A stretch of DNA of 64,000 nucleotides, taken from the NCBI RefSeq assembly GCF_009177065.1, contig NZ_WEZF01000008.1, positions 62,001 through 126,000 of the forward strand, read 5' to 3'. The position numbers and the translations under genes were made by a program. Below are positions 1-64,000 of the stretch, in pieces. Position 1 is the first letter of the stretch; each line of letters starts with the position of its first letter. Under the pieces are notes generated by a model, which saw nothing but the letters and a program-made list of their open reading frames with translations, was not told the origin of the DNA and did not search any database. The stretch comes from Tautonia marina (GTDB lineage Bacteria > Planctomycetota > Planctomycetia > Isosphaerales > Isosphaeraceae).

Positions 1-1382
1 CGACCGAGGACCGTGTCTTCGCTCATAAATTTCTTGAAGCGATGGTCTTTTCGAGCTGGGGATTCCTCCTCCTCGGCAGTCCGATGATGGTCGCTTACGG
101 CATCCGGTCGATGGCTCCCTGGCCGTTCTACCTGATCGCGCTGGCCTATCACCTGGCCTTCGTGATCATTCCCGGCGGAGTCGGAGCGATCGGCGCGATC
201 TTGCTGGCCAATCTCTTGCCCCGGCAGCGCAAGTCGGTCTTGCTCGGCACGATCGCCCTGATGCTCGGCGGACTCGTCTACACCGCCGCTCGGGTCTGGA
301 CGACTCCCGGTTCGACCCTCTCGTACGAGTGGATGAACGCCCTGCTCGGTCGGCTCGAATTCAGCACCAACCGGCTCTTGCCCAGCCGATGGATGGCCGC
401 CGGCCTGCTCCGGTCGGCCGAGGGGCAGTGGCGCGACGGCCTCTTTTACCTCATGGTCATCTGCGCCCATGCCGGCCTGGCTTACCTGGCCGCGGCCGTC
501 GTCGCCCGAGACCTCTACCGGACCGGCTACAGTCGGGTTCTCGGTGGCCGATCGGCCCGCCGCCACTTCGGCTGGTACGGCATCGACGCCGCCTTCCACC
601 GCCTTTTTGGTTTCATCCGAGAGCCGATCCGCCTCTTGATCCTCAAGGACCTTCGCACCTTCCGCCGCGACCCGACCCAGTGGTCGCAGTTCCTCATCTT
701 CTTCGGCCTCCTTGCGTTCTACTTCATCAACATCCGTCGGCTCGGCTACGACGTCCAGAGCCCCTACTTCCGCAACCTGTTGAGCTTCCTGAACCTGGCG
801 GTCACGGCGCTGATCCTTTCAACCTTCACCAGCCGGTTCATCTTCCCGATGCTCTCGCTCGAAGGGCGGAACCTCTGGCTCCTGGGGCTCTTTCCGGTTC
901 GGCGGTCGTCGATCATCTGGGGCAAGTTCGCTTTCGCCGCCGGAATTTCGCTGGTGGCGACCGAGCTTCTCATCCTCCTGAGCGGCCTGATGCTCAAGGT
1001 CGGTCTCGTGATGCTTCTGCTGCAAGCGGCGATCGTGGCCGTGCTTTGCTTCGGCCTTTCGGCCATCAGTGTCGGCCTGGGGGCTCGGCTGCCGAACCTC
1101 CGCGAGGACGACCCGTCGAAGATCGCCGCCGGGTTCGGTGGTACCCTGAACCTGCTGGTCAGCCTTGCCTTCATCGTCCTGGTGATCGCTCCCCCGGCGA
1201 TCCTCAGCCACCTCTATTTCGCCGGGATTGGCAGCGAGGTCGCCCTGATGTTCGGCGGCTCGCACGAGGTCCTCTACCGACGGCTCCTCCTCGCCGTCTC
1301 GTTCAGCCTCATCGTGGGGGCCGTCGCCACCATTGTCCCCATGCGCATCGGCATCCGGGCCTTCGAGCAGATGGAATTCTGA
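1..1382 (+). CDS. ABC exporter permease subunit, 5' end missing
   Basis: An integral membrane protein whose reading frame is open to the left edge of the window, so the gene starts outside it; the first internal ATG is at 42. The visible 460 residues have about ten hydrophobic segments, two in the first 70 residues and a dense cluster in the last 200. A soluble loop around residues 170-230 contains a motif of the type PIRLLILKDLRTFRRDPTQW, typical of putative ABC-2-type exporter permeases. I infer that it moves a substrate across the inner membrane with an ATPase encoded further left. It has no sequence relation that I can see to the permease at 3430-5658. Family call is moderate; the substrate is unknown. 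Confidence 0.7.
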   Translation, partial: TEDRVFAHKFLEAMVFSSWGFLLLGSPMMVAYGIRSMAPWPFYLIALAYHLAFVIIPGGVGAIGAILLANLLPRQRKSVLLGTIALMLGGLVYTAARVWTTPGSTLSYEWMNALLGRLEFSTNRLLPSRWMAAGLLRSAEGQWRDGLFYLMVICAHAGLAYLAAAVVARDLYRTGYSRVLGGRSARRHFGWYGIDAAFHRLFGFIREPIRLLILKDLRTFRRDPTQWSQFLIFFGLLAFYFINIRRLGYDVQSPYFRNLLSFLNLAVTALILSTFTSRFIFPMLSLEGRNLWLLGLFPVRRSSIIWGKFAFAAGISLVATELLILLSGLMLKVGLVMLLLQAAIVAVLCFGLSAISVGLGARLPNLREDDPSKIAAGFGGTLNLLVSLAFIVLVIAPPAILSHLYFAGIGSEVALMFGGSHEVLYRRLLLAVSFSLIVGAVATIVPMRIGIRAFEQMEF

Positions 1383-1566
1383 GCCGATTCTCCCCGAGAA
1401 CCGTCTTCGCCTCAATTTCCCCCACCGAGCGGCCTGGAATCGCTCGTGACGTGCCGGTATGATAAGGGTTTCCATCCCAATCGTGATGATGCTCGACGCT
1501 CCTCTGCCACCGAACGGCCGGCGCGTCGATCGTTTGAGCCTTGATCCTCGAAAGGACGACCCGCCG

Positions 1567-1698
1567 ATGGGCAAGGGTGACAAGCGTTCCAAGCGCGGCA
1601 AGCTGTTCCGAAAATCGTATGGCAAGAGCCGCCCGAAACCCCGCAAGATCCGCCAGGACAAGGCCGCCGCGGCAGCCTCCGCCTCCAGCGAGTCCTGA
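1567..1698 (+). CDS. 30S ribosomal protein bTHX family
   Basis: A 43-residue, very basic protein beginning MGKGDKRSKRGKLFRKSYGK, which matches the MGKGD-(R/K)-rich pattern of the small-subunit protein Thx, a peptide that binds the 30S head. It carries a short alanine/serine-rich tail not found in the classical Thermus form. The frame is open further upstream (to 1459), but I chose the ATG at 1567 because the family always starts MGKGD and a good ribosome site AAAGGA lies at 1551-1556, ten bases before it. It stands alone between an ABC permease and a small unknown gene. Confidence 0.8.
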   Translation: MGKGDKRSKRGKLFRKSYGKSRPKPRKIRQDKAAAAASASSES

Positions 1699-1747
1699 TC
1701 CGCCTCCCCCGTTCCACGGATCGTTCGAACAATATCCCCCCGCAAGG

Positions 1748-2107
1748 GTGGGCAAGCGTTCGCGGTGCGAACTGACGCGACTCGTCGAACAGGCGATCAC
1801 CGAGATTTGCGGCTTGCCTCTCCCCGGCCTCTGGTTCTGCGTCGACGCCGTGGAGGCCCTCGGCCGTCCTCCGCACCGGTTCGCGGTCTGGGCAACGCTG
1901 CACTTGCATCCCGAGGGCTCGCCTTTTTGCTGCGGCGAGCCGGGTTGCCACCTTGGGCTCATGACCGAACGCCTTCACGCGGTCGGCGACCACTTGCGCC
2001 GCGCCCTGCGGCTCCGACATGAGGTCGAGGTTGACCTCACCGACCATATCGCGGTGCGATGTCACCCGGGAGTCATCCTCGGAGTTCAGTCCAGGACGAC
2101 GCCTTGA
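1748..2107 (+). CDS. Small conserved-looking protein of unknown function
   Basis: A 119-residue frame starting at a GTG (1748). The product has a natural-looking composition (LTRLVEQAITEICGLP, then WFCVDAVEALGRPPHRFAVW) and a cysteine pair plus histidine in GSPFCCGEPGCHLG, which could bind a metal. The end is rich in Glu, Asp and Arg. No signal peptide or membrane segment is visible. The frame is open upstream through the bTHX gene, but that part is a proline/arginine-rich shadow translation, which is why I use the GTG. It ends 28 bases from the convergent amidohydrolase. I do not recognise the family; the coding call rests on composition and on the lack of a better frame. Confidence 0.55.
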   Translation: MGKRSRCELTRLVEQAITEICGLPLPGLWFCVDAVEALGRPPHRFAVWATLHLHPEGSPFCCGEPGCHLGLMTERLHAVGDHLRRALRLRHEVEVDLTDHIAVRCHPGVILGVQSRTTP

Positions 2108-2134
2108 GCGCGACTCCTGGACAATCACACGGCA

Positions 2135-3433
2135 TTACCCGAGCCTGCCCTCAGGCAACTCCGCTCCGACTCGCCAGTCGGGATCGGCCCGAAACCGCCC
2201 CTCGAAGGCCGAGGCAACCACTGGCAAGTCCGAGTCGAGTAACAGGGCGTACGGATCGTCGCTCTCCCGATCCGGCAGCGAGACGATCGCCAGATCCCCC
2301 GATTTGCCCGGCTTCAGGCTGCCCGTCACCGTCTCCGCCCGCAAGGCCCAGGCGCCGAACAACGTCCCCATCGTCAACAGCAAGGGACCACCCAGGCTCG
2401 GGTCAAGCCGATGAAGAAACCGCATCTCGTCCAGAATGCTCAGGCTTGGCGTCGAGGCCAGGCTATCGGTCCCTAGGCACACCACCACCCCGCGCTCCAG
2501 CATCTCCCGGTACGGGTGCGGCCGATGACCGAACCGGGCATGCGTCCGAGGGCAAAACGCCACGGCGACCCGGTGGCCGTCGGCCGCGGCCTCGGGGCGA
2601 AGCTGCCAGAAGTCGTCAGGCTCCAGATAGGTGCCGTGCGCCACAATCCAGTCGGCCTCCCGCAGCGCTCCGCGGCGAATATAGTCGGCCGGCTCGGGGC
2701 TGATCGGCTCCCAATCGTCATCCCAGGCGCCCAGGTCTTCCAGAAATTCGCGGAGCCGACCGCGCCGATCCTTCAGCAGTTCCAGCTCCTCGGGAAGCTC
2801 GGCCAGATGGGTTGAGAGCGGCATCCTCGTGCTGGCGGCCCGGTGGTAGAGCCAGCCTGCCGTGCTGTACGGCGCGTGCGGGCTGAGCCCCGGTTTCGCA
2901 TTGGCAAAGACCTGATCGGCGGGCTGGATCGAGGCGATCCAGTCCCACGCCTGCCGGTTCGTCTCCAGCCCCCGCATCCGTTTCAGGCCGATCAGTTCGG
3001 CGAAGACGATCGCCCGAACCGGCGCGCCGGCGATCGCCTCCCAGCTCAACCCGGCGCTCGTGGTATCGGCCAGCATCGTCGTGCCGGCCCGCAAGGCCTC
3101 GTCGAGGTTCCGATCCACCGCGTCGCGGAGTGATCCCAGCGGGTTCTCCCTCCGGTGCGCGATCACCCGGCCCAGCCATTCGATCTCATCTTCGGGCCAC
3201 GACGCCGGATCGTCCCGCGCCGGATCAATCGACGACAGTTCCAGATGCGTGTGAGCGTTCACCAGCCCCGGAATGATGGCGACGTTGCCCAGCTCGACAT
3301 CCGGCGAACGATTGCCGGGAGGCCCCACCGCCGCGATCCGGCCCTCCCGAATCGTCACGCGACCATCGGCAATCGGATCTCCCTCGACCGGGAAGACATA
3401 GCGAGCGCCGAGGATCAGGTCGGTCGTGCTCAT
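2135..3433 (-). CDS. Amidohydrolase-family deaminase, possible aminodeoxyfutalosine deaminase
   Basis: A 432-residue metal-dependent hydrolase of the amidohydrolase superfamily (ATZ/TRZ/chlorohydrolase branch). Metal ligands are visible: HTH at residues 61-63 followed by LE, a later His in STHLAELPEE, a His in VAHGTYLEP, and the Asp of LGTDSLASTP. The N- and C-terminal ends form the usual small beta-sandwich. Its ATG overlaps the stop of the upstream permease-protease gene (ATGA), so the two are co-translated. Members of this branch deaminate adenosine-like compounds. Because mqnA and mqnC lie 3.5 kb away, deamination of 6-amino-6-deoxyfutalosine in menaquinone synthesis is a reasonable guess, but other substrates such as S-adenosylhomocysteine or guanine-like compounds are equally open. 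Confidence 0.8.
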   Translation of the reverse strand: MSTTDLILGARYVFPVEGDPIADGRVTIREGRIAAVGPPGNRSPDVELGNVAIIPGLVNAHTHLELSSIDPARDDPASWPEDEIEWLGRVIAHRRENPLGSLRDAVDRNLDEALRAGTTMLADTTSAGLSWEAIAGAPVRAIVFAELIGLKRMRGLETNRQAWDWIASIQPADQVFANAKPGLSPHAPYSTAGWLYHRAASTRMPLSTHLAELPEELELLKDRRGRLREFLEDLGAWDDDWEPISPEPADYIRRGALREADWIVAHGTYLEPDDFWQLRPEAAADGHRVAVAFCPRTHARFGHRPHPYREMLERGVVVCLGTDSLASTPSLSILDEMRFLHRLDPSLGGPLLLTMGTLFGAWALRAETVTGSLKPGKSGDLAIVSLPDRESDDPYALLLDSDLPVVASAFEGRFRADPDWRVGAELPEGRLG

Positions 3434-5658
3434 CGGTTCTCACGATCGGGGTCACGTACCTCTCCGGCTCCCACCGAGACCGTCTCTCCAGCTTCGATCA
3501 CCGGTTCTGCCGCAACGACCGAGGGCCTCGCTGCATCGATCCGGGAAAGCACGACCAGCAAGGCGACCGAACCAACCGCCCCCAGGGCGACCCAGTGCCA
3601 TTGATACAGGAACAACGTCTGATCGCGGTAGAGCCAGCCCACCGCCAACGACGGGCCGACCACCGCCAGCGCATTGTTCGTCAGGTGAAAGGCAATGGCC
3701 GGTAGCAGGCTCCGGGTCTGAATCGCCAACCAGCCGAGCACCACCCCAAGCAACGTCGCGTTGAAAAATTGCTGAAACAAGCTGATCAAGACATGCAAAA
3801 ACCCGAACAAAAAGGCCGAAAGCAAGATCGACGACCATTTCCCCAGCGTCGATTCCAGCCCTGAGAGAATCTGACCCCGGAAGGCCACCTCCTCGCAAAT
3901 GGCCGGGATGATCGCAAACAGCAGGAGCGCCGTGGCCACGTTCGGGATCGCCGCTTCCAGGCCCTTGAGCGCCTGTTCCATCGCCTTCGGCATCGGGAAC
4001 AGTTCCATCACGATCGGCCGCAGCTCGGCCGTCAGCGGGTTCAGGGTCAACGCCAGCCCAACCCCCAGCGCCACCGCTCCCCAGCCCGGCCAGTGCAACC
4101 GAAGCGTCCGTTTCGGGCTCGACGTGAACAGGAAGGTCATCACCAGCGGCGGCAGCAGGATGAACCCCAGCTGCCCAATCACCAGCGCCACCAGCGGATT
4201 CGTCCCGAACAGCAGCATCGACGTATACCAGGCGCATGCCTGGATAATCACGAAGCACGCAATCGCCTGGCCCGCCGTGGGGGTCGGGCCTCGGTCCCGG
4301 ATCAGGTGGCGGAACCACGAGGCGAGGTCAAACCGCTCCGCCTCGCGGAACAGGACCTCCTCCGATCGGAACTGACCGACCGCCCACCGCAGCGCGAGCA
4401 ATCCATAAATGATGGTCGACAGCATCACCGGCAAGAAGTACTGGAACGCCTCGTTATACTGTTCCAGCATCAGCTTCTTCAGCAGCAGCGAGACCCCCGT
4501 GATCGGCACGAGGCTGTAAAACGGCGTCAGCTCGACCCCCGGCATCAACGTCAAGAAAATCAACGGCAGGGCGATCAGATAAAGAGGGGTCATATAATAC
4601 TGCCCCTCCTTCATGCTTCTCGCCAGAACCGCCAACGCCAGGCAGATCGCGCTGAAGAAGGCCGACAGCGGGATCAGGAGGACGATGATCCACCCCAGGG
4701 CCAGGATCGACGGCGGGCTCAGCTCGTCCATGGGCGAGCCGATCCCCGGCCCTCCATCGCCGCCGAGCCCCGCGCCGAGCTGACGGGCCAGAAAGCCCAT
4801 CGTCACCCCCATGCTCGCCAGGTTCAGCAGGGCCGTGGCCACGCTGGCGGCCATGATCGTCAGGAACTTGCCGACCACGATCTCGCTGCGGTACGCCGGG
4901 CTGATGAGCAGGGTCTCCATCGTCCCCCGCTCTTTTTCGCCGGCGCACAGGTCCACCGCCGGGTAAAACGCCCCCGTCAGGGCCATCATCACCAGCAGGA
5001 ACGGAAAGAGTCGAGCCCAGACACTCGCCCCCGAGGTCGATGAGCCGAGCACCTGCCGCGCCAGGTCCACCCCCTGCACGTCGATCGGTGCGATGTACTC
5101 GGCCGGCTTCTCGTCGGCCGCGAGCCGTTGGGCGACAATCGCGTCTTGCCAGCGTTTGATGATCGCCTCGACCGTCTGATAGGTGGCCAGGCTCTGTTCG
5201 TCGGCCCTCAGGAAGGCGATGCGGAACGTCGGCTGCTCCAGCCGTTCAATTTGCTGGCGGACCTCGGCCGGAATCTCGACGATCACGTCGGCCTGTCCCT
5301 GTCTCATGGCCTCAAGCTGGGCCGACGGGTCCGACAGGTACGAGTCCGAGGGGACCTGTTCCACCAAGAGCAACCCCTGAGACACCCCATCCGAGAAGAC
5401 CGGATTGAACTGGACGACCTCCCGCTCATCCGTCTCGATCGTGACCAGCAGCGGCGGTTCCTCGGGCAAGTGCTCCGCGCCGACAACCACCACCCGCCTC
5501 GGCCGTTGCTCGAAGGCCGCCGTCAGCTCCTTCACCGTGAAGCCGAGGATCGGATAGAGCAACACCGGAAGCCCGAAGATCATGAAGAGGGTCCGGCGGT
5601 CGCGGAGCTGATCACGCAGCTCTCGGCCGAAAATCAAACGAATGCGGGACCATCGCAT
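3430..5658 (-). CDS. ABC-2/NatB-type permease fused to a CPBP intramembrane protease
   Basis: A 742-residue membrane protein made of two parts. Residues 1-430 are an ABC-2 (NatB-like) permease: one N-terminal membrane segment (MIFGLPVLLYPILGF), a large extracytoplasmic domain of about 170 residues, then a bundle of membrane segments with the conserved CAGEKERGTMETLL loop. Residues about 500-700 are a CPBP (CAAX-processing-like) protease with all three catalytic motifs: EEVAFRG, FGFLH and HLTNN. It follows the ATPase gene at 5709 by 50 bases and overlaps the amidohydrolase start by four bases. I infer an exporter whose permease carries its own membrane protease, a fusion seen in planctomycetes and relatives. 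The substrate is unknown. Confidence 0.88.
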   Translation of the reverse strand: MRWSRIRLIFGRELRDQLRDRRTLFMIFGLPVLLYPILGFTVKELTAAFEQRPRRVVVVGAEHLPEEPPLLVTIETDEREVVQFNPVFSDGVSQGLLLVEQVPSDSYLSDPSAQLEAMRQGQADVIVEIPAEVRQQIERLEQPTFRIAFLRADEQSLATYQTVEAIIKRWQDAIVAQRLAADEKPAEYIAPIDVQGVDLARQVLGSSTSGASVWARLFPFLLVMMALTGAFYPAVDLCAGEKERGTMETLLISPAYRSEIVVGKFLTIMAASVATALLNLASMGVTMGFLARQLGAGLGGDGGPGIGSPMDELSPPSILALGWIIVLLIPLSAFFSAICLALAVLARSMKEGQYYMTPLYLIALPLIFLTLMPGVELTPFYSLVPITGVSLLLKKLMLEQYNEAFQYFLPVMLSTIIYGLLALRWAVGQFRSEEVLFREAERFDLASWFRHLIRDRGPTPTAGQAIACFVIIQACAWYTSMLLFGTNPLVALVIGQLGFILLPPLVMTFLFTSSPKRTLRLHWPGWGAVALGVGLALTLNPLTAELRPIVMELFPMPKAMEQALKGLEAAIPNVATALLLFAIIPAICEEVAFRGQILSGLESTLGKWSSILLSAFLFGFLHVLISLFQQFFNATLLGVVLGWLAIQTRSLLPAIAFHLTNNALAVVGPSLAVGWLYRDQTLFLYQWHWVALGAVGSVALLVVLSRIDAARPSVVAAEPVIEAGETVSVGAGEVRDPDRENR

Positions 5659-5708
5659 GGGATGTTGGGCTCGGGGCCTTGTGGATCAATGACGTGAGAA
5701 TTTGCCGC

Positions 5709-6467
5709 TCAGGCCGAGGCCACCGCCTCGGCATCGGCACGTTCGACCAGGTGGAAGAATAGCTCCTCCAGGTCGGGCTGCCCGAAGCGCTCCAGCAGTT
5801 CGCCGGGCTGGCCGTCGGCCTGGAGACGCCCCTTGTAGATGATGGCGACCCGATCGCAGAGCTTGGTCACTTCCTGCATCGAGTGGGTCGAGAAGATGAT
5901 CGTTTTTCCCCGGTCCCGCAGCTCCATGATCTTCAACAGGACGGCGCGGGCGACCAGCACGTCAAGGCCCGAGGTCGGCTCATCGAAGATCAAGACCGGC
6001 GGGTCGTGAATGATCGTCCGGGCGATCGAGACTTTTTGCTTCATCCCGGTCGACATCTTCGAGCCGAGCACGTCCCGAAAGTCGTTCATCTGGAGCCAGT
6101 CGAAGATCTGCTCCATCCGATCCTTCAGCGTCGCCCCCTCGATCCCGTACAAGCCGCCGAAGTACGCCACCAGCTCCCAGGCGGTCATCCGGTCGTAGAC
6201 CCCCGTGCCCGACGACATGAAGCCGATCTTCGTGCGAACTTCCTCCGGCTCCTTCACCACATCGTGCCCGGCCACGATCGCCCGGCCTCCGGTCGGCCGC
6301 AAGACCGTGCTCAGAATCCGCAGGGTGGTCGTCTTCCCCGCTCCGTTCGGTCCCAGCAGTCCGAAAATCTGACCGGGAACGCACTCGAAACTCACGTCCT
6401 GCACCGCCGGGATCCAGCCCCGTCGGTAGTCGAGGAACGCCTTGCAAAGCTGCTCGACCTGAATCAT
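5709..6467 (-). CDS. ABC transporter ATP-binding protein, NatA-like
   Basis: A 252-residue ATPase with Walker [10 protein letters not shown], an LSGGQ-like signature in the variant form [14 protein letters not shown], Walker [12 protein letters not shown] and the switch His in STHSMQEV. The MSTGMKQK signature is typical of the NatA (sodium export) branch. I place the start at [11 protein letters not shown] (6467), which is the usual beginning of the fold; an upstream ATG at 6491 would add eight residues without a match to the family. It is the first gene of a three-gene leftward operon with the permease-protease fusion and the amidohydrolase. It should power that permease. Confidence 0.92.
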
Positions 6468-6668
6468 CGGGACGGCTCGACCTGGGCGCAAGAACCACCA
6501 GAGAAGCGCGGCTCAACACCGCCCACTTCTGACAATCTCTGCCATTCTAGCCAGACCGGGTAGGCCGGGAAAGGAGATGACCGGTCCGGACGGGAGGATC
6601 ACAACGTCCCGGCGATGCACTTTTGGTGAGTACCGCTTCCACCCTCAAATGATGCGTCGCCCCTTTGG

Positions 6669-6789
6669 CCTGGGTGGCCCCGGTTGCTCGCCAACCGGGG
6701 CGGCGCAGCCGCAAGAGGCGACGGGAGGCCGCACCGAGACCGCTCGTCGCTACGCGACCCCGGTTGGCGAGCAACCGGGGCCACCCAGG
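6669..6789. repeat. Nested-palindrome intergenic element, GC-rich version
   Basis: A perfect 32-bp inverted repeat: the left arm is 6669-6700 and the right arm 6758-6789, separated by 57 bp. Each arm is itself a hairpin, with CCCCGGTTG and CAACCGGGG flanking a five-base loop and GGGTGGC on the outside. The element lies in the 413-bp gap between the ABC ATPase start (6467) and the mqnC end (6881). It shares its plan with the element at 24156-24338. It contains no gene. The rest of the gap shows nothing that I can call. Confidence 0.9.
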
Positions 6790-6880
6790 AAACACCCACC
6801 ATTTGTAAGTGGAAGGTCTACGACGAGAGGAGGAAGTCCCCGATTTCCGGCAGGGGCGATCCAGTCGGACGGAAACCGCG

Positions 6881-8014
6881 TCACACCACCGTCAACGGCG
6901 ATCCGGCCAGCTCCGTCTTCGGGTCGGCGTCGATGTATTCGTAATAGACGTTCCGCTGGCGAGGAATGTACCCGGCTTCCCGAATCGCCCGCTTGATCTC
7001 GTCGACCGAAAGCTGGAAGACCGTGCCGGCCTGCGAGACGACATTCTCCTCGATCATCAGGCTGCCCATGTCATTCGCGCCGAAGTACAGCGCCAGGCCG
7101 CCGATCGCCGGGCCTTGCGTCACCCAGGACGACTGAATGTTGGGGATCGAGTCGAGATACAAGCGGGTCACGGCCTGCACGCGGAGGTATTCAAACGCCC
7201 CCTGCGCGGGCACGTCGGCCATCTCGGTGTTGTCCGGCTGGAAGGTCCAGGAGATGAAGGCCGTCAACCCGCCGGTCTCATCCTGAAGCTGTCGGCAGCG
7301 CTCCAGGTGCTCAATCCGCTCTTCCAGCGTCTCGACGTGGCCGAACATCATCGTCGCTGTCGAGATCCCACCCAGTTCGTGCCAGGCGCGATGGACCGCC
7401 AGCCAGTCGTCGCTCAGCACCTTCCCCTTGGTCAGGATCTTCCGAACGCGATCGACCAGAATTTCGCCGCCGCCTCCCGGAAGGCTCCCCAAACCAGCCT
7501 CCTTGAACCGGCGCAGGACCTCAATCACGGGCATCTTGAACTTCTTCGCCAGGAAGTGAATTTCCGGCGGGCTGAAGCCGTGCACGTTGACCTGCGGATA
7601 GGCCGCCTTGATGTCGTGCAAGAGGTCGATGTACCAGTCGAACGGCAGCTCCGGATGCAGCCCCCCTTGCATCAAGATCTGATCGCCGCCCAGCTCCACG
7701 GTTTCCCGGATCTTGTCGAGCAGGACCTCGCGATCAAGCACATAGGCGTCGGTATCGCCGACCTTCCGGTAGAAGGCGCAGAAGTGGCAGATCGCCGCGC
7801 AGACGTTCGAATAGTTGATATTCCGGTCGATGTTGTACGTGCGGTACGGCTCGGGATGGAGCCGTTTGCACACGGCGTCGGCAGCGCGGCCGAGCGACAG
7901 CAGGTCCCCCTCTTTCAACAGGGTGACCCCGTCTTCGAACGAGAGACGCTCGCCGTCAACGGCGCGCTGCAAAATCCGGGAGACGTTGGGTGTTGGCGAA
8001 GGCAAGATCCACAT
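6881..8014 (-). CDS. mqnC: Cyclic dehypoxanthine futalosine synthase (radical SAM)
   Basis: A radical-SAM enzyme of the futalosine route to menaquinone; it closes dehypoxanthine futalosine into its cyclic form. Visible signs are the iron-sulfur motif CAAICHFC (CX3CX2C) after DRNINYSNVC, the GG segment in VELGGDQILMQGGLHPEL, and GFSPPEIHFLAKK, all characteristic of MqnC and its sister MqnE. The sequence from DRNINYSNVC to MIEENVVSQAGT fits MqnC best. The start is uncertain. The frame opens at 8071; I use the ATG at 8014, but a TTG at 7972 just before QRAVDGERLSFEDG matches the usual protein start better. Any of these starts overlaps the end of mqnA, so the two genes are coupled. Confidence 0.92.
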   Translation of the reverse strand: MWILPSPTPNVSRILQRAVDGERLSFEDGVTLLKEGDLLSLGRAADAVCKRLHPEPYRTYNIDRNINYSNVCAAICHFCAFYRKVGDTDAYVLDREVLLDKIRETVELGGDQILMQGGLHPELPFDWYIDLLHDIKAAYPQVNVHGFSPPEIHFLAKKFKMPVIEVLRRFKEAGLGSLPGGGGEILVDRVRKILTKGKVLSDDWLAVHRAWHELGGISTATMMFGHVETLEERIEHLERCRQLQDETGGLTAFISWTFQPDNTEMADVPAQGAFEYLRVQAVTRLYLDSIPNIQSSWVTQGPAIGGLALYFGANDMGSLMIEENVVSQAGTVFQLSVDEIKRAIREAGYIPRQRNVYYEYIDADPKTELAGSPLTVV

Positions 8015-8813
8015 CCTCCGGGGCGAGCCCCAGCGCAGCGGCTTTCCGGGCGAACAGGCGGAGGGCGGCAACCTCCGGTTCCCCCAGATCGTACGAAATA
8101 TTCCGGGTCAGGTACTCAATGCACTCGGCTCGCGTCAGGCCGAGCCCGGGACCAATCTGCTCGGCAATCTGATCGACGTGCGCCAGCCCCTCGGCTCGGG
8201 AGCGCAGCAACACCTCGGGCAAGTCTCCCAGGTCGACCCCCGATCGGGCAACCCACAAGGCAAACACGAACGGCAGGCCGGTCAACGATCGCCAGGCCGA
8301 GGCCAGATCCACCACCGCATGAAACCGCTCGTCGGGGTCTCGCATGGCGCGATCGCCGATCAAAAGCACCGCGTCGGCCGTGCTTTCCTGCACCGGCACG
8401 CCCATCGGCAGATTCTCGATGATCGACGGCCGGACACCGTGCGCCTCATCCAGCCAGACGCGGGCCAGCGCCTGGCTCGTTCGCGACCCTTCATCCAAGG
8501 CCAGCCGATCAATCCGGGAAAACGGCACCCGACTGTACAGCTTGACGCTCCGCACCGGCCCCCCCGAGGCAATCGCCAGCCCCGGAATGATCCGGTAGCC
8601 GAACGTCGCACCCCGCAGGTACTCGACCGACGGAATCAAGGCCACGTCCAGCGACCCGCCCGCCAGGCGATCGGCCAGCAGGCTCGGCAAGTCCATCTCC
8701 AGCCGGATCCCGGGCGCAAGGCGTTCGAGCCCGAAATATAACGGCTTCGCGTTCAGGTACCTCACGGCTCCCACGCGAAGCGAACCAGCACTGGAATCGA
8801 CGCGGCTCATCAA
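7956..8813 (-). CDS. mqnA: Chorismate dehydratase
   Basis: A 285-residue member of the MqnA/MqnD family, which has a periplasmic-binding-protein fold. MqnA turns chorismate into 3-enolpyruvylbenzoate, the first step of the futalosine menaquinone pathway. The start LRVGAVRYLNAKPLYFGL and the segment DVALIPSVEYLRG with GLAIASGGPVRSVKLYSR are characteristic of MqnA rather than MqnD. The gene starts with ATG at 8813 and overlaps mqnC at its end, so the pair is an operon. Menaquinone would be the respiratory quinone of this organism. Other pathway genes (mqnB, mqnD, mqnE) are not in the window. Confidence 0.92.
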   Translation of the reverse strand: MMSRVDSSAGSLRVGAVRYLNAKPLYFGLERLAPGIRLEMDLPSLLADRLAGGSLDVALIPSVEYLRGATFGYRIIPGLAIASGGPVRSVKLYSRVPFSRIDRLALDEGSRTSQALARVWLDEAHGVRPSIIENLPMGVPVQESTADAVLLIGDRAMRDPDERFHAVVDLASAWRSLTGLPFVFALWVARSGVDLGDLPEVLLRSRAEGLAHVDQIAEQIGPGLGLTRAECIEYLTRNISYDLGEPEVAALRLFARKAAALGLAPEDVDLAFANTQRLPDFAARR

Positions 8814-8923
8814 CCGACCACTCCGAGCCAGACCTCTCCCGGAACGACCATCCGACGCGGCATTTCAGAAACTTCTGAACGGATTATAGGCTCGATCGCC
8901 ACGGCGAACAAGATCGGTCGATC

Positions 8924-10096
8924 TCACGCCGACGGTGCAGGATTCGTTGGCTCGGGAGCGAACGGCTCGGCATCTTCGGCTTCGGGTCGGTACAGGTCGG
9001 GCCAGGGGGTGCCGTCCACGTCCTGACGCAAAACGACGTAAATCCGGGCCATCGCCGACCAGACGAAACTAAACGCCCAGCCGTGCAGCACCAGACCGAT
9101 CCCCGCTCGCCACCCGTTCCACCCCGCCGGCCACGATCCCAGACCGCTCCCCGACCACGCAAAGCCCGGCGCGATCCGGTCGCTCGGCCCACCGATCGCC
9201 AGGCCCCATCCCGCCAGATGCACCACCAGGCGGGCCAATTGCGACACCAGAACCAACCCAACGGCCCCCGCCGCGCCGCTCAGCACAATCGAGCCGACGA
9301 ACACGCCCGCCCGTTGCCTCAGGTAGCTCACGGTTCGGCTCACCGCCTCGAAACCGTCTTCCCCCTCCACCGCCACCGTGAGCACCATGAGAGGCCAGCC
9401 GACGAGCAGCAAGATCACCAGCAAGGCCGATGGAATCGCCAGCAGCAGGGGAACGACCAGCAACCGGCTCCCGATCGCCTCGGCTCCCGCGCCTCCCAAA
9501 GCAATCATCAGGCCGATCAGCACCGCCGGAATCGCCAGCAGGCCGACCACGACCATCACCCCCAGCGGCGCCGCCAGCACGCTCCGGAGCCGACGCCCCA
9601 TGAACCGGACGGCCGACCAGACCCCGACCGGCTCACCCACCGGGTTCAGACGTCCCACCGCCAGCCGTCCGATCGCCCCGCCGATCACCCCCCAGACCAC
9701 CAGTCCCCAGAGGGCCGCGCCGATCGATCGCCCCGGCCCGGTCCGCCCCGGATCAATCGCCAGCAGGCTGCCGACCGGCCCCGAAACCACCCGGATCGGG
9801 TCGAGGATCGTCCTCGCCGATCGTGCCAGCGCCACCTGCACTGCATCCCGCCCTTCGAACCGTTCGATCTCCGGCCGAGGGCCGAGCATCGCGCGTCGGA
9901 TCGTCCCCAGCTCGTTGCGGCTCATCCCGTCGATCGCCCCCCAGCCGACGACGGTCAGTTGCAGGCCGACAATCGCCAGAACCAGCGCCCGGAACGATCC
10001 GGCGGCGCCGATCGCTCCGAGCAAAAACCGCCAGGACGACGGCCGATTCACCAGGGCAGGGGGGATCGATCCGGGCTCCCCAGGCAAGGCTGACAC
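8924..10096 (-). CDS. Multi-pass membrane protein of unknown function
   Basis: A 390-residue protein with about six hydrophobic segments: one near residue 30-50, one near 130-150, a cluster near 175-245, one near 265-295 and one near 340. The charged C-terminal tail ends in EPEAEDAEPFAPEPTNPAPSA and is likely cytoplasmic. The glycine/valine-rich segments and the VSRTVSYLRQRAG loop resemble planctomycete membrane proteins of unknown role. No catalytic motif is visible. It is read in the same direction as manA, which lies 70 bases upstream, and may share its transcript. I do not know its function. Confidence 0.7.
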   Translation of the reverse strand: MSALPGEPGSIPPALVNRPSSWRFLLGAIGAAGSFRALVLAIVGLQLTVVGWGAIDGMSRNELGTIRRAMLGPRPEIERFEGRDAVQVALARSARTILDPIRVVSGPVGSLLAIDPGRTGPGRSIGAALWGLVVWGVIGGAIGRLAVGRLNPVGEPVGVWSAVRFMGRRLRSVLAAPLGVMVVVGLLAIPAVLIGLMIALGGAGAEAIGSRLLVVPLLLAIPSALLVILLLVGWPLMVLTVAVEGEDGFEAVSRTVSYLRQRAGVFVGSIVLSGAAGAVGLVLVSQLARLVVHLAGWGLAIGGPSDRIAPGFAWSGSGLGSWPAGWNGWRAGIGLVLHGWAFSFVWSAMARIYVVLRQDVDGTPWPDLYRPEAEDAEPFAPEPTNPAPSA

Positions 10097-10165
10097 GATC
10101 GCGTCTCTCCACTCCCAACCAATCCCATCCCGCCGACTCAGCGTTGCAGCCAGTCAGGAGCACGC

Positions 10166-11164
10166 TCAAGGGACGGTGCAGGTTAACACGATCGCCTCAC
10201 CCTCGCCGCTCGGTTCGATTGGGCAGGCTCCGACCGACGCCGGCAAGAGCAACGTCTGCCCCAGCTCGATCGGATACCCTTGCCCCTCGTGCGAGACGTT
10301 CACCTTCCCCCCCAGACCGATCAGGGCCGTGAACCGTCCCTTCTGGGGATCGCCGATGCGAGACGGCCCAGTCAAAACATACCGATCGATCGCAAAGTAC
10401 GGACATCGAATCATCGGCTCGTGCGTCCCACCGTCGATCAGATCAAGCCGCGATCGGACCGGATCAACCGGGCCTCGCTCGTAGTCGGTCACCTCCAGCG
10501 CCTCGGCCTGGTGCAACGTCCGAGGAGAGCCGTCCGGCCCGACTCGGCCCCAGTCATCCACGCGGAAGGTCGCGTCGGACATCTGCTGCACCTCCGCCAG
10601 CAAGACCCCCGCGCCGATCGCATGCACCGTGCCGGCCGGAATGAAAATGCAGTCTCCCGCCTTCGGCTCGAAGGCGTGCAGCACCTCGGCAATCCGACCG
10701 TGTTCCAGGGCCTCGGCAAACCCGGCCCGATCGACCCCTGACTTCAGGCCCGCGTAAATGAGGCTGCCCGGCTCGGCGTCGATCACCACCCACGCCTCGG
10801 TCTTGCCGTTGTCGTCGGCCAGGCGTCGGCCTTGCGCATCGTCCGGATGAACCTGCACCGACAGCACCTGATGCGCGTCGAGAAATTTCACCAGCAGCGG
10901 GAACTGCTCCCGAGGCCCAACGGCCTCCCCCAGCAGATCCGGCCCGCGCGCGATGACCAGCTCGTGCAGGGTCGATCCGGCCAGCGGCCCCTCGGCCACG
11001 ACGCTCTGGCCGTGCCGATGGTCCGACAACTCCCACGATTCCGCGTAATCATCCTCCGGGCCGAGGTCCTTGTGCAGCTTCGACCCCAGGCGACGCCCCC
11101 CCCAGATCAGGCGCTTCAAGATCGGAGTGAATCGCAACGGGGTCAGCGGTCCATCGGCGTCCAT
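10166..11164 (-). CDS. manA: Mannose-6-phosphate isomerase, class I
   Basis: A 332-residue type I phosphomannose isomerase, which interconverts mannose-6-phosphate and fructose-6-phosphate. The zinc-binding cupin motifs are visible: QVHPDD, then the KTEAWVVIDA segment, and later FIPAGTVHAIGAGVLLAEVQ with its His. The start TPLRFTPILKRLIWGGRRLG is typical of the short bacterial form. The C-terminal half is a second, degenerate cupin barrel. The ATG at 11164 faces a 236-bp divergent gap towards the secreted cytochrome gene at 11401. It supplies sugar precursors for polysaccharide or glycoconjugate synthesis, or lets the cell use mannose. Confidence 0.93.
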   Translation of the reverse strand: MDADGPLTPLRFTPILKRLIWGGRRLGSKLHKDLGPEDDYAESWELSDHRHGQSVVAEGPLAGSTLHELVIARGPDLLGEAVGPREQFPLLVKFLDAHQVLSVQVHPDDAQGRRLADDNGKTEAWVVIDAEPGSLIYAGLKSGVDRAGFAEALEHGRIAEVLHAFEPKAGDCIFIPAGTVHAIGAGVLLAEVQQMSDATFRVDDWGRVGPDGSPRTLHQAEALEVTDYERGPVDPVRSRLDLIDGGTHEPMIRCPYFAIDRYVLTGPSRIGDPQKGRFTALIGLGGKVNVSHEGQGYPIELGQTLLLPASVGACPIEPSGEGEAIVLTCTVP

Positions 11165-11400
11165 CGCGGTCTGCCTCGGTTCGGGAGCCGATCAGCGTAC
11201 TCAATCGCCCGGCCAGGAAATCGAACGGTGTGTTGCCCAACTCTTACGCCAGCCGCCCCCCTTTGTCCAGCAACCGCCGCGGAGGACCCGCCAATCACAA
11301 ACCCCGAGCCGTGTCGGCTCGGCCTTGCGTTGCTCCGGCCGATGGGCCAAAATCGAATGCAATCATCCCCGACCCGTCGGCTCTCCCGGAGCGTGCGCAA

Positions 11401-12936
11401 ATGCGGCGACGACTCCCGACGTTGGCGATCTCGATCCCCTCGATCGCCGCCGCCCTCGTGTTCTTGCTTATCACCGGCCCGAGTTCTGGCCTTCGGGCGC
11501 AGACCGGCGGCGGTCTGGTCGTCGGTTCCAAAAACTCAAAGGTCTACCACGAGCCCGATTGCTCCTCGGCCCGTCGCCTGACGCCGTCGAACCGCCTCTC
11601 GTTCCCCACTCTCGGCGCGGCCGAGGCTGCCGGCTTCCGCTCCTGTCGGACCTGCAAGCCCAACCAGATCATTCGCAACGTCTCGCTGTTCTCGCCCGAA
11701 CCCGCTCCCGCCCCTGCCGCTGTACAGGCCCCCGACGACGCTCCGAAATTCTCGACCGACGTCGCCCCGGTTCTCGTGGCCAACTGCATCCGGTGCCACA
11801 ATGCCGAGGATCGCCGAGGCGGCTTCGACCTCAGCACCTTCCGCGCCTTGATGACCGGGGCCGAGTCCGGCGCCGTCATCGAGGCCCGTAATCCCGACGC
11901 CAGCGAACTGCTCCTCCGCGTCAAGGGGGAGAGTACCCCCAAAATGCCCCCCGGCAACACGAACCTCGCTCCCGAGACGATCGCCCGAATCGAGGCCTGG
12001 ATCGCCGCCGGCGCCCTGCTCGACGCCGGAGCCAATCCCGGCGCTCCGCTGACCGAGGTCGCCGTCTCTCCCGACCAGCTCCGCGCCGCCGCCCTTGCTC
12101 GCCTCTCTCCCGAAGAACGTCGGCAGCGCCTCACCGAAACCGCGACGCTCCGCTGGGCCCAGGCCGGGGCCGGCGAACTTCCCGAGCCGACCGCCGGCAA
12201 GCGATTCCTCCTTTTTGGCGGCCTGCCCGAATCCCGAAGCAACGCCACGGTCAAGACCCTCGACAAGGCGGCCGAAACCATCCAGCCCATGCTGACCCGG
12301 CCTGGACAGACCGCCCCCTTCGGCCCGTTGCAGGTCAGCGTTTACGTCTTCACCGATCGCAACCACTACGCCGAGTTCGTCCGCACCGTCGCCCGCCAGG
12401 AACCGCTCGATAGCGAACAAGGCCGCGCCGACCTGCGCGACGAAACCCCGTATCTCGTCGCCCTTGACCCCTTCGGCGGCGGCGAGGCGAGCGATGCCGC
12501 CGTCGATCGCAGCCTCGATTTCCTCCTCGTCGAGCAACTCGCCGCCGGTGCCGTCGCCCGAAGCGATGCCAACGCCCCGCAATGGCTCGCGCTCGGCTAC
12601 GGAGCCTTCCTGGCCTCGAAGCTCGAACCGCGAAGCCCCTACGTCGCTCGTCTCCGCACGGCCACCGTCCGGGCCTCGCAGCTCGGCTGGACCACCAAAT
12701 CGGCCGAGGCCCTCGGCGATCAACTCCCCCCCGACGACACCCGGGCCCTCGGGTTCAGTCTTCTGGAATGGCTCTCGACCGCCAATCCTCGCGCCTTCGG
12801 CCCCTTTGTCCGAGGGATGCTCGGCGGCAAGCAGCAGCTCGACGCCGGGGTGCAACAACTGTTCGGGGTCGATCGCAACCAGTTCCTCGCCGCCTGGGGC
12901 CAGTGGGTCATGGCCCGATACCCCCGAGGACGTTGA
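11401..12936 (+). CDS. Secreted planctomycete-type protein with Ada-like zinc motif and CXXCH heme-like domain
   Basis: A 511-residue exported protein. Residues 1-37 are a signal peptide (MRRRLPTLAIS followed by a hydrophobic stretch and LRAQ). Next is a small domain with YHEPDCSSARRL and FRSCRTCKP, the four-ligand pattern of the Ada metal-binding fold. Then comes a planctomycete cytochrome-type domain with one CIRCH motif and the KMPPGNTNLAPETIARIEAWIAAGA segment. The C-terminal 300 residues look like a peptidase-related fold (WLALGYGAFLASKLEP), but I see no HEXXH motif, so activity is doubtful. I chose the ATG at 11401 because the signal peptide starts there. The cupin gene follows after four bases. 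Confidence 0.75.
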   Translation: MRRRLPTLAISIPSIAAALVFLLITGPSSGLRAQTGGGLVVGSKNSKVYHEPDCSSARRLTPSNRLSFPTLGAAEAAGFRSCRTCKPNQIIRNVSLFSPEPAPAPAAVQAPDDAPKFSTDVAPVLVANCIRCHNAEDRRGGFDLSTFRALMTGAESGAVIEARNPDASELLLRVKGESTPKMPPGNTNLAPETIARIEAWIAAGALLDAGANPGAPLTEVAVSPDQLRAAALARLSPEERRQRLTETATLRWAQAGAGELPEPTAGKRFLLFGGLPESRSNATVKTLDKAAETIQPMLTRPGQTAPFGPLQVSVYVFTDRNHYAEFVRTVARQEPLDSEQGRADLRDETPYLVALDPFGGGEASDAAVDRSLDFLLVEQLAAGAVARSDANAPQWLALGYGAFLASKLEPRSPYVARLRTATVRASQLGWTTKSAEALGDQLPPDDTRALGFSLLEWLSTANPRAFGPFVRGMLGGKQQLDAGVQQLFGVDRNQFLAAWGQWVMARYPRGR

Positions 12937-12940
12937 TTCG

Positions 12941-13297
12941 ATGTCCGACACCCCCTCCGAACCGACGGCCGACGCCTACTTCATCTCCGCCGGCTCCGGC
13001 AAGCACCATCCCCTGTTCCCCGGTGTCGATCTCCGCGTCACCGCTGGCCAGGGAATCATGCTCTCGGTCGTCGAGTTCCAACCCGGCGGCGTCGTCCCCG
13101 AACACTCCCACCCGCACGAGCAGATGGGCTACCTCGTCTCCGGCCGCCTCGAATTCACCGTCAGCGGCATCACCCGGATCCTCGAACCCGGCGACCTCTG
13201 GCGCATTCCCGGCGGTGTTCCTCACCGCGTCGTCGCCCTCGACGGCCCCGCCGTCGCCCTCGACGTCTTCCACCCCATTCGCGAAGACTACCTCTAA
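12941..13297 (+). CDS. Cupin-domain protein
   Basis: A 118-residue single-domain cupin. The two conserved motifs are clear: PEHSHPHEQMGYLVSG (two His and a Glu ligand) and, after GDLWRIPGGVPH, the second His. Such small cupins bind a metal and act as sugar isomerases, dioxygenases or sensory domains; the sequence does not say which. The ATG lies four bases after the stop of the upstream secreted protein, so the two are co-transcribed. No signal peptide is visible, so it probably stays in the cytoplasm. Confidence 0.88.
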   Translation: MSDTPSEPTADAYFISAGSGKHHPLFPGVDLRVTAGQGIMLSVVEFQPGGVVPEHSHPHEQMGYLVSGRLEFTVSGITRILEPGDLWRIPGGVPHRVVALDGPAVALDVFHPIREDYL

Positions 13298-13436
13298 TTC
13301 CTGCCGTTTCTCGCCCGTTTCCTGGCCGATCGGCCACCTAATTCGTGGGCGATCGACCGCCACCCACGCGCCAGCGCATCCGGAAGGGAGATCCCCACAT
13401 CCCGAGGAATCTCCCTCCCCGACCAAGGCTCATTGC

Positions 13437-13895
13437 TCAAGCGTCCGCCTCGGCACGCGGCCGAACGACCTGCACCGAACACGGTGCCTGCTGGGTGACC
13501 GCGTGCGAGACCGATCCAAGGAAGAATCGGCCCACGGGTCCATGACCGTGCGATCCCAACACAATCAGGTCAGCTTCCCAATGTTCGGCCTGATTGATGA
13601 TTTCGTCTCTGGGAACGCCTTCCAGAACCTCATAGGTGACCTTCACATCCCCTGTTCGCCCCATGATTGTTTCGGCCGCTTCCTCGACCAGCTTCGGCGC
13701 GTGTTTCCGGGCCTCGGCGAGCATGTCGAAGTGAAACGACGGAACCATCATCATCGGGTCGAAGGCTTCCATGCCTCGCACATGGATGACCGTCATCACC
13801 TTGATTTCGCTTCCGGCCGGCCACGGGTGCTGACACACTGCGTCGATCACCGCATGGCGGCAGGCCGAACCATCAATCGGCACAAGGATTTTCAT
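13437..13895 (-). CDS. Universal stress protein, UspA family
   Basis: A 152-residue UspA-type nucleotide-binding protein. It begins MKILVPIDGSACRHAV and has the ATP-binding pattern ADLIVLGSHGHGPVGRFFLGSVSHAV, that is GX2GX9GS. A single Usp domain fills the whole protein. Start chosen at 13895: the sequence MKILVPIDGS is the family start, and GGAGAAG lies just before it; an earlier ATG at 13946 adds a non-family tail. Such proteins respond to stress and starvation. It stands alone between a cupin gene and a DUF421 gene. Confidence 0.93.
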   Translation of the reverse strand: MKILVPIDGSACRHAVIDAVCQHPWPAGSEIKVMTVIHVRGMEAFDPMMMVPSFHFDMLAEARKHAPKLVEEAAETIMGRTGDVKVTYEVLEGVPRDEIINQAEHWEADLIVLGSHGHGPVGRFFLGSVSHAVTQQAPCSVQVVRPRAEADA

Positions 13896-14124
13896 CTGAC
13901 TTCTCCTCTGCATCCGCACAGGAGAACGGCTCAAGGCTCCACACAAGCCTCAATCTGGCTCCAAAGGACTGACCGTCCTCTCGCTCAATGATCGCTCCGA
14001 ATCATCAGCCAGTCAATGAGCTGGCATGATTCAAACTCGCCGAGCGCTTGCCCTGACGCGCCCCCTTGGTCGAGTCTCGCGCCGGGGCCGCGCGATCGCC
14101 CCTCGTTCATCGGACTCGAACGAC

Positions 14125-14676
14125 TCACGACCGTCTCGCCACCACGTCTCGATCCACGTTCGCCAGGGCCGAGGGCTCGCCGTCGATGGGGCTCGGAATT
14201 ACCGAAAACGAGCCGTCGGTTTCCAGCACCAGGGCCGACACCTCGTCGAGCGATCCTTTCCCCTGCTGACGAACCGCCTGCAGAATGTCAGACTCGATCA
14301 CGCGAGCGCTGTGCATCGCCTGATGTAACATCTGACCGTCTCGAACCAGTAACCTCGGCTCGGCCTTGATCAGGCGCGTCACCCGTTCCGATCGGGTCGC
14401 CATCCAGGTAATCAGCCATTGCAACAGAATGAGCAAGGCCAGCGCCACCACTCCATCGACCAGCGCCGCGTCCCTCGAAAGCAAGACCGTCGCCAGGGTC
14501 GAACCAATCGCTACCGTCACCACGAAGTCAAAGGCGTTCATCTTTGACAACGTTCGCGTGCCGGTGATCCTCATCAGCACGATCAAGGCCAGATACGCCA
14601 ACGTGCCCACGACCCCAATCCGAACTGGACCATCCCAGCCCTGGTAAAACCAATCGACCACCGGAACGTCGTTCAT
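14125..14676 (-). CDS. DUF421 (YetF-like) membrane protein
   Basis: A 183-residue protein with three membrane segments (about residues 18-36, 44-62 and 68-86) followed by a soluble C-terminal domain. The motif MRITGTRTLSKMNAFDFVVTVAIGSTLAT is the hallmark of DUF421/YetF proteins, as is the later LVRDGQMLHQAMHSARVIESDILQAVRQQG. The role of the family is poorly known; members are linked to spore and stress functions in Bacillus. I chose the ATG at 14676 (MNDVPVVDWF); the frame is open upstream, but that part is a shadow-like extension. It is read in the same direction as the universal stress protein. Confidence 0.88.
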   Translation of the reverse strand: MNDVPVVDWFYQGWDGPVRIGVVGTLAYLALIVLMRITGTRTLSKMNAFDFVVTVAIGSTLATVLLSRDAALVDGVVALALLILLQWLITWMATRSERVTRLIKAEPRLLVRDGQMLHQAMHSARVIESDILQAVRQQGKGSLDEVSALVLETDGSFSVIPSPIDGEPSALANVDRDVVARRS

Positions 14677-14827
14677 CGTTGCGAGCCCTCCGCCTCGGCA
14701 ACCCCCCGGCCCAAGCCGCCTCCCCTCGCTTGGTGACAACACACCGAACCAACGGGTGAAGCGATCAGGCCGAGATCGGGTTCCGAGCCTTGACAAAAAA
14801 ACCACGGAGGGCATTTCAGCCCTCGAC

Positions 14828-15841
14828 TCAAAGAATGCGATCGACCGCCTCGGCCACCCGTCGGCACTCGGCCATCATCTTGGCGAAGGCCTCGGGGGTG
14901 ATCGTCTGGGCGCCGTCGCTCATGGCGTGTTCGGGGTCGTCGTGCACCTCGACCATCAAGCCATCGGCTCCGGCGGCAATTGCGGCCCGAGCCATCGCGG
15001 GCACCAGCGCCGCCTTGCCCGTGCCGTGCGACGGATCGACCACGACCGGCAAGTGCGTCTTCATTTGCAAATACGGGACCGACGCCAGCGGCAAGGTGAA
15101 GCGCGTGTGATCCTCAAACGCTCGAATCCCGCGCTCGCAGAGCATCACATTCTCATTCCCACGATCGAGAATATACTCGGCCGCCAGCAGAAACTCCTCC
15201 ATTGTCGCGCTCATGCCGCGCTTCAGGAAGGCCGGCTTCCCTGAGTCTCCCACAGCCTGCAACAACTGATAGTTCTGCATATTGCGCGCCCCGATCTGGA
15301 GCACGTCGGCGTACTCGGCCACGACCGGCACGTGTTCCGGCGCCATCACCTCAGTCACAATGGCCAGGCCGGTTTCGGCCCGAGCCGTGGCCAGCATCTT
15401 CAGGCCATCCACCTTGTGCCCCTGGAAGCTGTACGGGCTGGTCCTCGGCTTGTACGCCCCGCCCCGAAGGCCGGTCGCCCCCAGCTCCTTCAGTTTCCGG
15501 GTGATGCTGACAATCTGTTCCTCACTCTCGACCGAGCACGGGCCGGCGATCACCCCGATCCGCTTCCCGCCCACCTCCAGCGATCCGGCCCGGACCACCG
15601 TCCGCTCGGTTTTCAGTTCCGACGACGCCCGCTTGTAGGGCGCCATGATCGGCAAGACCTTGACCACTCCCTCGGCCGGCTCCAGGGCCTCGACCAACCC
15701 CGGTCGCTCCTGACCAATGGCGGCAATCACTGTTTGGTGTTCTCCCACAATGACCTGCGGTTGCAAGCCGAGCGAGGAAATATGATCGCGCACGTGGGAA
15801 ATCTGTGCTTCGGTCGCGTCCGGCTTCATCACGACAATCAC
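14828..15841 (-). CDS. aroF: 3-deoxy-7-phosphoheptulonate synthase, type I-beta
   Basis: A 337-residue DAHP synthase that joins phosphoenolpyruvate and erythrose-4-phosphate, the first step of the shikimate pathway. Residues 1-90 form a ferredoxin-like regulatory domain ([15 protein letters not shown]), and the rest is the catalytic barrel with [25 protein letters not shown], the [16 protein letters not shown] segment, and [14 protein letters not shown] chose the GTG at 15841 because it gives the family start and is preceded by AGAGGG; an ATG four codons later is also possible. The N-terminal domain suggests feedback control. The long non-coding region upstream has a leader-like architecture and may control it. 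Confidence 0.92.
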
Positions 15842-16014
15842 GGCAATCCGCCCTCTGTTTGGTGGGATCAAGGTCTCCGATCGGTCTGCCGACCCCACGC
15901 TGGGACCGACCGCTCACGACCCTTCGGCACCTTCACTCCCTGGCTCGAAAACCAATCGAATCGAATCAAACGGGTCCGAAACGGAACGACGTTGAGAACG
16001 AGAACAACGAAATC

Positions 16015-16052
16015 AAAAAAAAAAGCCCCGAGACCTGCGAAGGTCTCGGGGC
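16015..16052 (-). terminator. Strong Rho-independent terminator
   Basis: On the minus strand, a perfect 11-bp stem (GCCCCGAGACC with GGTCTCGGGGC) closes a six-base loop and is followed by ten consecutive T (10 A at 16015-16024 on the plus strand). It ends a leftward transcript about 170 bases before the aroF start. No protein gene ends close to it, so it must terminate either an RNA or a leader transcript. Confidence 0.88.
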
Positions 16053-16346
16053 TTGGGGTGATTCGTCTGGCTCGACCTTTCATGTCGAGTCACAATCCCA
16101 GCATTGCCCGGCGACCTGCGGCCGTCCACTCGGTAAACGAGCGGGCCCACCACCAATACCCGAAGGTAAAGGAATAGGAGGCGCGGCCAAACGTCGCAAC
16201 AGGCTGATCCAAGAGTCTCCGGCTCCAACCAATCAGGAAGACAAGAGTAGGGGGGTAGACCGCGTCGCGTCAACCGCAACGCTCACCGCCCGAAAGCACT
16301 CGGGATTGAGCAATTGAACTTACCAGACCTGATTCCCGAAATGCAA

Positions 16347-16378
16347 GAGGCCGGACCCGGCGACCCGGATCCGGCCTC
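16347..16378 (-). terminator. Strong hairpin, possible internal terminator or attenuator
   Basis: A hairpin of about 13 bp (GAGGCCGGA pairs with TCCGGCCTC; the centre has one G-U pair). On the minus strand it is followed by TTGCATTT, which is only partly U-rich. It lies between the leader reading frame at 16442-16477 and the U10 terminator at 16015-16052. Its position fits an attenuator, but the weak U tract leaves this uncertain. Confidence 0.5.
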
Positions 16379-16441
16379 ACTCGCCGCGTTGAACGGCAAG
16401 TCTCAGGGTGCGGCTGCCCGACGGGCACCCGTCGGCTGCCG

Positions 16442-16477
16442 TTAGGCAAGCCGCCTCTGGTTGTCGCTGCTACACAC
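16442..16477 (-). CDS. Candidate 11-codon leader peptide with perfect ribosome-binding site
   Basis: GTG at 16477-16475 starts the peptide MCSSDNQRRLA, which ends at TAA (16444-16442). Seven bases before the GTG is AGGAGG, part of a 15-base stretch on the minus strand (complement of 16479-16493) that is perfectly complementary to the 16S rRNA 3' end GGATCACCTCCTTTC. A GC-rich hairpin (16411-16441) begins right after the stop. This is the usual order of an attenuation leader: promoter, strong ribosome site, short peptide, hairpins. No Trp, Phe or Tyr codon is present, so aromatic amino acid sensing by peptide content is not supported. It could also be an unrelated small protein or a ribosome-binding RNA. 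Confidence 0.5.
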   Translation of the reverse strand: MCSSDNQRRLA

Positions 16478-16622
16478 AGGATCACCTCCTTTCAAAACCG
16501 GTTCCCCCTGATCGCCGCCGGAGTCCAGCCTCGGACGGTTCAGAGCTCCAGTCTCGCCGCGCCACGTTCACGCGGCCCGTAGAGGCCGACCCTGCGTGTG
16601 TCCGCCTTGGGTCGACAGGGTA

Positions 16623-16651
16623 ACTATAGCCGCGCGGCAACCCCGAATCAA
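16623..16651 (-). promoter_or_regulatory. Sigma-70-like promoter driving a leftward leader transcript
   Basis: On the minus strand, TTGATT (complement of 16646-16651) and TATAGT (complement of 16623-16628) are separated by exactly 17 bases. This is close to the consensus. Transcription should start near 16615 and run left through the leader peptide, the hairpins and the U10 terminator towards aroF. The remaining parts of 15842-16798, notably 16053-16346, hold no gene that I can support. Confidence 0.65.
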
Positions 16652-16798
16652 CTCCACCCGCGCCATCCTTTTCCCTGGAATCCCAAAAGCCATCCCACGC
16701 CTCATGTTCGATGGTGGCGAGGCGGTCACGCCGAGCCGTCCGCCCCCCTTCCGCACGACGGCTCCCGAGACGCTCGTCCCTGGGTTGCGGGCACGTCC

Positions 16799-17434
16799 TC
16801 AGGCCAACTGATCCGGCCCCGAGCCTTGCCCAGGTCCCGACGGCTCCTCAACGAGTGACGGGCCTCCCAGCTCGGCAAGCGTCAACCGGCCCAACCGGGC
16901 CAGCTCCCGAAGCCGATCGTCCTCCCCCTCACCCAGCCGCTCCAGAACCATCCGAAATCGCGTGAAAATTTGATCACGCCTCGCATTGAAGCGATTCCAG
17001 AACGGCTCACCCTCCTGTGCCAGGTCGTCGACCATGCTCCGCATGTTGTGCAAGCAATCGGCCAGGACGATCGCCTTCGACGCCTCAGGAGCCGCCATCA
17101 GGGCCTCCAGGTGGTCCCGTTTGCGGTCGATCCAGGGACGCTGCCGCCCCTCGTCGTCGGTCTTCCGCTCCGAGCAATGGGCCACCAGGTCCGCAACCCG
17201 ATCGCCGAACCGCTCCCGGATGTCGTCGAGCGTCGCTTCCGTATCCTCCACCACGTCGTGGAGCAGGGCGGCGATCACCACGTCCTCGTCATACCCGAGG
17301 CGATCGAGAATCCAGGCCACCGCGATCGGGTGCTGCACATAAGGCGTCGGGCTGGCCTTGCGGTGCTGACCATCATGCCAGATGGTCGCCCACCGCAAGG
17401 CCCGTTCGAACCGAGGGGACAGCGGATCGGTCAT
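16799..17434 (-). CDS. HD-domain hydrolase, SpoT-hydrolase-like
   Basis: A 211-residue protein with the metal-binding HD fold: WHDGQHRKASPTPYVQHP, then ALLHDVVEDT, a later DRVADLVAHCSERK and DCLHNMRSMVDD. The spacing of these motifs is that of (p)ppGpp hydrolases of the RelA/SpoT and Mesh1 type, though no synthetase domain is attached. I infer that it may degrade (p)ppGpp or a related nucleotide. The ATG at 17434 is preceded by GGAAGGG; an overlapping TTG at 17458 is also possible and would overlap the stop of the upstream hydrolase gene. The gene is co-transcribed with that hydrolase. Confidence 0.85.
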   Translation of the reverse strand: MTDPLSPRFERALRWATIWHDGQHRKASPTPYVQHPIAVAWILDRLGYDEDVVIAALLHDVVEDTEATLDDIRERFGDRVADLVAHCSERKTDDEGRQRPWIDRKRDHLEALMAAPEASKAIVLADCLHNMRSMVDDLAQEGEPFWNRFNARRDQIFTRFRMVLERLGEGEDDRLRELARLGRLTLAELGGPSLVEEPSGPGQGSGPDQLA

Positions 17435-17454
17435 CGTCGTCGCTGCCCTTCCAT

Positions 17455-18315
17455 TCAAGACACCGTCCGCCGCGCCACACCCAGGTGACGGGCAATCCGG
17501 GCCGACACCTCTTTCCGGTGCGTCAGGAAGCCCAGGTGTCCCGCCCCTTCAATCGTGACGAACCGCGACGGCGCGATCGACCGCGCCAGCGCCTTCTGCC
17601 GCTCGCTCGTCACAATCACGTCCCGAGTCCCGGCCAGGATCAACGTCGGCGTCTCGACCCGCCAGAGCCGGTCGCTCGCGTCGAACAGTTCGAGCGCCCG
17701 GAGCCGGTCGGCCATCACCCCCTGGTCCGTCTCCCAGCAGCGCCGGACGACGAAGTCGGCCAGCGGCCCCGACTCGGGCTTCCCGCCGTGCAGCAAGTTG
17801 AAAAACTGGTTGATGAACGGGCTGTCGCTCGGCATCGGGAACCGTTCGAGCGCCCTGCGGGCGATCGTCGCCGCCCACTTCCTCCCGAACTGTGCCTCGG
17901 CCCCGAACAGGGCCAGCCGATGGAACCGCCCCGGCGCCTCGATCGCCATCTCCAGGGCCACGGCCCCGCCGTAAGAAACCCCCATCAGGGCCGGCCGCTC
18001 CAGCCCGAGCCGATCAATCGCCGAGAGCAAGGACTTCGCCTCGTCCACCACCCCGACCCCCGCGCATCGGGGCAACAACGCCCCGTCTCCCGAGAGCCCG
18101 ATCAGGTGGACTTCATGCCGCCTCGCCAACCGACGAGCCAGCGGCATCACCATCTTCCAGCCACCCGCCAGCCCCGGAAGCAAGACGATCGGTTCTCCCT
18201 GACCCAATCGGATTGCCTCGTGAGCCCCCCCCTGACCCTCGACCTGCCATCGCGTGATCGGGCTCCACTCCGTCTCCCAGCTCGGGATCGCGCTGTACTT
18301 CGCCGATCGTCGCAT
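17455..18315 (-). CDS. Alpha/beta hydrolase
   Basis: A 286-residue alpha/beta-fold hydrolase. The nucleophile elbow is GVSYGG, the oxyanion region is PIVLLPGLAGGW, the acid lies near LAGTRDVIVTSERQ, and the catalytic His is in IEGAGHLGF. No signal peptide is visible, so it is cytoplasmic. The substrate cannot be told; the cap region is rich in Phe and Arg. It is followed directly by the HD-domain gene and shares its transcript. The 460-bp gap upstream (18316-18775) is described with the adjacent regulatory entry. Confidence 0.88.
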   Translation of the reverse strand: MRRSAKYSAIPSWETEWSPITRWQVEGQGGAHEAIRLGQGEPIVLLPGLAGGWKMVMPLARRLARRHEVHLIGLSGDGALLPRCAGVGVVDEAKSLLSAIDRLGLERPALMGVSYGGAVALEMAIEAPGRFHRLALFGAEAQFGRKWAATIARRALERFPMPSDSPFINQFFNLLHGGKPESGPLADFVVRRCWETDQGVMADRLRALELFDASDRLWRVETPTLILAGTRDVIVTSERQKALARSIAPSRFVTIEGAGHLGFLTHRKEVSARIARHLGVARRTVS

Positions 18316-18549
18316 CGTGATTCACATTCCCAGGATTGAAGGATCGGTTTCTCAAAACCTGACGACCCATCCGCCAGAGGCTTGATCTCCGTTCTGTTGC
18401 ACCTGCCATGCCCGAACATCAGATCACGCCACCGACACACTCATTTCCGTCACTTCGCCCGAACACCCCATCGACATTTCGCTAGCGACTTTCGGCGCCG
18501 AACTTGATCGCCAGCCATTCACCACACACAATTCACTGACGACCCAATG

Positions 18550-18650
18550 GCGACACAACGCAAACTTAATTGATTAATCTATTTGCGACACAAAAAACCC
18601 CATTTAACCCAAATATCCAAAACTCACAAAACACCCAAAACTCGTCAAAA
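18550..18650. promoter_or_regulatory. AT-rich control region: dyad, 9-bp direct repeat and phased A-tracts
   Basis: Within the 460-bp divergent gap between the alpha/beta hydrolase and the sigma-54 activator, this stretch is strikingly AT-rich for its surroundings. It holds CGCAAA (18559-18564) mirrored by TTTGCG (18582-18587) around a TTAAT/ATTAA core. The 9-mer GCGACACAA occurs at 18550-18558 and again at 18585-18593. Runs of A4 follow at about 18620, 18629, 18638 and 18648, spaced 9-10 bp, which predicts bent DNA. It may be an operator and promoter region for either neighbour. I could not fix promoter boxes with confidence. Confidence 0.55.
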
Positions 18651-18775
18651 TCCCCAGACACCCAAACGCGACCGCCGTGACAATTCCCGAGAATCCGTTT
18701 TCGTGAATCAAGGTGGCGATCGATTGTTCGTTGCATTTCGGCGCCGAATCGCTATCGTGAACTCAACGCTCCTCA

Positions 18776-21958
<3,183 letters not shown>

Positions 21959-21985
21959 GCCTCACTCCAGAAGCCTGGAGACATG

Positions 21986-22026
21986 ATTCTCGGGGTGGCT
22001 GTGCGGCCCCCAGCCACCCCGAGAAT
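21986..22026. terminator. Bidirectional terminator between convergent genes
   Basis: A perfect 16-bp stem (21986-22001 pairs with 22011-22026) with a nine-base loop, lying between the end of the sigma-54 activator (21958) and the end of the DUF1501 gene (22049). The right side continues into a T-rich stretch. It can serve both strands. Confidence 0.8.
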
Positions 22027-22048
22027 TCCTCTTGTCTACATTCCTTGA

Positions 22049-23446
22049 TTACACCGCCGACCCCGTATACAGCGGTTCGATCGGCGAACCCGTCACCAGT
22101 TGAATCGGCCGTCCCAGCATATCAATCACCTCGGTTTCTCCTGAGATGCCGAGTGCCCGATAGATCGTCGCCGCCAGGTCAGCCGGGGTGAACGCCATCG
22201 TGGCCGGATAGGCTCCCGACTTGTCCGACCGGCCGATCACCTGGCCCCCCTTCACCCCTGCTCCCGCAAAGGCGGCCGAAAACACCTGCGGCCAGTGGTC
22301 GCGCCCCACCATCGTCTGACCCGGCAGCATCGACAGCTTCGGCGTCCTGCCGAACTCGCCGGCCAGCACCACCAGGGTCTCATCCAGCAAGCCTCTCGCC
22401 TGCAAATCATCGAGCAAGGCAGACACCCCCTGATCGGTCGGCGGCAGCAGGTCCTCGCGCAAGCGTCGGAAAATATCCGCGTGCGAGTCCCACGTCTGCA
22501 CCCGGCCCAGATTCACCTGCACGATCGGGATCTCCGCCTCGATCAACCGCCGGGCCAGCAAGAGCGACTGACCAAACATATGCCTCCCGTAACGGTCTCG
22601 CAGGTGATCCGGCTCCTCGGTCAGATCGAACGCCCGGCCCACCTGACCGCGCTGGAGCATCGTATACGCCTGCTCCCGCTGCTTCGAGAACGATTCCGCC
22701 TCGGCCTTCGCCTGCCAGATTTCCGTCTCCCTCGCCAACGCCTCGGCCAGCGCCCGCCGTCCTCCTAAGCGCTCGACGCTGAACCCCTCCGGCAGGGCCA
22801 GGTTCTCGACCTTGAAATCGTCTCGGTTCGGGTCCTGGGTCAACTGCCAAGGGTCGTACTTCGGGCCGAGGAACCCCGCGTGCTGCCCCGGCCAGGTCAA
22901 GGGGCCTTCCATCAAATAGGTCGGCAGCATCACCCCGCCCGGCAGGCCGTCGGCGTTCGGCCTCAGATACGACATGGCCGAGGCGTAACACGGGTAATCT
23001 CCCCGCGAGGCCACCTTGTCGAAAAACGCCCCCGGCTGCTCCTGGCCGGTCATCACCCAGTGGGTCGCGTTCAGGTGGTTGTTATGCTTATGCGACATCG
23101 TCCGAACCACGGCCAGCTTGTCCGCCCGTTCGGCCAGCCTCGGCATGTGCTCGGCGAAGTGGATGCCCGGTACGCTCGTGGGGATCGTCCCGTACTCCCC
23201 CCGAATCTCCGCCGGGGCCTCCGGCTTCGGGTCGAACGTCTCGTGATGGCTCGCCCCGCCGGTTTGGAAGATGAGGATCACGCCTCTCGCCTTCCGTGAG
23301 GGCGAAGTCGACGGCGATCCGTCGTCATTCCCCCTCGCCCGCGCCGCCAGCAACCCGGAGAGCCCCAGCCCCACGAATCCCGAGAACCCCACCTGCAAGA
23401 ACTCTCGGCGAACGACCCCGTACGGGTGCTGATGCCCGAATGGCAT
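22049..23446 (-). CDS. DUF1501 secreted protein (Tat-type signal)
   Basis: A 465-residue protein of the DUF1501 family, which is large in planctomycetes and related to sulfatases and alkaline phosphatases. It begins with a twin-arginine-like motif VRREFLQVG followed by a glycine-rich hydrophobic stretch. Conserved segments are ILIFQTGGASHHETFDPKPEAPAEIRGEY, MSHKHNNHLNATHWVMTG, VQVNLGRVQTWDSHADIF and VVLAGEFGRTPKLSM. The ATG at 23446 is preceded by GGAGGA at seven bases; the frame upstream is a shadow. These proteins are usually paired with a DUF1549/DUF1553 cytochrome partner, which I do not see beside it. Confidence 0.9.
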   Translation of the reverse strand: MPFGHQHPYGVVRREFLQVGFSGFVGLGLSGLLAARARGNDDGSPSTSPSRKARGVILIFQTGGASHHETFDPKPEAPAEIRGEYGTIPTSVPGIHFAEHMPRLAERADKLAVVRTMSHKHNNHLNATHWVMTGQEQPGAFFDKVASRGDYPCYASAMSYLRPNADGLPGGVMLPTYLMEGPLTWPGQHAGFLGPKYDPWQLTQDPNRDDFKVENLALPEGFSVERLGGRRALAEALARETEIWQAKAEAESFSKQREQAYTMLQRGQVGRAFDLTEEPDHLRDRYGRHMFGQSLLLARRLIEAEIPIVQVNLGRVQTWDSHADIFRRLREDLLPPTDQGVSALLDDLQARGLLDETLVVLAGEFGRTPKLSMLPGQTMVGRDHWPQVFSAAFAGAGVKGGQVIGRSDKSGAYPATMAFTPADLAATIYRALGISGETEVIDMLGRPIQLVTGSPIEPLYTGSAV

Positions 23447-23512
23447 GGCGATTCCTCCCCGGACAACCCCGCCCATCCTCCCGATCCATCGTCCGATCGG
23501 CCCCGACGCCGT

Positions 23513-23540
23513 CTCAACACGATGTTCAACTCGTGTTGAG
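23513..23540. promoter_or_regulatory. Perfect 10-bp inverted repeat upstream of the DUF1501 gene
   Basis: CTCAACACGA (23513-23522) and TCGTGTTGAG (23531-23540) flank eight bases. It lies 67 bp before the DUF1501 start, a position fit for an operator or a leader hairpin. The factor is unknown. Confidence 0.5.
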
Positions 23541-23999
23541 CGTAGCCCGACCCACCCGCCCCGACAAGCGGAAAACCCCCGTCCGCCCTCGCCGCGGGCG
23601 CTCACCCCCTCGATCTTCGATCTCCCCGCGCCCGTTTCGGCCGAAAATTGTGACTCGACTGACCCCTTCCTTCGATACTATGGTTGTGCTTCGATGCACC
23701 GAGCATCCCCGAGCCTCGATCCACTCGCCCGGCCCTCTAATCAAAACACCAACGATTGGGATCCCCGACTCCAACCTGGAACCACCACCCAACCTCCCTT
23801 GGACCGCGCAGCCAACCCCTGTCGATGTCCACCATGACCCGCTCCCAGCTGAACGCAATCATGGACTCATGGATCCCTGGCCCTTCTTTGAGCCCCCTCT
23901 CTCCCGCTTCGCGTCGAGGCGAGCCGAGCGTCGCGCACCTCTTCCCCGCCGGGCCAGGCTTCTGGGAGAGACGATCGCAACTGCTGCGCGCACTCCTGA

Positions 24000-24760
24000 C
24001 GAATCGAACCGGACGATCCTCGCATAACCCCAACATTCTCAAGAACTTCCGTTTTTCCCCCCTCCCGATTGTTGGCGCACCGGGTCGCGCACCGCAGGCG
24101 CACCAACCGCGCACCGCGCCTCGATCAACCCTCTCGACCTCGGGTGACCCCGGCCGGGTGGCACTGGTGGCGTGCCACCAGTGTCTCAGCCAGGCAGACG
24201 GTTCCAAACCCGGCACGCCCCAGAGGCCCATCGGCCGAGTCGATCGGAACCGCAACCTTTGGTTCCGTCGCCCAGAAACGAGCGCCAGACGCGGCGTCGG
24301 GGCTCAGGAACACTGGTGGCACGCCACCAGTGCCACCCGACAGCCACCCCGACGCGTGCCGGACCGTTCGAGACGATCGCCCCTTGCCGCGTTCTCTGTT
24401 CACGAAACGGATCGAGACAACTTCGCGCAAACCCAGAATGGACAATCGCTTCCGTCTCAACCCTCCCGCAATTTCCAGCGCACCGCAGGCGCACCGGCCC
24501 GCGCACCTGAGGCGCATCAACCGCACAATGTGCCCCGATCCGCCCGCTCAACCGCCTGCCTGACGAAACGAACCCATTCGCCTCGCTCCGGGTCTGGAAT
24601 CATCGCCCGAGCGTGTGACGAAACGATCCCATCCGCTACCCAAACCGCATCAGCAAACCCGTTCCCTACAAACACCTTCCGCCATCTCGCCCGGCTGTGT
24701 CCGCAGCGCACTGCACGCGCACCGGATGGCGCACCGCAGTGTATTGAACCGTCTCCAAGC
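24000..24760. repeat. Three diverged repeat units in a gene-free region
   Basis: The 1385-bp gap 23447-24831 has no supported gene. Three related blocks begin near 24000, 24400 and 24560. Each has a GACGAA(A/T)CG-like start, a later CTTCCG and a block of GCGCACC repeats. The 18-mer GCGCACCGCAGGCGCACC is identical at 24087-24104 and 24478-24495, and recurs in altered form near 24713-24745. They look like old duplicated units that have drifted apart. The long plus-strand open frame across them is not convincing. Confidence 0.6.
24156..24338. repeat. Nested-palindrome intergenic element, second version
   Basis: A perfect 28-bp inverted repeat: left arm 24156-24183, right arm 24311-24338, spacer 127 bp. 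Each arm is GGGTGGC plus a 10-bp hairpin CACTGGTGGC with GCCACCAGTG around a two-base loop. The plan is the same as in the element at 6669-6789, but the hairpin sequence differs. This suggests a family of paired palindromes. Confidence 0.9.
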
Positions 24761-24831
24761 TTCTGATTAACCGCCGGTCGCCAACGGCGCGGCCGCTCGC
24801 TCCCTTCGCCTGGAAACCCCCTCGACCGTCC

Positions 24832-27732
24832 ATGAGTATCGCCGAGCAACTCCCGAAGCAGTACGACCCCCAGGACGCCCAGGCCCGCTGGTATCCCTTC
24901 TGGGTCGAGCGGAACTATTTCCAGGCCGACCCCGGCCGCGATGCGCCTCCGTACACCATCGTCATCCCCCCGCCGAACGTCACCGGCGCCTTGCACCTCG
25001 GCCACGCCCTGAACAACACGCTCCAGGACATCCTCATCCGATGGCGTCGGATGCAAGGCTTCGACACCCTCTGGATGCCCGGCACCGACCACGCCGGCAT
25101 CGCCACTCAGGCCGTCGTCGAGAAGCGTCTCTTCACCGAGGAGCACAAGACCCGCCACGACATCGGCCGCGAGGCCCTCGTCTCCCGCATCTGGGCCTGG
25201 AAGCACGAGTACGAGGCCCGCATCCTCGGCCAGCTCCGCCTGATGGGATGCTCCTGCGACTGGTCGCGCACCCGGTTCACCCTCGATGACATCTGCGCCC
25301 GGGCCGTCCGCACGACCTTCTTCCGCCTGTTCAAGGAGGGCAAGATCTTCCGCGGCAAGCGCCTGGTCAACTGGGACACCCAGCTCCGCACCGCCGTCGC
25401 CGACGACGAGATCGAGTACAAGGAGACCGACGGGCACCTCTGGACCATCCGATACCCCGTCACCGGCTCCGACTCCGAGTCCCTCCAGGTCTCCACCACC
25501 CGCCCCGAGACGATGCTCGGCGACACCGCCGTCGCCGTCCATCCCGAGGACGAGCGCTACAAGCACCTGATCGGCAAGACGGTCACGCTCCCCTTGATCG
25601 GCCGGCCGATCCCCGTCATCGCCGACGCCATCCTGGTCGATCCGAAGTTCGGCACCGGCTGCGTCAAGGTCACCCCCGCCCACGACCCGAACGACTACCA
25701 GACCGGGCTGCGTAACCACCTCCCGCAGATCAATCTCCTGAACCCCGACGGCACCTACAACGAGAACGCCGGCCCCTACGCCAATCTCGACCGCCGCGAG
25801 GTCCGCAAGCGCGTCGTCGCCGACCTCGAAGCGCAGGGCCTGCTCGCCAAGACCGAGCCCTACACCAACCGCGTCGGCTACTCCGACCGCTCGAAGACCC
25901 CGATCGAGCCGTACCTCTCCGATCAGTGGTTCGTCCGCATGGCCGACGACGAATCCGGCTCCCCCGGCTTCGCCCAGCAAGCCATGGACGCCGTCACCTC
26001 CGGCCGCCTCAAGATCCACCCCGAACGCTACGCCAAGAGCTACCTCGACTGGCTCGGCGAGAAGCGCGACTGGTGCATCAGCCGGCAACTCTGGTGGGGC
26101 CACCGCATCCCCATCTGGCACTGCGGCACCTGCTCCGAGGCCGACCTGCAGCACGCCTTCGGCGACCGCCCCGACGTCTTCTGGAGCCCCGACGAATCCG
26201 GCTCCGGCTGGCTCATCTGCTCCGAGGCCGACCTGGCCCCCGACGCCCTCGGCCCCGATCACGCCATCGAGCAGGACCCCGACGTCCTCGACACCTGGTT
26301 CAGCTCGGCCCTCTGGCCGCACTCGACCCTCGGCTGGCCCGAGGCGACACCGGAGCTGCAGAAGTACTACCCGACCAGCGTCCTCTCGACCGCTCGGGAC
26401 ATCATCACCCTCTGGGTCGCCCGCATGGTCATCTTCGGCCAGTTCAACATGGGGGACGTGCCGTTCAAGGATGTTTACATCCATTCCGTGATCCAGGACG
26501 GCGACGGCAAGCGGATGTCGAAGTCGCTCGGCAACGGCGTCGACCCGGTCGACATCATCGAGACCTACGGCGCCGACGCCTTGCGGTTCACCCTCGCCTC
26601 CTCGGCGACCGAGACCCAGGACCTGCGGATGCCCGTCGAGCGCATCACCGACGACCAGGGGCGCATCGCCACCCGCAAAGGCCCCGGCCAGCCGATCGCG
26701 TTCGTCCCGGCCGACGAGGCGAAGGACCTGCCGAAGGAGCAGCTCGTCAACACCTCGAAGAAGTTCGAGGAGGGGCGCACCTTCCCCAACAAGTTCTGGA
26801 ACGCCGCCCGCTTCGCCCTGATGAACCTGGAAGGCTACACCCCCGGCCCGGTTCGTGCCGAAGACCTGGCGGTCGAGGACCGCTGGATCCTCAGCCTCCT
26901 CCGCCGCGCCGCCGCCGACGCCACCGCCCAGCTCGACGCCTTCCGCTTCGCCGACCTGGCCAAGGGGCTCCGCGACTTCACCTGGAACGAGTTCTGCGAC
27001 TGGTACGTCGAGTTCATCAAGAACCGCCTCCGCGACGAGGCCACCAAACCGGCCGCCCAGCGCGTGCTGGCGACCGTCCTCGACGGTCTCTGCCGCTTGC
27101 TCCACCCGGTCATGCCGTTCGTGACCGAGTCGGTCTGGCAGGCCCTCGGCGGCGTGGCGAAGTCTCGCGGCCTGCCCGAGCCGGCCGAGGCGGGCGAGAG
27201 CGTCTGCATCGCCTCCTGGCCCTCGTACCCCGACTCCTGGGACGACCCCGAGGCCGAGTACGACATCGCCCAGTGGCAGGAGAAGATCGCCGCCCTGCGG
27301 AACCTCCGCGCCGAGCGTGACGTGCCCAAGGCCGCGAAGATCGAGCCGATTCTCATTGCCCAGGGTCGCGCGGCCGAAGCATTGACGCGGGGGGCTTCGT
27401 ACATTCAATCGCTCGTCGGGGCCGGATCGGTCACGGTCGCCCCCTCGGCCGATCGTCCGGGCGAGAGTGCCGTCACCGTCCTGTCCGACGCCGAGATCAT
27501 CCTGCCGCTGGCCGGCCTGATCGACCCGAAGGCCGAGCTGGCCAAGCTCTCCAAGGCGAAGGCCGACCTGGAGAAGCAGCTCGGCGGCATCCGGTCGAAG
27601 CTCCGCAACGCCTCGTTCGTCGAGCGGGCCCCGGCCGAGGTCGTCGAGCAGCAGCGCACGCGCCTGACCGAGCTGGAAACGCAGCACGCGGCGCTCGTCG
27701 CCCGGATGGCCGAGCTGGGGGGCGGGTCATGA
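24832..27732 (+). CDS. valS: Valyl-tRNA synthetase
   Basis: A 966-residue class I synthetase that charges tRNA-Val. The HIGH-type motif HLGH is at residues 55-58 after PPPNVTGAL, the editing domain (ETMLGDTAVAVHPEDERY, GTGCVKVTPAHDPNDY) is complete, and the KMSKS-type motif reads RMSKS at 561-565. The C-terminal end is a coiled coil with charged heptads (AELAKLSKAKADLEKQL). The length is normal for bacteria. The ATG at 24832 follows the repeat-rich region. It overlaps the next frame at its stop, but the real start of that gene is further downstream. Confidence 0.97.
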   Translation: MSIAEQLPKQYDPQDAQARWYPFWVERNYFQADPGRDAPPYTIVIPPPNVTGALHLGHALNNTLQDILIRWRRMQGFDTLWMPGTDHAGIATQAVVEKRLFTEEHKTRHDIGREALVSRIWAWKHEYEARILGQLRLMGCSCDWSRTRFTLDDICARAVRTTFFRLFKEGKIFRGKRLVNWDTQLRTAVADDEIEYKETDGHLWTIRYPVTGSDSESLQVSTTRPETMLGDTAVAVHPEDERYKHLIGKTVTLPLIGRPIPVIADAILVDPKFGTGCVKVTPAHDPNDYQTGLRNHLPQINLLNPDGTYNENAGPYANLDRREVRKRVVADLEAQGLLAKTEPYTNRVGYSDRSKTPIEPYLSDQWFVRMADDESGSPGFAQQAMDAVTSGRLKIHPERYAKSYLDWLGEKRDWCISRQLWWGHRIPIWHCGTCSEADLQHAFGDRPDVFWSPDESGSGWLICSEADLAPDALGPDHAIEQDPDVLDTWFSSALWPHSTLGWPEATPELQKYYPTSVLSTARDIITLWVARMVIFGQFNMGDVPFKDVYIHSVIQDGDGKRMSKSLGNGVDPVDIIETYGADALRFTLASSATETQDLRMPVERITDDQGRIATRKGPGQPIAFVPADEAKDLPKEQLVNTSKKFEEGRTFPNKFWNAARFALMNLEGYTPGPVRAEDLAVEDRWILSLLRRAAADATAQLDAFRFADLAKGLRDFTWNEFCDWYVEFIKNRLRDEATKPAAQRVLATVLDGLCRLLHPVMPFVTESVWQALGGVAKSRGLPEPAEAGESVCIASWPSYPDSWDDPEAEYDIAQWQEKIAALRNLRAERDVPKAAKIEPILIAQGRAAEALTRGASYIQSLVGAGSVTVAPSADRPGESAVTVLSDAEIILPLAGLIDPKAELAKLSKAKADLEKQLGGIRSKLRNASFVERAPAEVVEQQRTRLTELETQHAALVARMAELGGGS

Positions 27733-27872
27733 TCGCCGAGAAGCACGCGAGCCTCCTCGTTGACCGGCGGGGGGAGCGCCCGTATCATCGACCAGGAACG
27801 GATTGGGACACGCGGCGGTCAGGGTCCGACGTTGGCCCAACCCACCCGCACAGGCCAAACGGGGCATTTGCC

Positions 27873-28268
27873 GTGGCCGTTCAGATGGCGCTGTCGCGCA
27901 TCATCATCAGCGAAACCGGCGAGCAGCAGATCATCTACCTCAAGGAGGTCGGCGGCGAACGGACCTTTCCGATCGTCATCGGCATCTTCGAGGCGACCAG
28001 CATCGATCGCCGCGTCCGGGGGATCGTCCCCCCTCGCCCCCTGACGCACGACCTCTTGGCCAAGGCGGTCGAGCAACTGGGCGGCGAGATCCAGGACATT
28101 TACATCAACGATCTCCGCGATCACACGTATTTCGCCCAGCTCCGCATCCGCCACGAGGGGGAGCTGATCGAGGTCGATAGCCGCCCGAGCGACGCGATCG
28201 CCGTGGCCGTGACCGTCGATGCGCCGATCTACGTCTCGGAGGAGGTGATCGAGGAGGCCGGCCGCTGA
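27873..28268 (+). CDS. Bifunctional nuclease family protein (DUF151)
   Basis: A 131-residue protein of the BFN/DUF151 family, found from bacteria to plants. Key stretches are ISETGEQQIIYLKEVGGER, FPIVIGIFEATSIDRRV, DLLAKAVEQLGGEIQDIYI and IEVDSRPSDAIAVAVTVDAPIYV. Some members are reported to have DNase and RNase activity; the role here is not known. I chose the GTG at 27873 because the family starts close to the segment VQMALSRI; the longer frame from 27729, overlapping valS, has an unlikely composition. It is probably transcribed with valS. Confidence 0.9.
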   Translation: MAVQMALSRIIISETGEQQIIYLKEVGGERTFPIVIGIFEATSIDRRVRGIVPPRPLTHDLLAKAVEQLGGEIQDIYINDLRDHTYFAQLRIRHEGELIEVDSRPSDAIAVAVTVDAPIYVSEEVIEEAGR

Positions 28269-28398
28269 GCCTTCGGCGGCACCCCCTGGACACGCCATCC
28301 TGTTCATGCGATCATCACGGGGTCGATTGGATCGGCCCCGCACCGCTGGTGGATGCGGGCCGCCCGGAAGGACTCCGCGAGGATCCTCGTCACTGGCG

Positions 28399-28866
28399 AT
28401 GTGCGTCGGGATTGCCCTGGCATGGAGCGAACTGCCCACGGAGTTGATCGGGCGGCATCGGCTGGAGCGTCGAGCCCACGAGCGTGGGGGGGAGCGCGAG
28501 GTCCAGTTCCTCTTCCGCGACCGCGATCCCCGCTTGCCCATCTGGCGCGACGGCCGCTTGCAGATCGTCCGCTGGGGCAACTCCCGAGGCCAGAGCCGCT
28601 TCCTTCCCCGGACCGGCTGGACCTGGCGCGAGACGGTCGAATCCGGCGGCTGGCGGCACGCCGAGCCGGTGCTGATCGACATCCCCGCCACGCTCGGCCT
28701 GGAGCAAGGGGTCTGGTTCCGCATCCGCCAGGGGGTCCGCGGCATCCTCGTCCCCGACGAGCGCGGGTTCGCCGTGGCCTACATGATCTGCGAGCCGGCC
28801 ACCCATTACTACCACATCATGACCCGCAGCCGGCGCATGCCCGTGCTCATCGGCGAGCACATTTAA
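28399..28866 (+). CDS. Conserved-looking protein, possible divergent SRAP-type (HMCES/YedK) protein
   Basis: A 155-residue protein starting MCVGIALAWSELP. Its first residue after Met is Cys, as in SRAP proteins, whose Cys2 crosslinks to abasic sites in DNA. Other weak likenesses are RWGN in the middle and SRRMPVLIGEHI at the end, which recalls the HDRMPVIL end of SRAP proteins. The active His of that motif is replaced, and NARAE and EW motifs are not clear. So the homology is tentative. The ATG at 28399 is chosen because Cys2 follows it; the frame upstream is shadow-like. Neighbours are the BFN protein and a convergent phosphoesterase. Confidence 0.6.
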   Translation: MCVGIALAWSELPTELIGRHRLERRAHERGGEREVQFLFRDRDPRLPIWRDGRLQIVRWGNSRGQSRFLPRTGWTWRETVESGGWRHAEPVLIDIPATLGLEQGVWFRIRQGVRGILVPDERGFAVAYMICEPATHYYHIMTRSRRMPVLIGEHI

Positions 28867-28896
28867 GCAGTCGTCGATCGACTGGCCTCGCCCCGC

Positions 28897-29598
28897 TCAG
28901 GTGGCCGGCACGGAGCGAAGCTGGCCCCGGCGGTCGGCCTGCCAGAGCTGGCCCGAGTGCAGATCGAGCAAGGTCAGCCATCCCCCGCCATAGCAGTAGG
29001 TGTCGATGCAAACCACATGGCCCAGGTCGAGCACCTCGCCGTCCTTCTGCGAGGAGTGGCCGACGATCGCCGTCTTTCCCGAGTGGTGCCGATCGGGGAC
29101 ATGGTGGTGCAACGAGGTCCAGTAGAGCAGGTCCGTCGGCTGACTGGCCATCGGCAGACGCGGGTCGTAGTTGGCGTGCATGAACAGGAGCTGATCGGTT
29201 TCGTGCCAGTTGACCAGCCGGTTCAGAAACGCCCGGTGCTCCGGCGGCACATCCTCAAGCGCCCCGTACGACTCGATCGTCTCCAGGCCCCCGCACTGGG
29301 CCCAGACCCGCAGCAAGGGCTCATTCCAGAACTCGACGAGCCGCTTCGGGTCATCGTCGAGGACGTTCAGCGCCTCGATGAACATCAGGTCGTGGTTTCC
29401 CCTCAGCGGGACCAGCCGACAGCGGGATTCGAGGGCGATCAGGCGGTCGATGACCCGTCGGCTGTTGGGTCCGCGGTCGACATAATCGCCGAGGGTCACC
29501 AGGGTATCGTCCGGCCCAATCTGAGCGGCCTCGACCACGGCGTCGAGTGGGGCCGGGTAGCCGTGGATGTCTCCGAGGGCGAAAAGGCGTCCGGGCAT
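28897..29598 (-). CDS. Metallophosphoesterase, serine/threonine-phosphatase-like
   Basis: A 233-residue calcineurin-like phosphoesterase. The metal motifs are DIHG, GDYVDRG, RGNHDLM and, later, MHANYDP and IVGHSS. The order and spacing match bacterial PrpA/PrpE-type and ApaH-type enzymes, which remove phosphate from proteins or split diadenosine tetraphosphate. The GDYVDRGPNSR pattern fits either. I place the start at MPGRLFALGDIHG (29598), the usual family start. The gene is convergent with the SRAP-like gene and has no evident operon partner. Confidence 0.9.
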   Translation of the reverse strand: MPGRLFALGDIHGYPAPLDAVVEAAQIGPDDTLVTLGDYVDRGPNSRRVIDRLIALESRCRLVPLRGNHDLMFIEALNVLDDDPKRLVEFWNEPLLRVWAQCGGLETIESYGALEDVPPEHRAFLNRLVNWHETDQLLFMHANYDPRLPMASQPTDLLYWTSLHHHVPDRHHSGKTAIVGHSSQKDGEVLDLGHVVCIDTYCYGGGWLTLLDLHSGQLWQADRRGQLRSVPAT

Positions 29599-29800
29599 GG
29601 GTGTCTCAGGCTGGCACGTCCCTGGCAGCAATTGCGGATCGACGCTCAATCCTTCCTACGGCCCAACGAACTGCTGGTGACGCCGGGGGCACCCTGGAAT
29701 GCCCGTGGCCGTTCTCATAGCCTAGGACAATCGCCCCCGAGCGGCATCAGCACGCTCTTGAACCGACCCGAACCGAACCCCGCTGACCGGAGCCGGACGC

Positions 29801-30742
29801 ATGGCCCGCACCCGATCGAACGATCCCGCAACCGACAGCACACCACCGGCCGATCCTTCGTCTGGGGCCACCGCAGCTCGATCGACGCGGCGGTCCCGAA
29901 CCGACATGGCGCCGACGCCGCCGGTCAACGCCCCCCGAGACAACGACGAGGTCAACGTCGCCATTGCCGCGTCGGCCGAGTCGGGAGGAGGGACGATCAC
30001 CGCCCGCAAGGCCGGCGGCCTGCGCGACGTGGGCCTGAGCGTCGATCCCCGAGCCGTCGGCCTGCCGGCCGCCTTGCAGCACCTGGCCAAGGGGGTCAAT
30101 ATCGCCTTCCAGACTGACTACGGCGAGAACTACCTCGAAGCCGTCTACCAGGCCGCCATCGTCTACGACGACGAGCTTCGGATCGTTCACAAGGAGTACT
30201 TCGGCTTCGGCAAGTCCTGGTTCAGCCAGTTCGGCAAGCTCTTGCGGTCGATGCAACTGACCTTCGACGGCCCCGACCCGGCCAGCCCCGAAGGCCAGCG
30301 AAGGATTCAGAGCAACGGCCCGGCCACGCTCCGAGGCATCCTCAACCTGTTCGGCCGCAAGCTCGACCTCGTCACCGAGTACGAAGACCGCGTGCCGGCC
30401 TACGTCGAGCAGATGTTCGACCGGCTCGAAGCCTCCGGCATCATCGACGGCTGGAACCGAGGGGACTGGAAGATCCGGACCACCCGGATCGGCCTCGACA
30501 TCCGAGTCACCCCCGCCCAGGACATCCTCGACGAACTCGAGGCCAAGGAACACGCCAAGGCCCGCGCCCGCCGCGCCGCCCTTGAGGCCCAGGCCGAAGC
30601 GGAAGCCGAAGCCGAAGTCCAGGCCGAAGCCGAAGCCCAGGCCGAGGAGGACTCATCCTCCCAAGCCCAACCCTCCCGATCCTCGAAAGGCACATCGAAG
30701 TCAAAGGCGAGGCCAAAATCGAGGACGAAGAAGGAGAGCTGA
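29801..30742 (+). CDS. Protein of unknown function with disordered ends
   Basis: A 313-residue protein in three parts. Residues 1-70 are low-complexity (Ser, Thr, Pro, Arg). Residues 75-250 look folded: NIAFQTDYGENYLEAVYQAAIVYDDELRIVHKEYFGFGKSWF and LRGILNLFGRKLDLVTEYEDRVPAYVEQMF. The rest is a charged A/E-repeat helix (about residues 255-280) and a basic tail ending KARPKSRTKKES. No signal peptide or membrane segment is seen. The basic ends suggest nucleic-acid or membrane-surface binding. I do not recognise a family. Confidence 0.65.
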   Translation: MARTRSNDPATDSTPPADPSSGATAARSTRRSRTDMAPTPPVNAPRDNDEVNVAIAASAESGGGTITARKAGGLRDVGLSVDPRAVGLPAALQHLAKGVNIAFQTDYGENYLEAVYQAAIVYDDELRIVHKEYFGFGKSWFSQFGKLLRSMQLTFDGPDPASPEGQRRIQSNGPATLRGILNLFGRKLDLVTEYEDRVPAYVEQMFDRLEASGIIDGWNRGDWKIRTTRIGLDIRVTPAQDILDELEAKEHAKARARRAALEAQAEAEAEAEVQAEAEAQAEEDSSSQAQPSRSSKGTSKSKARPKSRTKKES

Positions 30743-30775
30743 AGGCCGCGCCCGAGTCTCGAACGCAGCCTTCAG
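30739..30775. terminator. Weak hairpin between convergent genes
   Basis: CTGAAGGC (30739-30746) pairs with GCCTTCAG (30768-30775) around a 21-base loop, straddling the end of the unknown gene and facing the secreted YHS-like gene. No T run follows, so it may not terminate. Confidence 0.3.
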
Positions 30776-30784
30776 ACACTGGAA

Positions 30785-31816
30785 TCACTCGTCACCCGAG
30801 AGGGCCTTGATCCGGGCCGCGGCAGTCGCGGCCTCGGGCGTGCCGGGGGCCTCGGCGACGACTCGCCGATAGAAGGTCAGGGCGCCGTCGGCCTTCCCCT
30901 GGCGTTCGAGCGACTGGCCGAGCCGAAGCAGCGAAGCGGCCTTGCGGCGTGCTTCGGGGTCGGAGGGAGCAGGCTCGTCGGTCGGCGGCGTCGGCCTCGG
31001 CGCCGGAGGAGTCTCCGCGCGGTCGGGGCGAGGGGAGTCGGTCGGCTCGGGTGACGGAGCGGGTTCGTCAGCCGGCCGCGAGGAGGTGAGCGAAGCCCGG
31101 AGCTTCCGGGCGTACTTCGCGGGGTTGGCGAGGACCTCATCGCGGCATCCGGAGCAGCAGACGGCGAAGGTCGAGCCACCGGCCGAGACGGTGATCGTGG
31201 CCGCGCCGCCGGTGACGATGCACTCAGGTCCCTTGACGGCAGCCCCTCCAGCGAAGTTCTCTCCTTCCTTGCCGAGGTTGGCTCGAATGAGGCGGTCGAA
31301 CTGAGGGGAACCGGGCTCCTTGCGGTCGAACCAGAAGTCAGAGCGGATACCGTTGGCGTTGGGCCGGATCGTCAGGCGATCGTCACCGGCAGGGCTGGAG
31401 CGGTCGAGCGTCAGGGCGTTGGTCTTCTCATCTCGGGAACCGACATAAACGACCGGCGACCCGTCGGGATCGGTCCCTTCCAGGCGGTAGGTTTCGGAAG
31501 CCTCGTCGAAGGTGATCCGGGCAGAGTCAAGGACCTTGCCCCCTTCGATGGTCAGGGTCAGGCCAACCGTCTCGCCGCCTTGAAAGGCGTAGGCCCACTC
31601 GTGTGTTTCCCGCCAGCCACGCAGGGGATTCTCGGCCGGGACGGCTTGCCCTTTCCAGCGTCCGATGAGCGGTGCGTACGGCTCGAAGGCCGGCGGGACC
31701 GACGGCTCAACCCCTTCGGATTCGGACGCAGCGCGATCCTCCTGGAGCATTGCGGCCCTCGACGGATCAACGAGCATGAACGCGAACACCAAGATCATCA
31801 GGACACGAACACTCAT
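30785..31816 (-). CDS. Secreted protein with lipocalin-like, YHS-like metal and TPR-like parts
   Basis: A 343-residue exported protein. Residues 1-22 form a signal peptide (MSVRVLMILVFAFMLVDPSRA). Residues about 40-185 are beta-rich (LIGRWKGQAVP, ETVGLTLTIEGG), like lipocalin or THAP4-type folds. Residues about 195-240 contain ECIVTGGAATITVSAGG and FAVCCSGCRDEVLANPAKY, a YHS/TRASH-type pattern with three cysteines that could bind a metal. Then comes a long proline-rich linker, and the last 50 residues are TPR-like (LLRLGQSLERQGKADGAL). I infer a periplasmic metal-sensing or scaffold role; no enzyme motif is visible. Confidence 0.72.
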   Translation of the reverse strand: MSVRVLMILVFAFMLVDPSRAAMLQEDRAASESEGVEPSVPPAFEPYAPLIGRWKGQAVPAENPLRGWRETHEWAYAFQGGETVGLTLTIEGGKVLDSARITFDEASETYRLEGTDPDGSPVVYVGSRDEKTNALTLDRSSPAGDDRLTIRPNANGIRSDFWFDRKEPGSPQFDRLIRANLGKEGENFAGGAAVKGPECIVTGGAATITVSAGGSTFAVCCSGCRDEVLANPAKYARKLRASLTSSRPADEPAPSPEPTDSPRPDRAETPPAPRPTPPTDEPAPSDPEARRKAASLLRLGQSLERQGKADGALTFYRRVVAEAPGTPEAATAAARIKALSGDE

Positions 31817-31946
31817 AAATCGGACTCCCGGATACGGCTGCGTCGTGGAGGAGGCGGGCCTGACGATCTGGTTCCGTTGCGACGAAGGGGGATTCCCGGC
31901 GTTTCGAGCGGAGCGTGAGAGGCAACGGTCCCTCTAGGCCGGGAAC

Positions 31947-32408
31947 TCACGGGAGGTCGTCCGCCTGTTCCGAAACGGTCAAGAGGTCGTCGATCGAGTA
32001 CGGGCAGGAGGCGGGAAAGGTTGATCGTGGCAAACCGGTCTCGGACGATGCCTTGAGCGTGGCCGTAGCATAGGCATCCATCAAGATCGCTTCCGCATGA
32101 TGACGAAGGAGCTTCGACTGGAGTAAGTCGACAAGTTCCGCACGTTGCAGGATGATCGTCGAGTACCAACTCCTCGACCGAAATTCCGTCTGAAATTGCC
32201 ATTTCAAGAGATGCATCATCAGGACGGTCAACCGGCTCTTGACCTCACGACGATCTCGTTGAGCCATGTCTTCAAGAAACTCCGCCAGGTGGGCGAAATC
32301 GACTTCGTCAAGCTTCCCCTCGCGGATCAAGGCAGCGTTGGCGTCGAGCCAGGCGGTTTCATCCTGCTCGTAAAGCGCAGAGAGGTGGGCCGGGGTCGCC
32401 GTGGACAT
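31947..32408 (-). CDS. DUF29-family protein
   Basis: A 153-residue protein of the DUF29 family. Recognisable segments are LYEQDETAWLDANAALIREGKLDEVDFAHLAEFLEDM near the start and LMMHLLKWQFQTEFRSRSW in the middle, which match the DFAHLIEELEDMG and HLLKWRFQP pattern of the family. It is mostly helical and probably cytoplasmic. The function of DUF29 is unknown; it is often present in many copies in cyanobacteria and planctomycetes. The last 30 residues are less typical. Confidence 0.88.
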   Translation of the reverse strand: MSTATPAHLSALYEQDETAWLDANAALIREGKLDEVDFAHLAEFLEDMAQRDRREVKSRLTVLMMHLLKWQFQTEFRSRSWYSTIILQRAELVDLLQSKLLRHHAEAILMDAYATATLKASSETGLPRSTFPASCPYSIDDLLTVSEQADDLP

Positions 32409-32579
32409 GGACGAGGTTGCCTCCGGTTCGATCGGGCCTTGAGAGTTCCCTTATACTCAATCGTACGATCCGAGAGACGAGGGGGCAACGCAAGACGACC
32501 GGCTCAGGCCGTTGCGAAAGGCTACGGCCGGCCGGTCGTCGGTAGGATCGTTCGCCGAGGATCGAAGCGAAATCGCCGG

Positions 32580-34556
32580 TTACTCAGACGAGCCGAGGGT
32601 CGCCACGTCGCCGATCTGGGGACGTTCCTCAGGGGAGAGGGGGAAGGTGACGTCGATGTAACCGATCATCATTTCTTCCCAGGTCTGATCTCCCCAGCGG
32701 ACGGGAGAGGTCGGGTCGGGGTTGACGGGGTTCCCGGGCGAGTTGTCGAAGTGGGCCAGGCAGTCGAGCCGTTCGCCGGCGCGGAAGGACACGGGCCGGG
32801 CAAGCTCGTAGTAGCTTTGCCAGTTGAAGTCGTAGGCAGGGACATCGAGCAGGGTTTCGCTCGTGCCGTCGGCGTAGGTGGCCGAGTAGCGGAACGACTT
32901 GCCGCGCAGGTGCATGTGCGGCATGAAGGCGATCAGCTCGGCATCTCGGGGGAAGATGAAGCGGGAGGGAACCGGGTAGTTGGCGGCTTCCTCCTTCGCG
33001 TCCGGACCCGCGCCGGGGGGAATTTCGAAGCGGGGGTTGGCCACGCCGATGGTCACGGCTTCACGATCGACCGGCTCTTTGGCCAGCACGAGGCCGACCT
33101 TTGACTGGTCGATGCGGACCTTGCCGATGGGCGTGTAATGCAGCTCGAACAGCAACTCGGACCCCGCCGGAATGCGCTTGGCGGTGCCGGTCGGGTAGCG
33201 CGAGGGCATCTCACCGGGGGCGTAGCCGCAAAGGTGGATGCGATCGCGGCCCCCTCGATCGCCGTTCGGCGGGATGATGTAGGCGATGATGTGGTGAACG
33301 ACCGCGCGGTCGGTCGGTCGGGCCTCGGCGGCCTGGACCCAGACATCCTTTTCGAAATTCAAAGGGACCCGGAAGCGCTGGTAGCGCTCGAAGCCTTCGG
33401 CCTTGATCGTGTACGGCTTGGGCATCTCGATGACGATGTCCGGCTCGCCGATGATCCAGCCCTCGGGCCAAGCGGCGGGAGGAGGCAGGTCGCTCGGGTC
33501 CCCCTCGGGAGCCCCTTGCTCGATCCAGGCGAGGATGGTGGCCCGTTCCTCGGGAGTCAGGCTGCGGTCGTTAGCGAAGTGATTGCCTTCGGGGAAGCGG
33601 GGGTCAGCGTGCCAGGGGGGCATCCGACGCAGGTCAACGACCTCCTGAATGCCATTGGTGCGGCGGGCGACCTCCTCGAAAGTGGTCAAGGAGAAGGGGC
33701 CGACCTCTCCGGGACGGTGGCAGGCTTCGCACTTGGCCTGGATGATCGGCGCGATGTGCTTGCTATAGGTGACCGGCCCGACCTCGTCGATGAGGGCGTC
33801 GGCGTTGGGGGCGATCTCGGCCCAGGCGGCTTCGAGGTCGGCCGAAGGGGGGCGGACACGGTCGGCGGCGGCAACCAGGCGGGTGACGCGATCGGCGATG
33901 TCGAGGCTCATCAGGTCGGTCACCTGCTCGCGGACCTCCTCCCGTTCGATCGGGCATCCGACGACCGAGGTGGCCGAGTTGTCCGGGCGTCGGCCGTCGA
34001 GCACGGCGTCGATCGCATCGGCCAGGTAGGCGCGGGTCGGTTCGTCTCGGGCGAAGCCGAGGCCGTACTGGTCGTCGATCGCTCCTCGGTAGCGAAGCAC
34101 AGCCTTCTCGTCGAGGACGAGGACTTCACAGGTCCGTTCGGCGAGAAGCTGGTCGGCAACGACGTTCCCTTCGTCCTTCAAGCTGGGGAAGGAGAGGCCG
34201 AACTCGTCGGACTGGGCGACGATCTCGCCGATCGACTGGCTGCGGTTGGAGTTGATGGCCAGGAAGACGACTTCCTTGGGTTCGTAGCGCTCGGCCAGGG
34301 CCACCAGGCGGGGCATGTAGAGGTCGCCGATCGGGCAGTCGATGCCGGTGAAGATGAGGACGGCGGCCTTCTTCCCCCGGAAGTCGTACAGCGAAACGGG
34401 ATCGCCGGTGCGGGCGTCGGGCAGGGTGAAATTGGGGACGCGATCACCGACGCCGCGCCCGAGCACTTCCTCGGCGGCGGTCGCGGTGCCGGTCGGAGTC
34501 ATTGCCGGGGCGATCAGCAGGGCCACCAGGGACCATCGAAGCACTCGCAGACTCAC
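32580..34556 (-). CDS. Secreted redoxin - cytochrome - copper monooxygenase-like fusion
   Basis: A 658-residue exported protein with three parts. Residues 1-27 are a signal peptide. Residues about 33-185 are a redoxin fold (VPNFTLPDARTGDPVSLYDFRGK), but the active site reads TGIDCPIGDLYMP, so there is only one Cys and no CXXC. Residues about 265-350 carry a planctomycete cytochrome-type heme motif CEACH. Residues about 390-640 resemble the C-terminal copper-monooxygenase domain of PHM/DBM type: AVVHHIIAYI, ELLFELHYTP and PHMHLRGKS give the His ligands. The GTG start is at 34556. Fusions of this kind are typical of planctomycetes and their relatives; substrate unknown. Confidence 0.8.
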   Translation of the reverse strand: MSLRVLRWSLVALLIAPAMTPTGTATAAEEVLGRGVGDRVPNFTLPDARTGDPVSLYDFRGKKAAVLIFTGIDCPIGDLYMPRLVALAERYEPKEVVFLAINSNRSQSIGEIVAQSDEFGLSFPSLKDEGNVVADQLLAERTCEVLVLDEKAVLRYRGAIDDQYGLGFARDEPTRAYLADAIDAVLDGRRPDNSATSVVGCPIEREEVREQVTDLMSLDIADRVTRLVAAADRVRPPSADLEAAWAEIAPNADALIDEVGPVTYSKHIAPIIQAKCEACHRPGEVGPFSLTTFEEVARRTNGIQEVVDLRRMPPWHADPRFPEGNHFANDRSLTPEERATILAWIEQGAPEGDPSDLPPPAAWPEGWIIGEPDIVIEMPKPYTIKAEGFERYQRFRVPLNFEKDVWVQAAEARPTDRAVVHHIIAYIIPPNGDRGGRDRIHLCGYAPGEMPSRYPTGTAKRIPAGSELLFELHYTPIGKVRIDQSKVGLVLAKEPVDREAVTIGVANPRFEIPPGAGPDAKEEAANYPVPSRFIFPRDAELIAFMPHMHLRGKSFRYSATYADGTSETLLDVPAYDFNWQSYYELARPVSFRAGERLDCLAHFDNSPGNPVNPDPTSPVRWGDQTWEEMMIGYIDVTFPLSPEERPQIGDVATLGSSE

Positions 34557-34788
34557 GTCGCGCTCCTCGAAATCGTGCGGAGAGGGGACGGAAGATCAAA
34601 TCCAGCGGTTGGTTCCGGCAATCCGGCCGCATCACGTCCGGATGCCACCGATGGGGGGGTGTCGCACCCGGCCCAGAGCGTCCGAGCGGCCCCTAGAGAA
34701 TTACCCGGTCGTGTTGGCCCTGGTTTCGCCCAAAAGGCGAATCAGGTCAGCTCGAAGGCTCGGGCCGCTCCTGAGAGACCGATTTTGC

Positions 34789-37350
34789 TTACGGGCGGCG
34801 GGCCTCGGCCACGTAGCGATGAACCTCAGTGTAGTCGACCGGCTTGACTAGATGGAGGTCGAATCCGGAGTCGAGGCTTCGACGGCGGATCGTCTCACCA
34901 TCGCGGGCGGTGACGGCGATCAAGGGGATGTCGGCCAGGTCCGGGTCGGCTCGGAGGGTGCGGGCGATCTCGTGCCCGTCCATCGGGCCGTCGAGGTGAA
35001 GGTCGCAGAGGACCAGATCGGGCCGAAATGATCGAGCCAGCTCCAGGGCGGTCGGGCCGTCGGCGGCCAGCTCAACGACATGGCCAATTCGTTCCAGGAC
35101 GCGCTTGGCCACGACGGCGAGCGCTCGCTGATCCTCGACCAGCAAGATTCGGTAGGACGGGGGCGGGGTCAAGTCCGGTTCTTCGGCGATGGCCCGCAAC
35201 GCGGGGGAACCTCCGGACGATTGCGAGGGAGGGGAGAACTCGGGCCGGGAACGATGCTCGGTTGCGGCCCCCGACCGGGAGGAGGGTGCCACCCGGATCA
35301 GACGGTCGAGGTCGGCCACGTCGATCGGCTTGGTCAGGTGGTGATCGATGCCGGCGGCCATGGCGCGATCACGGTCCCGACGCTCGCCGTAGCCGGAAAG
35401 GGCGATCAAGCGCGTTTCGGCCAGCGAGGGGAGCTTGCGGAGGCGTCTGGCCAGTTCGAAGCCGTCGAGGCCCGGCAAGCCGATGTCGAGGACCACGACC
35501 TCGGGTTCGAGCCGCTCGGCCGACTCCAGGCCCGAAGGACCATCGTAGGCCGTATCGACCCGGTGCCCATGATCTTCGAGCAGGCGTTGCAGGGCGCGGG
35601 CCATGTCGCGGTTGTCCTCGACCAGAAGCACATGACGCTGCTGATTCTGGTCGGCGTCGATCGGCAAGGGGGCCGATTCGACCGGCTCGGGAGCCTCGGC
35701 GGCGGGCAATCGGACGGTGAAGGTACTGCCCTGGCCGGGGCCTTCGCTGGCGACCTCGACGGTTCCGGAGTGCAGTTCGACGAGCCGACGCACGAGCGTC
35801 AGGCCGATGCCGAGCCCGCCTTGCTGGCGGTCGAGCGAGCGGTCGGCCTGGGCGAACAGGTCGAAGACCCGCTCTCGCATCTCGGCGTCGAGGCCGACGC
35901 CGTTGTCGATTACATCGATGCGGACCTGGCCGGGATGCTCAGGGTCGGGCCTTCCGTTCAGAACGATCCGGCCGCCCGAGGGGGTATACTTGGCGGCGTT
36001 GGTCAGCAAGTTGACCAGCACCTGCTCCAGGCGGATCGGGTCGGCCTGGACCCAGAGGGGCCGGGGGCTGATGGTCAGCTCCAGCCGATGCTGAAGCTCG
36101 GAGATGCTCGGCTGAACGACCCGGACGGCCTGTTCGGCCACCTGAGCCAGGTCGATCGACCGGCTTCGCAAGACGATCCGGCCGCGTTCGACCCGGGCCA
36201 CGTCGAGCAGGTCATCGACGAGCCATCGCATGTGGGCGACCTGGCGTTCGAGGATCGGGAGGACGTCGTCCTCGTCCCGAGGCTCCTGGCGAGCGCTGTT
36301 GTGGAGCAAGGCGACGCCATAGGCCATCGCCGCGAGCGGGTTGCGCAGCTCGTGGGCGAGCATGGCGAGGAATTCGTCCTTGCGGCGGTCGGCATCGAGC
36401 AGCCGGGCCTCGGCCTGCTTCAAGGGGGTCACGTCGGTCAGGGTGACGATCGTGGCCAATCGACGACCAACCTCGTCGCGGATCGGTCCGGAATTGAGCA
36501 AAAGAACCGAGGGGGAATCGCCGCAGCGGAGCGTGACCTCAAGGTTTCGGATCGGCACGTCGCCGAAAATCTCGTTGATCGAGAGGGGCAAGCCGTGAGC
36601 GGGATCGGTCCCTTCAGCAGGAGAGACGCCGACATCACCCGGCGCGGCCTGCTGCAAGGGGAAGGCTTCGTCGAACCGCTGTCGCAAGGGATTACCGCCA
36701 CAGAGGCGGTGAGCCTCTCGGCTGGCTCGCAGGACGAGCCCGGCCGGATCGCAAACGATAATCGCATCGACCGCCTGGTCAATGATCGATCGGGCCAGAC
36801 GCTCGGAGGCCAGCAACTCCTCGTCGCGCTGATGACGAGACATATCGGTCATGGTCACAACGATCACGTCCAGATCGTCAACGGTCAGACGGCTGACGCC
36901 GAGGTGGACAGGCAGCGGCGGGCGACCACGCTGCTTGAGCCGCAAGTTTCCTTGCTCGGCCTGGTCGGTTCCGCCTCGAGCGGAGGCGATGAGCGCATCG
37001 AGATCGCTGACGGAATCGATCTCAAGAAAGTCGGTCAGGCGTTGACCAAGGAGCCGGTCGGTCGGCTCGCCGAGCAGGTCGAGCAGGGCTTGATTGGCGC
37101 GGAGAATTCGCCCCTGCAGATCGCAGACCGCCACGCCCTGGGCCATCAACTCAAGGATCTCCCGGTACGACCGATCGGCCCCATCGCGGATGAAGACCTG
37201 GGGAGTCCCTCCCCCCGGGATGATGATGGCGTCGGCCGCCCCGCTGTAGAGGGCTTCCAGGGCCTGCTCGGCCTGATCGGCCCGCTGGTTGGCGGCGTCG
37301 AGGGCTGCTTGCAGCGCTTCAAGAGTGGACGCGTCCGGATCCAAGGCCAT
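34789..37350 (-). CDS. Hybrid histidine kinase with two PAS and two receiver domains
   Basis: An 853-residue signalling protein without membrane segments. After an N-terminal coiled coil (about 10-35) come PAS domains (about 60-170 and 180-310). The HisKA domain has AHELRNPL with His333. The ATPase domain has QVLVNLLTNAAKYTP (N box) and DNGVGLDAEM and GLGIGLTLVR (G boxes). Receiver 1 has VVVLDIGLPG with Asp622, and receiver 2 has LVLCDLHLDG with Asp783. It should pass phosphate from His333 to one or both Asp. The signal is likely sensed in the cytoplasm by the PAS parts. No separate output regulator lies beside it. Confidence 0.94.
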   Translation of the reverse strand: MALDPDASTLEALQAALDAANQRADQAEQALEALYSGAADAIIIPGGGTPQVFIRDGADRSYREILELMAQGVAVCDLQGRILRANQALLDLLGEPTDRLLGQRLTDFLEIDSVSDLDALIASARGGTDQAEQGNLRLKQRGRPPLPVHLGVSRLTVDDLDVIVVTMTDMSRHQRDEELLASERLARSIIDQAVDAIIVCDPAGLVLRASREAHRLCGGNPLRQRFDEAFPLQQAAPGDVGVSPAEGTDPAHGLPLSINEIFGDVPIRNLEVTLRCGDSPSVLLLNSGPIRDEVGRRLATIVTLTDVTPLKQAEARLLDADRRKDEFLAMLAHELRNPLAAMAYGVALLHNSARQEPRDEDDVLPILERQVAHMRWLVDDLLDVARVERGRIVLRSRSIDLAQVAEQAVRVVQPSISELQHRLELTISPRPLWVQADPIRLEQVLVNLLTNAAKYTPSGGRIVLNGRPDPEHPGQVRIDVIDNGVGLDAEMRERVFDLFAQADRSLDRQQGGLGIGLTLVRRLVELHSGTVEVASEGPGQGSTFTVRLPAAEAPEPVESAPLPIDADQNQQRHVLLVEDNRDMARALQRLLEDHGHRVDTAYDGPSGLESAERLEPEVVVLDIGLPGLDGFELARRLRKLPSLAETRLIALSGYGERRDRDRAMAAGIDHHLTKPIDVADLDRLIRVAPSSRSGAATEHRSRPEFSPPSQSSGGSPALRAIAEEPDLTPPPSYRILLVEDQRALAVVAKRVLERIGHVVELAADGPTALELARSFRPDLVLCDLHLDGPMDGHEIARTLRADPDLADIPLIAVTARDGETIRRRSLDSGFDLHLVKPVDYTEVHRYVAEARRP

Positions 37351-37922
37351 ACCTCAAACGCTCGATCTTGAAATCGCGTCCGAGACCGCGACTGGAGGCT
37401 CGAACCCACCTCTCGGGTTGGGAAGACCGGAGAGGGTGTTCGAGCGGACCTCAGGTCGATGGAAGCCTGGGCCTCGGCGGAGAGACGACGGGGGCGCCAT
37501 GCCCCACCCGGTGCCCCCATGACGGGCCTCGGGACACTGCCTCGGAGAATCGACTCGAACAGGTGGAAAAACCCTCGCAATTTTCGGACCATTTTCGAGC
37601 AAGTCAGGCATTTTGAAGCCGTACGAGAGCGAAGAACCGGGACACGAAGGATGGTCGGGAGCGGAAGCACCGGGGCCGTCTCGATCCTGGGGGTTGATCG
37701 GTTCGGGTCCAGAACGCGGGAGGTTGAACAGGACTTTAATCGGGCTGCCGGAACAGCGTCAACGGCCGATCCGACTCGGAGGGCGGATCGGGCGATCGGC
37801 ATAGATGTCTAGCAAGGCGACCCCGGCGGTGGTACAGTCAGAGAATCTGTCGCGAACCGGGAGAGCGATGCTGTCGCCGCCCGGCTCGCGGAATTGTCTA
37901 GACCGTCAGTCAGGGTTCGTCA
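37351..37922. other. Divergent gap with no supported gene
   Basis: This 572-bp gap separates the leftward histidine kinase from the rightward lipoyl-like gene, so promoters for both should lie here. I found no convincing promoter boxes, hairpin or RNA gene. A short AT-rich run near 37570-37615 holds three ATTTT motifs. Small open frames in it have shadow-like composition. Confidence 0.5.
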
Positions 37923-38219
37923 ATGCGCCTGGAGGCAGTCGTCCTGCCCAATCTGGGGACCGCCCCGGACGAGCCGATCATTATTAGCCACTGGTTCGCG
38001 GCTCGGGGAGCCGAGGTCTGGGAAGGGGACCGGCTGGTCGAAGTGCTGGTTGGCCCGGCCACCTTTGATGTTCCCGCGCCGTGCTCCGGCCGCCTGGCCG
38101 AGATCCGTGGCTATGAAGACGATCGGGTCTGGCCGGGGATGGTCCTGGGACTGCTTGCCGTGGGCGATGACGGCCCTGATCCCGACGCGCCGCCGTCGGA
38201 TGAGACCGGATCCCGTTGA
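37923..38219 (+). CDS. Lipoyl/biotinyl-domain-like protein lacking the acceptor lysine
   Basis: A 98-residue protein with the fold of a lipoyl domain: VVLPNLGTAPDEPIIISHWF, GAEVWEGDRLVEV and VPAPCSGRLAEIRGYEDD match the usual sequence of the 2-oxoacid dehydrogenase E2 lipoyl domain. The acceptor loop DKA is replaced by GPA, so the lysine that carries lipoate is Pro45 here. It cannot be lipoylated or biotinylated at the usual position. It may keep a protein-binding role only. It is followed after two bases by a NUDIX gene, and then by tmk and holB in the same direction. Confidence 0.75.
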   Translation: MRLEAVVLPNLGTAPDEPIIISHWFAARGAEVWEGDRLVEVLVGPATFDVPAPCSGRLAEIRGYEDDRVWPGMVLGLLAVGDDGPDPDAPPSDETGSR

Positions 38220-38221
38220 CC

Positions 38222-38704
38222 ATGAGTCCCTTCTTCGAGCGATCCGCCGGCGTCATTCCGTTCCGGATCGCCGAGGACGGAACCCCGCGCTATCTGGTGC
38301 TCCACTCGGCCACCGTCCGTAACCCGAGAGCACGCTGGGAGTTTCCCAAAGGGGGCATGGACCCCGGGGAAACCACCACGCAAACCGCCGCGCGCGAGTT
38401 CCAGGAAGAAACCTCGCTGACCGACTGGAGCTTCCGCCAGGGGTTCGAACGGAGCCTCTCGTACACCTATCTTCGCCAGGGGCGCAAGGTTCTCAAGACG
38501 GTCGTGTATTACATGGTCGAGGTGCACGACGCCTCGACCCTCGCCTGTTCGGCCGAGCATACGGCCGACCCGTTCGGCCACTGGCACCACTGGGGGACCT
38601 TCGAGGAGATTTCCCGGTATCTCTACCACGCAAAGATCCGTCAGCTCTTTGCCGACGCCCACGAGTGGCTGACCGGCGAGCCGGTTCGAGGGCCGGGACG
38701 GTAA
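38222..38704 (+). CDS. NUDIX hydrolase
   Basis: A 160-residue hydrolase with the full NUDIX box: GGMDPGETTTQTAAREFQEETSL, with the conserved GX5EX7REXXEE order. Such enzymes split nucleoside diphosphate-linked compounds, for instance dinucleoside polyphosphates. The sequence SAGVIPFRIAEDGTPRYLVLHS before the box resembles the Ap4A-hydrolase branch. The ATG at 38222 lies two bases after the lipoyl-like gene stop, so both are translated together. Substrate not certain. Confidence 0.9.
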   Translation: MSPFFERSAGVIPFRIAEDGTPRYLVLHSATVRNPRARWEFPKGGMDPGETTTQTAAREFQEETSLTDWSFRQGFERSLSYTYLRQGRKVLKTVVYYMVEVHDASTLACSAEHTADPFGHWHHWGTFEEISRYLYHAKIRQLFADAHEWLTGEPVRGPGR

Positions 38705-38774
38705 TGGCCCGGCCTGTGATCCCTCGGTTTCACCTCGTCTCCCTCAGCCCGGTCGCCGCGAGCTTGAATTCCGC

Positions 38775-39458
38775 ATGAACACGCCCGCCCAACCCGATCC
38801 GCTGACGGTTGCCGGCCCCGGCCGCGATGCGAAGGGGATGTTCCTCTGCCTCGAAGGCCCCGACGGCGCGGGGAAGTCGACCCAGGCCGCTCGGCTGGTC
38901 GAAACCCTGCAAGGGCTCGGCCTTTCCGTCGTCTCGTGCCGCGATCCCGGCGGCACGCCGCTCGGCGACCGGCTCCGGAGCCTCCTGCTCGATCGGGACA
39001 GCGTTCCGATGGGCATGCGGGCCGAGATGCTGCTTTACATGGCCAGTAGAGCTCAGATGGTCGATCAGGTTATTCGCCCGAATCTGGAGGCGGGGCGGGT
39101 GGTCGTGTCGGATCGCTACCTGCTCAGCAACGTGGTTTACCAGGGCCATGCGGGGGGCCTGGAGGTCGGGGAGCTCTGGAGTGTCGGCCGGGCGGCCATC
39201 GGCGGGGTGATGCCCGACCTGACCCTCCTGATCGACGTGCCCGAGGCGGTGGCTCGCTCCCGGACCGGAGGGCCGAGGGACCGGATCGAGGACCGAGGGG
39301 ACGGCTATCGCTCCCGCGTTCGCAACGGATTTCTTGAGGCGGCCCGATCGTATCCCGCGCCGATCGTCGTGATCGACGGGGCGAGGACACCGGACGAGGT
39401 CGCCGGCCGGATCGAAGGAGAGGTGCTGCGTGTCCTGGGGATCGGTCCGCGGTCATGA
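38775..39458 (+). CDS. tmk: Thymidylate kinase
   Basis: A 227-residue kinase that turns dTMP into dTDP. The P-loop is GPDGAGKST, followed by the DR(Y/H) motif in VVVSDRYLLSNVVYQG; the TMP-binding region is RDPGGTPLGDRLRSLLL and ML(L)YMASRAQMVDQVI. The lid is short (SRTGGPRDRIEDRG). The N-terminal 20 residues are extra. Its end overlaps the start of holB by 29 bases. The tmk-holB pairing is common in bacteria. Confidence 0.95.
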   Translation: MNTPAQPDPLTVAGPGRDAKGMFLCLEGPDGAGKSTQAARLVETLQGLGLSVVSCRDPGGTPLGDRLRSLLLDRDSVPMGMRAEMLLYMASRAQMVDQVIRPNLEAGRVVVSDRYLLSNVVYQGHAGGLEVGELWSVGRAAIGGVMPDLTLLIDVPEAVARSRTGGPRDRIEDRGDGYRSRVRNGFLEAARSYPAPIVVIDGARTPDEVAGRIEGEVLRVLGIGPRS

Positions 39459-40461
39459 TCGGGTGGTGGACGACCTGCGCAGGGCGGCCTCCAGTGGGCG
39501 ATTCCCGCATGCGCTGCTGTTCGTCGGGCCGGAGGGGATCGGCAAGCGGACGTTCGCCCGACGCCTGGCGCAGGCCCTGTTCTGCGAGCGACAGGCCGAG
39601 GGGTTGCTCGACCCTTGCGGCGAGTGCGCATCGTGCCGTCAGGTCGTCTCGGGAGATCACCCCGACCTGCACGAGGTCGGCCGCCCCGAGGACAAGCATG
39701 AGCTGCCGATCGCCGTCATCCGAGACCTCTGCCATGACCTGAGCCTCAAGCCCATGCGAGGCACCCGCAAGGTCGCCATCGTCGACGACGCCGACCACTT
39801 CAACGAAGAAGCGGCCAATGCCTTCCTGAAGACCCTGGAGGAGCCTCCCGACGGCGCGGTCCTGATCCTGATCGGTACGTCGTCTGAGTTGCAGCTTGAT
39901 ACGATCCTCTCGCGCTGCCGGGTCGTGCGGTTCGATCCCTTGCCCGAGGCGGAGCTGGCGGCGATCCTCCGCGATCGCGACCCCGAGGCCGACCCGAGCG
40001 AGGCCGACCGGCTCGCCCGGTTGGGGGAGGGGAGTGTCTCCCGAGCCCTCAGCCTGGCCGACCCCGAGTTGACGAGCTTCCGCCGACGCCTGGTCGACGA
40101 GCTGGCCGACGCCAGGCCGCTTGATGCGCCCGACCTCGCCCGACGGCTGGAGGAGTTCATCAAGGACGCGGGGAAGGAGAGCCTCGTCCAGCGGACCCGA
40201 GCGGCCGCGATCTTCGGCGAGCTGGCCCGGTTTTTCCGGGTCGTGCTCTGGCAAGGGGCCGGGCTCGATCCGCCGGCCCCCGACCCGTCCGACCGTCGAG
40301 CCGCCGCCGCTCTGGCCGATCGGCTCGAACCCGAGGATGTTTACTTGCTGGTCGAACGCTGCCTGGAAGCCGATTATCACTTGCGCAGGCGGGTCTATCT
40401 CCCCTTGCTTGTGGATGCCCTGGCGCGAGACCTGGGACGCTTGCTTTCCGGGCTTCGCTGA
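39430..40461 (+). CDS. holB: DNA polymerase III subunit delta-prime
   Basis: A 343-residue clamp-loader ATPase. The Walker A sequence is GPEGIGKRT, followed by a zinc-binding stretch CERQAEGLLDPCGECASC. Walker B is VAIVDDADHFNEEAANAFLKTLEEPP, and the sensor-1 region is SRCRVVRFDPLP. Start GTG at 39430 overlaps tmk by 29 bases; the family starts with W-x-x-V-x-GHD, and the start SWGSVRGHDRVVDDL matches. It loads the beta clamp with delta and tau/gamma. Usual length. Confidence 0.95.
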   Translation: MSWGSVRGHDRVVDDLRRAASSGRFPHALLFVGPEGIGKRTFARRLAQALFCERQAEGLLDPCGECASCRQVVSGDHPDLHEVGRPEDKHELPIAVIRDLCHDLSLKPMRGTRKVAIVDDADHFNEEAANAFLKTLEEPPDGAVLILIGTSSELQLDTILSRCRVVRFDPLPEAELAAILRDRDPEADPSEADRLARLGEGSVSRALSLADPELTSFRRRLVDELADARPLDAPDLARRLEEFIKDAGKESLVQRTRAAAIFGELARFFRVVLWQGAGLDPPAPDPSDRRAAAALADRLEPEDVYLLVERCLEADYHLRRRVYLPLLVDALARDLGRLLSGLR

Positions 40462-40556
40462 GGCGGCAGTGACCGGCGGCGATCGGCCATCGAGGGCGGG
40501 TCGAGTCATGATGCACGGTGTCGGGTCCAGGCCAGGCAATTGGCAAGGAGTCAAGG

Positions 40557-41513
40557 ATGACGGCAACCAACAGGCCCAGGACGATCTTGATCACCGGGGC
40601 CTCGTCGGGGCTCGGCGCCGCGATGGCTCGGGAGCTGGGCAGGGGAGGGCATCGACTCGCTCTGGTCGCCCGCAGGGCGGATCGGCTGGAGCAGGTGGCT
40701 CGGGACGTTCAGGACCGGGGAGGATCGGCCCTGGCGATCACCGACGACCTGGCCGATCCCGACGCTCCTGGTCGGATCGTCGCACAAACCACTGAGTACT
40801 TCGGACGCCTCGACGCGCTGATCAACAACGCAGGCATCGGCCTGCCCCACTACTTCGGCCGCTCCGATCCGGCGAACCTTCGGACCCAGCTTGAGGTGAA
40901 CTTTATCGCTCCCGTGATGCTCACGAGGCTGGCCTTGCCGCACCTGATCGCATCCAAAGGGGTGGTCATCTCCATTGGCTCAGCCATTGTGCAAATTCCC
41001 AACCCGATGCTCGGGGCGTACGGGGCGACCAAGGCAGGGCTGGCCTACTGGTCCGATGCGCTCCGGCGCGAGCTGGCGGTGCAGGGAGTTCGGGTCTGCC
41101 TGGTCGAGCTGGGTCCGGTCGAGACCGAATTCTTCGACGCGGTCGGCCGGCTGGGAGAAGAAGCGGGCAGCCAGGTCGATCACGCGCCTCCCGGAACCGT
41201 CTACAACGCCATGAGGGATCGGCCCCCCGCGATTCTCTCGGCACCGGTCGAGGAGGCGGCGCGGCGGATCGCCCGATTGCTCGATCAGCCTTGCCCCCGG
41301 CTGGCGCTACGTCGTCGGGTCGTCTGGCCGGTTCGCCTGATGGGGGCCTTCTTCCGGATTGTTCCGGGGCTGGCCGACCTGGGCATCTCGGCCATGATCC
41401 GCCGGATCGACCGCGAGGAGGCCCGGGCCGCGGCGGCACTGACCGCCGTTCGGGGAGGAGTCGGTGGCCGCGGCCCGCGGAACGGGGCACACTCGGGGAA
41501 TCGAACCCCTTGA
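40557..41513 (+). CDS. Short-chain dehydrogenase/reductase
   Basis: A 318-residue SDR. The nucleotide site is TGASSGLGAAMAREL, the structural motif is NNAGIG, and the active-site order is SIGSAIV... followed by YGATKAG (YxxxK). The Ser is in SIGS. It is a classical SDR with a C-terminal extension of about 70 residues, the end of which (HSGNRTP) is encoded over a tRNA T-arm-like sequence on the other strand. I chose the ATG at 40557 because it gives the standard start before RTILITGASSG; an upstream GTG at 40518 also exists. Substrate unknown. It follows holB by 95 bases. Confidence 0.88.
   Translation: MTATNRPRTILITGASSGLGAAMARELGRGGHRLALVARRADRLEQVARDVQDRGGSALAITDDLADPDAPGRIVAQTTEYFGRLDALINNAGIGLPHYFGRSDPANLRTQLEVNFIAPVMLTRLALPHLIASKGVVISIGSAIVQIPNPMLGAYGATKAGLAYWSDALRRELAVQGVRVCLVELGPVETEFFDAVGRLGEEAGSQVDHAPPGTVYNAMRDRPPAILSAPVEEAARRIARLLDQPCPRLALRRRVVWPVRLMGAFFRIVPGLADLGISAMIRRIDREEARAAAALTAVRGGVGGRGPRNGAHSGNRTP
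41495..41509 (-). other. tRNA T-arm-like fragment
   Basis: On the minus strand the bases read GGGGTTCGATTCCCC, the shape of a tRNA T-stem and loop. It overlaps the end of the SDR gene. No matching acceptor, D or anticodon arm is found on either side, so this is not a working tRNA. It could be a leftover of a tRNA or chance. Confidence 0.35.
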
Positions 41514-41568
41514 TCCGAAAGCTCGCCCGACGAGGGCCGAGCCTTCCAGGACCTTGAGGAGCAACCTT

Positions 41569-43119
41569 ATGCGCCGCCAGATGCTCGACGCGATCCGAGA
41601 CGGCTCGACCTGGGATCTGGTCGTCGTGGGAGGGGGCTCGACCGGCCTCGGAACGGCCCTCGATGCCGCGTCTCGCGGCTACAAAACCCTGCTTCTGGAA
41701 GCCAGAGACTTCGCGCAGGGCACCTCCAGCCGGAGCACGAAACTCGTTCACGGCGGGGTCCGATACCTGGCCGGTGGTCAGGTGGGGCTCGTCCGCGAGG
41801 CGCTCCGCGAGCGAGGACGGTTGCGCGAGAATGCCCCGCACCTGGTCTTCGCCAGTCCGTTCCTGGTGCCGACCTATTCCCGGTTCGACCTCTTGCAGTA
41901 TGGCACCGGATTGACGCTTTACGACCTGCTCGCCGGGAGTCGGAGTTTCGGCCGATCGCGGTGGGTCGGCGCGAGCGAGGCGAAGGAGCGCGTCCCCTCG
42001 TTGCGGACCCAGGGCCTTCGCGGAGGGATTCTCTACTACGACGGTCAGTTCGACGACGCCCGCCTGGCCATCGCCCTGATGCGGACGGTTCTTGATCAGG
42101 GGGGGATCGCCCTGAACTGGGCTCCCGTGACGAAGATCGTTCACGAACACGGTCGGGTCGCGGGGGTCGAGGCGCGGGACGAGGAAACCGGCGAGATCTT
42201 GCGCATCGCGGCTCGGGTGGTCGTCAATGCCGGAGGGGTCTTCGCCGACACAATCCGACACCTCGACCAGCCCGACGCCCGACCGATGATCCGGGCGAGC
42301 CGAGGGTCTCACCTGGTGCTGGACCGCTCGGTCTTGCCGGGAACAACCGCCGTGATGGTGCCGAAGACCGACGACGGGCGGGTCTTGTTCCTGATTCCGT
42401 GGCTCGACCGGGTAATCCTCGGCACGACCGACACGCCGGTCGAGGGATTGCCGATCGAGCCGAAACCCTCGGCCGAGGAAGTGGCCTACATGCTCGATCA
42501 CGCCGGGCGCTACCTGGCGAAGCCTCCCGAGCGGGAGGAGGTACGGAGTGTCTTCGCCGGACTTCGGCCTTTGATCGATCACGCCGGGGTCAAATCGACG
42601 GCCAAGCTCTCCCGGGAACACTCGGTGCTGGTCTCCGAATCAGGGCTGGTGACGATCACCGGCGGCAAGTGGACGACCTACCGCGTGATGGCGTCGAACG
42701 CAGTCGATCGGGCCGCGAAGGTCGGCAAGTTGCCGGATCGGCCGTGCAAGACGGCCTCGCTCCGGCTCCGAGGGGCGACAGACGCACCGGCCGAGGACTC
42801 GCTGGGTGAGTACGGTTCGGATGCCCCCGAACTGCGGGCCTTGCTCCGCTCGAAACCCGGTTGGGACAAGCCCTTTCACCCGAGCCTTTCGACCCGACTC
42901 GGCGAGGTGGCCTGGGCGGCCCGCTTCGAGATGGCCAGGAAGGTCGAGGACGTGCTCGCCCGCCGATCCCGCTGCCTGCTGCTCGACGCCCGAGCGAGTC
43001 TCGACGCCGCCCCGAAGGTCGCCGCCGTGCTGGCCGAGGAACTCGGCCACGACGAAACCTGGCAGGCCGATCAGGTCCGGGCGTTTCGATCCCTGGCCGA
43101 AGGGTATCTCTTGCCCTGA
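41569..43119 (+). CDS. glpD: Glycerol-3-phosphate dehydrogenase, FAD-dependent (GlpD type)
   Basis: A 516-residue flavoenzyme that oxidises glycerol-3-phosphate and feeds electrons to quinone. The FAD site is DLVVVGGGSTGLGTALDAA, followed by SSRSTKLVHGGVRYL, the family signature. Later conserved segments are DDARLAIALMRTVLDQGG, RASRGSHLVL, IPWLDRVILGTTDTP and GLVTITGGKWTTYR. The C-terminal helical domain is present. ATG at 41569 with GAGGAG seven bases upstream; the frame further upstream is a shadow. Membrane-bound in life. It could serve lipid turnover. Confidence 0.93.
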   Translation: MRRQMLDAIRDGSTWDLVVVGGGSTGLGTALDAASRGYKTLLLEARDFAQGTSSRSTKLVHGGVRYLAGGQVGLVREALRERGRLRENAPHLVFASPFLVPTYSRFDLLQYGTGLTLYDLLAGSRSFGRSRWVGASEAKERVPSLRTQGLRGGILYYDGQFDDARLAIALMRTVLDQGGIALNWAPVTKIVHEHGRVAGVEARDEETGEILRIAARVVVNAGGVFADTIRHLDQPDARPMIRASRGSHLVLDRSVLPGTTAVMVPKTDDGRVLFLIPWLDRVILGTTDTPVEGLPIEPKPSAEEVAYMLDHAGRYLAKPPEREEVRSVFAGLRPLIDHAGVKSTAKLSREHSVLVSESGLVTITGGKWTTYRVMASNAVDRAAKVGKLPDRPCKTASLRLRGATDAPAEDSLGEYGSDAPELRALLRSKPGWDKPFHPSLSTRLGEVAWAARFEMARKVEDVLARRSRCLLLDARASLDAAPKVAAVLAEELGHDETWQADQVRAFRSLAEGYLLP

Positions 43120-43297
43120 TCGGGCAGGGAAAGGGACGCCCGAACAAGATGAAGGGCTTCGGGTTGCACCGCCTCGACGCGGTGGGCGCCGCCTCGTACG
43201 ATTGAGGGCCTGTCCTCGCCCCGATCATCATCCTCCCAATCGGTCGTCGATCGTTCCCGAGACACCGGGAATCCAGAGGCCGAGCGAGACCAGCCCC

Positions 43298-46200
43298 ATG
43301 CGACGATGGACCTGGCCGATTGGAATCGTCCCCCTCTGGTTTGCGCTCGGTTTGCTCGGAGCGGGGGACGCGCCTCAAGCTCAAAACGAACCTGCCGGCA
43401 AGATCGAGAACGCCCCTCGGACGGCTCCGATCGACGAGCCTCCCGGAGACCGGGTTCCGTGGACGACCTCCCGCATGGTCGGGTCGCCCGATCCCCCGCG
43501 ACCGTACGTGGTGGATGTGGCCTTTCCGCACCTGGTCTTCGATCGGCCGGTCGAGCTGGTCGTCGTGCCGGGGACCGATCGCCTGGCCATCGCAGAGCTG
43601 GGAGGCAAGATCCTGACCTTCCCGGACGACCCGGCGAAGGCGGTCGAAACTGCCTTGATGTTCGATCTGAAACCACGTCATCCGAGGTTCACGAACCTCT
43701 ACGGCCTGGCTTTTCACCCGAAGTTCGAACAGAACGGCCGCCTGTTCGTCTGCTACACAATCGGCCACGGTGAGGAGGACGGCACCCGCGTCTCCGAGTT
43801 CCGGGTCAACCCAAACGATCCCTTTCGCATCGATCCGACGAGTGAGCGCATTCTCATCACCTGGTATTCGGGAGGCCACAACGGCGGCTCGCTGAAGTTC
43901 AGCCCGGTCGACGGTTACCTGTACATCTCCAGCGGAGACGGGGCGGCGCCGAGTCCTCCCGATCCGTTCCAGGCGGGGCAGGACATGACAACCCTGCTGT
44001 CAAAAGTCTTGCGGATTGACGTGGATGCTCAGGACCCGGGGCTCGCCTATCGGATCCCTCCGGACAATCCGTTCGTGGACCTGCCCGGCGCCCGGCCGGA
44101 GATCTGGGCCTATGGCTTCCGGAATCCCTGGCGGATGAGTTTTGACCGCGAGGGGGGCGACCTCTGGCTCGGTGACGTGGGCTGGGAACTGTGGGAACTG
44201 GTCCACCGGATCGAGCGGGGGGGCAACTATGGCTGGAGCGTGATGGAAGGCCGTCAGGCCGTGCTGCCCGACGCGCCGAGAGGCCCGACCCCGATCTCTC
44301 CTCCGGTCGTCGATCACCCGCACTCCGAGGCGGCGTCGGTCACCGGCGGATTTGTTTACCGAGGGGATCGCCTGGCCAAGCTTCGGGGGGCGTACATCTA
44401 CGGCGACTTCCAGACCGGCACCCTCTGGGGTCTTCGCGTCGATGGCGGGGTCGTGACCTGGCACGAGGTCCTGGCCGAGACACCGTTGCGGCTTGTTGCC
44501 TTCGGCGAGGACCGATCGGGGGAGCTTTACCTGCTCGATTACGAGCAGACGAACCGCATCTACCGCCTCGTCCCGAACCCCGACGCCACCGCGCCGAACG
44601 TGCAATTCCCCCGGCGATTGAGCGACACCGGGCTGTTTACCTCGGTCGCCGATCTGGAACCGGCCCCCGGCGTGCTTCGCTACCGGATCAATGCCCCAGG
44701 CTGGAGCGATGGGCTCGACGCCGACCGCCTGATGGCCGTTCCCAACCTCGACCGCATCTCCTGGACCCGAGACGGCCTGTGGGCGTATCCCGACGGCTCG
44801 GTCTTCGCCCGGACGGTCCTGTTCGACGGGGAGACGGACTCTGGACTCGCCAAAGCCCCGGCAAGGCGCCTGGAAACCCAGGTGCTTCACCTCGAAGAGG
44901 GGCGCTGGCGGGCCTATTCCTACCAATGGAACGCGGAACAGACCGATGCCACCCTTGTCGAGCCCGAGGGGGCAACGGTGGCGATCCCGCTCGACGACTC
45001 CCGGACGATCACCCACCGGATCGCCCCGAGGTCGGAATGCCTGCTCTGCCATAATCCCTGGGCTGGCGAGGGGCTTCTGTTCGGTCGACAATCGGCCACC
45101 CCCTTGACGGCCAACACGCTGCAACTGAACACGATCGGTTCCGACGAGGGCCAGACCAGGGAGCAGCTTCGCGCGTTCGAACAGCTTGGCCTGTTTCACG
45201 AACCGCTCCCCGAACCTCCCGAAGCACTCCCGAGACTGGCCAACCCGTACGACGAGACGCATGACCTCGACACTCGGGCGCGCTCGTACCTTCAGGTCAA
45301 TTGCGCCCATTGCCACCGCTTCGGAGCCGGGGGATCGGCCAATCTGAATCTGGTCTTCGATCGTTCGCTTGCAGAGACGGGGCTGCTCGGGATGACGCCG
45401 GTGCAGGGGACCTTCGGCCTCGACGACGCCCGAATTCTGGCGCCGGGCGACCCGTTCGGGTCGATCGTGCTGTTCCGCATGGCCAAGCTGGGAGCGGGGC
45501 GGATGCCCCGTGTTGGGTCGTCGGAGGTGGACGTCCAGGCACTCGACCTGATGCACCGCTGGATCGCCGGCCTGAACGACGAGGGCCAGGTCAACGCTCC
45601 CGCCGATCCCTTCCGCACCCTTTCCGCCGAGGTGACCGAGGCCATCGCCATCCTTGGCCAGGCCGAAGGAACCAACCCCGAGGCCCGAGCCGCCGCCTTC
45701 GAGCAAGCCACCGGGAGCATTCGCGGAGCCCTGGCACTGCTTCGGCGGATTGACGAGGGAGCGATCGCTCCTCCGGTCGTCGAGGAACTGGTGGCGATGG
45801 CCCATCATTCCCCCTCGGCCGAGGTCCGCGACCTGTTCGAGCGGTTCATCCCCGCCTCGGAGCGATTGGAGCGGCTCGGGGAGTCGTTCGATACGAACGC
45901 CCTGCTGGCCCTGACCGGCGACGCCGATCGCGGCCGTCTCCTGTTCGTCGAAGGAAACGTCGCCCAGTGCCGAACCTGCCACCGGATCGGCGGCGAGGGC
46001 ACAGTGGTCGGCCCCGATCTCGATGGCATCGGCGCCAAGTATTCGCGTCCGGAACTGTTGCACCACATCGTGCAACCCTCCGTGACGATCGACCCGCCCT
46101 ATGTCAGTTACCTGCTAGAAACGACCGCCGGGTTGCTGCAGACGGGCATGCTCGTCGAGAACACCCGCCTCGGCGTGGTGTTGAAAGATGCCCAGGGCAA

Positions 46201-46348
46201 GACGGTTCGGGTCGATGCCGCCGAGGTGGAGGCGCTGAACGCGGTCCCACAGTCGCTGATGCCCGAGGGACTGCTGGCCCCGCTCACCCCTCAGCAAGCC
46301 GCCGACCTGCTGGCCTTCCTCGCCGAGCAAACGCGCCCGGCTCCCTGA
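43298..46348 (+). CDS. Secreted sorbosone-dehydrogenase-type beta-propeller with three CXXCH heme motifs
   Basis: A 1016-residue exported protein. Residues 1-30 form a signal peptide. Residues about 70-430 are a glucose/sorbosone dehydrogenase-type propeller (NLYGLAFHPKFEQNGRLFV, GHNGGSLKFSPVDGYLY, AYGFRNPWRMSFDREG, WELVHRIERGGNYGW), a fold that uses PQQ. After residue 450 a planctomycete-style domain follows with CLLCH, then CAHCH, and near the end CRTCH in AQCRTCHRIGGEGTVVGPDL. Three c-type heme sites are therefore likely. I infer a periplasmic sugar or alcohol dehydrogenase that passes electrons through its own hemes. ATG at 43298 gives the signal peptide; upstream frame is shadow of glpD. 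Confidence 0.82.
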   Translation: MRRWTWPIGIVPLWFALGLLGAGDAPQAQNEPAGKIENAPRTAPIDEPPGDRVPWTTSRMVGSPDPPRPYVVDVAFPHLVFDRPVELVVVPGTDRLAIAELGGKILTFPDDPAKAVETALMFDLKPRHPRFTNLYGLAFHPKFEQNGRLFVCYTIGHGEEDGTRVSEFRVNPNDPFRIDPTSERILITWYSGGHNGGSLKFSPVDGYLYISSGDGAAPSPPDPFQAGQDMTTLLSKVLRIDVDAQDPGLAYRIPPDNPFVDLPGARPEIWAYGFRNPWRMSFDREGGDLWLGDVGWELWELVHRIERGGNYGWSVMEGRQAVLPDAPRGPTPISPPVVDHPHSEAASVTGGFVYRGDRLAKLRGAYIYGDFQTGTLWGLRVDGGVVTWHEVLAETPLRLVAFGEDRSGELYLLDYEQTNRIYRLVPNPDATAPNVQFPRRLSDTGLFTSVADLEPAPGVLRYRINAPGWSDGLDADRLMAVPNLDRISWTRDGLWAYPDGSVFARTVLFDGETDSGLAKAPARRLETQVLHLEEGRWRAYSYQWNAEQTDATLVEPEGATVAIPLDDSRTITHRIAPRSECLLCHNPWAGEGLLFGRQSATPLTANTLQLNTIGSDEGQTREQLRAFEQLGLFHEPLPEPPEALPRLANPYDETHDLDTRARSYLQVNCAHCHRFGAGGSANLNLVFDRSLAETGLLGMTPVQGTFGLDDARILAPGDPFGSIVLFRMAKLGAGRMPRVGSSEVDVQALDLMHRWIAGLNDEGQVNAPADPFRTLSAEVTEAIAILGQAEGTNPEARAAAFEQATGSIRGALALLRRIDEGAIAPPVVEELVAMAHHSPSAEVRDLFERFIPASERLERLGESFDTNALLALTGDADRGRLLFVEGNVAQCRTCHRIGGEGTVVGPDLDGIGAKYSRPELLHHIVQPSVTIDPPYVSYLLETTAGLLQTGMLVENTRLGVVLKDAQGKTVRVDAAEVEALNAVPQSLMPEGLLAPLTPQQAADLLAFLAEQTRPAP

Positions 46349-46540
46349 CACGCGGACGAGGGCCGGGGCGAGCAACTCAGCCGATCCAGCGCTCAATCCC
46401 GCATCGCATGTGCCAACGGGAAAGGCCCCGAGGACCGCACTTGCTTCCCGAGCGCGGTCCGAGGTCGCAGGTCCACTCAAAACGACCCGTCCAAAGGATT
46501 GTGTCCGGCGTGTTCGACCCGAGAGGAAGGAGCTTGAGGC

Positions 46541-46590
46541 GGGCGAGCAAGGCGAGGCAAACGAGCAAGGCAAGGCAAGGCAAAGGCAGG
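46541..46590. repeat. Short GGCAA-type tandem repeat
   Basis: Within the 302-bp gap 46349-46650, the motifs GAGCAAGGC and AAGGC recur in tandem about seven times in imperfect form. It looks like slippage-prone simple repeat. No gene is seen in the gap. Confidence 0.6.
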
Positions 46591-46650
46591 GCTGTCGCAG
46601 TGGCAAGGGCTTCGGAGTCAGGCCGATCGAATCGGCACCGACTCCGGGCG

Positions 46651-46953
46651 TCAGGCGACGCCAACCCCATGACAGTGCGAGGGATCGGCCGAGGGATACA
46701 TCACGTCCGAATCGCTGTCGTCAAGCAAGCCGCCCACCTGGACTTCCAGTTGGTCGAACCAGTGGAGCAGCTGAGCGTTGGCTTCGGACTCGAACACCTG
46801 CCGGACCTCGCCGATCTGGTCGAGCAAGGACAGGACTTCGCACCGGTCTTGCGGTGCCTCGTCTCGCAAGACCCGATACGCCTGGGAAGCGAGCTTCCGT
46901 AATGCGGCTGCGGGGGCATCAGCCTCGTTTTTGAAAGAAGATTGTTTTGGCAT
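46651..46953 (-). CDS. Small protein of unknown function
   Basis: A 100-residue helical, acidic protein (PAAALRKLASQAYRVLRDEAPQDRCEVLSLLDQIGEVRQVF). No signal peptide, no membrane part, no known motif. The heptad pattern over residues 15-75 suggests a helical bundle or a dimer. It is read leftward, like the operon to its right, but is 389 bases from it. I do not recognise the family. Confidence 0.55.
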   Translation of the reverse strand: MPKQSSFKNEADAPAAALRKLASQAYRVLRDEAPQDRCEVLSLLDQIGEVRQVFESEANAQLLHWFDQLEVQVGGLLDDSDSDVMYPSADPSHCHGVGVA

Positions 46954-47342
46954 GGGAACAGTCCTTCACACGATTCAGCCTTGCCGACACCACCCGACAT
47001 GGGGCAAGCCGCTTGGCTCGAAACAAGAGACACTCCAACGGGCCGTCAGGTTCTCAGACGCGTTTCGAAACGGCTGAGGTCGATCACCCTCAGTGTATAC
47101 GCTCGGCACGGGTGAATCTTTTGGAGCTTTTTACGTCGGTGCGAAGAATTTGTTCGATCGCACCGTTCAAAAAGCCCCTCATTGAAAAAATTACGACGCC
47201 AGGCGCTCAGAACGAACGCAGTTCCTTGAAGGTGTCTTCCTCGTCACTCGCAATCAGACGAGCGCCGGCGACACGTTCCCGACGAACTTCTTCGAAGGGG
47301 GGGGAACCGGCTCGTCTCGCGTGACCGGAATCGGCCATCCGA
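46954..47342. other. Gap with one inverted repeat, no gene
   Basis: This 389-bp gap separates the small unknown gene from the end of the lipid-synthase operon. It is AT-richer in the middle (about 47090-47200). GGTGCGA at 47138-47144 is mirrored by TCGCACC at 47158-47164 with a 13-base loop, a possible operator for the small gene. No convincing T run marks a terminator for the operon. Confidence 0.45.
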
Positions 47343-48035
47343 TCAGGATTCGACGATCTGTCCGTCTCTCATCCGAACTTCACGATCGGCCGCGGCGGCG
47401 ACCTCGGGACTATGCGTCACGATCAGGAGGGTAATCGACCGCTCGGCCCGGAGTCTTGCCAGCAGGTCGAGGATTTCTTGCTGAGATCGTGAGTCGAGGT
47501 TCCCGGTCGGCTCGTCGGCCAGGAGGAGAGCGGGCTCGTTCGCCAGGGCTCGGGCGATCGCCACCCGTTGCCGTTCTCCGATGGAAAGACTTCGGGGCAG
47601 ATGCCCCATCCGATGCGGCAAGCCCACCTCGTCCAGGAGCTTGCGAGCCACTTCGGGGCGCTGGGAGCGGGGGCGGCCCCCAGGGAACATGGGCACCTGC
47701 ACGTTTTCCAGGGCCGTTAGGGTCGAGATCAGATGAAACGCCTGGAAGACGAAGCCGACCTCGCACGCCCGATACCGATCGAGGTCGATCCCCGAAAGAG
47801 GGGTCCCCTTGTAATAGACCGTGCCCGAAGTTGGCCGATCGAGCCCACCAAGCACATGCAGCAAGGTGCTCTTGCCGCATCCCGAAGGCCCGGTGATCGC
47901 CACGAACTCTCCCGATCCCACCGCAACCGAGACCCCTCGAAGCGCCTGGACGTCACCATCGGGGTAGGTCTTGACCAAGGAATCGCCCCGGAGCAAGGGG
48001 GGGACAGTCTGGCCGTTCGAATCGTGCTCAGTCAT
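47343..48035 (-). CDS. ABC transporter ATP-binding protein, LolD/MacB/DevA-like
   Basis: A 230-residue ATPase. Walker A is GPSGCGKST, the signature is [15 protein letters not shown], Walker B is [15 protein letters not shown] and the switch His is in VTHSPEVA. This signature and the DEPTGNLD motif place it in the branch that works with FtsX-type permeases: LolD, MacB, DevA. It overlaps the permease gene by eight bases and is the last gene of the synthase operon. I infer that it powers export or membrane extraction of the product of the cluster. Confidence 0.93.
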
Positions 48036-49146
48036 GGCGAAGCGCCTCGGTCGGTTCCAGCCGAGAAGCCCGGACAGCCGGATAGAGGCCGCCGAGCAAG
48101 GTCAATCCGATGCCGAGCGCCACGCCGATCCCCAGGATCATTGGCGACAGGTTCGGCTCGATGAAGCCCCGGGACGTGGGCGAAAGCACCAGGGCCCTGG
48201 CTCCCGCAATCGCAAGGACGGTTCCCCCCATCACCCCGAGCAGGCCAAGCCCCGCCGCTTCTCCCATCAGGAGCAGAATGATCCGGCTCCGTCGCCAGCC
48301 CAGGGCCCGCAAAAGGCCGATCTCTCCCGTGCGCTCGGTGACGGCCATCGCCATCGTGTTCAACAGGCCAATCGACCCGAGCACCAGGGCGATGATGGTC
48401 GTGGCGCTGGCCATCGCTCGGGCAAGCCGGAGTTGTAGATTCCCCTGCACGTAGTCTCGGGCCGGGATCGCCGCCACGCCAGGCACCCGGCGCTCGACCT
48501 CACGGCCCAGGGCACGTGGGTCGGTCTTGGGGTCGGCCACAATGACAAACCCCGTCACCTGGCCTTCACGCCCCATCATGCGCTGAAGCTCGGGCAAGGG
48601 CATGACCAGACCACCCGACTCGAACAAACTATCGCTTTCGTAAATCCCGATCACCTGAAACGTTTCTCCGGCGATGTCGACCGAGTCTCCCACGCCTTTG
48701 CTCAGGTTCAAGGCCAGGACCCGACCGAGGAGAACCTGCCGACCATCGGACGGATCGAGCGGCCGCCCTTCGAGAATCCTCAGACCCTCGATCAGTAATC
48801 CGCCCGGCTCCCAGCCGTTGGCCAGGACGCTGACGAGATTCGCCTCTTCGAAGGAGACAGCGTCCATAAGCGAGGGAGCCACCGAGGCCACGCCGGGGAT
48901 CTTGCGGATCTCCTGCTGCAGTGTCTGGTCCAGGTTGCTCGAAAGTTGATCGCTGATCCCGGCGCGGACGACGATCAGGTCGATTTCTCGCGCTCGATAA
49001 ATCGCCAGGAACGACTGCTCAAACCCCCACGAAATGCCCGTCAGCAGCATCACCGCCGAAACCGCGACCGCCAGGCCGAGGACCGTCAAGACCGTCCGGG
49101 CCGGGCGGCCTCGCAAGTTGCGGACAATCAACCGCAAGTATCCCAT
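48028..49146 (-). CDS. ABC transporter permease, FtsX/MacB-like
   Basis: A 372-residue permease with four membrane segments: one near residues 18-38, then a large outside domain of about 200 residues, then three at about 245-275, 295-325 and 335-360. This is the FtsX/MacB/LolC layout. Its end MGGTVLAIAGARALV and [17 protein letters not shown] is the typical C-terminal EALR motif of the family. It is co-translated with its ATPase. The same layout occurs in DevC, the permease for heterocyst glycolipids in cyanobacteria, but sequence likeness to DevC is not shown. No membrane-fusion partner is seen here. Confidence 0.92.
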   Translation of the reverse strand: MGYLRLIVRNLRGRPARTVLTVLGLAVAVSAVMLLTGISWGFEQSFLAIYRAREIDLIVVRAGISDQLSSNLDQTLQQEIRKIPGVASVAPSLMDAVSFEEANLVSVLANGWEPGGLLIEGLRILEGRPLDPSDGRQVLLGRVLALNLSKGVGDSVDIAGETFQVIGIYESDSLFESGGLVMPLPELQRMMGREGQVTGFVIVADPKTDPRALGREVERRVPGVAAIPARDYVQGNLQLRLARAMASATTIIALVLGSIGLLNTMAMAVTERTGEIGLLRALGWRRSRIILLLMGEAAGLGLLGVMGGTVLAIAGARALVLSPTSRGFIEPNLSPMILGIGVALGIGLTLLGGLYPAVRASRLEPTEALRHD

Positions 49147-49191
49147 CGACGAGCCCTCACACCACGATGTCGGATGGCCTCGTTCCCCGAA

Positions 49192-50037
49192 TCATTCGGG
49201 CGCACGACCGACGAACACATAACCAACCCCTCGCCAGATGCGCTCGAACTGACAATCGGTCAGGACGCGGCGGGCAATCGCCTCGACGTCGAGTTCCCGG
49301 TGCCGCTCGACCATCTCGGTGAATTCATCTCCGAGGTTCATGAAACGAGAAACCAACCAACGCTCCACGCCCGCCAGACCGATCTTGCGGAACGGAAGAT
49401 AATCGGTCAGGTCGGGCACCTCGTCGGAAACGACGATCAAGCCCCCCGGCTTCACGGCCCGAACCATTTCCCGGAGGGCCTGTTCGGGATCGTTAAAATA
49501 GTTGAACGCCCCGATGCTTAACGCGGCGTCAAACTGATTGTCCCGGACAGGCAGATCCTCGGCTTCTCCCAAAACGAGGGTGACATCGCGTCCGACCGCG
49601 TTCTTCTTCAGGCAAGCGTCAAGCTGGACGTCCGAGACGTCGACTCCGACAACCGACCAGCTTTCGGGGAGCCAGGGGAGATAGACACCGTCTCCGATCG
49701 CAATATCGAGAAGTTTGAGATTCTCTCCCTGAGGCAAGTGCTTCAACACGCGAGAACGCGCCCGTCGTTCCCCACCAAGATTGATAAACGTGAACCACTC
49801 CCAGAAGCGGAACTTGGGCCAGAGTGGACTGTTGTAAAACGACTGAGCGACCTCGTTATTGGCCGTGACCGATTCCCTGACCACCACGATCCCGTCTCGG
49901 ATCGGATACTGATGTCCACAGGAGGGGCAGACGATCGGGCCACCGTCTCCGGGATCGGTGGCGTCGGCCCCACAGGAAACGCATCGCCACACGTGCGCAT
50001 GCCAATCGGTTTTTGGACTGGAAACCACGGTCGACAT
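49192..50037 (-). CDS. Zinc-ribbon SAM-dependent methyltransferase 1
   Basis: A 281-residue protein with an N-terminal zinc ribbon (CVSC and CPSC, about residues 19-45), then a class I methyltransferase fold: motif I LLDIAIGDGVYLPWLP, an acidic motif II end VVGVDVS, AEDLPVRDNQFDAAL and LREMVRAVKPGGLIVVSDE. The ribbon is like that of UbiE/Trm112-related methyltransferases. It lies in the synthase operon and is a paralogue of the next gene. I infer methylation of the lipid or polyketide product, but a target such as a quinone cannot be excluded. ATG at 50037 chosen; the upstream frame is shadow. Confidence 0.87.
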   Translation of the reverse strand: MSTVVSSPKTDWHAHVWRCVSCGADATDPGDGGPIVCPSCGHQYPIRDGIVVVRESVTANNEVAQSFYNSPLWPKFRFWEWFTFINLGGERRARSRVLKHLPQGENLKLLDIAIGDGVYLPWLPESWSVVGVDVSDVQLDACLKKNAVGRDVTLVLGEAEDLPVRDNQFDAALSIGAFNYFNDPEQALREMVRAVKPGGLIVVSDEVPDLTDYLPFRKIGLAGVERWLVSRFMNLGDEFTEMVERHRELDVEAIARRVLTDCQFERIWRGVGYVFVGRAPE

Positions 50038-50083
50038 CACTCTCTCCCCCCCCTCGTCAAAGCCGATCACGCCGGGCCGATCG

Positions 50084-50905
50084 TCACCCTCGATGAACAA
50101 AGCAGTACCCCAGGCCACCCCAGATCCGATGCCGTTCGACTCCCGGAAGCGCGGCCTCGGCGATTGAGCCAAGGTCCTGAGGAAGCGAAAAAACCATGTC
50201 GATAAAGGCATCCTCCAGCCCGAGCCACCGAAGCCACGCCGCATCGATTCGAGGAATCCCGATCAGGTGCCCAATGCCAAACCGGCAGAGCCAGGGGACC
50301 TCGTCGGCCACCACCACCGGCCCACCAGGTTTGGTCACTCGGCGCATTTCTCGGAGCGCGGCGGCATGGTCGCTGAACATGGTAAAGCCTCCCACGCAAA
50401 GAGTCGCATCAACGCTTGCATCGACGATCGGCAATGCCTCGGCCTCGGCCAGGACGAGTCGACCCGACATGTTCGGGAACCTTCGGAGGCAGGCCTCCAG
50501 CCGGGACTTCGTATGATCGACCCCCAGGACCTCCCAGGTGTTCGGAAGCAATTTCAGGTTGTCGCCGTCGCCGATTCCGACCTCCAGAAGGCGAATCGAG
50601 GCATCATGCGGCAGGTGCGCAATGATCGGTTTACGGGCCCGATGGTTTCCCCCTTGCAAACCGAGGAAAGCCCGTTCCCACGGGCGAAATCGTTGCCAGC
50701 CTTGCCCTCCGTAAAAGGCTTCCGTAATCGCATTTCGTCCCGACAGTGGTCCAATGGCCTCGATCAGCCCTTCCCGTTCCGGAAACGAACGCCCACACGT
50801 CGGGCAGGATTCCCGACTGTTGAGCGGCGATCGACACTCAAGACAGCGCAGCAATCCCGCCAGGCTCGACACCGAGTTGGAGGATGGCGGAGACGCATGC
50901 AACAT
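50084..50905 (-). CDS. Zinc-ribbon SAM-dependent methyltransferase 2
   Basis: A 273-residue protein closely related in layout to the gene at 49192. It has CLEC and CPTC (zinc ribbon, about residues 21-38), then the SAM motif LLEVGIGDGDNLKLLP, VLGVDHTKSRLEAC, AEALPIVDASVDATL and LREMRRVTKPGGPVVVADE. The start at ATG 50905 is preferred; a TTG at 50950 overlapping the SDR stop is the other choice. It sits 46 bases before its paralogue. Two paralogous methyltransferases in one operon point to two methyl groups on one product or a heterodimer. Confidence 0.85.
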   Translation of the reverse strand: MLHASPPSSNSVSSLAGLLRCLECRSPLNSRESCPTCGRSFPEREGLIEAIGPLSGRNAITEAFYGGQGWQRFRPWERAFLGLQGGNHRARKPIIAHLPHDASIRLLEVGIGDGDNLKLLPNTWEVLGVDHTKSRLEACLRRFPNMSGRLVLAEAEALPIVDASVDATLCVGGFTMFSDHAAALREMRRVTKPGGPVVVADEVPWLCRFGIGHLIGIPRIDAAWLRWLGLEDAFIDMVFSLPQDLGSIAEAALPGVERHRIWGGLGYCFVHRG

Positions 50906-50939
50906 GAAACAGCACTCGCTTCCGAGAGTCTTGATCGGC

Positions 50940-51728
50940 TCAGAACTCAACCGTCAACGCTTCGGGACCAGCACGATCCATCATCCAGTCGTAAACCCGA
51001 CCGGGCATTCGTCGAAGGAACCCCATGCCCAGCGCGGTCCCGAACGGGAACACCGCATCACGAGGCCTCCGTTCGATCGCCCGAACGAGATAGGCTGCCG
51101 CCTGCTCAGGCTCCATCATCCGGATCGGGCGGCGAAACGGTGTTCCCTCTGTCATCGCCGTGCGGACGAAGCCTGGATAGACCGTGGTGATGGTCACTCC
51201 TCGACGTTTCAAGGCAGGCCGGAGTCCTTCAAGATAGGTCGTCAGCGCAGCTTTCGAAGCCGAGTATGCCGCCATCCAGGGCATACCGCGGTAGCCGGCA
51301 ACGCTGGAAATTCCGACCAAATGCCCACGTTTTCGTGCGATCATACCAGGAAGAACCGCGTCAATTGCATGAGCAACCCCCACCACGTTGACATCCAGCA
51401 TGGTCCGCAAAGCCTCGGGCTGAAGGTCGGGCAGTAAGGTCAGCCCCCCAACGCCCGCGCAGGCGACCAGCACGTCGGGCGGCCCAACTTTGGAATCGAG
51501 TTCCGCCGTTGCCGCGCGGACCGAAGCCAAATCAGTGACGTCGGCACATCGAACCGCATGATGGCACCCGGACGAATCGAGCCGCTCGGCCACCTCTCGG
51601 AGACCTTCTGCGTCCCGATCGATCAAACCCAGACGATATCCCCGCGCAGCAAGTGCCAACGCCGTCGCTCGGCCGATTCCTCGGCCCGCTCCCGTGAGAT
51701 AGATCGTCTCGGCCAGGCGATGGCTCAT
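50940..51728 (-). CDS. Short-chain dehydrogenase/reductase of the synthase operon
   Basis: A 262-residue SDR. Its motifs are TGAGRGIGRATALAL for NAD(P), ACAGVGG, ISSVAGYRG with the active Ser, and YSASKAAL (YxxxK). A C-terminal extension contains a long basic-hydrophobic end (GMGFLRRMPGRVYDWMMDRAG), which may lie on the membrane. It overlaps the upstream hydrolase by four bases (ATGA). I infer that it reduces the acyl or keto group of the synthase product, as SDRs do in glycolipid clusters, but this is not proven. Confidence 0.9.
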   Translation of the reverse strand: MSHRLAETIYLTGAGRGIGRATALALAARGYRLGLIDRDAEGLREVAERLDSSGCHHAVRCADVTDLASVRAATAELDSKVGPPDVLVACAGVGGLTLLPDLQPEALRTMLDVNVVGVAHAIDAVLPGMIARKRGHLVGISSVAGYRGMPWMAAYSASKAALTTYLEGLRPALKRRGVTITTVYPGFVRTAMTEGTPFRRPIRMMEPEQAAAYLVRAIERRPRDAVFPFGTALGMGFLRRMPGRVYDWMMDRAGPEALTVEF

Positions 51729-52579
51729 TGAGCGTCTCCCATCGCCCGGGCGGAATCGACCGACTCCAGAAAGCTCGTCAAGGCCGCCAGAAACGCCTCG
51801 GGGTTCTCTTCCGGTGCCCGATGCCGCGCGCCGGGTACGAGAGCCCGCCGACAGTCGGGTAAGTGCTCCACCAGATAATCGGCCGTTGCCAGAAACGGAG
51901 AGGCTTCCCCATACAGCGCGAGCACCGGAACATGAATCGAACCGATCCGGTCAACGGTCAATCCTGCCTCCACCTTCGTATCCTCGCCACAGGTCGTTTG
52001 ACAAAGGCGAAGCAAACGTTCCGTTCCTGGCAAGCCGACAGCCCGACGGAACTTCAGCATGTCATCGTCACTCAAATGCAAAACTTGATCAAAAAATTGA
52101 CCGAGATCGTACCAATGTTCATCAGAAAGAATGACTCCCGCATCTTCCGCCTCGCGACGAAAATTTTGCCAGTGGCCCCAGCGGCTCACGTCTTCCAGAT
52201 GACGCAGAGCCGGAAAATACGGGTCGGACAGGACCACGGCCTCCACTCGATCTGGCGCAAGTACGGCCGTATGGGCGGCGATGACCGCTCCGAAGCTATG
52301 CCCCACGATCCGGGCACGATCGGCCCCGATCTCATCCATCAGCGCGAGGACATCGGCCGCATGATCGGCCGATGTGTACCCCGAGGGTGTGACCTCGCTG
52401 TAGCCATGCCCTCTCAGGTCAAAGGCGGTGACGCGATAATCGGCGGCAAGCGCCTGCATGGCCCGGCAAAGGAACCAGATCGAAAGATCACCCGTGACCC
52501 CGTGAATCAGAATCACATCAGGCCCTTCACCGGCCTGCTGAACGTGAAGCCTGAGCCCATTGACCGCTCGGTGTGGCAT
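51725..52579 (-). CDS. Alpha/beta hydrolase of the synthase operon, possible thioesterase
   Basis: A 284-residue alpha/beta hydrolase. The oxyanion segment is LIHGVTGDLSIWF, the nucleophile elbow is VGHSFGAV, the acid region is ALYGEASPF, and the C-terminal His is in VPGARHRAPEENP. It follows the free ACP by 15 bases and overlaps the SDR. In such a cluster the natural role would be to release the finished acyl chain from the ACP, or to proofread it, but the fold alone does not tell thioesterase from esterase. No signal peptide is visible. Confidence 0.88.
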   Translation of the reverse strand: MPHRAVNGLRLHVQQAGEGPDVILIHGVTGDLSIWFLCRAMQALAADYRVTAFDLRGHGYSEVTPSGYTSADHAADVLALMDEIGADRARIVGHSFGAVIAAHTAVLAPDRVEAVVLSDPYFPALRHLEDVSRWGHWQNFRREAEDAGVILSDEHWYDLGQFFDQVLHLSDDDMLKFRRAVGLPGTERLLRLCQTTCGEDTKVEAGLTVDRIGSIHVPVLALYGEASPFLATADYLVEHLPDCRRALVPGARHRAPEENPEAFLAALTSFLESVDSARAMGDAQ

Positions 52580-52594
52580 CGGATCGGACTCCGC

Positions 52595-52867
52595 TCAATC
52601 GTGGAGGTATCGGGCCAGGAACGCGGCAAGTTCACCCATCGACAGATCGCGATTCTCGCGTCGGCCAAGCTCGGCCATCAATTCTCCGAACGGAAGTGGT
52701 CGGCCATAGTGTGCCTGGAGTGTTTCCCCGAGAACCACCGCGTCGATCGACGCGAGGCCGAGGTCGGCGAAAAACCGAGTTTCGGAACCAATGGGATCGG
52801 AGTATTCTCGTCCCTGGAAATCTGAGAGGACACGAGCCAGATCATCAAGGATCTCGGATTCATTCAT
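52595..52867 (-). CDS. Free-standing acyl carrier protein
   Basis: A 90-residue ACP. The phosphopantetheine site is in DLGLASIDAVVL, with Ser40 as the attachment residue. The rest fits the four-helix ACP fold. Its ATG (52867) overlaps the stop of the second synthase (ATGA), so its amount is tied to the synthase. It has no close likeness to the ACP inside synthase 1 (LGIDSIKRVEIL), so it may accept a different chain or take part in transfer. The fused phosphopantetheinyl transferase of synthase 2 is well placed to activate it. Confidence 0.93.
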   Translation of the reverse strand: MNESEILDDLARVLSDFQGREYSDPIGSETRFFADLGLASIDAVVLGETLQAHYGRPLPFGELMAELGRRENRDLSMGELAAFLARYLHD

Positions 52868-55800
52868 CGGCGACACTCCGCCCTGGAAAACCATGCGATG
52901 GCATAATTATCTCGAATTGCCGTTCCGACCCTGAACGGTTCGTCTGCGAGGTCCGGTCGAAGCTCTGCCAGGTCGGTATTGAGACGCACGGTGATCCAAC
53001 CGTTTTGGGCATCTACCGCCACCACCTCGGCACTTGAGGGGCCGGCAACCATTCCTCGCCCCGTCACCTTGCCCACGGCTTCCTTCGCGCACCAGAACCG
53101 AGCGATCCAGGCCGAACGGCCGTCTCGACCGATCTGGTCGAGCAGCCTTCGTTCCTGGTCGGTGAAGGCCAGCTCCTCGAACGACGCCGATCGGGGGACA
53201 ACCCGCTCCACATCGATGCCGACGATCGCGTGAGGCGACCGGTTTGCCAGGGCCACGGCAACTCCCTGAGTGTGAGCGATGGAAAGCGCCGGGAGGTCGC
53301 CATGATCGGGCGTTCTTCGCGAACGAATCCACGGCCGCCCATAACTGTCAGGCTCAATCGTCAGATCCGCCGGGTATTCTGGGGGGCGTCCGTCGCGGAG
53401 CCAGAGCCGACGCACAGTCTCCTTCGCCGCGATCCGTCCCCAGAGTCGCAAGGTCCGACGCTCTTCGGGTCCGGACGGCTGGAGGCATCCCGCTCGTTCC
53501 TCGGGAGACAGCTGCACATATTCCAGGACGTCTCGCCAGATGGGCTTGCCCATGTCCTCGGGTGGCTGCAGCCAGACGGCAACGCTGTCGGACCCCAACT
53601 CAGGTAACTCGAGGGCCTCGCCGAGGAGTTCACGATCGGGTTGGCGGAAGACATCGCGATAGCGCGGCGGCCAGTAGAACCGCCAATCTTCCCAGTCATC
53701 AAGCTGCATCCAGACTCGCCCATCGGGCAGAAGGATCTCAGCATCAACCATCACCCGGAGTCGATCGATCTCTTTGACCGCGATTCGGCAAACCAGGTCG
53801 GTTCCCTCGACTGGATCATGACCAAAAATGCGAAGTGAGCCGAGCCGGAGAGGAAAGATCACATCTCCTTCCGGCAGCTGATCAAGGCCCCAGCAGCCCA
53901 GCAAATGAGTAAACGCGTCCAGGACAATGGGGTTCGTCAAGGGAGGTGGTGCCGTGGGATCTTCTTGAATGGCTCGGAGCGGGAGTACACGTAAGACCCC
54001 TTCGATCCCTTGATTCGAAGCGTCTCCTATCCCGACGACGGCCTGGAGCGCCGGTCCGTGAAACAGCCATTGCTCCGAATAAATCGACTCGGCCGTGAAT
54101 CGAGTCGGGGTGGCATGTTCCCCCAGGTCGAACGGACGAGGGGGAGGAGGATCAGATCGTCGTGCTCCAAAATCCAGAAGGGCCTCGACTTCCGGTCGAT
54201 CAAGATCTCGAGCAGGCCCATCAACAGGTCCTCGATCAAAGAGGGCCGCATGAAACGAATTGAGCGTGTTGGGGATTTTCGAAATTCGAATTTCAAGCCG
54301 GATCGGCACCTCTTCATAGCGAATCCAGCGCCGAGCCCGAACGTCTCTCAAACCAATCAGGACGCCGTTACCAGCATGATTCGCTGCGGCGTGAGCGAGC
54401 ATTTCCGCCATGATGGTGAAGGGTAAGACCGGCAGTCCCTTCATCCCAGGATCGACCGCCGAGATGCGCCGACCTCCAAACGTATGATGCTCGGCCACAG
54501 GATCCTTCATCGCATCGAGCACGCGCCATTCGACCCACTCGGCACGCTCTCCGGATGGTTCGATTATCCCGTTTCTGGAAACGGGGACACCGTTTGCCGT
54601 CGTTATGGGGAGACCACCCCTCTCGTTCTGCTCCGTGGTTCGTGGGGATTCATCCCCGTCGGCCTGATGTGCAGCACGGTCTACCTGAACCGCACCGTTC
54701 TCAAGCAGATCCACCTCTCCCCGCAGCGGAGGCAACATTTCAGAATTCAGAGCACAGGAAAGTACGCGTTTTTGAGTTTCCAGAAAGGAGTTCATTGTGC
54801 GAAAGTATGACCGAATCGCGTCATCGTCACACAAATGCCCATCGACGTCACCCGATTGATGCGAGAACGGAGTGGGCTCACTCATCTCGAACATAAGGCG
54901 ATTCGAGAGATCTGAGAAATCCGAGAGATTTGAGAGGGGTAGCTCGATCTCTTTCGGCTCCTGTTGCCCACGGAGCGCCGAAGCCAACTCGTCCGAAAGT
55001 TGCATTTCAGGGAAGCCGAGGCGAAGCGCCACCCTCGGTGCCGGAGTCTGGACCTCCTGATCGAGATCAACGTGCTGTGGTCGCCGGCGCGACGTGAGGA
55101 CCTTCGGGTCGATGGAGACCCCTTGCGCAAAGAGTGACGCGACCAGATGATTCAACTGGGTGATTCCGGATCGCCTCGGAACATTCGCCGCCACCGCGAA
55201 CGATGGACGACCGCGAAGCGTATCCTCGACAAAGGCCGCAAGATTTCCGCGCCCTCCGACATCAACAAAGAGTCGAAGGCCATCGGCATACATGGTTTCG
55301 ACCGTCTGGCGAAACTCGACGGGTTTGGTCCATTGAGCAATCGCAAGGTGACGAGCCTTCTGGACCGAGTCAGGAAAACGACCAGCAACGCAACAGGAAT
55401 AAACCGGCACCTCGGGGGATCGCATGGGGATCGATTCAAAAAATGCTCGAATTGGCGCAAGAGCGGCGGAAAAGACTTCGGTATGATATGCCCTGGTGAA
55501 GGGAAGCTCCTCACAACCGATCCCCTCGGCTTTCAACCGATCTGCCATCGTACGAGCAACCTGTGGCGCACCGACAAGCAGCACTTGATGTGGGCAATTA
55601 TCGACGGCAATCGCCATTGGGATCGCATTTTCCTTCACGATCCGTTCGATGCGCTCTCGATGCGTTGCCACACCGATCATTCGAGCCTCTGGAATCACTC
55701 CAGACCGCTCAAGCTCAGAGAAAACCGATGCAAGATCGTTAAATCGTCCTTCGAGTTGATCGTCGTCTGCAATGACTCCCGCGGCCACAAGCGCAGGGAA

Positions 55801-57843
55801 CTCTCCGCTACTGTGTCCGCACAGAGCATCAGGTCGTAACCCGAGCCGAAGCAAGAGTTGATAGATCGCCCACTGTGCGGCAAGCACGATATGGACGGCA
55901 GTGGAGGTTTCCCAGAGCCCTGCATCATCCTGGCGGTCCTGGCGGAAGAGTCGGCCGCTCGGCGGTTCGATCGAGCCCGAATCGTGTGCCATCCGATCAA
56001 TTCGATCGAACGGAATCCGGACTTCAGGGAAGTGCATACAGAGATCCGCAAGCATGCCGGGATATTGCGACCCTTCTCCAGGAAAGAGAAACGCCAGCCC
56101 CCCCTCTCGGCCAAGAGGCCGCTCCCAGTAGTAGGCTCCTTTCGTGTCTCGAATGGACTCCCGATTCGGATCGGAGAGACGCTCACCGATTGATTCAAGC
56201 CGATCAATCAATGCGTCAACATTCTCGACAACCATTCCCAGTCGGCTGGCGTGTCCTGAATGCACCGCCTCGGCATTCAAGGTTGCGGCCAGGTCTTTCA
56301 AGTCCCAATCTGAACGACGACGCAACTGACGAGCCAGGGTACGAACCCGATCCACCATTGCATTCCGGTTCGGCTCGGCAATCAAAATCGTTTCATCGGG
56401 CCAGCGAAGCAGGGCACCCGGCACCTGATGATCCGAAGACGGATGTGCTTCCAGAACGGCATGACCATTGATCCCCGCAAACCCGAATGCGTTCACTCCC
56501 GCTCGTCGAGGCGTCTTGCCTCCTTGTATCCACGGGCGACTTGTGGGGTTCCGTTCGAACCGATCTTCTGCCTTCCGCAGCAATGCGTGAGGTTCACCCA
56601 CATCAGGGCTGGCAGGGAGCACGCGATGGTGCAGCGCGAGGGCCGCCTTGATGACTCCGGCCATGCCTGCGGCCGGCATTGGGTGCCCAATCAGGGCAGA
56701 GGCAGCGCCGAGGACCCGAGTCGTTCCGGATTCCGTCGGGGGAAATACGGCGTACAGAGCCTTCAGTTCCGCGCGATCGGCTGCCGGGACTCCGAGCCCA
56801 TGCCCCTCGATCAGTTCGACCGATGCGGGTTCGACACTCGATTGGCGATACGCGCGACGGATCGCCCGAACGTGCCCCTTCGCGTCCGGCGAGGCCAGGC
56901 CTCGGCCACGCCCGTCACTCGACAGGCCAACACCTTTGAGGACGGCATAAATCCGATCTCGGTTTCGCTCAGCATCGCGCAAACGCTTGAGCACCAGAAC
57001 CCCGACACCTTCACCCGGTACGAGACCATCGGCATCCTCGGCAAACGGTCGCGATTCTCCCGATCGGGAAAGCACACCGAGTTGCGAGAAGACCATCGGA
57101 AAGTCCACATCCGCTTCGATGTACACTCCCCCCACGATAACCAGATCGGCCCGTTTCGACCTCAGGGCATTCGCTCCTAGATCAAGTGCGACCAGCGCAG
57201 AGGCACTGGCTGCATCGACCACGTAGCTCGCGCCGGTCAATCCCAGTCGATGACTCACGCGCCCCGCAGTCGCATTGGTGATCTGACCAGGGATCGTCGC
57301 CGACTCGAAGGGTGGGAGGGTCCGCTTCAGCTCAGACCGAACGGCATCCCGATCCGCGTCCGACCACTCGGGATGCAGAGCATTCAGAATCGCCAGCGTT
57401 TGAGCCAACACTCGCCCGTGCTGTAATCGGGTCAGATTTCCTCGATTGAAATAATTCCCTCGACCAATCACCACCTCGACTCGTCGACCATCCTGAACTC
57501 CCTCCGGATAGCCGGCATCGGATAACGCTGATCGAGCGGCATCGAGGACGAGGAACTGCTCGGGTTCCCCCCCCTCCAACGTTCTCGGCATCACCCCGAG
57601 CGAACCCGGATCCATCAGGATCGGCTCATCCAGGTATCCTCCCCGGCGCCCCTTCACTCGATCACTTGCAGAAGATTCAGGATCGTAAAAGGTGTTTGCA
57701 TCCCAGCGATGAGAGGGAACCTCGGAGATGGACGTCCGCCCCTCCAGAACATTCTGCCAGAACTGGAACAGATTCGTGGCTCCCGCGAATCGACAGGCCA
57801 TGCCCACGATCGCCACATCGAGCGGTCGAGATCTCCGACTCAT
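52864..57843 (-). CDS. Synthase 2: KS (Cys to Ser) - AT - DH - phosphopantetheinyl transferase
   Basis: A 1659-residue iterative synthase subunit. Residues about 8-450 are a ketosynthase fold with VAIVGMACRFAGA; the active-site Cys is replaced by Ser213 in DAASASAL, and the GHTKxAAG motif reads GHPMPAAG. The His motif EGHG remains. Residues about 570-900 are an acyltransferase with GHSSGE (Ser678). Residues about 1110-1400 are a double-hotdog dehydratase with HHTFGG (His1120) and Asp1309 in IVLDAFTH. Residues about 1490-1655 are an Sfp-type phosphopantetheinyl transferase with GIDVE (Asp1544) and WCAKEAVGK (Lys1587, Glu1588). ATG overlaps the stop of synthase 1 (ATGA). The KS probably does not condense; it may act like a chain-length factor or a decarboxylase. 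Confidence 0.92.
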   Translation of the reverse strand: MSRRSRPLDVAIVGMACRFAGATNLFQFWQNVLEGRTSISEVPSHRWDANTFYDPESSASDRVKGRRGGYLDEPILMDPGSLGVMPRTLEGGEPEQFLVLDAARSALSDAGYPEGVQDGRRVEVVIGRGNYFNRGNLTRLQHGRVLAQTLAILNALHPEWSDADRDAVRSELKRTLPPFESATIPGQITNATAGRVSHRLGLTGASYVVDAASASALVALDLGANALRSKRADLVIVGGVYIEADVDFPMVFSQLGVLSRSGESRPFAEDADGLVPGEGVGVLVLKRLRDAERNRDRIYAVLKGVGLSSDGRGRGLASPDAKGHVRAIRRAYRQSSVEPASVELIEGHGLGVPAADRAELKALYAVFPPTESGTTRVLGAASALIGHPMPAAGMAGVIKAALALHHRVLPASPDVGEPHALLRKAEDRFERNPTSRPWIQGGKTPRRAGVNAFGFAGINGHAVLEAHPSSDHQVPGALLRWPDETILIAEPNRNAMVDRVRTLARQLRRRSDWDLKDLAATLNAEAVHSGHASRLGMVVENVDALIDRLESIGERLSDPNRESIRDTKGAYYWERPLGREGGLAFLFPGEGSQYPGMLADLCMHFPEVRIPFDRIDRMAHDSGSIEPPSGRLFRQDRQDDAGLWETSTAVHIVLAAQWAIYQLLLRLGLRPDALCGHSSGEFPALVAAGVIADDDQLEGRFNDLASVFSELERSGVIPEARMIGVATHRERIERIVKENAIPMAIAVDNCPHQVLLVGAPQVARTMADRLKAEGIGCEELPFTRAYHTEVFSAALAPIRAFFESIPMRSPEVPVYSCCVAGRFPDSVQKARHLAIAQWTKPVEFRQTVETMYADGLRLFVDVGGRGNLAAFVEDTLRGRPSFAVAANVPRRSGITQLNHLVASLFAQGVSIDPKVLTSRRRPQHVDLDQEVQTPAPRVALRLGFPEMQLSDELASALRGQQEPKEIELPLSNLSDFSDLSNRLMFEMSEPTPFSHQSGDVDGHLCDDDAIRSYFRTMNSFLETQKRVLSCALNSEMLPPLRGEVDLLENGAVQVDRAAHQADGDESPRTTEQNERGGLPITTANGVPVSRNGIIEPSGERAEWVEWRVLDAMKDPVAEHHTFGGRRISAVDPGMKGLPVLPFTIMAEMLAHAAANHAGNGVLIGLRDVRARRWIRYEEVPIRLEIRISKIPNTLNSFHAALFDRGPVDGPARDLDRPEVEALLDFGARRSDPPPPRPFDLGEHATPTRFTAESIYSEQWLFHGPALQAVVGIGDASNQGIEGVLRVLPLRAIQEDPTAPPPLTNPIVLDAFTHLLGCWGLDQLPEGDVIFPLRLGSLRIFGHDPVEGTDLVCRIAVKEIDRLRVMVDAEILLPDGRVWMQLDDWEDWRFYWPPRYRDVFRQPDRELLGEALELPELGSDSVAVWLQPPEDMGKPIWRDVLEYVQLSPEERAGCLQPSGPEERRTLRLWGRIAAKETVRRLWLRDGRPPEYPADLTIEPDSYGRPWIRSRRTPDHGDLPALSIAHTQGVAVALANRSPHAIVGIDVERVVPRSASFEELAFTDQERRLLDQIGRDGRSAWIARFWCAKEAVGKVTGRGMVAGPSSAEVVAVDAQNGWITVRLNTDLAELRPDLADEPFRVGTAIRDNYAIAWFSRAECRR

Positions 57844-60800
57844 CGACCTGCTCCCAGTCGCAGCCAGTCGGGGCGATCGACGGGAGCATCGAGTCCGCCG
57901 AGGTCTGAAGCCAGAATGACCTCCACCTCTCCTTTACGGCCAAAGAGAAGCTCATCCAGGAGCGCCTTGCATCCAACTTCTGGATCGATCATGCCCAGTC
58001 CCCGACGGCCGAGATGCTCCTGGAGTTCAGAGACCATTCCGACTCCGGCCCAAGGCCCCCAGTTGATTGAGACGACCCGCCCCGGCCATTGGCGATCGAG
58101 CCAGAGCGCGAGCTTGTTCAAGACTTCATTTGCTGCGGCGTAGTCGGACTGACCTTGATTGCCAAACCGGCCCGCAACCGAGGAAAAGAGCGCCGAGAAG
58201 CGGAGCGATTCTCCCTGGAGCAATCGGGCGAGGTTCAACGCGCCATCGATCTTGGTTCCGAGGACACGATCAAACGAATCGGGAGTTTTGTCACGAAGCA
58301 ACTTGTCATGGATCACACCGGCTCCATGAATGAATCCGACCGGATCTCCGAATCTCCGCTTCCAACCATGAAGCACTTGCTGCAATGCCTCGGCATTGCG
58401 CACATCCACCTGGGCATACTCCACGGCAGCTCCCTCGGCCCGAATGCGGTCGATGGTGGAGCGAATCTCACGGGCACGCAAGACTGACCGATACGATTGC
58501 TCCAGGTCCGACGGACCAATCGAGCGGCCGCCTCGCCGCGCCTGCTCGAGCAGGATGGCTTTCAAGGCAGCCGCAGAGTCGATCCCCACGGTTTCCTGCG
58601 ATTCTCGCTCCGCGGGTATCGGGCTCGTCCCAACGAGCAGGAGGGTTGGTTTCCAGGCCCTCGCCAGTTCGACGGCGACCGCGGAGGTGATTCCACGAGC
58701 ACCCCCTGTGATCAAAATCGGCTCGCCTTTGTGAATTTGAAAGGCTGGATCGTCATTGGAGAGTTCTCGTTCCACGGCACGAAGCCGAACACGACGACCA
58801 TCCCGATAGCCGACTTCAGGCCATCCATCGTCATGCAATGCTTCGAACATCAGGTGATTGGCGAGAATGGTCGGATTCTCCGTCGGGTCCAGATCGACGA
58901 CTCTTGACCGGACCGCCGGCCACTCCCGACTCAACGTTTTCACCAGACCCGCAATGCCACCCTGGCCCGGAACGAACTGACCTGGAAGAGGTTCCAGGGA
59001 ACCAAACGAGCCTCCCATGGCGGTTGCCGCGATGAGGCACGATCCCCCCTGTCGCGCCGAACGCTCCAGATCGTCCGCCGCTGCACGAGCAAGCAAAAAC
59101 AAGGCCCGAATACTCGCCCCCAACCGAGACGACCCTACGGCAGGATCGCCATGATCCAGAGCTGAATCACCAATCGGTTGCACATGAATGATCCCTGTGA
59201 TGTGACCTCCTGCGCGAGCTTCAGCGTACCGCTCCTCCACCGCCGTTGCGGACGAGAGATCGGCCCAGTCGGTCCCAACCAGCTCCACCTTGAACCTCTG
59301 GGATCTGAACTGATTTGCAAGAGATTGTGCCACTCCTCGCCCGTCATCGGTGATGAGGAGCGTTCCTCCCTCCACGAGCGACGATTCTTCAGCCTCAGCA
59401 GAAGCTTCGACGGACTCCAACAGCATCCGTCGCAAGGGTGTTCCGCCCGATGGTGTCTCACGACTCACAATTGCCTGGTCCGAATCTCCAACTGGTCTGG
59501 AGGCAGGAGATTGGTCCCTCTCTTCTCGCAGCTCAGCACCCGATCGAGGTTTCCCATTGCGGCGGCTGGAGTCAGCGTGCGACTCATGGTTCCCCTCGAC
59601 CGTTGGGCGTTGCTCGTGAGCTTCCGCCAGCGCCTCTTCGACTCGATCGACGATCTCTCCCAGTGTTTTTGCTCGTGCGAGCCCATCCATCAAACCAGAG
59701 GCGACGAGCGATCGAAGCCCTTCGATCGAGTCGCGCAGCGTTCCCAGAATTTCCACACGTTTGATGGAGTCGATCCCAAGATCCGCCTCCAGATCAAGGC
59801 TCATCCCGAGCATTTCCACCGGATAACCTGTACGGTCCTGAACGATCTCAATCAGTCGCTGGGCCACCGAACCTTCGGTCGGCGAAGCAGGGAACTCATT
59901 TGGTGTCTCATGGTTCTTCGGAAGCTCGTCGGGGGAGTGAGCCGCCATGACCGGTGACACCGGCTTCGCCTCGGCTCCTCGACGAGTCGCTGGGAGGGAA
60001 TCCTCGGTCGAAGGACGAATCAGCCGCGTCGGTTGTTCGTCCAGGAGTGATTCCTGAAAATCACCCGTGATCGTCGAATCATACGAGGGACGGTTGGAAT
60101 GATCCGTACCCCGCGACTCCCGATTCTGCGTACTCTCAGTCGAGTATGGTTCTTCACCGGAAGCGAGGCGATTCTCCCTGGCAGACCGTCCCGTCAGATA
60201 GGTCTGCATGGTCGCTTGTTGGACCTGAAGGAAAAGACGCATCGTCTCCTGAAATGATTCCATGATCCGTGCGGAGCTTGAGCAATTCAACGTGTTCTGA
60301 GCACCGTCGCTTGCGCGGGCTGCGTTGCTTGCCAAGGTGGAGGCAATCGCCCTGGAAGATTCCCCCTCAACGATGCTGGCCTTGGGTGGGCTCACTCGGG
60401 AAGAACCATTCGAACTTTCATGAGTGCGCAAGTTGAATCGTTCTCCCCCAAGTCCTTCCCCGGTCGGATGTCCGTTGCGAACCGGAGCGACGGGATGGCT
60501 GGGCATCGGGTGGTGCGACACGGTCATGCCCCCCTTCGATTCGAGATCACGGGATGGTTCCGACACCGGGCTCATTGCGCGTTGTTTCAAGTGTTCGGGA
60601 GCCATACCCAGACGTTCCGGTTCCGGACCTTTGATCGGTCGCGCGCGGCTTCCATTCACCAGCCAGGTCGAGGCCGACACGGCTTCGACCTGATCGGACA
60701 GACGACCGAGTTGCAGGGCACGGGCTCCCCGACGACGGGTCAACCGCTCCAATCCGTCCATCTCGACTCCGGCAACGAGCAACCTCCCCAGAGTCTTCAA

Positions 60801-63800
60801 CAGAGTTGGAATTCCCGGATTCCCCGGAACATCGCAGGAAACCGCCAGGTGAGGGCGATCTCCGAGAATCGACTTCACCAGGGGAGTCAGAATCGATCCG
60901 GGCCCACACTCGATGAAGACCCGAGCCCCGTCCTGGCTCATCGACTCGATCATGGTCGAGAACAAGACCGGCGAGGCGAGATGATCCCCGAGACGCTGGG
61001 CAATTGCCGCGGGATCGTCCGGAGAGACCCGAGCATCCAAATTGGAATAGACGGGAATCGCTGCCGACGAGGTCAACAGACTGCGTGAGCGTTCGGCCAT
61101 GGGATCACGAGCCGCCGCAACCCGGGGCGAGTGGAAGGCAGCACCAACCGGAAGGTCGAACGTCCGGACACCCCGCGACCGAGCCCGATCAATCGCGCGG
61201 TTCACGGCATCGCGGCCTCCGGCAATCACGGATTGCCTCGGTCCGTTCCGGTTGGCAAGCACCACGTCGTCAAGTCCGTCGATCAGAGCGGTGGCCTGAT
61301 CGGCATCACACGCCAGGGCAGCCATCACGCCCCGATCAGCTCCGGCCGCTTCGATCATCAAGCGCCCTCGGGCCTCGGAAAGCTCGGCCAGGGCGTTGGC
61401 ATCAATCACCCCGCTCGCATGCAAGGCAACCAGCTCGCCGTAACTGTGCCCCGCAACCAGATCGGGGCGAATTCCCAGGGCTTCGAGGCAGCGGAGCATT
61501 CCGACCGACGCCGCACCCACGGCCGGTTGAGCCACGTCGGTCGCCGTAAGAGCCAGTCGGGCCCGTTCGCGATCGGCGTCTTCCAGGGTCGGCGGAGGGA
61601 ACACCTTCGGACCAATCGGCGATCGCCCTGAGGCGACCAGGGCTGCATCAAAGGATTCGTAACCGCTCCGAACTTCATCAAAGGCAATCGCCAGATCAAG
61701 CAGCATGTCCAGGCGTTGCGCTCCCTGGCCTGGAAAGAGAAAGGCGACCTTCGCTCCCAGGAACGGCGGTCGTTCCTCGAACGCGATTCCCCGAGGGTCG
61801 TGAAAGGATGCGTCTCCCCGGTCAATGGCCTCGCGAGCGACGGTCAGAAACGATCGCAACTGCTCGATCGAGGTCGCCGTCATTGCCAGCGTCGGTCGGG
61901 GTCGATCGGAGGGAGGAAACGATCGAATCAGCGTATGAGCAAGATCTCGAAGAGAAGGAGAGGCCCCCTGATCGAGTTGGAGAGCAAGCTGATCGATTGA
62001 CGCGAGCAAGTGCTCTCGGTTCTCCGATCGCCAGACGAACAATTCTGCAGGCCAGTCGTGCAGCGGATCGGGCCGGGGGGCGGGGTCGGCCTCGTAGGCT
62101 TCAAGCACCGCGTGAAAATTGGTGCCGCCAAAGCCAAACGCACTGACACCGGCCCGCCTCGGATGCTGAGGGTCGGAATGCAGCCAGGGACGAACGGCCG
62201 AGGACACGCGAAGGGGGCCGTCTCGCAAATCGGCCGCGGGATTCAGTCGTTCAATCCCGATCGTCGGCGGAAGGATCTTGTGGTACAAGGTCAGCGATGC
62301 GTTGATCAATCCAGCCAGACCCGCCGCGCATTTCGTATGGCCAATCATCGACTTGACCGATCCCACGGCAATGGATGCAGGGGCCGCGCCGTCCCGGCGA
62401 AGGAACTGGGACAGCGCATTGACCTCGACCACATCTCCCACGGCCGTGCCGGTCCCATGAGCCTCGACGTATCCGACACTCCTCGGAGCCACGCCCGCCT
62501 TGGCATACGCTCTCGCCAGGGCTCGGGCCTGACCGTCGCCGTTGGGAGCCGTCAGACCGCGGGCTCGGCCGTCACTGGAACTGCCAAGCCCCTTGATCAC
62601 GGCATAAATCCGGTCACCATCGCGCTCGGCGTCGGCAAGTCGTTTGAGCACGACCACACCGACCCCCTCACTGATCACAATTCCATCGGCCGAAGCGTCG
62701 AACGGCCGGCTGCGTCCTCGGGGCGAGAATGCTTGTGTTTTACTGAACGCGAGGTAGGTGAACGGATTTTGAACCGTATCCGCTCCTCCCAGAATCACCA
62801 TGTCGGCCGCGTGTGTTTCCAGCTCTCGAACGGCAAGGCTCGCTGCGGCCAGCGAGGAACCGCAAGCGGCATCGACGGTGTAATTCGCTCCTCCCAGGTC
62901 GAAGCGATTCGCCACGCGACCGGCCGTCACATTCAAGAGAAAGCCCGGAAAGGCGTCTTCCGTCCACTCGGGCAAGTAGTGTTCAGCCTGTTCGCGGACA
63001 GCTCGACCGGCCTCGGGAGCGATCGATTCAAGCATCGGCAAATACGACCGAAACGCATATCCCATTGCGAGCTGGGCTGCACCTCCTCCCATCCCGAGAA
63101 CAACCGCGGTGCGATCTTTGGGAAACGGCCGATCCGAGTAGCCCGCATCATCCAGCGCCGCGCGAACCGTTTCCAGCACAAGCAACTGAGCCGGTTCGAT
63201 CGAGGGAAGACTTGTCGGCGGCATCCCATATCGCAAGGGGTCGAAGGGGATGTCGGGCAAAAATCCGCCCCACCTGGAGATGATCTTGTCGGGGGCTTTT
63301 CCATCAGGATCGTAGTAGGGTCGCCAATCCCAGTGATCGGAAGGAACTTCGACAATCGCATCCACCCCATGCAGGGTGTTGTTCCAGAATGCTTGCAGAT
63401 TCCTGGCGCCCGGCATGATCGCCGCCATGCCAACAATTGCCACGTCCGAGGGAGTCGCCGCCGGCGCTTTGGCCTCCGGTTCGACGATGGGGCGATCGAG
63501 CCGCGCTGTGCTTTGCACACATAACTGATCGTGTAATTCGGCAATCGTGGTAACCCGATCGCGCAAGGTGGCAACCTGGCCGATCATGTAAAGGCCACGG
63601 GCGTACTGCTCGGCCTCGCTGAGCGGTTCGAGCGGGGCTCTCGCACCTGGGCCCCGATCGACCCCTTTGCTCGCCACTCGCAAGCGGCCGACGTTCAATT
63701 CTTCCAGCGTGGCCTGAATCACCTCGGCCGAGGTCCCCGCGGCGATCAAGCGTTTCCGCTCACTCGCAAACTGTTCCGTGAACGGAGACGGAACCGCGCG

Positions 63801-64000
63801 GACCTCGTGGCCGGGGCCCGTCGGCAGCAAGACGGTCGATTGGCAACGCACCGCCTCGGCCTGAAACCTCGGCGCAATCGCTCCGGTTTCAACCGCCTCT
63901 TGCGTGAACAGGTAGGCGGTCCCCACCAGTACGCCGATCTTCGCCCCTCGATGGGCAAGAGGACCCGACAGGGCCGCCACGCCCGCGGCGGATCGGGCGT
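57840..64000 (-). CDS. Synthase 1: PfaD-like ER end - KS - AT - ACP - KR, 5' end outside the window
   Basis: The frame is open through the right edge, so at least 2052 residues are visible and the start is missing. The first 130 residues (TAYLFTQEAVETGAIAPRFQ and LLPTGPGHEVRA) match the C-terminal part of PfaD-type flavin enoyl reductases. Then follow a KS with intact DAACGSSL (Cys codon 62862-62864), EAHGTGTAVGD and GHTKCAAG; an AT with GHSYGE (Ser codon 61443-61445); a low-complexity linker of about 300 residues; a single ACP with LGIDSIKRVEIL; and a KR with GGARGIT and DYAAAN (Tyr codon 58140-58142). The ACP motif is that of Pfa and Hgl synthases. It is the first visible gene of the nine-gene operon. 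Confidence 0.94.
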   Translation of the reverse strand, partial: ARSAAGVAALSGPLAHRGAKIGVLVGTAYLFTQEAVETGAIAPRFQAEAVRCQSTVLLPTGPGHEVRAVPSPFTEQFASERKRLIAAGTSAEVIQATLEELNVGRLRVASKGVDRGPGARAPLEPLSEAEQYARGLYMIGQVATLRDRVTTIAELHDQLCVQSTARLDRPIVEPEAKAPAATPSDVAIVGMAAIMPGARNLQAFWNNTLHGVDAIVEVPSDHWDWRPYYDPDGKAPDKIISRWGGFLPDIPFDPLRYGMPPTSLPSIEPAQLLVLETVRAALDDAGYSDRPFPKDRTAVVLGMGGGAAQLAMGYAFRSYLPMLESIAPEAGRAVREQAEHYLPEWTEDAFPGFLLNVTAGRVANRFDLGGANYTVDAACGSSLAAASLAVRELETHAADMVILGGADTVQNPFTYLAFSKTQAFSPRGRSRPFDASADGIVISEGVGVVVLKRLADAERDGDRIYAVIKGLGSSSDGRARGLTAPNGDGQARALARAYAKAGVAPRSVGYVEAHGTGTAVGDVVEVNALSQFLRRDGAAPASIAVGSVKSMIGHTKCAAGLAGLINASLTLYHKILPPTIGIERLNPAADLRDGPLRVSSAVRPWLHSDPQHPRRAGVSAFGFGGTNFHAVLEAYEADPAPRPDPLHDWPAELFVWRSENREHLLASIDQLALQLDQGASPSLRDLAHTLIRSFPPSDRPRPTLAMTATSIEQLRSFLTVAREAIDRGDASFHDPRGIAFEERPPFLGAKVAFLFPGQGAQRLDMLLDLAIAFDEVRSGYESFDAALVASGRSPIGPKVFPPPTLEDADRERARLALTATDVAQPAVGAASVGMLRCLEALGIRPDLVAGHSYGELVALHASGVIDANALAELSEARGRLMIEAAGADRGVMAALACDADQATALIDGLDDVVLANRNGPRQSVIAGGRDAVNRAIDRARSRGVRTFDLPVGAAFHSPRVAAARDPMAERSRSLLTSSAAIPVYSNLDARVSPDDPAAIAQRLGDHLASPVLFSTMIESMSQDGARVFIECGPGSILTPLVKSILGDRPHLAVSCDVPGNPGIPTLLKTLGRLLVAGVEMDGLERLTRRRGARALQLGRLSDQVEAVSASTWLVNGSRARPIKGPEPERLGMAPEHLKQRAMSPVSEPSRDLESKGGMTVSHHPMPSHPVAPVRNGHPTGEGLGGERFNLRTHESSNGSSRVSPPKASIVEGESSRAIASTLASNAARASDGAQNTLNCSSSARIMESFQETMRLFLQVQQATMQTYLTGRSARENRLASGEEPYSTESTQNRESRGTDHSNRPSYDSTITGDFQESLLDEQPTRLIRPSTEDSLPATRRGAEAKPVSPVMAAHSPDELPKNHETPNEFPASPTEGSVAQRLIEIVQDRTGYPVEMLGMSLDLEADLGIDSIKRVEILGTLRDSIEGLRSLVASGLMDGLARAKTLGEIVDRVEEALAEAHEQRPTVEGNHESHADSSRRNGKPRSGAELREERDQSPASRPVGDSDQAIVSRETPSGGTPLRRMLLESVEASAEAEESSLVEGGTLLITDDGRGVAQSLANQFRSQRFKVELVGTDWADLSSATAVEERYAEARAGGHITGIIHVQPIGDSALDHGDPAVGSSRLGASIRALFLLARAAADDLERSARQGGSCLIAATAMGGSFGSLEPLPGQFVPGQGGIAGLVKTLSREWPAVRSRVVDLDPTENPTILANHLMFEALHDDGWPEVGYRDGRRVRLRAVERELSNDDPAFQIHKGEPILITGGARGITSAVAVELARAWKPTLLLVGTSPIPAERESQETVGIDSAAALKAILLEQARRGGRSIGPSDLEQSYRSVLRAREIRSTIDRIRAEGAAVEYAQVDVRNAEALQQVLHGWKRRFGDPVGFIHGAGVIHDKLLRDKTPDSFDRVLGTKIDGALNLARLLQGESLRFSALFSSVAGRFGNQGQSDYAAANEVLNKLALWLDRQWPGRVVSINWGPWAGVGMVSELQEHLGRRGLGMIDPEVGCKALLDELLFGRKGEVEVILASDLGGLDAPVDRPDWLRLGAGR

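Follow-up and report, generated by a model that had tools for sequence, protein, structure and literature searches.

A candidate free-standing small RNA of Tautonia marina with a conserved mini-ORF and putative ribosome-docking signals at its start and stop

Does the leader-like transcript predicted upstream of aroF in Tautonia marina, with its long match to the tail of 16S rRNA, govern aroF as an attenuation leader, encode a small secreted or signalling peptide, or bind ribosomes in its own right? The original prediction had offered all three readings for this locus, which lies in a window of 64,000 nucleotides (the whole stretch of DNA that was analysed). Our analysis suggests that the minus strand of the window encodes a small free-standing RNA of ~270 nt (approximately 16616 to 16349, the 5' end being predicted from the promoter) that carries a mini-gene, of a type with 9-18 codons, flanked by putative ribosome-docking signals at its start and its stop (Table 1).

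Table 1. Predicted parts of the RNA and its neighbourhood in the Tautonia marina window.
Feature	Coordinates	Strand	Basis
Sigma-70 type promoter: TTGATT (16651-16646), 17-nt spacer, TATAGT (16628-16623)	16623-16651	-	sequence
5' structured domain with two hairpins; start near 16616 predicted from the promoter	16494-16616	-	RNAalifold, 22 of 23 family sequences
SD1, 15 nt complementary to the 16S rRNA 3' end	16479-16493	-	sequence
Mini-ORF GTG...TAA, MCSSDNQRRLA	16442-16477	-	sequence; ORF kept in 97/97 distinct Planctomycetota sequences
SD2 GAGGCGG within the mini-ORF, ending 6 nt 5' of the stop codon (-6)	16451-16457	-	-6.4 kcal/mol with the 16S tail
Stop-codon hairpin, C-GACG-G loop; stop codon between outer and inner helix	16410-16454	-	13 pairs, 96 distinct rows
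Terminator-like GC-rich hairpin, weak U tract in the window	16349-16376	-	sequence and fold; double changes in alignment columns 263-301
Separate aroF leader ORF MDQPVATFGRASYSFTFGYWWWARSFTEWTAAGRRAMLGL, outside the RNA	16090-16212	-	sequence
U10 intrinsic terminator, assigned to the aroF attenuator, outside the RNA	16015-16052	-	sequence; terminator in 17 of 23 family loci
aroF (DAHP synthase, named by eye), neighbour	14828-15898	-	ORF; a similar protein follows in all 23 family loci

The block preceding the mini-ORF, GAAAGGAGGTGATCC (henceforth SD1), is complementary to 15 nt of the 16S 3' end of the same genome (16S antisense on contig C50, locus L001), and the predicted match is thus borne out against the organism's own ribosome. 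The 12-mer AAGGAGGTGATC occurs at eight places in the 7.07 Mb genome and its reversed control at none; apart from the 16S gene, complementarity reaches 15 nt only at SD1, 14 nt at one place and 12 nt at five. With a chance expectation of ~0.009-0.013 per genome for a 15-mer, the match at SD1 is not due to chance. The promoter that had been proposed, with its 17-nt spacer, is present in the sequence as well. In all 23 loci of the window's family (f1) the best promoter-like site lies 117-130 nt 5' of the SD; at most 3.3% of 60 shuffles produced a site as good in 18 of these loci, and 6.7%-21.7% did so in the other five. The second hairpin of the original prediction is also real, but it is followed in the window only by TCTTGCATTTC, and the U10 terminator that had been attached to it, though real, lies ~300 nt beyond and apparently belongs to another element.

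A DNA similarity search recovered the RNA in 23 of 40 relatives, all of them within the 25 genomes of family f1, with none among the 15 others. A covariance model (R1), built from 29 of the 39 sequences at hand and searched at E 0.05, had hits in 121 of 244 Planctomycetota genomes (a single hit in 112) and none in the other 123; the weakest hits, close to the cut-off, are uncertain. The addition of 60 loci brought 90 of the 121 matching genomes in hand for inspection, the other 31 having weaker matches, and a model search on 100 loci (88 of those 90, 11 family loci and L114) yielded 100 matches that were aligned. A strict sequence pattern was found in 15 of 392 genomes and its reversed control in two; one of its matches, L172, was rejected as this RNA since it opens an ordinary 501-residue frame.

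Is the mini-ORF a genuine reading frame? In the window it runs over 11 codons (GTG TGT AGC AGC GAC AAC CAG AGG CGG CTT GCC TAA, with the TAA at 16444-16442), and both the frame opened by GTG and the hairpin at its stop are present as predicted, the hairpin overlapping the TAA. An ORF of 9-18 codons exists in all 97 distinct Planctomycetota sequences (window included), a count slightly biased towards completeness since the start was picked by position and an ORF length of 8-20, with no sequence discarded for want of an ORF; in the +1 and +2 frames such an ORF appears in 6 and 5 sequences, and in shuffled tails in 21.9 on average and 35 at most. SD1 lies 4-5 nt from the start in 77 of 94 sequences. 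Across the 97 sequences the start may be GTG (67), ATG (19) or TTG (11) and the stop TAG (43), TAA (30) or TGA (24), a variety that points to a translated frame and is unlike a fixed RNA motif.

A second Shine-Dalgarno-like element (SD2) precedes the stop codon. In the Planctomycetota set, 7-nt windows pair with the 16S tail most strongly at -7 from the stop, a sharp minimum in energy (mean -7.4 kcal/mol), where 92% of the windows reach -4 kcal/mol or lower compared with 15% after shuffling; within the search range of -12 to -5, such a window exists in 94 of the 97 sequences. Between SD2 and the stop, ATG is absent and any NTG occurs in 17 sequences against 28.5 expected, which makes SD2 an unlikely signal for a second start. 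From SD2 to the last sense codon, which occupies the P site once the stop has entered the A site, there are 3-5 nt in 68 of 94 sequences, as bounded by the search range. The motif GAGGTGG (at least 6 of 7 positions) is found in 58 of 97 sequences and is split over two reading frames (33 and 25), which argues that it is conserved as nucleotides. Part of this conservation could be structural or due to selection, because SD2 partly overlaps the 5' strand of the outer helix, the source sequences of R1 contain SD2 and ~16 of the 100 aligned loci are also in R1. In prfB (RF2), a Shine-Dalgarno sequence closer to the stop promotes frameshifting; the two elements are alike in holding an SD-like sequence positioned relative to a stop codon, and differ in that the spacing from SD2 to the stop is relaxed here.

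Outside Planctomycetota, we took 104 loci (of 112, among the matches listed by a genome-wide pattern scan from which no frequencies are drawn) that had been fetched for SD1 and GTG only, with ORFs of 9-35 codons. Their energy minimum lies at -8, and 62% have a window of -5 kcal/mol or lower at -12 to -5, compared with 24% after shuffling; fractions are used here since some shuffled means are distorted by a placeholder energy for unpairable windows. We grouped these loci by peptide type and not by taxonomy, and all group figures hold among the matches listed. With a Rhodobacterales-type peptide (30 loci), every locus has an SD2 window of -5 or lower (100% versus 46% shuffled), and the last residues differ while a G-rich block is kept. 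The MSH/MSD type (49 loci) gives a broad signal (59% versus 18%), and the 12 Bradyrhizobium-type loci have no SD2 window of -5 or lower (0% versus 7%), with a weak mean of -4.0. Several matches listed by the same scan, for example L110, L123 and L129, look like plain strong-SD genes and were set aside.

The RNA is also folded beyond expectation, with a z-score of -5.8 for 16625-16340 relative to 200 shuffles. RNAalifold, run on 22 family sequences (the 23rd, L016, was left out for an insertion), gave a consensus in which 17 of 43 predicted pairs carry pairing-preserving double changes, including those of the two hairpins of the 5' domain (alignment columns 52-74 and 91-117). This family-only consensus includes the inner stop helix but gives the 3' strand of the outer one a different partner. 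Over 96 distinct rows, the 13 pairs of the stop hairpin are paired in 85% of cells, with 295 double-change cells versus 85 in shuffled and 32-90 in slid controls; pairs with at least one double change are no more numerous than in shuffles (13 versus 11.9), and pair counts are favoured by an alignment that had been fitted to the same structure. Invariant blocks of the family include GGAGGTGA, GTG, AACCAG and GACGGG. Frame and hairpins are both conserved, the opposite of the finding that was to speak against the original prediction. In the isolated fold SD1 is buried, with a mean unpaired probability of 0.23 in the 22 family RNAs, 0.01 in the window and 0.31 in 77 other loci, and ribosome loading may therefore need a trigger.

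Knowing that the RNA sits next to aroF, one could take it for a cis leader that regulates this gene by transcription attenuation through the mini-ORF. An aroF-like protein is encoded downstream on the same strand in 23 of 23 f1 loci, so that the architecture was indeed found upstream of aroF in these relatives, where the RNA is always beside aroF and may have some effect on it in cis, and a Phycisphaerales locus (L053) has a shikimate-kinase-like (aroK-like) ORF downstream, as judged by eye. Aromatic amino acid attenuators of the trpL/pheL type likewise consist of a short leader ORF and then hairpins near an aro gene; unlike them, the window mini-ORF has no run of Phe, Tyr or Trp, and its peptide lacks aromatic residues altogether, with one aromatic codon each in the family members L010, L021 and L023. 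Moreover, a leader ORF containing SYSFTFGYWWWARSFTEW, with nine aromatic residues in 18, lies between the RNA and aroF, after a promoter-like TTGACG at 16273 and before the U10 terminator. Of the 23 family loci, 17 have a terminator with a run of at least five U at +340 to +510, and 18 have an 18-residue window with at least six aromatics, the latter count being made without a shuffled comparison and including a poly-U artefact in L003. The stretch 16212-16015 thus appears to be a separate, classical-looking attenuator of aroF, with a predicted function of its own. Outside f1 the RNA has unrelated genes beside it, and the constant upstream placement of an attenuator was not seen in other lineages: with a home-made gene caller based on codon-position composition, whose individual calls may err, 80 loci outside f1 had a called downstream gene, which shares the strand of the RNA in 44 and faces the other way in 36; a mixed locus set gave 79 and 50. 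Neighbouring proteins form lineage-specific clusters, named by eye as a ppk-like gene, a Der-like GTPase, a prfB-like gene and aroF. The variety of the downstream genes and their frequent opposite orientation outside f1 make the RNA look like a stand-alone gene, and together with the neighbouring attenuator led us to reject it as the leader of aroF, a role that is unsupported by these data and that we hold to be quite improbable.

The remaining explanations concern the mini-ORF and its SD. If a small functional peptide were the product and the strong SD merely ensured high yield, the in-frame ORF in 97 of 97 sequences would be accounted for, as would the D-N-Q-(R/G)-(R/W) common to most f1 peptides. 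Between clades, however, the peptide becomes unrecognisable while SD1, SD2 (in different frames), the stop position and the helices are kept. Since start, stop and nucleotide motifs stay constant as the peptide changes freely, we consider a peptide product, including the secreted or signalling peptide suggested at the outset, very improbable. Somewhat easier to entertain, if still unlikely, is an RNA that resembles CreT, with an efficiently loaded mini-ORF tying up a rare tRNA and slowing growth or sensing that tRNA. The mini-ORFs are rich in TGT, AGT and AGG (75, 67 and 57 of 1109 codons), codons whose frequencies in 32 genes called in the window are 1.6, 3.5 and 5.5 per 1000, a comparison that crosses genomes of different composition. 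Against a codon need, TGT outnumbers TGC by 75 to 9 in the 97 mini-ORFs, and since TGT and AGT share tRNAs with the common TGC and AGC, a nucleotide motif is the better explanation; Cys codons occur in no more than 58 of the 97 ORFs, and the excess perhaps stems from an RNA motif, TGTAGT. CreT of H. hispanica is reported to depend on consecutive rare codons and a stem-loop as well as on a start codon with a strong SD (PMC8501985), and the CreT RNA toxins (CreTA, in haloarchaea and others) thus resemble the window RNA in their strong SD, mini-ORF and stem-loop behind it; they differ, on the same evidence, in being repressed by a CRISPR-associated guide and in acting via consecutive rare codons. 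Unlike CreT, our RNA mostly occurs once per genome and has a longer ORF and a second SD; the window ORF has no tandem AGA/AUA and no tandem rare codons after its start, its TGT and AGG being rare but separate. Finally, an antisense-like RNA might cover the 16S 3' end, in 16S maturation or as a block to the 30S subunit, with the ORF incidental. Complementarity of 12-16 nt does span the single-stranded 16S tail, beyond what initiation needs, yet start codon, frame, stop and SD2 are all conserved, and the block beyond AAGGAGGTGA is variable in family f1, leaving this the least probable of the readings considered.

Does a known family include this RNA? At Rfam gathering thresholds there was no match in the window; at relaxed thresholds CC2171 (RF01867) alone stood out, with 39 bits (E 5.7e-07 on 361 bases) over the whole model (1-159), short of the gathering cut-off of 75. 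Matches to it at E 0.01 were found in 10 of 25 relatives, none of the 25 being above the cut-off, and the best scores in the genomes of the alphaproteobacterial loci range from 91.5 down to 28.7 bits, with five of 16 searched genomes above the cut-off. CC2171, of Caulobacter and other Alphaproteobacteria, is like the window RNA in having GAAAGGAGGUGAUCC, a GUG at the same spacing, a structured region and a GC-rich terminal hairpin; the window RNA also shows the family's anti-16S block with a GUG at a fixed distance behind it, and the alphaproteobacterial loci resemble the window RNA in their mini-ORFs and partly in SD2. Unlike CC2171, the window RNA has a ~120-nt 5' domain and a C-GRCG-G hairpin at the stop. 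The alignment to the model has many non-standard pairs in its middle, with a terminal hairpin that fits. Common descent is possible, but unproven, because the shared SD block seems, by eye, to give most of the score. No function is stated for CC2171 in the available parts of two papers that name the family. In the available text of Schrader et al. (2014), two previously predicted ncRNAs of Caulobacter are translated and most are not, CC2171 being unnamed there (PMC4117421). Short ORFs on annotated sRNAs of Sinorhizobium meliloti are likewise translated, and these translated or dual-function sRNAs share with our RNA a short ORF on an sRNA, the two-SD architecture going unmentioned in the parts of that report at hand (PMC10117765). 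Titles, the openings of abstracts and some passages of the literature on small RNAs complementary to 16S, or on an SD before a stop, yielded no description of either.

Taken together, the comparative evidence favours the last option of the original prediction, a putative RNA that binds ribosomes: the locus probably encodes a translated sRNA, a structured small mRNA of ~270 nt that stands alone and would load ribosomes and park them at the stop. As read from the sequence, this RNA has a promoter-like site of its own, a 5' domain that folds and a hairpin resembling a terminator. Near-maximal complementarity and the conserved start suggest that 30S subunits would load via SD1 onto the mini-ORF. 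After 9-18 codons the ribosome would stand at the stop, where SD2, spaced from the P-site codon as in ordinary initiation, could pair with the 16S tail that had bound SD1. The hairpin right behind the stop, which is conserved, would together with SD2 hold the terminating or post-termination ribosome, and the outer helix, formed on its 5' side by the end of the ORF, would open or close depending on whether a ribosome is present. In what is the weakest step, the RNA might serve to sense or buffer either the supply of ribosomes or their termination and recycling, and neither make a peptide nor control aroF in cis.

We also suggest, tentatively, that such RNAs may form a class of bacterial housekeeping RNAs in Planctomycetota and Proteobacteria in which a mini-ORF clamped by an SD at either end takes up ribosomes and keeps the terminating one at the stop codon, thereby measuring or buffering free ribosomes, termination or recycling. 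Should this hold, a single RNA gene retained in much of a phylum would act on the ribosome via the 16S tail at both initiation and termination, Rfam CC2171 would gain a testable function, and a natural probe would become available for the behaviour of ribosomes between termination and recycling. It would also exemplify how start, stop and frame can be retained although the peptide between them seems to be of no consequence.

Several smaller observations accompany these results. A pattern search in the order of a betaproteobacterial locus hit 10 of 80 genomes, and its control one. Three of these loci (L274, L275 and L277), with a TACACT box, a mini-ORF with QG(S/N/R)TG and a strong terminator hairpin, are apparently relatives of the putative RNA class; L278 and L279 have 80-residue ORFs instead and were rejected as the same RNA. 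Another five (L272, L273, L276, L280 and L281) with AAGGAGGTGATCCGATG conserve the ORF N-terminus MSSRLL, the rest being variable. By eye, an arfB-like (GGQ) ORF often follows the Rhodobacterales-type RNAs (L045, L049, L085, L104, L105, L143, L145 and others), and a prfB-like ORF follows one Planctomycetota group (L246, L263 and relatives). In the Bradyrhizobium-type loci L096, L132 and L076 the mini-ORF holds TCACCTC, a mimic of the 16S anti-SD that is predicted to pair with the RNA's own SD1; the Rhodobacterales-type RNAs use CCCATCTCCTT downstream instead as the predicted partner of SD1.

Follow-up and report, generated by a model that had tools for sequence, protein, structure and literature searches.

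The 64,000-nucleotide stretch of Tautonia marina DNA analysed here (the window) carries on its minus strand two adjacent genes for large multidomain synthases. The gene for synthase 1 (57840..64000) runs past the window end; in the assembly its full open frame spans about 2598 aa, with Pfam matches to ketoacyl-synt, Acyl_transf_1, PP-binding and KR and, fused upstream of the ketosynthase (KS1), a nitronate-monooxygenase-type enoylreductase (NMO/ER) domain, giving the order NMO/ER-KS1-MAT-ACP-KR. Synthase 1 scores 1083 against the cutoff of 1010 for the PfaA model of NCBIfam (TIGR02813), a cutoff that synthase 2 does not reach. KS1 (62091..63446, limits approximate, from Pfam and alignment) has its Cys-His-His-Lys set intact, as originally predicted, with the motifs DAACGSSL, EAHGTGT and VKSMIGHTKCAAG. 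The malonyltransferase AT1 (60873..61742, Pfam and alignment) keeps both malonate-holding residues, Gln (VAQPA) and Arg (ARGR).

Synthase 2 (52864..57843) is encoded by an uninterrupted open reading frame of 1659 aa, in which Pfam recognizes ketoacyl-synt (E 1.3e-59), the N and C ketoacyl-synt domains, Acyl_transf_1 and ACPS; no ACP was detected by Pfam in this protein. Its N-terminal ketosynthase-fold domain, KS2 (residues 1-475; 56419..57843), delimited by Pfam, alignment and tree, is 44% identical to KS1. It is followed by an acyltransferase, AT2 (55159..56106, alignment), a region resembling double-hotdog dehydratases (DH-like; 53524..54576) and a 4'-phosphopantetheinyl transferase (PPTase) domain (52975..53223; Pfam ACPS, 3.7e-15). 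The dehydratase assignment is based on a weak match to the profile of the polyketide synthase dehydratase 8qk4 (PDB; E 0.0015) together with conserved His and Asp motifs, HT(F/L)GG and LDAFTHLLG. Synthases 1 and 2 together are a compact Pfa-like synthase. The codon at the nucleophile position of KS2 (57205..57207) reads AGT on the minus strand and places a serine, Ser213 within YVVDAASASALVAL, where active ketosynthases carry Cys, which bears out the original prediction; we refer below to Ser-type and Cys-type KS2 accordingly. In the C-termini of synthase 2 from four Ser-clade loci (L049, L044, L051 and L052) the PPTase motifs are degraded (GIAIMAL and ACAKNALRN in L049), and the fused PPTase may therefore be inactive in those members.

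The synthase 1 stop codon overlaps the synthase 2 start codon in the window as ATGA. The same overlap was found in 10 of the 12 other junctions read from Ser-type clusters or from the congeneric genome G002, being absent in L047/L049; it is also absent from the Cys-type junction L055/L056. By its arrangement the overlap suggests coupled expression of the two synthases, and nothing beyond that.

Six further minus-strand genes lie downstream: an alpha/beta hydrolase (51725..52579), an SDR (50940..51728), a class I methyltransferase (50084..50950), a second class I methyltransferase whose start codon is uncertain (49192..50244), a MacB/FtsX-type ABC permease (48028..49146) and an ABC ATPase (47343..48035). 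They are syntenic in the Ser-type loci read far enough and, with the two synthases, make up a cluster of eight conserved genes. Cys-type loci contain only distant matches to the hydrolase and the SDR, and in the Cys-type neighbourhoods read neither of the two methyltransferases nor any ABC gene lies within range. A tandem of a ketosynthase and a chain-length factor (KS-CLF) was sought in the cluster of the window's genome and none was found, KS1 and KS2 being its only ketosynthases; the other ketosynthase matches of this genome lie on different contigs. Our literature search returned no description of the product of the eight-gene cluster, and a search for planctomycete PUFA-synthase ketosynthases returned nothing.

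Distribution and phylogeny of the Ser-type KS2

Among 45 genomes of the family to which the window's genome belongs, presumably Isosphaeraceae, 18, from 11 genera, encode a Ser-type KS2 (63-84% identical to that of the window), and all 18 carry the Ser. Wherever members of this clade were read at the DNA level the codon is AGC or AGT, with synonymous changes only. In two drafts (G029 and G031) the gene is split by contig ends and the Ser is present. A sequencing error or chance as the source of the Ser is ruled out by its occurrence in 18 genomes of 11 genera. Conversely, the nearest KS2 homologues outside the clade, drawn from the window's family and from other families, all have Cys (9/9). 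The original prediction had left it to the relatives to show whether the substitution is fixed, and could have fallen to Cys in those relatives or to a sequencing error; within the clade the Ser is fixed (18/18 genomes), and Cys appears only outside it.

In the tree, the Ser sequences and the KS2 of G002 form a single clade (support 100/100), which joins the Cys-bearing KS2s in a KS2 group (100/97) apart from the KS1, PfaA, PfaC-KS and PfaC-CLF groups. The comparison with PfaC chain-length factors proposed in the original prediction thus yielded no kinship, the CLF sequences forming a clade of their own (100/100). A single TGY to AGY change at the base of the Ser clade would explain the data.

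The Cys-bearing planctomycete proteins (G016, G030, G063, G064 and G023) are synthases of the same kind, with KS2 domains 47-48% identical to that of the window and, where read (G016, G030 and G023), a partner synthase 1; they keep the Cys, the Lys, GTGT and GFGG, whereas the Ser-type KS2 does not. Two genomes, G023 (L045, L057) and G064 (L151, L153), encode Ser-type and Cys-type KS2 synthases side by side. A scan of named genomes with the KS2 alignment recovered mainly distant ketosynthases and one orthologue contig, L072, from a Planctomycetota MAG, and in a search of plasmids all matches were below 45% identity.

Concerted loss of catalytic residues

We took as reference the 113 alignment columns whose conservation among 48 active ketosynthases is at least 85%. 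Only eight of them have switched residue in the Ser clade. Cys213 has become Ser; Thr350 is Leu/Ile and Thr352 is Val/Ile/Leu/Ala; Lys382 is replaced by Ser/Ala, Gly355 by Ala/Ser and Gly456, in the GFGG loop, by Ala; Gln324 has given way to His; and Asp268 also differs. About 105 of the 113 are kept, and the change in KS2 is therefore not one of general decay. In the window, alignment places the two Thr changes, to Leu and Val, at 56788..56796 (HGTGT to HGLGV, with loss of the phosphopantetheine/oxyanion threonines), Lys382 to Ser at 56698..56700 and Gly456 to Ala at 56476..56478. Both catalytic histidines, His348 (56800..56802) and His387 (56683..56685), are kept, and every Ser-clade member read has them, G002 excepted. 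A further stretch, GRGNYFNRGNLTRLQHGR (residues 127-144; 57412..57465), is near-invariant in the Ser clade and degenerate in G002. Five of the eight switches fall in a seven-residue catalytic set (the Cys, two His, two Thr, the Lys and the loop Gly; hypergeometric P about 8e-6) and four in a stricter six-residue set (P about 1.5e-4), values that are illustrative since the sets were picked after the result was seen. AlphaFold2 models of KS2 and of the G002 KS2, built from shallow alignments, have mean pLDDT of 52.9 and 39.5, too low for structural interpretation.

Measured against the Cys-His-His triad plus Lys of active ketosynthases, all Ser-clade members read have Ser at 213 and Ser or Ala at 382. 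The lysine is that of VKSxxGH, established as the catalytic lysine of the ketosynthase family (E. coli FabF numbering); it stands five residues before the His of GHTK and is thus lost in KS2 outside the GHTK element. The alteration of that element itself, from GHTKxAAG to GHPMPAAG, had been offered as a further sign of inactivation. The change is present, but we dismiss it as such a mark because the Cys-bearing KS2s show similar ones (HTI/HTM); active PfaC ketosynthases also differ after that His (GHALTAAG).

The pattern of losses bears on the proposal that KS2 is a decarboxylating starter domain of the KSQ kind with Ser instead of Gln, which would convert malonyl-ACP to acetyl-ACP and so prime KS1. 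The precedent exists: natural Cys-to-Ser ketosynthases that only decarboxylate (KSS) are reported from the polyene loading modules of nystatin, amphotericin and natamycin (PMC12843615), and like KS2 these domains, and the KSQ of GfsA, are full-length type I ketosynthases with a replaced Cys. Moreover, both of the histidines that would hold the carboxylate are kept in KS2, and malonyl-ACP could come in trans from KS1-MAT. In the proposed decarboxylation, however, the His pair has the carboxylate role and the Thr pair the oxyanion role, holding the thioester oxygen (PMC12267109), and KS2 has lost this Thr pair as well as the Lys (HGLGV, LGAASALIGH). Our comparison set for the class, consisting of the GfsA KSQ and four other replaced-nucleophile ketosynthases from unrelated loci (one each with Gln, His, Ser and Ala; a search of actinobacterial genomes for polyene KSS found none), retains what KS2 lacks: GfsA has HGTGT and IKTNIGH, and all four others keep Lys and Thr-Thr. 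The setting differs too, since a KSQ sits in a loading module with an extender-type, malonyl-specific AT and an ACP, whereas AT2 of synthase 2 is not malonyl-type, having no Gln-Arg pair, and no ACP was detected beside it; in G002, furthermore, KS2 has lost the His pair as well. Because KSQ domains keep the Lys and Thr-Thr and KS2 does not, we consider a decarboxylase distinctly unlikely, the precedent for Ser being the part of that proposal that holds. In the same survey, the nucleophile position is occupied by Ala in L104 and by His in L109, and a Verrucomicrobiales MAG (L143:8908-16752) encodes, in an unrelated modular PKS, a Ser ketosynthase (DTASSSSL) with Lys and Thr-Thr kept.

KS2 might instead have become an acyltransferase with a Ser nucleophile, Ser213 and the His pair carrying the chain as an ester for starter transfer or release, with no condensation. 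This reading would account for three observations: no Ser-clade member read departs from Ser213, His348 or His387, the Ser codon varies only synonymously (AGC/AGT), and within synthase 2 no domain is more tightly constrained than KS2 (see below). It sits less well with the disappearance of the Lys and of the phosphopantetheine-binding Thr pair, which should impair the handling of acyl-ACP, and with G002, which has none of Ser, His and His and yet keeps the cluster. Nor do the histidines decide the matter: CLFs keep the pair without catalysis, and since the CLF of Moritella PfaC (6riw alignment) has both of them with Cys and GTGT lost, their retention is weak evidence of catalysis. We regard such an activity as unlikely.

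Acyltransferases and the companion ketosynthase

AT2 has the motif GHSSGE in all Ser-clade members read, and not the GYSxG of bacterial PfaB. The malonyl Gln-Arg pair is absent from AT2 in every member read, Cys-type synthases included. PfaB, which possesses a pseudo-KS, has lost the same pair and moves long acyl chains (PMC12895367). As the Cys-type relatives share the loss, it is older than the Ser change and therefore leaves the disarming of KS2 unexplained. Many family members additionally encode separate PfaA and PfaC-like (KS-CLF) synthases (L060-L068); the AT of the PfaC-like protein is of the PfaB-like GYS type in the three that were read (L060, L062 and L063).

KS1 is itself unusual in Ser-type clusters. 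Gly directly follows the Cys (DAACGSS) in 15 of 15 such domains, as against Ala in 32 of 33 others, and there are further changes to or at Phe, Ser, Tyr and Asn/His that are rare or absent in other active ketosynthases. These clade-specific changes suggest that KS1 was altered at the time when KS2 was disarmed.

Selection on KS2 and its decay in one lineage

Between the window and G003, dN/dS rises within synthase 2 from 0.069 (KS2) through 0.091 (AT2) and 0.112 (DH region) to 0.124 (PPTase), with KS1 at 0.034; as synonymous sites are near saturation in this pair, only the order of the values is reliable. The order is the same for G035-G026 (KS2 0.163, other synthase 2 domains 0.199-0.391), so that in both Ser-type pairs tested KS2 ranks lowest in dN/dS within synthase 2 and is under purifying selection. 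In the Cys-type pair L055-L056 the lowest value within synthase 2 belongs to AT2, not to KS2.

A different picture is offered by the synthase 2 of G002, from the same genus as the window's genome (locus L058:6675-11693), where KS2 alone has decayed, in frame. In this KS2 Gly occupies the nucleophile position, both catalytic His are lost and there are several small deletions; a frameshift is excluded as the cause, for the domain can be aligned in a single frame from end to end. Its identity to the window is 51%, compared with 65% (AT2) and 62% (DH region), and KS2 dN/dS for L041-L058 reaches 0.46. G002 nevertheless keeps an intact KS1 on an ordinary branch, AT2, the DH-like region and the PPTase, and retains the whole cluster.

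G002 gives the best case for the view that KS2 is a vestigial pseudodomain, kept for the sake of the attached AT, DH and PPTase, with the Ser as a harmless early step of decay: there the domain decays freely beside constrained ones. The view is very hard to reconcile with the strong purifying selection on KS2 in the Ser-type pairs tested and with the retention of about 105 of the 113 conserved columns, the switched ones being clustered at the chemistry, and we think it highly improbable. Given the constraint in the Ser-type pairs and the decay in G002 beside a kept cluster, the Ser form, as read from these sequences, is not a general ruin, yet it proved dispensable in one lineage.

Discussion

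KS2 is a real and fixed variant of an already known theme, that of a pseudo-KS (KS') followed by an AT. All DHA-type PfaB proteins have ketosynthase domains without the active Cys (PMC3098273), as has been described for the KS' of DHA-type Pfa systems (PMC12895367). KS2-AT2 resembles PfaB (PMC12895367, PMC3098273) in having a ketosynthase fold without the catalytic Cys and then an AT without the malonyl Gln-Arg pair, and both proteins have as partner a PfaA-like protein of KS-MAT-ACP-KR type. The two differ in that KS2 has its full length, is highly conserved and, G002 excepted, retains both His, whereas the KS' of PfaB lacks the whole Cys-His-His set; in that AT2 has GHS and PfaB GYS; and in that synthase 2 has DH-like and PPTase domains fused on. 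Unlike in PfaB systems, the ER (NMO) is here fused to the PfaA-like protein, and a separate KS-CLF protein is absent from the cluster. With the CLF of PfaC (KS-CLF didomain, 6riw) KS2 shares a lost nucleophile, an altered HGTGT and an active ketosynthase partner, but it belongs to a separate clade and is carried on a different polypeptide from the active KS1, with an AT behind it; the Lys still found in the Moritella CLF is missing from KS2.

Of the catalytic residues KS2 keeps only the His pair, and for this reason we favour, over a Ser acyltransferase, a KSS-type decarboxylase or a vestige, the reading that KS2 is a non-condensing, PfaB/CLF-like partner domain and that KS1 does all condensations in a two-protein Pfa-like synthase; we lean towards it with moderate confidence. 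Its observed supports are a Ser that is fixed, with Lys, Thr-Thr and the loop Gly lost alongside it while the His pair stays; purifying selection on KS2; an intact KS1; the PfaB-like signature of AT2; and a cluster kept in synteny. The in-frame loss of all catalytic residues from the KS2 of G002, beside normal KS1, AT2, DH and PPTase domains, and the frequent ATGA overlap of the two synthase genes also speak for it. The original prediction of a ketosynthase paired with a CLF-like partner accordingly stands as regards a non-condensing partner, which is the best supported of the roles it named, although KS2 lies outside the PfaC CLF clade (100/100). With the loss fixed throughout 18 genomes and the remainder of the domain well preserved, KS2 is probably a helper or docking partner for KS1, the chain-building domain.

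On the partner reading, a single event in the ancestor of one type of planctomycete cluster would have disarmed KS2 as a catalyst, and the domain would thereafter have been retained as a non-condensing partner. KS1 would perform all carbon-carbon bond formation iteratively, while synthase 2 would contribute a KS'-AT2 platform, the dehydratase and the PPTase. The part of KS2 may be that of a chain-length factor or of the PfaB pseudo-KS, dimerising or docking with KS1 or the ACP and holding the growing acyl chain in position or gauging its length. AT2, having no residue pair for malonate, would act on acyl groups other than malonyl, either in loading the starter or in unloading the finished chain. 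We infer that KS2 neither condenses nor decarboxylates, that it has a dimer or docking role, and in which direction acyl groups are transferred.

Several observations run counter to the partner reading. The invariant Ser, His and His, and the position of KS2 as the best-conserved domain, fit a retained Ser-based activity equally well, and KS2 is full length, where the KS' of PfaB is short and degenerate, and stands outside the CLF clade. AT2, moreover, has GHS where PfaB has GYS, and its loss of Gln-Arg is older than the Ser change. A less likely reading is that the joint change of nucleophile, Lys, Thr-Thr and loop residues turned a full-length type I ketosynthase into a new kind of partner: either a Ser-His-His acyl carrier or transferase that works without the usual phosphopantetheine contacts, or a partner that sets chain length in trans on a separate synthase polypeptide. 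If this were so, G002 would count as a naturally occurring knockout of KS2 function.

The pseudo-KS domains of Pfa systems are poorly understood, and those described are degenerate. The planctomycete KS2 provides, within one family, a series that leads from an active Cys form through a Ser form, disarmed yet strongly conserved, to one that has decayed completely, with G023 and G064, which have both KS2 types, as a natural within-genome control. This series opens the role of non-condensing ketosynthases in iterative lipid and polyketide synthases to genetics and chemistry, and the KS2 finding has brought to notice a cluster of eight conserved genes that includes methyltransferases and an ABC transporter.
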